A stretch of DNA of 15,825 bases from a bacterium (GTDB lineage Bacteria; Chloroflexota; Dormibacteria; Aeolococcales; Aeolococcaceae), in assembly GCA_021850405.1 (NCBI GenBank), contig JAJZMA010000216.1, positions 4,352-20,176 on the forward strand, given 5' to 3'. Shown here in pieces: positions 1 to 15,825 of the stretch. The position numbers were made by a program, and so were the translations under genes. The first letter of the stretch is position 1; every line of letters begins with the position of its first letter. The notes under the pieces are model-generated. The model worked only from the letters and a program-made list of their open reading frames with translations. It searched no databases and was not told the DNA's origin.

Positions 1-898
1 TGGCGCCAAGTGCCCCTGGAATGTCGGTAACGCGCTGCATCCAGGTCATGCCAGAGTTGGCCGTTATCGCGAGGTTGGCATCTTCTATGGCATAGAGTAG
101 GTCGTGCCGCATGGGAGCCCGGATTGTCATCTCCTGGACCTGGGCAGCATGGCCGCCAATGTAGCCCAGAAGACCGAGCATCGCGTTCCCTGAGAGTGTG
201 TACAGGTCAGTGACATTGATCACCCCTGGACCAAAGAAGCCTTTGGGGCGGCTCTGGCCATAGCGGATAAAGCCGGTGAGCTCACCATGCTCTCTCCAGC
301 CCACCCTGTACTTGTGCTCGGGCAGGACAGGTCCTGAGTCAGGAAGCTTTCGCCACCAGTCTGGTCGGCAGATTGATCCATTCCAGGATGCTGCGACCTG
401 GTGGTACAGCGCTTCTGCGTCATCTGGATCCGGGGCGGGATCGAGGCTCCCTTCCCCCCGCATGGAGGAGAGGCTTGAGAGCTTGACAGTGTGCAGGAGA
501 GAGTGGTCGCCGACATCCCATCCCCACCTTCGGTAGAACCTTGGTGATGCCGCCCAGAGGGGAGCAAGAAAGAGCCCGCGTTCCTGGAACAGGGACGGGA
601 CATCCGCCATGAGGGCTGCGCCTACTCCCTGCCGCCTGTTGATCGCTGCAGTCACTACACTCTCAATTGCACCGGCGGGGACAGCCCGGCCGCCGAAGTA
701 CTGGGAGACCGGAAAGACCGAGTAGCCACCAGCGAGCTTCCCGTCCACAAATGCGAACCGTGTCAGTGCGTGCTCGCGTTGGGCTGTGACCTCTGCCCTT
801 GCTGTGTCGACCGGGATGGCGAAGGAATCCACCTGGATCCGTTCGAACTGCTCCCAGTCTGACTCGCGCTCTGGGTCACGGATAATAATTTCTGGCAC
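1..898 (-). CDS. Eis-like GNAT N-acetyltransferase, C-terminus cut by window edge
   Basis: This minus-strand frame stays open from a GTG at 898 to the left edge, giving about 299 residues. It is read as an Eis-family acetyltransferase, which transfers acetyl from acetyl-CoA to amines. Visible marks are the GNAT segment around residues 56-97 (GGYSVFPV, then YFGGRAVPAG, then the acetyl-CoA loop NRRQGVGAALM), followed by a FYRRWGW element. A second GNAT-like half follows, and near the edge TWMQRVTDIPGAL resembles the Eis sequence before the C-terminal SCP2-like domain. Eis proteins are about 400 aa, so roughly 100 residues are missing. The GTG has an AGAGG 12 nt upstream (911-915), which is a long spacing; an upstream in-frame TTG is possible. 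The gene is divergent from leuS. The family call is fairly safe. The substrate cannot be told; an aminoglycoside or a protein amine would both be guesses. Confidence 0.75.
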   Translation of the reverse strand, partial: MPEIIIRDPERESDWEQFERIQVDSFAIPVDTARAEVTAQREHALTRFAFVDGKLAGGYSVFPVSQYFGGRAVPAGAIESVVTAAINRRQGVGAALMADVPSLFQERGLFLAPLWAASPRFYRRWGWDVGDHSLLHTVKLSSLSSMRGEGSLDPAPDPDDAEALYHQVAASWNGSICRPDWWRKLPDSGPVLPEHKYRVGWREHGELTGFIRYGQSRPKGFFGPGVINVTDLYTLSGNAMLGLLGYIGGHAAQVQEMTIRAPMRHDLLYAIEDANLAITANSGMTWMQRVTDIPGALGA

Positions 899-935
899 TG
901 TCGCTATTTTCCTCTGGTGTACTCTATCTACCGAT
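899..935. promoter_or_regulatory. Short divergent promoter region between the acetyltransferase and leuS
   Basis: Only 37 bp separate the GTG of the leftward acetyltransferase from the ATG of leuS. On the plus strand TACTCT (920-925) or TATCTA (925-930) could serve as a -10 box, and there is no ribosome-binding site before the leuS ATG. A leaderless or nearly leaderless leuS mRNA is therefore likely. On the minus strand TAGAGT (926-921) could serve the acetyltransferase. No convincing -35 boxes are visible. The boxes overlap, so the two promoters may compete. This is inference from spacing and weak motifs. Confidence 0.3.
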
Positions 936-3425
936 ATGCGCAATCCTGCCGAGACAAAAACCGCCAAAGGGCCGACCCTTGGTCTGCAGGCTGCCTATGA
1001 CCACCTGCAGGTAGAGTCTACTTGGTCTGCGCGCTGGGAGGAGGAGGGACTCTACAGGACAGACCTGGACGGGGCCCGCAAACCCTACTACAACCTTATG
1101 ATGTTTCCTTATCCCTCAGCAGAAAAGCTGCATGTAGGGAACGCCTTCGCCTACACCGGCTCAGACATATGCGGCAGGTATCACCGGATGAAGGGATTTG
1201 ATGTTTTTGAGCCCATGGGCTTTGACGCGTTTGGAATTCACAGTGAGAACTACGCGCTGAAGGTGGGAGAGCATCCAAGGCCCCTTACCGAGCGCAACGT
1301 TGAGTACTTCCGGGAAAGGCAGCTAAAGCGGCTTGGTTTTATGTTTGACTGGTCAGCCGAGGTAAATACTACCGATCCAGCCTACTACCGGTGGACCCAG
1401 TGGCTGTTCATACAGCTCTTCCGGGCAGGGCTCGTGGAGTACCGCGACGGAGCTGTGAACTGGTGCCCTTCCTGCCTCACAGTGCTGGCAGACGAACAGG
1501 TCATAGATGGGCACTGCGAGCGCTGCTCCACGGCAGTGGTCCAGAAATTTCTCAAGCAGTGGTTTATAAAGACCACCGCGTATGCCCAGGAGATGCTGGA
1601 TGCACTGGATAGCCTTGACTGGTCCGAGCGTACCCGGGTTGCCCAGCGCAACTGGATTGGGCGCTCTGAGGGAGCACTGATTCGGTTTGCACTCCGTGGA
1701 TGCAGGCTGGAGACTGTTACCGTCTTCACCACCCGCCCAGATACCCTCATGGGTGCGACCTTTCTCGTGATAGGGGCCGATCATCCAGGGCTGGCTGACT
1801 TTTGTGCTCCGGACGAGACCGACGCTGTCCTGGCATGGGCGGCTGCCCTGCCGACCGGGGATGAGGCGCCCGATTTTTCCATTGGGAGGATGCTCCATTC
1901 GAAAGCGTTGCATCCCCTTACCGGGGAGCAGTTGCCGGTTTATGCTGCGCCCTATGTGCTCGGTGGCTATGGGACCGGGGCGATCATGGCGGTGCCTGCC
2001 CACGATGAGCGTGACTGGCAGTTTGCCAATGCTCAGGGCCTGGATATCCGGGTAGTGATCTCTCCGCCGCATCATTCTGGGGAACCAGGCGATCGCAGCG
2101 AGTTGCCCTATACCGGTACTGGCGTCCTTTGCAATAGCGGCTCCTATGACGGTCTTTTCTCTACGGATGCTGTTGCAGCGATAACCAGTGCACTGACAAA
2201 GGATGGAGCAGGGGACAAGGCAGTCCAGTTTCGCCTCCGCGACTGGCTGGTATCCCGCCAGAGGTACTGGGGCCCGCCCATCCCGATGGTTCATTGTGCC
2301 CATTGTGGGCCGGTACCAGTCCCGGAAGAGGAGCTCCCTGTTTTACTGCCGGATCTGGCTGGGTTCCGCTCACTGGGTACTGGCCAGTCGCCATTGGCTA
2401 TGGCGGAGGACTGGGTGCAGGTGGCGTGTCCTGAATGTGGCAAGCCAGCAAGGAGAGAGACCGACGTAAGTGATAATTTCCTCGACTCGTCCTGGTATTT
2501 CCTGCGCTATCCATCAACCAGGTTTACTGACCGTGCAATGGACCCCGCACTGACGAAGAAGTGGCTTCCTGTGGATATGTATATTGGCGGGCAGGAGCAC
2601 GCGGTACTGCACCTCATGTACTCACGCTTCATTATGCGGGCGCTCTTCAAGCTGGGTTATGTGCCAGTGCCAGAGCCATTCCAGCGTTTTCGCGCCCATG
2701 GTCTCCTGATAAAGGGCGGCGCCAAGATGTCAAAGAGCAAGGGCAACGTCGTCAACCCGGATGAGTACGTAGAGCGCTATGGAGCAGATGCCCTGCGGCT
2801 TTATCTCATGTTCCTGGGTCCGTTTCTGGAAGGTGGGGACTTTCAGGACGATGGGATACGCGGGGTCACGAGATTTCTTGAACGGGTGTGGCGACTGGGA
2901 ACAGCGCAGCTGAGTGCAAAGGAATGCGACCGGGAGAGGCTGCAGCGCCGTCACAGGGTGATTGCGACTGTGGATGAGGATACTGCCGAGCTGCGCTACA
3001 ACACCGCGATTGCCGCATTGATGCGGTTTGCACGGGACCTGGAAGGAGATCTGCAGGAAGGGGGGCTATCACTGGACGACGTGCTCGTGTTGCTTCAGCT
3101 ACTCGCCCCGTATGCTCCCTTTATTTCGGAAGAGCTATGGAGGAAGGTTGCGCCTGGGCAGGGCTCGGTGCACCTGAGCAGCTATCCTGCTTTCGATCCA
3201 GCGCTGGTCGCGGCAGAGCTGGTTACAATTGCAGTCCAGGTAAATGGAAAGCTACGGGGAACAGTTGAGCTCCCAGCTGGGGCCTCCAGCGAGGAACATG
3301 AGGAGGCTGCTGTTAGCCTGCTGCTTGAGCGGAAGCTTTTAGACCAGAGTGCGCGCGCTGCTCTTCGGGTGATAGTGGTGCCAGGAAGGGTGGTAAACGT
3401 CGTCGTCCCCGCTGGGAGACCTTGA
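936..3425 (+). CDS. leuS: Leucyl-tRNA synthetase
   Basis: This enzyme charges tRNA-Leu with leucine in the cytoplasm and is class I with a CP1 editing domain. It is 829 aa from the ATG at 936. The frame is open further upstream, but that part overlaps the acetyltransferase and has no family sequence. Visible elements are the Rossmann start MMFPYPSAEKLHVGN (55-69), then GFDAFGIHSENYAL, a Cys4 zinc knuckle (NWCPSC to CERC), the editing motifs TTRPDT (265-270) and GTGAIMAVPAHDERD (from 346), a second Cys4 site (HCAHC, CPEC), DSSWYFLRYPS, KMSKS (597-601), and a C-terminal domain with VQVNGKLRG. The HIGH-type signature reads HVGN, with Asn for the second His; the rest is intact, so it is probably active. 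No Shine-Dalgarno is visible, which points to leaderless translation. It appears to be transcribed alone. Confidence 0.96.
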   Translation: MRNPAETKTAKGPTLGLQAAYDHLQVESTWSARWEEEGLYRTDLDGARKPYYNLMMFPYPSAEKLHVGNAFAYTGSDICGRYHRMKGFDVFEPMGFDAFGIHSENYALKVGEHPRPLTERNVEYFRERQLKRLGFMFDWSAEVNTTDPAYYRWTQWLFIQLFRAGLVEYRDGAVNWCPSCLTVLADEQVIDGHCERCSTAVVQKFLKQWFIKTTAYAQEMLDALDSLDWSERTRVAQRNWIGRSEGALIRFALRGCRLETVTVFTTRPDTLMGATFLVIGADHPGLADFCAPDETDAVLAWAAALPTGDEAPDFSIGRMLHSKALHPLTGEQLPVYAAPYVLGGYGTGAIMAVPAHDERDWQFANAQGLDIRVVISPPHHSGEPGDRSELPYTGTGVLCNSGSYDGLFSTDAVAAITSALTKDGAGDKAVQFRLRDWLVSRQRYWGPPIPMVHCAHCGPVPVPEEELPVLLPDLAGFRSLGTGQSPLAMAEDWVQVACPECGKPARRETDVSDNFLDSSWYFLRYPSTRFTDRAMDPALTKKWLPVDMYIGGQEHAVLHLMYSRFIMRALFKLGYVPVPEPFQRFRAHGLLIKGGAKMSKSKGNVVNPDEYVERYGADALRLYLMFLGPFLEGGDFQDDGIRGVTRFLERVWRLGTAQLSAKECDRERLQRRHRVIATVDEDTAELRYNTAIAALMRFARDLEGDLQEGGLSLDDVLVLLQLLAPYAPFISEELWRKVAPGQGSVHLSSYPAFDPALVAAELVTIAVQVNGKLRGTVELPAGASSEEHEEAAVSLLLERKLLDQSARAALRVIVVPGRVVNVVVPAGRP

Positions 3426-3606
3426 CAGGCAGAGGGCATAGACCGTCACAGCCTTGTCCAAAAGGCGTCAGTGCTTCTTGCCTATGGCGCCAATGGATTT
3501 CCAACGGGAGCTAAACTACAGGCACCATGCGTGTGCGGGGCGGGGGGAGTAAAAAAGGCACTCTGCGTTGTTCCGCCGGTTTGGATGAGCGGAGAAGACT
3601 CATGGT

Positions 3607-3642
3607 GGGCAGAGGCATCAGTGTCCTGCCCCCCCCCTTTTT
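3607..3642 (+). terminator. Probable Rho-independent terminator downstream of leuS
   Basis: GGGCAG (3607-3612) pairs perfectly with CTGCCC (3626-3631) across a 13-nt loop, followed by five more C and then six T (3637-3642), with further T-rich sequence after that. It lies about 180 nt after the leuS stop, so it could end leuS transcription or a small RNA made from this gap. The C8-T6 run weakens the usual picture of a T-tract directly behind the stem. Confidence 0.45.
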
Positions 3643-3780
3643 TGAGTGTTTTTGTGTTGAGTTTGTCCCTGCAATGTCCTTGTTCCTTGTGATTTGATTG
3701 CTGGGCATCCAGCACTCCACGCGTTACGGACTGTGCGCTTGCGTCTACTGGCTAAGTCCGGGCACGTACGGCACAGCTTT

Positions 3781-3808
3781 TTGCAGGATTGGTGCGGAAC
3801 AGTACTTT
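3781..3808 (+). promoter_or_regulatory. Candidate sigma-70-type promoter for the 279-aa membrane protein
   Basis: TTGCAG (3781-3786) and TACTTT (3803-3808) are spaced by 16 bp. A start about 7 nt downstream would leave a 5' leader of some 20 nt containing the AAGGAG ribosome-binding site of the next gene. Both hexamers are imperfect; the call rests on spacing and position. Confidence 0.35.
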
Positions 3809-3835
3809 ACCCAGCGGGCTTGAGAAGGAGAAGGT

Positions 3836-4675
3836 ATGGGCAGGGACAATCGGACAAGCGCGCAAGAAAGGACAGCAGCGCCTGATACCAGGTCAACGCT
3901 TTTGCGTACTGCGGGAGAAGTTCTCGAGGCTCTTGCCTATCTCCCAATTGGTGTGCTGACATTGGCAGGGGCATGTGGTGCTGTTATTGCCGGACTAGTG
4001 ACCCTTACACTCTACCCATTTGCAAAGGCCACCATGCTCGCCCTGGCTGGAGCCCGTCGACTGGCTCCAGGGCCGTCGGCGCGCATCCGCAGCCTGCTGG
4101 ATCATCGTATCCGCCGGCTGGGAGGAATGAGCGTGGGCTCGGCTCTTCTTGTTGGTGCTGGGGTGGCAGCGTTGGCCGGTGCCACAGCACTGACGGGAGG
4201 CATGGCTGCTCTTGGAACGTCTTTCTTCAATGGCGTTCTTGCTGCGTGCGCAGTGGTCACTGTAAGTGGATTTCCCCGGGACGTGTCCCGGGTGGATGGG
4301 TGGGCCCGGGAGATACGGGGGTGGGTTAGAGAGATAAGACGGATCCGTGCTGCCATCAGGCGCGGGGAGGATCCTTTCGAGTCGGTGCAGGCCGCAGAAA
4401 GGCAGTCTGGCCTGGGCCACAAAGTGGCAGGTTACCAGTCAGAACAGCTGGACGCTGCCAGGAAACCAGCTGTTGGAGAGGGGAGCCCTGGTCAGGATTC
4501 GGGGCCTTCCGACCGGTTTGCAGCGTTTCATGAGTGGAAGCAGAACGGTGTCAGGGAAACAGTGATACGTGCTGGAGGCAACACCGCACCCCATGCGCCT
4601 GCACGACTGTCGGGCTCTGCGCCCGCATCTGGAGCCCGGGTGATTCCACGGGAGAATCAGGGCCGGCAGCTCTAG
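3836..4675 (+). CDS. Hypothetical membrane protein, 279 aa
   Basis: I do not recognise the family. The ATG at 3836 has a strong ribosome-binding site (AAGGAG followed by AAGGT). The protein has a charged, polar N-terminus (1-28), hydrophobic stretches at about 34-60, 100-122 and 125-146 that look like two to three membrane helices rich in Gly and Ala, and a basic amphipathic segment around 152-176 with WAREIRGWVREIRRIRAAIRR. The remaining hundred residues are polar and low in hydrophobics, probably disordered and cytoplasmic. There is no signal peptide cleavage site or catalytic motif. It has its own candidate promoter and converges, with a 9-bp gap, on the 90-aa minus-strand gene. It could be a membrane anchor or scaffold, but nothing in the sequence shows a function. 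Confidence 0.7.
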   Translation: MGRDNRTSAQERTAAPDTRSTLLRTAGEVLEALAYLPIGVLTLAGACGAVIAGLVTLTLYPFAKATMLALAGARRLAPGPSARIRSLLDHRIRRLGGMSVGSALLVGAGVAALAGATALTGGMAALGTSFFNGVLAACAVVTVSGFPRDVSRVDGWAREIRGWVREIRRIRAAIRRGEDPFESVQAAERQSGLGHKVAGYQSEQLDAARKPAVGEGSPGQDSGPSDRFAAFHEWKQNGVRETVIRAGGNTAPHAPARLSGSAPASGARVIPRENQGRQL

Positions 4676-4684
4676 CCCGGTGGT

Positions 4685-4957
4685 TTAGCCAGCCGGACTT
4701 GCGGCTGCTTTCCGGCTCTCCTCCAGTTGGCTTTCGTCCGACCGCGCACTGGTTGCCTGGCGGATCAGGGCATGAGTCGCATGAACACGGCTGCACAGCT
4801 GCTCAAGAATCTGGTCCAGCTGCTGGCTGGCTTGCGGGCTTAGTGGTGCGGGGTGGTTATCAATTTCCCTGAGGAGAGCGGATAGGCGCAGTGCCTTCTG
4901 TTCTATGGTGGCTATCGTCCCGGCAGGATCCTGTACCACCTCCAGTGAGTGCTCCAT
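4685..4957 (-). CDS. Small helical hypothetical protein, 90 aa
   Basis: The ATG at 4957 is preceded by a perfect AGGAGG at 6-nt spacing, which is the main reason to trust this gene; an upstream in-frame ATG at 5035 lacks such a site. The product has no membrane segment. It reads as mostly helical, with regularly spaced hydrophobics (IATIEQKALRLSALLREI, then QQLDQILEQL), a Pro-containing break near residue 37, and a polar tail ending in Ala, Ser and Pro. One Cys is present. The pattern would suit a short helical hairpin or coiled coil acting through protein contacts. The family is unknown. It is convergent with the membrane protein gene and divergent from the tRNA-Leu gene. Small inverted repeats sit directly upstream. 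Confidence 0.65.
   Translation of the reverse strand: MEHSLEVVQDPAGTIATIEQKALRLSALLREIDNHPAPLSPQASQQLDQILEQLCSRVHATHALIRQATSARSDESQLEESRKAAASPAG
4690..4713 (+). terminator. Weak terminator-like hairpin at the convergent gene ends
   Basis: CAGCCG (4690-4695) pairs with CGGCTG (4702-4707) across a 6-nt loop and is followed by CTTTCC. It lies just past the stop of the plus-strand membrane protein gene, inside the 3' end of the minus-strand gene. The T-tract is poor, so this is tentative. Confidence 0.22.
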
Positions 4958-5418
4958 CAACTGCCTCCTATTACCACAGCTACTGTGGGTGTTGAGTTGG
5001 TTTGCTTGCGCAACACGTTGCACCTGGTACCACATCCCATGGAGCTGTAGCTGACAGCAGTCTGCCAGTTGTCACCTGCGAATGCCATGAGACGGTGATC
5101 CATGAGCATGGCATTAAGAGTAGTCCGATGGCCGTACGCTGACAATGGGTCAGGTAGATGCTACAGGCACAATGGAGGTGCCAGGGGCCGGCCAGGGTTG
5201 CTTTCGGTGAATGCTGCAGACAAGGGCTCCATTCTGAAGTCTTGCACGCATGGGCTTGCTGCGCACCAGGCAGGCAAAGCAATGGTCTGCAGCGTTCTTT
5301 TCTGGTGCTCCAGTTCCAGGTGAGCAGCGGCAGCTCTGGGTCTGGTCTGCCATGTGATAGGCATGGGCTGCCGGAATGGGAGGGAGGGCTGATGCTAACA
5401 TTGGCTCAGTTGCTTCCT
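4958..5418. other. Gene-free stretch with clustered inverted repeats upstream of the 90-aa gene and tRNA-Leu
   Basis: No credible gene is seen in 461 bp. Close to the 90-aa gene there are three dyads: CCACAG/CTGTGG with a 3-nt centre (4974-4988), the perfect palindrome TTGCGCAA (5006-5013), and the overlapping GCAAC/GTTGC (5010-5021). Further on, a 9-bp perfect inverted repeat, AATGCCATG/CATGGCATT, has arms at 5081-5089 and 5107-5115 with a 17-nt loop; CCATGAG occurs twice (5085-5091 and 5100-5106). GGCCGGCC lies at 5186-5193. These could be operator sites or a structured leader. The last 25 bp carry the tRNA promoter candidate. Confidence 0.45.
5393..5401 (+). promoter_or_regulatory. Candidate extended -10 box for tRNA-Leu
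   Basis: TGCTAACAT is an extended -10 form (TGN followed by TAACAT at 5396-5401). A start about 7 nt downstream gives a leader of roughly ten bases before the tRNA 5' end at 5419. There is no clear -35 box, which an extended -10 can tolerate. Confidence 0.4.
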
Positions 5419-5500
5419 GCGCGGGTGGCGGAATTGGTAGACGCGCGGGACTTAGGATCCCGTGGGGCAACCCATCCGAGTTCGATTCTCGGCTCGCGCA
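5419..5500 (+). tRNA. tRNA-Leu, anticodon UAG
   Basis: The full class II cloverleaf is visible. The acceptor GCGCGGG (5419-5425) pairs with CTCGCGC (5493-5499) with one G-U pair, and A5500 is the discriminator. The D-arm stem is GCG/CGC. The anticodon stem CGGGA/TCCCG encloses CTTAGGA, with anticodon TAG at 5453-5455, which reads CUA and other CUN codons. The long variable arm TGGG-GCAA-CCCA and the T arm CCGAG-TTCGATT-CTCGG are present. The long variable arm, the A discriminator and the anticodon together identify leucine. The 3' CCA is not encoded. leuS, which charges this tRNA, lies about 2 kb upstream but is not co-transcribed as far as can be seen. Confidence 0.97.
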
Positions 5501-5597
5501 CGCCGGGCCTACCCTGGTGCCTGGCCATCGCTCCTGTGCTGGTGTCAGTGGGTGCATGAGCAGGGTGGCGCCACTGTAAATTGCGTTATGCTTCCTT

Positions 5598-5626
5598 TTG
5601 CAGACTGTTTGTCTGCGCCTTATAGG
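5598..5626 (+). promoter_or_regulatory. Candidate tig promoter with a perfect inverted repeat in the spacer
   Basis: TTGCAG (5598-5603) and TATAGG (5621-5626) are spaced by 17 bp. The stretch from 5600 to 5616 is a perfect inverted repeat, GCAGAC-TGTTT-GTCTGC, lying across the -35 box and spacer, where a repressor or activator could bind. It lacks a following T-run, so it is not a plus-strand terminator. Transcription from here would give a tig leader of about 140 nt. Confidence 0.35.
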
Positions 5627-5702
5627 GCCAGGGGATGGTGCGGGGCCGGGAGGGTAGCGCTCTGTGCCAGGTCTCATGGGGAGGCGTTGTGCGCAGTCCA
5701 TT

Positions 5703-5733
5703 TTGACCTTGGTCCGGTGGCCCATCAGATTAT
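5703..5733 (+). promoter_or_regulatory. Alternative tig promoter closer to the start codon
   Basis: TTGACC (5703-5708), five of six to the -35 consensus, is followed after 19 bp by GATTAT (5728-5733), four of six to the -10 consensus. The leader to the tig start would be about 30 nt. The spacing is at the long limit, so it competes with the candidate at 5598. Confidence 0.25.
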
Positions 5734-5770
5734 TCCATCAAGTAGCTGGCTTAATGAATGGAGAGGTAAA

Positions 5771-7063
5771 TTGGCAACAGGCGTCAAGGAATTGCAGGTA
5801 ACAGTCTCCCCCCTGGAGCATTCCGAGGTAAACCTTCGCGTGGAGGCTCCCGCTGAAGAACTGGAACTGGCAGTCGGAGAGTCGCTGCGGCGACTTTCAC
5901 GCCGGGTGCGTGTTCCAGGATTCAGACCGGGCAAGGCGCCCTCCGCAATGGTAGAGCGGATGGTCGGGTGGGAGAACGTTCGCCAGGATCTGCTCGATGA
6001 GTGGCTTCCGGAGGTGTTTGGCGCTGCGGTGGACCAGGTCAGCCTTGAGCCGGTAGGAGATCCACAGGTGACTGTAGATTCCCTGGACCGGGGATCGCCT
6101 GTCGTGTTCACAGCCAGAGTGGCAGTACTGCCGAAGGTGGATCTGGGCGACTACCAGTCTGTGCGGGTGGAAGCTCTGGATGTAGAGGTTGCCGAAGCCA
6201 GCATTGATGAAGTGGTGGCGGGCCTGCAGAAGCGCGGCTCCAGCCTGGTCGCGGTTGACCGGCCCGCAAGGATGGGTGATGTGCTCGCTGCGATGGTCCG
6301 CATAGAGCTGGAGGACGGCCATCTGCTGGATGGGGGCGAAGAAGAGCAGGAGATAGATCTGGGTGACAGTGAACTGACGCCGGGCCTGGCAGACAACCTG
6401 GTGTCGCTTGCTGCGGGAGATGAGCACAGTTTTTCCCTGGCAATTCCGGAGACGGCGGCCGATGAGGAGTTCAGGGGCAAGCAGGCGACTTTTTCTGTAT
6501 CAGTAAGGCAGGTAATGGAGAGGACCGTCCGTCCGGTAGACGATGAATTTGCCCATGAGCACTTTGGCGTGGATACGGTAGGTGAGATGCGTGACGAGGT
6601 GCGGCGCCGACTCATGGAAAGAGCCGAGCAGGAAGAGCTCGAGCGGTATCGGGACAAGGTTTTTGATGCTTTCGTGGAGCTCGCAACCATGGAGGTGCCA
6701 GGAGCACTCGTCGATCGTGAGGTCACACGCTCCATACTCAGTCTGGAGAGCAGGCTTGCCAATCTTGGCCTGCGACTGGACCGTTATCTGGAATACACCG
6801 GTCAGACGCTGGATGATCTGCGGGCCGCCAACCGGGAGGCGGCCTCAAGAAATGTCGCGATCGATCTGGTGATGGATGCCCTCGCGCAGGCAGAGCAGCT
6901 TGAGGTGGATGAATCCCAGCTTTTGGCTGAGGTGGAGACGGTTATGAAGACCATGCGCAGCTCCAGACCAGATCGGGAGAGGGTGGAAAAGGTGACGCGC
7001 AAGCAGTTTCTCCGTGAAGCGGCCATGGCGCGCGCCGTAGAGATAGCAAGGGGAGAGGGATGA
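5771..7063 (+). CDS. tig: Trigger factor (ribosome-associated chaperone and peptidyl-prolyl isomerase)
   Basis: Trigger factor binds the ribosome near the exit tunnel through L23 and shields nascent chains. The protein is 430 aa from a TTG at 5771, chosen because GGAGAGG sits 4 nt before it and because the family sequence begins here ([20 protein letters not shown]). The frame is open for another 100 codons upstream, but that part crosses the tRNA and is not protein-like. The ribosome-binding signature GFRPGKAP is at residues 50-57. A central FKBP-like domain follows at about 150-240 ([15 protein letters not shown], then [15 protein letters not shown]), and then the helical C-terminal arms that form the chaperone cradle. 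Length is normal for the family. It is the first gene of tig-clpP-clpX, and its stop overlaps the first clpP start by 4 nt. Confidence 0.94.
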
Positions 7064-7821
7064 CAGGCACAGCCGCATTTTCCCCACTCCCATATAATGG
7101 GGTAATGAATCCTTCCAGCCTGATTCCCATGGTGGTCGAAACCAGCAACAGGGGCGAGCGCGCCTACGATATTTACTCACGGCTCCTGCAGGACAGGATC
7201 ATCTTTATCGGCACCCCGATAGATGACCAGGTGGCCAATGTGGTCATGGCAGAACTGCTCTACCTGGCCAGCGTTGACCCGGACAAGGATATCTGGGTAT
7301 ATATCAACTCCCCTGGTGGGTCTGTTTATGCTGGCCTTGCCATCTATGACACCATGCAGTACGTGCAGCCCAAGGTGGGGACAATTTGCATGGGCATGGC
7401 GGCATCAATGGCGGCGGTGCTGCTTGCTGCTGGCGAGAAGGGTATGCGGCTGAGCCTTCCCAATACCAGGGTGCTGATTCATCAGCCGCTGGGTGGGTTC
7501 CAGGGGCAGGCAGCCGACATCGAGATTCAGGCGAAGGAGATTCTCAATATCCGGATCCGGCTGAATGAGATCATCTCCCACCATACCGGAAAGCCGATTG
7601 AGGACGTGAATCGGGACACCGATCGCGACCATTATATGACCGCCCAGGAGGCTTGCGAGTATGGAATTGTTGACGAAGTGCTCTCGGCGCGCGACACTTT
7701 ACTTGGCGCCCGCACCGGCGGGAGCAGTCTGGGCAGCGAAATGCCAGGAGGAAGGGTGGATGCGTTGCCTGAAGGGGACGGCCCAATGCCTGATGACGGT
7801 AGTTCTTCAGCCCGAAGGTAA
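7060..7821 (+). CDS. clpP: ATP-dependent Clp protease proteolytic subunit
   Basis: ClpP is the serine protease barrel that degrades proteins fed by ClpX. From the ATG at 7060 it has 253 aa. The catalytic triad is visible as Ser116 (GMAAS), His141 (LIHQP) and Asp190 (TDRD), with the oxyanion motif [14 protein letters not shown] at 84-97. Two starts are possible. The ATG at 7060 overlaps the tig stop as ATGA and has GGGGAG nearby, adding 15 residues like a propeptide. The ATG at 7105 gives [12 protein letters not shown], where many homologues begin, and lies 6 nt behind a TATAAT. After the usual end ([12 protein letters not shown]) there is an unusual polar tail of about 40 residues rich in Gly, Ser, Asp and Pro. 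Only one clpP is seen here, unlike the usual pair in actinobacteria. Confidence 0.95.
7093..7104 (+). promoter_or_regulatory. Internal TATAAT box just before the second clpP start
   Basis: A perfect -10 hexamer, TATAAT (7093-7098), ends 6 nt before the in-frame ATG at 7105. Transcription from it would start at or next to that ATG and give a leaderless clpP-clpX message without tig. The -35 region (around 7070-7075, ACAGCC) is poor, so the box may be a chance match within coding sequence. Confidence 0.35.
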
Positions 7822-7845
7822 ACTAGGGCCCAAGCGGGGTATGCG

Positions 7846-9120
7846 ATGACTGAGAAGGAAGACAGGCGCAGGCATACCCGTTGCTCCTTCTGCGGGAAGG
7901 GACAGGAGCAGGTCCGCAAACTGGTCGCGGGACCAGGCGTATTTATCTGTGACCAGTGCATCGACCTGTGCCAGGAAGTACTTGAGGAGGATACCAAGAC
8001 AGCTTCCCAGAAGAAGGCCAAGACGCAGTCGGTTCCCAATCCCCAGGTAATTTCTGCTGCCCTGGACCAGTATGTCGTTGGACAGGAGCATGCCAAGAAG
8101 GTGCTTGCGGTTGCTGTCTACAACCACTATAAGCGGATCAATCACTCAAAGGTAAGCTCTGATGTTGAGCTGCAAAAGTCCAATGTGCTTATGCTGGGCC
8201 CCACCGGTTGTGGCAAGACCCTGCTCGCACAGACGCTCGCGCGCATAATTGACGTTCCCTTCTCAATAGCGGATGCGACCAGCCTCACCGAGGCCGGGTA
8301 TGTAGGCGAGGACGTTGAGAACATCCTGCTGCGCCTGATCCAGGCTGCCGATTTTGATATCGCACGGGCAGAGAGAGGGATCATCTATATAGATGAGATC
8401 GACAAGATCGCCCGTAAGTCCGACAACCCATCCATCACACGCGATGTGTCAGGTGAGGGTGTGCAGCAAGCCCTGCTCAAGATACTGGAAGGGACAGTGG
8501 CGAATGTCCCACCCCAGGGAGGACGCAAGCATCCACACCAGGATTTCATCCAGATCAACACAACCAACATTCTCTTTATTTGTGGGGGAGCGTTCGAGGG
8601 CCTAGAGAAGATAATTGAGCAACGTATTGGAAGGCGCTCCATAGGATTTGGCAGCGAGGCCAGTGGCAAGCGCAACAAGGACACGGTAAAACTCTTCCGC
8701 GAGATGCAGAGTCAGGATCTTCTGAAATATGGGCTTATCCCTGAATTTGTTGGACGCCTGCCCATTACTGTGTCCCTGGACCAGCTGGACGAGGAGGACG
8801 TGGTCCGTATCCTGACCGAGCCCAAGAATGCGCTTGTAAAGCAGTATCAGCGCCTTTTTGCCCTGGACGAGGTGGAGCTGGTATTTCAGGAGGATGCAGT
8901 CCGGGCCATCGCCAAGCGGGCCATGGCGAGAGGCACTGGCGCCCGTGGGCTCAAGTCCATAATTGAGGATGTGCTGCTAAACAGCATGTTTGAGGTGCCT
9001 GGCAGGTCTGATATAAAGAGGTGTGTCATAACCGAGCGCTCCATCAGTGATGGAGCGGTGCCTATGCTGATGACGGAAGAGCCGCCCTCAGAGGCTGACA
9101 GGGAAGGCAGGACGGCCTGA
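7846..9120 (+). CDS. clpX: ATP-dependent Clp protease ATP-binding subunit ClpX
   Basis: ClpX is the hexameric AAA+ unfoldase that recognises substrates and threads them into ClpP. At 424 aa it has normal length and all family marks: the N-terminal Cys4 zinc-binding domain (C13, C16, C35, C38), Walker A GPTGCGKT (118-125), pore loop GYVGED (151-156), Walker B IIYIDEID (179-186), a GGRKHPHQ loop, the ClpP-contacting loop IGFGSEA, and sensor-2 GTGARGL. The ATG at 7846 follows GCGGGGT. A nearby ATG at 7841 is out of frame. It sits 24 bp after clpP, the standard arrangement, and is the last gene of the tig operon. No residue looks damaged. Confidence 0.98.
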
Positions 9121-9353
9121 GCATTGCCCTCTTGTCAGGGGGCGGGCCCTTGTGGTACCGGGCTAGTGTCCCCGGTCCGCTTCTTGGTTGTGTCGTTGGG
9201 CGGGGTTGATCTCTGGGACCGTTTCCTGCCGCCGCAGATTCTGTCCTTTGGTTCTGTCCCTGGTCATCGGGCTCTTACGGGCCGTCCTCCTGTTGTTGCG
9301 TGCCCTCTGGGACGGGTGACGGCTCCTCGAGTCATCCCGGGCAGGGGTATCCG
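9121..9353 (+). other. clpX-valS intergenic leader with two hairpins
   Basis: No gene is seen. ACCGGG (9157-9162) pairs with CCCGGT (9171-9176) across an 8-nt loop and is followed by TTCTTGGTTGTG, which could weakly terminate clpX transcription. Nearer to valS, GGGTGAC (9314-9320) pairs with GTCATCC (9331-9337), including one G-U pair. TGGTACC at 9154-9160 recalls a T-box core, but it lies at the wrong end of the leader. The rest is GC-rich without recognised motifs. Confidence 0.35.
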
Positions 9354-9359
9354 TATACT
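9354..9359 (+). promoter_or_regulatory. Candidate -10 box for valS
   Basis: TATACT (five of six to consensus) lies 11 nt before the GTG at 9371. A start near 9366 would give a leader of only a few bases. No good -35 is visible at 9331-9336. It suggests that valS and the genes after it form a transcription unit separate from tig-clpP-clpX. Confidence 0.35.
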
Positions 9360-9370
9360 TGGGGACACTA

Positions 9371-12004
9371 GTGGAAACTGTTTATTCATCCGCGGCGGCT
9401 GAGGCGCGCTGGCGTGCCAGGTGGGAAGAACTGGCTGTCGGGTTACCCTCCGAGCATGGTGGGCAGCCCTATACGATCGCGCTTCCACCTCCAAATATCA
9501 CCGGCGAGCTGCACTCAGGGCATGCAGTCAGCGGTTCGATCCAGGACACGCTGGTTCGCTATCAGAGGATGAGGGGGCGCACTGTGGAGTGGTGCCCTGG
9601 GACAGACCATGCTGCCCTGGCAACCAATAGTGTTATTGAGCGTCAGCTGCGCGCCGAAGGCACCAGCCGGGAAGAGATAGGTAGAGATGCCTTTGACCAG
9701 CGGGTTAACGAGTGGTACGTGCGGTTTACCGGTCGCATCTATGACCAGATGAAGGGGCTTGGCTTTACCTGTGACTGGAGCCGGGCCCGGTTCACGATGG
9801 ACGAGCCCTACGTAGCTGCCATCCGGGAGGTTTTCAAGCGACTCTATGACGAGGGGCTTATATACCGGGGGCCCAGGATTGTGAACTGGTGTCCGCATTG
9901 CCGCAGCGCTATCAGTGATGAGGAGATTGCATGGCAGGAGCACAGCGATCTGCTCTACCGGATTTCCTATCCTGCAGGAGACAAAGGCGCTGTCGAGGTT
10001 GCCACAGTCCGGCCCGAGACCATGCTGGGGGATACGGCAGTTGCTGTGGCTCCCGGGGATGAGCGGTATGCCCATCTGGTTGGAGTGGAGGTAAAACTTC
10101 CTATTACCGGCAGGCTGGTTCCTGTGATTGCTGACAGTGCGGTTGATATGGGCTTTGGTACTGGTGCACTCAAGGTTACTCCGGCACACTCTCTGGCCGA
10201 TTATGAAATAGGGGAACGCCATCAGCTGCCCCTGATCCAGGTGGTGTCTACTGAGGGTCGTCTCGATGTCCCCAATTTGCCACAGTTCCATGGCCTTACG
10301 GTCGAAGAGGGTCGGGAGAAGGTGGTTGCCGAGCTTATGCGCCTGGGTGCTATTTCCGGGCAGGATGAGTATCAGCACTCAGTTGCGCACTGCGACCGTT
10401 GTGGCACCGTAATAGAGCCGCTCGTAAGTGAGCAGTGGTGGGTGCGCATGACGGAACTGGCCCGGCCCGCTGTAGAGGCAGTGGAGCGTGGCGAGGTGCA
10501 CTTCCACCCCTCCCGGTATGCAGATGTGTATCTTGCCTGGATGGGAAACCTGCGCGACTGGTGTATCAGTCGCCAGATCTGGCTGGGGCATGCCGTACCG
10601 GTTTCCACCTGCAGCAACGGGCACAGGTTTGCGTGGGTCCAGGCGCCTGAGCGTTGTCCTGAATGTGGAGCAGTAGAGCTGCATGCGGACCCGGATGTGC
10701 TGGATACGTGGTTTAGCAGCGCTCTGTGGCCATTCGCCATATTCGGCTGGCCAGCGGATACTCCTGACATGGAGCGATTTTACCCGACCAGCACCCTTGT
10801 GACTGCGCGGGAGATCATTCATCTGTGGGTAGCCAGGATGGTGATGCTGGGTTACCACTTCACCGGCAAGAGCCCATTTGCCGATGTCGTCATCAACAGC
10901 ACCATTCTTGCAGCGGATGGTACGCGCATGAGCAAATCCAAGGGCAATGGGGTCGAACCTCTTGCCATGGTGGAGCGGTACGGGGCTGACGCAGTACGGG
11001 CCTGGGCTGCAGCGGTTGGCACCGCGACCCAGGATGTCCGGTTTGATGAGGAAAAACTTGGTTCTTACCAGCGGTTTGCCAATAAGCTCTGGAACGTTAC
11101 CCGTTTTCTTGTTATGCGTCTGGGAGATGGCGAGCAAATTCCGGAGCAGCCTCTGGTGTCGCAGGCGCAGCTGCTTGCGGAGGACCAGTGGATCCAGGAC
11201 CGTATTGCAGCTTGTGTCGCCTCTGTGACCCGTTCGCTTGATGGGTTTCGTACCCATGAGGCGATGGAGAGGCTGTATGACACGATCTGGCACCTTTTTT
11301 GCGACTGGTATGTTGAGCTGGCGAAGCCCAGGCTGAGCGGGCAGGGAGAGAGCCGGGATGCGGCTGCACACACCCTTGTCAGTGGCTTCCATACCCTGCT
11401 CTGCCTCCTGCACCCATTCATGCCGTTCATAACCGAGGAGTGCGCCCAGAGGCTGCCAGCCACGGGTAAGACCCTGGACTGGGCCCAATGGCCCGCGGTG
11501 CAGGAGGCAGAGGAGACAGGGTCGGCAGTTGCGCGGGCAGTGGATGGGCTTACTGATTTTGTCCAGACCTTGCGGGCGGCGGTCCAGCAGGCTGGGATAG
11601 AAAGGGGTGGGCGGCCCTTCCTCCAGCTGTCAGCTACAGCTGCGGGCCTGGAGCAGGAGGATTGCTGGCGGCTGCTGCTGCTGCTGGCCCCGGTAACACG
11701 GCTTGACACTGAGGAGGACGGAGCGGAGGGGAGGCCGGGGCAGAAGACAGTCCCGGTAGCAGCTGGCGGTTTTCAGGGAGTGTTGTGGCTCCCGGTGAGC
11801 GACCAGGCGCAGCGCGAGCGCAACAGCAGGTTGCTCAAAGAGGTAACTGCCAGGCTGGAGCGCGTCACATCGCAGCTGGATTCTGCAGCCTTTGTGTCCC
11901 GGGCGCGGCCTGAAGTAGTAGAGCGCGCGCGACAGCAGCGCGATGAGCTTGCCTCCCAGCGCGCTGAATTAGAGGCCTCCCTGGCGGTGACTGCAGATGA
12001 ATGA
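9371..12004 (+). CDS. valS: Valyl-tRNA synthetase
   Basis: This enzyme charges tRNA-Val and is class I with a CP1 editing domain. It is 877 aa from the GTG at 9371, chosen because GGGGA lies 5 nt before it; a TTG at 9359 in the same frame overlaps the candidate -10 box and is less likely. Marks in order are PPPNITGELHSGH (HIGH-type site H48-S-G-H51), PGTDHAALATNSVIERQL, the zinc knuckle NWCPHC, the editing motif ATVRPETMLGDTAVAV, DWCISRQIWLGH, a second Cys pair (CPEC), RMSKS (519-523), the tRNA-binding helical domain, and a C-terminal coiled coil (about 820-877, charged heptads such as RARQQRDELASQRAELEASL). The HSGH and HAALATN variants are unusual but keep the catalytic residues. It heads the operon leading into the membrane proteins. 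Confidence 0.96.
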   Translation: METVYSSAAAEARWRARWEELAVGLPSEHGGQPYTIALPPPNITGELHSGHAVSGSIQDTLVRYQRMRGRTVEWCPGTDHAALATNSVIERQLRAEGTSREEIGRDAFDQRVNEWYVRFTGRIYDQMKGLGFTCDWSRARFTMDEPYVAAIREVFKRLYDEGLIYRGPRIVNWCPHCRSAISDEEIAWQEHSDLLYRISYPAGDKGAVEVATVRPETMLGDTAVAVAPGDERYAHLVGVEVKLPITGRLVPVIADSAVDMGFGTGALKVTPAHSLADYEIGERHQLPLIQVVSTEGRLDVPNLPQFHGLTVEEGREKVVAELMRLGAISGQDEYQHSVAHCDRCGTVIEPLVSEQWWVRMTELARPAVEAVERGEVHFHPSRYADVYLAWMGNLRDWCISRQIWLGHAVPVSTCSNGHRFAWVQAPERCPECGAVELHADPDVLDTWFSSALWPFAIFGWPADTPDMERFYPTSTLVTAREIIHLWVARMVMLGYHFTGKSPFADVVINSTILAADGTRMSKSKGNGVEPLAMVERYGADAVRAWAAAVGTATQDVRFDEEKLGSYQRFANKLWNVTRFLVMRLGDGEQIPEQPLVSQAQLLAEDQWIQDRIAACVASVTRSLDGFRTHEAMERLYDTIWHLFCDWYVELAKPRLSGQGESRDAAAHTLVSGFHTLLCLLHPFMPFITEECAQRLPATGKTLDWAQWPAVQEAEETGSAVARAVDGLTDFVQTLRAAVQQAGIERGGRPFLQLSATAAGLEQEDCWRLLLLLAPVTRLDTEEDGAEGRPGQKTVPVAAGGFQGVLWLPVSDQAQRERNSRLLKEVTARLERVTSQLDSAAFVSRARPEVVERARQQRDELASQRAELEASLAVTADE

Positions 12005-12069
12005 ACGACTCCTCGCCACCCGGGCGGCACAGCCTGCGACTGACCCTTTGCGGTAGCGAAGAGGAGTGA
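12001..12069 (+). CDS. Possible 22-aa coupling ORF between valS and the membrane operon
   Basis: ATG at 12001 overlaps the valS stop as ATGA. The frame runs 22 codons (MNDSSPPGRH at the start, CGSEEE at the end) and its TGA at 12067 overlaps the GTG start of the next gene as GTGA. Two 4-nt overlaps in a row suggest a ribosome relay, which would help because the next GTG has GAGG only 1 nt before it. The peptide has no recognisable family and a weak GGTGA about 10 nt before its start. It may be chance; a second tiny frame (ATG at 11997, 19 codons) also exists here. Confidence 0.35.
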   Translation: MNDSSPPGRHSLRLTLCGSEEE

Positions 12070-13781
12070 GCGCTGGATCCATTCTGGCAGTTTTTTTTGC
12101 AGGCGCTGTTCTGGTGGGAACTCTCGGCATCATACGTCCCAGGGTGCTTGCGTCGAACCTTGCAGTTTCGGTGGCGGGTACCGGCATCTCCCTGGCATTC
12201 TTTGCCATGCTGGCGGTGCTGGCCTGGTTGCTCCTGCCCTCTGGCGGAGGGGTTGTTACTCTGGGAACCTTCTACACCGGTGCCTTTATTGCTCTGCATG
12301 TTCAGTCTGGGGCGGTATGGGTTGGTCTTATAGCGATTGCAGTTATGGCTGCAGGATTCTGGCTTCCGGCAAACAGGAGTACGGTCGACAGAGGCGAGCC
12401 TGGGGCACGAGGCTGGGATCGGGCTACAGGACTTGCTGCAGTGGCGCTGGCCTCGGTTGCCGGGAATCTGGTCACAATGTTCCCGGCGGTAGCACTGGCT
12501 GCTTATAGCGCACACCGGGAGCTGACAAGCCAGGATCAACGATTTTCTCTAAGGGCTCACATGGCGCGTGTGGTGACAGTGGTGGGGGCGGTGCTCCTCC
12601 TTTCCAGTACGGTCGAGTTGTACGTGCAACATGGCACGAGCAACTTTGCGGCCATCCCGGTGGGCGCTGCCACCAGCGGTATTGCCATCCCGTGGCTTCT
12701 TGCAGCCCTCTTCCTGCTGGTTGCCCCGGTGGTTTCTGTGTCGGCGGGTGGGCCAGTGGCGCGGTGGAGCTGGCTAACCTTGCCTTCAGTGGGCCTGCTG
12801 CTGCTGAATGCCCTCGTGGTCACTGAAGGGGCAGCCTTGCCTGCAGACGTATCCCTGCCTGCTGCCCTCTGTGGAGGGGCTTTATTGCTGCTGTGGCTAT
12901 GGCTCGGCACCTGTACCAGGTGGATCCGCTATCGTATTCCACTGCTTTACCTTGCTCTGCTTGGCCTTGCAACTGTCGATTTTGCTGTGGGGAGCCAGTC
13001 TGCCTGGGGAGTGCTTGCCATAGTTCTTTGTCTTCTCTTTTTTGTTGCGATTTTCTTTTTCTTTCTTGGAGCAGTTCTGGGCACCGAGCGCAAGCCAGCG
13101 ACAGGGGCACTTCTCTGTGCCTGCGTCGTGGTGGGCTGTGGTTTCCTGTGTGGAATGCTCTCGATGAGTGTTCTGGCAGGATGGTCAGTCTGGGCTGCGC
13201 CAGCAGTGGCGCTTGTCCTTGGCACCACTTCTGTTCTGATTTATCGCGCTACCTCTGACCTCTCGATCCAGCTGCCACTGCACCTTCGAGGTGGCGTGAC
13301 AGCACCCAAGCTGGCTGCTGCGCTGTTGCTGCTTTGCCTTTCGCTTATTCCCTTGCTTTTTCCTGCCCTCCTGGCCGGGACGGCGTGGCAGCTTATGTCA
13401 TTTGGCACAGCCCCATCGCAGGTGACACCACAGGCACTGGTGGCGGTTGGCGGAGGATGGGCAGGTGCATATGTGTTTGCGGCTGCAATACTGTTATGGG
13501 TTGGGGGCAGTGCTGGCTTGATTGCCCTTTTCTCTGGTGCTCCACAGGATGCAAAGCTGGCTACACCACCTGTGTCCCATCGGGCACAGGGGCCGATTGG
13601 TGCCTCCAGCGTTTCAGACGCCTCATCACGAAAATGGGCCCTCCGCTACCTGTTTTTTGCGCGCAGGCAGATACGCCGCTTTGGCAAACAGGCCGATGCT
13701 CTGGAAGTGTTCCTGGTAGATCAGCCACGCCTTGCTGCCGTTGTGCTAGGAAGCATTGCCTGCCTGCTGCTATTTCATTGA
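12066..13781 (+). CDS. Multi-pass membrane protein, divergent NuoL/HyfB-like (tentative)
   Basis: 571 aa, almost entirely hydrophobic with about 14 likely membrane helices. Faint complex-I antiporter features can be followed: VAGNLVTMF (131-139) where NuoL-type subunits have the TM5 segment ending in WE; WLLAALFLLVAPVVSVSAGGPVARWSWL (210-237 region) like the TM7 segment; RWIRYRIPLLYLALLG (285-300) like the DIKR-AYSS region. The C-terminus has a basic stretch (521-542, KWALRYLFFARRQIRRFGK) before a last helix. The TM5 Glu and TM7 Lys that drive proton transfer are not seen in the matching places. GTG start at 12066; its GAGG is only 1 nt away, so translation probably depends on coupling. E. 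coli NuoL and HyfB are longer (over 600 aa). The membrane character is certain; the family is tentative. Confidence 0.5.
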   Translation: MSAGSILAVFFAGAVLVGTLGIIRPRVLASNLAVSVAGTGISLAFFAMLAVLAWLLLPSGGGVVTLGTFYTGAFIALHVQSGAVWVGLIAIAVMAAGFWLPANRSTVDRGEPGARGWDRATGLAAVALASVAGNLVTMFPAVALAAYSAHRELTSQDQRFSLRAHMARVVTVVGAVLLLSSTVELYVQHGTSNFAAIPVGAATSGIAIPWLLAALFLLVAPVVSVSAGGPVARWSWLTLPSVGLLLLNALVVTEGAALPADVSLPAALCGGALLLLWLWLGTCTRWIRYRIPLLYLALLGLATVDFAVGSQSAWGVLAIVLCLLFFVAIFFFFLGAVLGTERKPATGALLCACVVVGCGFLCGMLSMSVLAGWSVWAAPAVALVLGTTSVLIYRATSDLSIQLPLHLRGGVTAPKLAAALLLLCLSLIPLLFPALLAGTAWQLMSFGTAPSQVTPQALVAVGGGWAGAYVFAAAILLWVGGSAGLIALFSGAPQDAKLATPPVSHRAQGPIGASSVSDASSRKWALRYLFFARRQIRRFGKQADALEVFLVDQPRLAAVVLGSIACLLLFH

Positions 13782-13792
13782 GATGAGTTGAT

Positions 13793-14452
13793 ATGAGTGG
13801 AACGTTTCTTGGTTTTGTGGCATTTGTCGCAGGAGTTGCACTCGCCCTTGTGGATGGGCGCAGGGGGATTGTATGGGCTGCTGCGGTTTCTGCTCTGGCA
13901 CTTGTGCTGCCCGTATTCCAGATAGCTGCCAGCGAGGGCGCTCTCCTCATTCTTGCGACAGCTGCAGCGGTAGGGCTCTTTTGGTATGCCAGCAGAGTGG
14001 CAGGAAGATACTGGCCCCAGATGGGTCCAGATCCCACTATCTCGCTCGGTGTCTCCAAGGGATCCCTTTTTGGTCCCCGTAGTGTCCGGGCGGTGTCTTC
14101 TGTGGTCTCCCTTATTGCCGCGTCGTGGATAAGTCTTAACATTCCGGTGGCCGGGAGTGGTTATGGGAGTGGGGTATTGTTCGCCGTCAGCTACGTGACT
14201 ATCGTGGCTGGATTTCGCATTCTCCTTGCCCACAGTGTTGAGGATCTTGCCATTGGGTGTACCGGGGTTTCTCTTGCCTGTGCAGCCACTGTCCTTCTGG
14301 AAGGCGGAGCCGCTGCAACCGCAGCCGCAGGGAGTGTTGGGTGCCTGGCTCCTGTTGCAGCCATTGTTGTGGGGTGGATGTCAGGACGGAGTGACCGGTC
14401 TGATAGCAGGAGGGGTACAGAACCCGCTGATTCCGGACGGGCGACCGCATGA
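13793..14452 (+). CDS. HyfE-like membrane subunit (tentative)
   Basis: 219 aa, close to the 216 aa of E. coli HyfE, a membrane subunit of hydrogenase-4 with a NuoK-like C-terminal part. Helices are visible at about 5-20, 27-45, 50-66, 100-116, 126-145, 150-170 and 180-196. The stretch YVTIVAGFRILLAHSVEDLAIG (134-155) followed by a hydrophobic helix looks like the HyfE/NuoK pattern of a Gly-rich helix, a short polar loop and another helix. The last 20 residues are polar. The ATG at 13793 lies 11 bp after the preceding gene with only a weak GAGATGAG-type site. The stop overlaps the next ATG as ATGA. The call rests on size, hydropathy and neighbours more than on identity. Confidence 0.45.
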   Translation: MSGTFLGFVAFVAGVALALVDGRRGIVWAAAVSALALVLPVFQIAASEGALLILATAAAVGLFWYASRVAGRYWPQMGPDPTISLGVSKGSLFGPRSVRAVSSVVSLIAASWISLNIPVAGSGYGSGVLFAVSYVTIVAGFRILLAHSVEDLAIGCTGVSLACAATVLLEGGAAATAAAGSVGCLAPVAAIVVGWMSGRSDRSDSRRGTEPADSGRATA

Positions 14453-15702
14453 ACACATATACGCTAATGGCGCTCTGTATAGGGAGCGGAGCCGTGGTGT
14501 ACGGCTGGTGTCTCCTGTTCTCACGTCCACGTTTTGGTTTTGTGGCACCATGGGCAGCTGCAGCAGGGACTCTTCTGGTGCACCACGCGCCTGCGTTGGG
14601 GGCATTTGCGGATGCAGGTGCGCCTCTCTCCATGGGGATCGATCCCGCCGCCCAGTTTGTCATCATACTTGCCTGCTTTTCTATCGGTTGCGCCATGCTG
14701 CTCTCGCCAGGGGCCTCGCCTGGAGACATCTGGGCAGCGGCTGCGGTTGGGGCCGCCGCGACAGCTGCCCTTGCAGCGCGCCAGCCTGTTCCCTGGGCAG
14801 TAAGCATTGCTTTCTGTTCTGGAGCAGTTGGGCTTCGCTGGATCTCTGGCAGGCCAAGTCGTGCAGCTCTTGGCGCAGGAAGGATGCTCGGTGTTGGTAC
14901 AACGTGTCTTCTTCTTTCAGTTGCACTGTACCCCGCCTCTGGACCCGGGATTGGGCCCCTGGCTTCTCTGGAGGGAGGACTGCTCGCGGCTGCAACGGTT
15001 TCCCTGCTCGCGCTGGCGCCTCTGGGAGCCTGGGCTGCTGTTGGGTGCGTCCAGGAAAGCCCTGTTAACGCTGTGCTCTGGATTGCTGCTGTTGTCCCCG
15101 TCACACTGCTCACGGTTGTCAGGTTGCAGTTTCACATGAAGATTGGGACACTCGTACCCTACTTTGATGTGCCGCTGGTGCTTGGATTGGGAACGGCCCT
15201 CTTTCAGGGTGTTGGGGCACTGCGGGTTTCTGGCAATCGCCGCTATGTCAGGGTGCTGCTCGCAGACATAGGTCTTGCCGCAGCCGGGTTCGGTACTTCG
15301 CATTGGCAGGGTGCAGTGGGTGGTGTCATTCTGCTTGCCGCGCAGGCTACTGTAGCGCCCATCCTTCTTCAGGTGCCGGGCACCATCCCGGCAAGACTGG
15401 TGCAGCTTGCAGAGGTCTCCCTTTCAGGCATTCCTCCCAGCCTCAGCTTTTGGGGTCGATTCCTGATATTGCAGAGTTTGGCACTTGCCAACGTGGGTGC
15501 ACTGGATGCTGGAATTGCGGTTGTGGCAATGCTCCTCCTGGCTACCCTCACTCCGCTTGTCCCTATCCGCAGCGCGTCTGCGTCGTCCCAGCCTGGTCAT
15601 CGCCTGTCGTGGAGAACATCGGGGGCTGTCCTGGCACTCATTGGGGCATATTCCTGGGGACTGCTTCCCCAGCTTCTGTTAGTGCCGCTGGGTCACATCT
15701 AG
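14449..15702 (+). CDS. NuoN/HyfF-like antiporter-family membrane subunit (divergent)
   Basis: 417 aa, multi-pass, the best-supported member of the membrane cluster. Family-like segments are MGIDPAAQFVIILACFSIG (62-80), PVNAVLWIAAVVPVTLLTVVRL (205-226, like PVSALLHG to the TM8 R), GNRRYVRVLLADIGLAAAG (262-280, where relatives have D-K-R then AYSS-HMG), and LSGIPPSLSFWGRF (325-338), matching the LSLAGIPP-GF-GKF motif. In this last motif the usual TM12 Lys is Arg337. The TM5 Glu and TM7 Lys are not recognisable, and the usual WLP-DAH loop is missing. In relatives these charges carry proton pumping, so this protein may not pump or may do so differently. The start ATG overlaps the preceding stop as ATGA. 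Confidence 0.55.
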   Translation: MNTYTLMALCIGSGAVVYGWCLLFSRPRFGFVAPWAAAAGTLLVHHAPALGAFADAGAPLSMGIDPAAQFVIILACFSIGCAMLLSPGASPGDIWAAAAVGAAATAALAARQPVPWAVSIAFCSGAVGLRWISGRPSRAALGAGRMLGVGTTCLLLSVALYPASGPGIGPLASLEGGLLAAATVSLLALAPLGAWAAVGCVQESPVNAVLWIAAVVPVTLLTVVRLQFHMKIGTLVPYFDVPLVLGLGTALFQGVGALRVSGNRRYVRVLLADIGLAAAGFGTSHWQGAVGGVILLAAQATVAPILLQVPGTIPARLVQLAEVSLSGIPPSLSFWGRFLILQSLALANVGALDAGIAVVAMLLLATLTPLVPIRSASASSQPGHRLSWRTSGAVLALIGAYSWGLLPQLLLVPLGHI

Positions 15703-15706
15703 CGCC

Positions 15707-15825
15707 ATGGACATTGTGAGTCTCCTTGCATCTGCAGTGGCGCTGTTGATCTACCCGGGTGGAATCTTCTTTGTTGTGCTGCTGGTGCTGGTCACAGGAG
15801 GAACGCAAGGAGGGGTAGCAGCCCT
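15707..15825 (+). CDS. Start of a membrane protein, perhaps NuoH/HyfC-like, cut by window edge
   Basis: The ATG at 15707 is 4 bp after the preceding stop, and the frame stays open for 39 codons to the edge. The peptide begins MDIVSLLASAVALLIYPGG and continues as one strongly hydrophobic helix (about 5-29), then TGGTQGGVAA. The PGG inside the first helix recalls subunit-1 (NuoH-like) proteins of hydrogenase-related complexes, where the helix is followed by a charged stretch with RK and a Gln-Arg-Gly-Pro motif; that charged stretch is not present in the part visible. There is no clear ribosome-binding site, so coupling is likely. A membrane protein is near certain; the family is a weak guess from operon position. 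Confidence 0.4.
   Translation, partial: MDIVSLLASAVALLIYPGGIFFVVLLVLVTGGTQGGVAA

Follow-up and report, generated by a model that had tools for sequence, protein, structure and literature searches.

Largely lysine-free, putative complex-I-type membrane proteins encoded without adjoining redox genes in a candidate order of soil bacteria

The usual view is that complex I and related enzymes retain the antiporter fold for the purpose of moving ions. A run of genes at the end of a bacterial contig raises the question of what becomes of such proteins when the residues associated with pumping are replaced. The genes lie in a stretch of 15,825 nucleotides (G000:C199:4352-20176; hereafter the window), the right edge of which is the contig end, in a genome of 1.46 Mb that is 65% complete. 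An initial annotation read them as four consecutive coupled genes downstream of valS, encoding membrane-arm subunits of complex I or of a related hydrogenase with the pumping residues missing and no redox subunit nearby. These pumping residues are by definition a Glu on TM5 and Lys on TM7, TM8 and TM12 (excerpts of PMC7419157).

The positions and sizes of the four open reading frames, A to D, are as claimed (Table 1); B and C overlap by 4 bp, and 4 bp separate C from D. The identity of valS was backed by a family search in the window, which assigned the upstream genes to trigger factor, ClpX and LeuRS- and ValRS-type synthetases. A 279-aa protein (3836-4675) had no Pfam match, and a tRNA-Leu gene (5419-5501) overlaps an open reading frame (5158-5559) that is probably spurious.

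Table 1. Genes of the module and their upstream neighbour, in window coordinates.
Feature	Position	Strand	Description
valS	9359..12004	+	class I synthetase with valyl tRNA-binding arm; context, not part of the module
gene A	12066..13781	+	571 aa, antiporter-like subunit, NuoL/NuoM/HyfB type
gene B	13793..14452	+	219 aa, all-helical membrane protein
gene C	14449..15702	+	417 aa, NuoN/HyfF-like
gene D	15707..15823	+	first 39 aa (...LLIYPGGIFF...), open at contig end

Among 20 relative loci matched by C (L045-L064), B is adjacent to it in 20, A in 19 and D in 19, so that the clustering of the four genes is not due to chance; the contig ends inside B in L055 (B cut, A missing) and after C in L046, and D is cut in L057. 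In the relatives seen, valS is the constant upstream neighbour of the module and the order is valS - A - B - C - D - maf - DUF11 lipoprotein - L21 - L27 - obgE - nadD - rsfS. This order is based on Pfam matches in L059 (the zinc-ribbon gene described below, and maf to rsfS except L27), in L053 (maf and nadD) and in the window (valS), and on L27 as read by eye in L062, while the remaining loci were judged from gene sizes. Downstream genes unrelated to complex I had been named in advance as evidence against the reading; such genes do follow in relatives (maf, L21, L27, obgE), but the module itself holds. In the window only 61 bp separate valS from A, whereas 16 of the 20 loci have a protein of 155 aa there. 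This ~155-aa membrane protein (L059:6083-6547 and relatives), with a double zinc ribbon in L059, occurs in the window's family; the window lacks it, and the second family's loci yielded no copy. In two loci (L058:6505-8907 and L091:8243-10630) A and B appear as one open frame. The reading frame shifts close to where A ends, next to an ambiguous base, and an assembly error is the probable cause. The idea of folding A+B as one chain was dropped, because the joint frame includes an ambiguous residue and misses the last part of A, which continues in a different frame.

The carriers of the module are soil bacteria of one candidate order. Of 41 genomes, 26 gave the C protein, the source genome of the window among them. 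B is present in 46 of 50 genomes of the order and in none of 60 other genomes of the class, and D likewise in 46 of 50. The four genomes without D are G004, where the contig ends just after C, and G020, G021 and G040, which are 58, 68 and 75% complete. A C profile run against 301 genomes of the phylum found matches at E <=1e-3 in 151 of them; the window's order, with 16 genomes, matched at E <=6.7e-68 throughout, and all others at E values of at least 9.9e-10, the matches listed outside the order lying mostly in stretch 315-413 of longer NuoN/M-like frames. Protein database searches, with ~8000 candidates scored in each, returned 3 proteins for C, the window's own included, and 21 for D, six of which carry a source name, in every case hypothetical protein. 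The window's A, B and C matched no Pfam family at E up to 1 (the cut-off of PF00361, Proton_antipo_M, was not reached), A, C and D of L059 were equally without a family match, and NCBIfam gave only sub-threshold matches for C (best NuoN, 0.0046). Automatic annotation therefore misses the module.

The same absence of Pfam matches is what would be expected if the proteins had an unrelated transporter fold that resembles complex I by chance. However, the profile matches of A and C exceed those of controls, the best canonical matches being HyfB for A and HyfF for C; C also matches MrpD at E 1.4e-4, and the alignments extend over 187 columns (A with NuoL) and 358 columns (C with NuoN). At the level of sequence, these comparisons demonstrate remote homology of both proteins to complex-I-type antiporter subunits. 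Since the window stops at the contig end after 39 aa, D was studied in relatives, and a D profile recovers the window's stub at E 3.0e-5. Full-length relatives have ~240 aa and are ~80-110 residues shorter than NuoH. The predicted structure of one of them matches NuoH-type chains, with chain D of formate hydrogenlyase as the top Foldseek match; structure predictions cover B and D. A NuoH-type fold is thus predicted for D with good confidence, in agreement with the NuoH-like assignment made earlier, and the structure search returned this fold for D rather than an unrelated transporter. We consider a chance resemblance very improbable. Linking D to NuoH by sequence was tried and rejected (E 0.42 with a 45-row NuoH/HyfC profile, 0.14 with NuoH alone); D of L059 does not match PF00146, and no PF00146 match listed for the 41 genomes sits at the place of D. 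In a whole-alignment tally with loops unmapped, columns that are at least 90% acidic number 0 in 43 D rows, 12 in 6 NuoH rows and 9 in 9 HyfC rows. D is predicted to be a trimmed NuoH-like subunit, one without the conserved acidic residues of NuoH.

The proposal that B is HyfE-like was not supported: hhalign gave E values of 0.48 and 0.51, the level of controls (with only 4 HyfE rows), and the predicted model, at a pLDDT of 87.4, yielded no meaningful fold match. Identification as HyfE, NuoK or NuoJ was accordingly set aside, and no known relative of B was found by sequence or fold search. Its family conserves R96 (29/30), R99 (30/30), R142 (30/30) and D151 (27 Asp, 3 Glu). The description of the module as complex-I-type membrane proteins thus stands for A and C by profile and alignment and for D by predicted fold.

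Row counts here and below refer to sets from which duplicates and sequences >90% identical had been collapsed (A, 38 to 31; B, 37 to 30; C, 39 to 30; D, 49 to 43). Rows left out were, for A, L055, L058 and L060 in the first set and L055, L058, L078, L091, L092 and L196 in the larger set; for B, L055 in the first set and also L088, L092 and L096 in the larger; for C, L086 in the larger; and for D, L057 in the first and also L089, L200 and L205 in the larger. For comparison, canonical subunits were represented by 3-8 rows each from the order and by E. coli. We take the key residues of E. coli to be E133/K217/K247/K395 in NuoN and E144/K229/H254/K399 in NuoL, numbers that were checked for residue type only, in the fetched sequence.

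Read by eye against NuoN, the window's C has Ala121 at the TM5 Glu, Leu186 at the TM7 Lys, Pro217 at the TM8 Lys and Arg337 at the TM12 Lys, and the family has Pro at the TM8 position and Arg at the TM12 position in 30 of 30 rows, as had been noticed for the TM12 residue of the third protein. In A the TM7, TM8 and TM12 lysines are absent, the last being replaced by Leu in a relative. The TM7 Lys is therefore missing from both antiporter-like proteins, as the initial annotation held, and so is the TM8 Lys. Its claim that A lacks the TM5 Glu is correct for the window, where Ala143 stands in the NuoL column (alignment read by eye), but fails as a family trait: 19 of 31 rows keep Glu and 6 have Gln. 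On the aligned sequences, the missing Glu is a feature of the lineage and not of the family. Nor is it a telling loss, since canonical NuoL of relatives in the order (L162-L169) also has Ala at the column of E. coli Glu144 in 8 of 8 cases. In the window's A several charges that relatives retain are missing, and none of the five lysines comes before residue 343. Arg217 of A was rejected as an equivalent of the TM7 Lys, as it lies about eight residues upstream of the Lys column (NuoN alignment, by eye).

Most members of the four families contain no lysine at all: 23 of 31 rows of A, 24 of 30 of B, 21 of 30 of C and 32 of 43 of D. A relay re-established by lysines at shifted positions, an outcome named in advance as evidence against the reading, is thus excluded for most members, because they carry zero Lys. 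Among the 33 lysines of A and C, one falls within a 19-mer of mean hydropathy >1.2, a filter that would miss a site like Arg337, where the column average is 0.92. GC-rich coding favours Arg over Lys, yet canonical subunits from this order retain their lysines: none of 27 NuoL, NuoM, NuoN and NuoH sequences is Lys-free (5-16 Lys each). The same count is 0 of 12 for HyfB/HyfF (3-7 Lys) and 0 of 19 for the orphan L, M and N proteins discussed below (1-5 Lys). With the TM7, TM8 and TM12 lysines replaced in A and C, most members Lys-free and D devoid of conserved acidic residues, the module would be unable to pump protons via the known Lys relay.

The proteins might instead still conduct ions along an altered polar path, to which A would contribute its TM5 Glu, C its Arg337 and B its conserved Arg and Asp residues; they could then work as a Na+/H+ exchanger or leak channel, or transport a different solute. 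Charges are indeed kept at these sites, including the Glu in 19 of 31 A rows, Arg337 together with Asp273 in 30 of 30 C rows, and R99 and R142 in 30 of 30 B rows. Moreover, Mrp has a coupling point at which the TM5 Glu of MrpA and the TM12 Lys of MrpD are close together (excerpts of PMC7419157), an arrangement that by analogy would fit the pair of A-Glu and C-Arg. The same excerpts, however, call the TM7 and TM12 lysines absolutely conserved and essential; in the module they are absent or changed, and the window's A has no TM5 Glu. The altered path appears unlikely to us. Arg is also a poor proton shuttle, which counts further against it.

A non-pumping complex, the reading we favour, agrees with the surroundings of the module. 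No redox subunit was seen in the window (open reading frames read by eye), upholding the earlier remark that Fe-S, NiFe and quinone-binding subunits are missing there, and a family search from A to rsfS in L059 found no redox, peripheral-arm or hydrogenase-like subunit. DabA, the partner protein of the DAB inorganic carbon transporter, was not found among the named neighbours of L059. With no redox input visible, A-D would be unlikely to receive redox energy. In answer to a check that the initial annotation had suggested, the window's genome does have canonical genes for the 49-kDa, NuoH and antiporter subunits at other places. The module could dock as an extra membrane piece on canonical complex I, on a group-4 hydrogenase or on another unlinked redox partner, and PF00346 and PF00146 each match in 38 of 41 genomes, although some have hydrogenase-like matches only (G039). 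Yet D lacks the conserved acidic residues of NuoH, and in G013 (91% complete), where both A-D and an L of the orphan type occur, PF00346 and PF00146 have no match, an absence that a missing contig would explain. We regard docking as rather improbable.

The predicted complex resembles several known systems and differs from each. As in the membrane arm of complex I, D resembles NuoH-type chains, C NuoN and A NuoL; unlike that arm, the module has no adjoining peripheral-arm genes, no TM7 or TM8 Lys, Arg at TM12 of C, an extra subunit B, and a D that is ~80-110 residues shorter and free of widely conserved acidic residues. It shares with group-4 [NiFe] hydrogenases and Ehr complexes (Hyf, FHL, Mbh, Mbx) the top canonical profiles of A and C (HyfB and HyfF) and the top Foldseek match of D (the formate hydrogenlyase chain). 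We know of no NuoH-type subunit in the Mrp Na+/H+ antiporter, which is likewise a redox-free set of antiporter-like subunits. Mrp differs in keeping its Lys and Glu residues (excerpts of PMC7419157), and Ehr complexes, according to excerpts of PMC6349859, have lost metal-binding residues but retain hydrogenase-like subunits, which were not found beside A-D. No account of such a module was found among titles and opening lines of abstracts in the open-licence literature.

A second orphan complex-I-like cluster, X-J-K-L-M-N, lies beside mnmA and has lost most pumping residues (L206, L208-L213). In the window's genome it is split over two contigs (L016:1-5362 and L017:2-1315), where only M was recognized by profile and the other genes by position and alignment. 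The mnmA neighbour was identified by Pfam in L209 and in the window's genome (L016), and X has ~138 aa. Profiles recognized L, M or N in L206 and L208-L213, K in L206, L209, L210, L211 and L213, and J in L206; orphan J matches NuoJ at 1.6e-8 and orphan K matches NuoK at 2.9e-18. The TM7 and TM8 lysines are each absent from 5 of 5 M proteins; N has Arg at TM12 in 5 of 7 and the TM7 Lys in 1 of 7; L has Arg at TM7 in 6 of 8 and Lys in none. X occurs in 30 of 50 genomes of the order, all of the window's family, and an orphan-type L off the canonical nuo contig in 47 of 50, a count from tables read by eye with most neighbourhoods unread. Like A-D, this cluster has mostly lost the Lys relay, and no PF00346 (49-kDa) or PF00146 (NuoH) match was found on the contigs of its loci; in contrast to A-D, its L, M and N are mostly recognized by canonical profiles, it has no NuoH and it occupies the mnmA locus.

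At the same site (ThiS - NIL - mnmA - X), G007 carries a second complex I (L216:398-10431, L207:6277-14034), with NuoA, B, C, D and H by Pfam, J to N, a frame resembling NuoI (two CxxCxxCxxxC motifs, by eye) and an NDH-2-like gene beside it. Every key residue of its L, M and N is intact, and the orphan-L profile gives its L 655 bits vs 210 for the canonical copy of that genome. In G010 the stripping is partial (L = E T Q L; N = E K G K). Intact, partly stripped and more fully stripped second clusters thus coexist in one family. Given the intact form in G007 and the intermediate in G010, a second complex I is the most likely ancestor of the stripped cluster, and G007 possibly represents an evolutionary intermediate. 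Orphan M is the best profile match of A (E 2.5e-8) and orphan N that of C (1.5e-9), which hints at a shared origin of A-D and the orphan cluster.

The orphan J-N genes look like a stripped form of the intact second complex I of G007, and A-D could simply be what is left of a second complex I in the course of decay. Many charges that relatives retain are gone from the window's A, and an internal TGA interrupts one D and three B matches among those listed. However, other frames are open and the module is found in nearly every genome of the order. Furthermore, dN/dS lies at 0.05-0.44 over the four genes in 49 within-genus pairs (40 of them at 0.13-0.22), without a valS control, for genera with more than one genome and so not for the window's own, which has one; in one genus synonymous sites are near saturation (dS 1.3-1.6). 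A-D is under purifying selection in the genera tested, and we give decay very little credence.

Overall, we propose, with a probability of roughly 55%, that A-D is a non-pumping membrane module of the complex-I type that lacks its own redox arm. The NuoH-like D, the NuoN/HyfF-like C, the NuoL/M/HyfB-like A and the added subunit B would form one membrane complex, serving as a scaffold, regulator or passive conduit and probably assembling with the orphan J-K-L-M-N products of the same genomes. In a bolder version, possible but doubtful, the products of the two operons (D, C, B, A and X, J, K, L, M, N) make up a single large membrane arm without redox subunits. It would derive from a second complex I that shed its peripheral arm first and lost its proton relay afterwards, and would now act as a structural or signalling membrane complex.

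With no electron-transfer genes adjoining and the pumping lysines nearly gone, it seems that evolution retained an old pump fold here for a different task. Nearly every genome examined in the order preserves such proteins, a NuoH-type subunit included, mostly Lys-free and without redox genes beside them. The order thus offers a natural loss-of-function series in which roles of the antiporter fold beyond pumping, and the evolutionary dismantling of complex I, may be tested.
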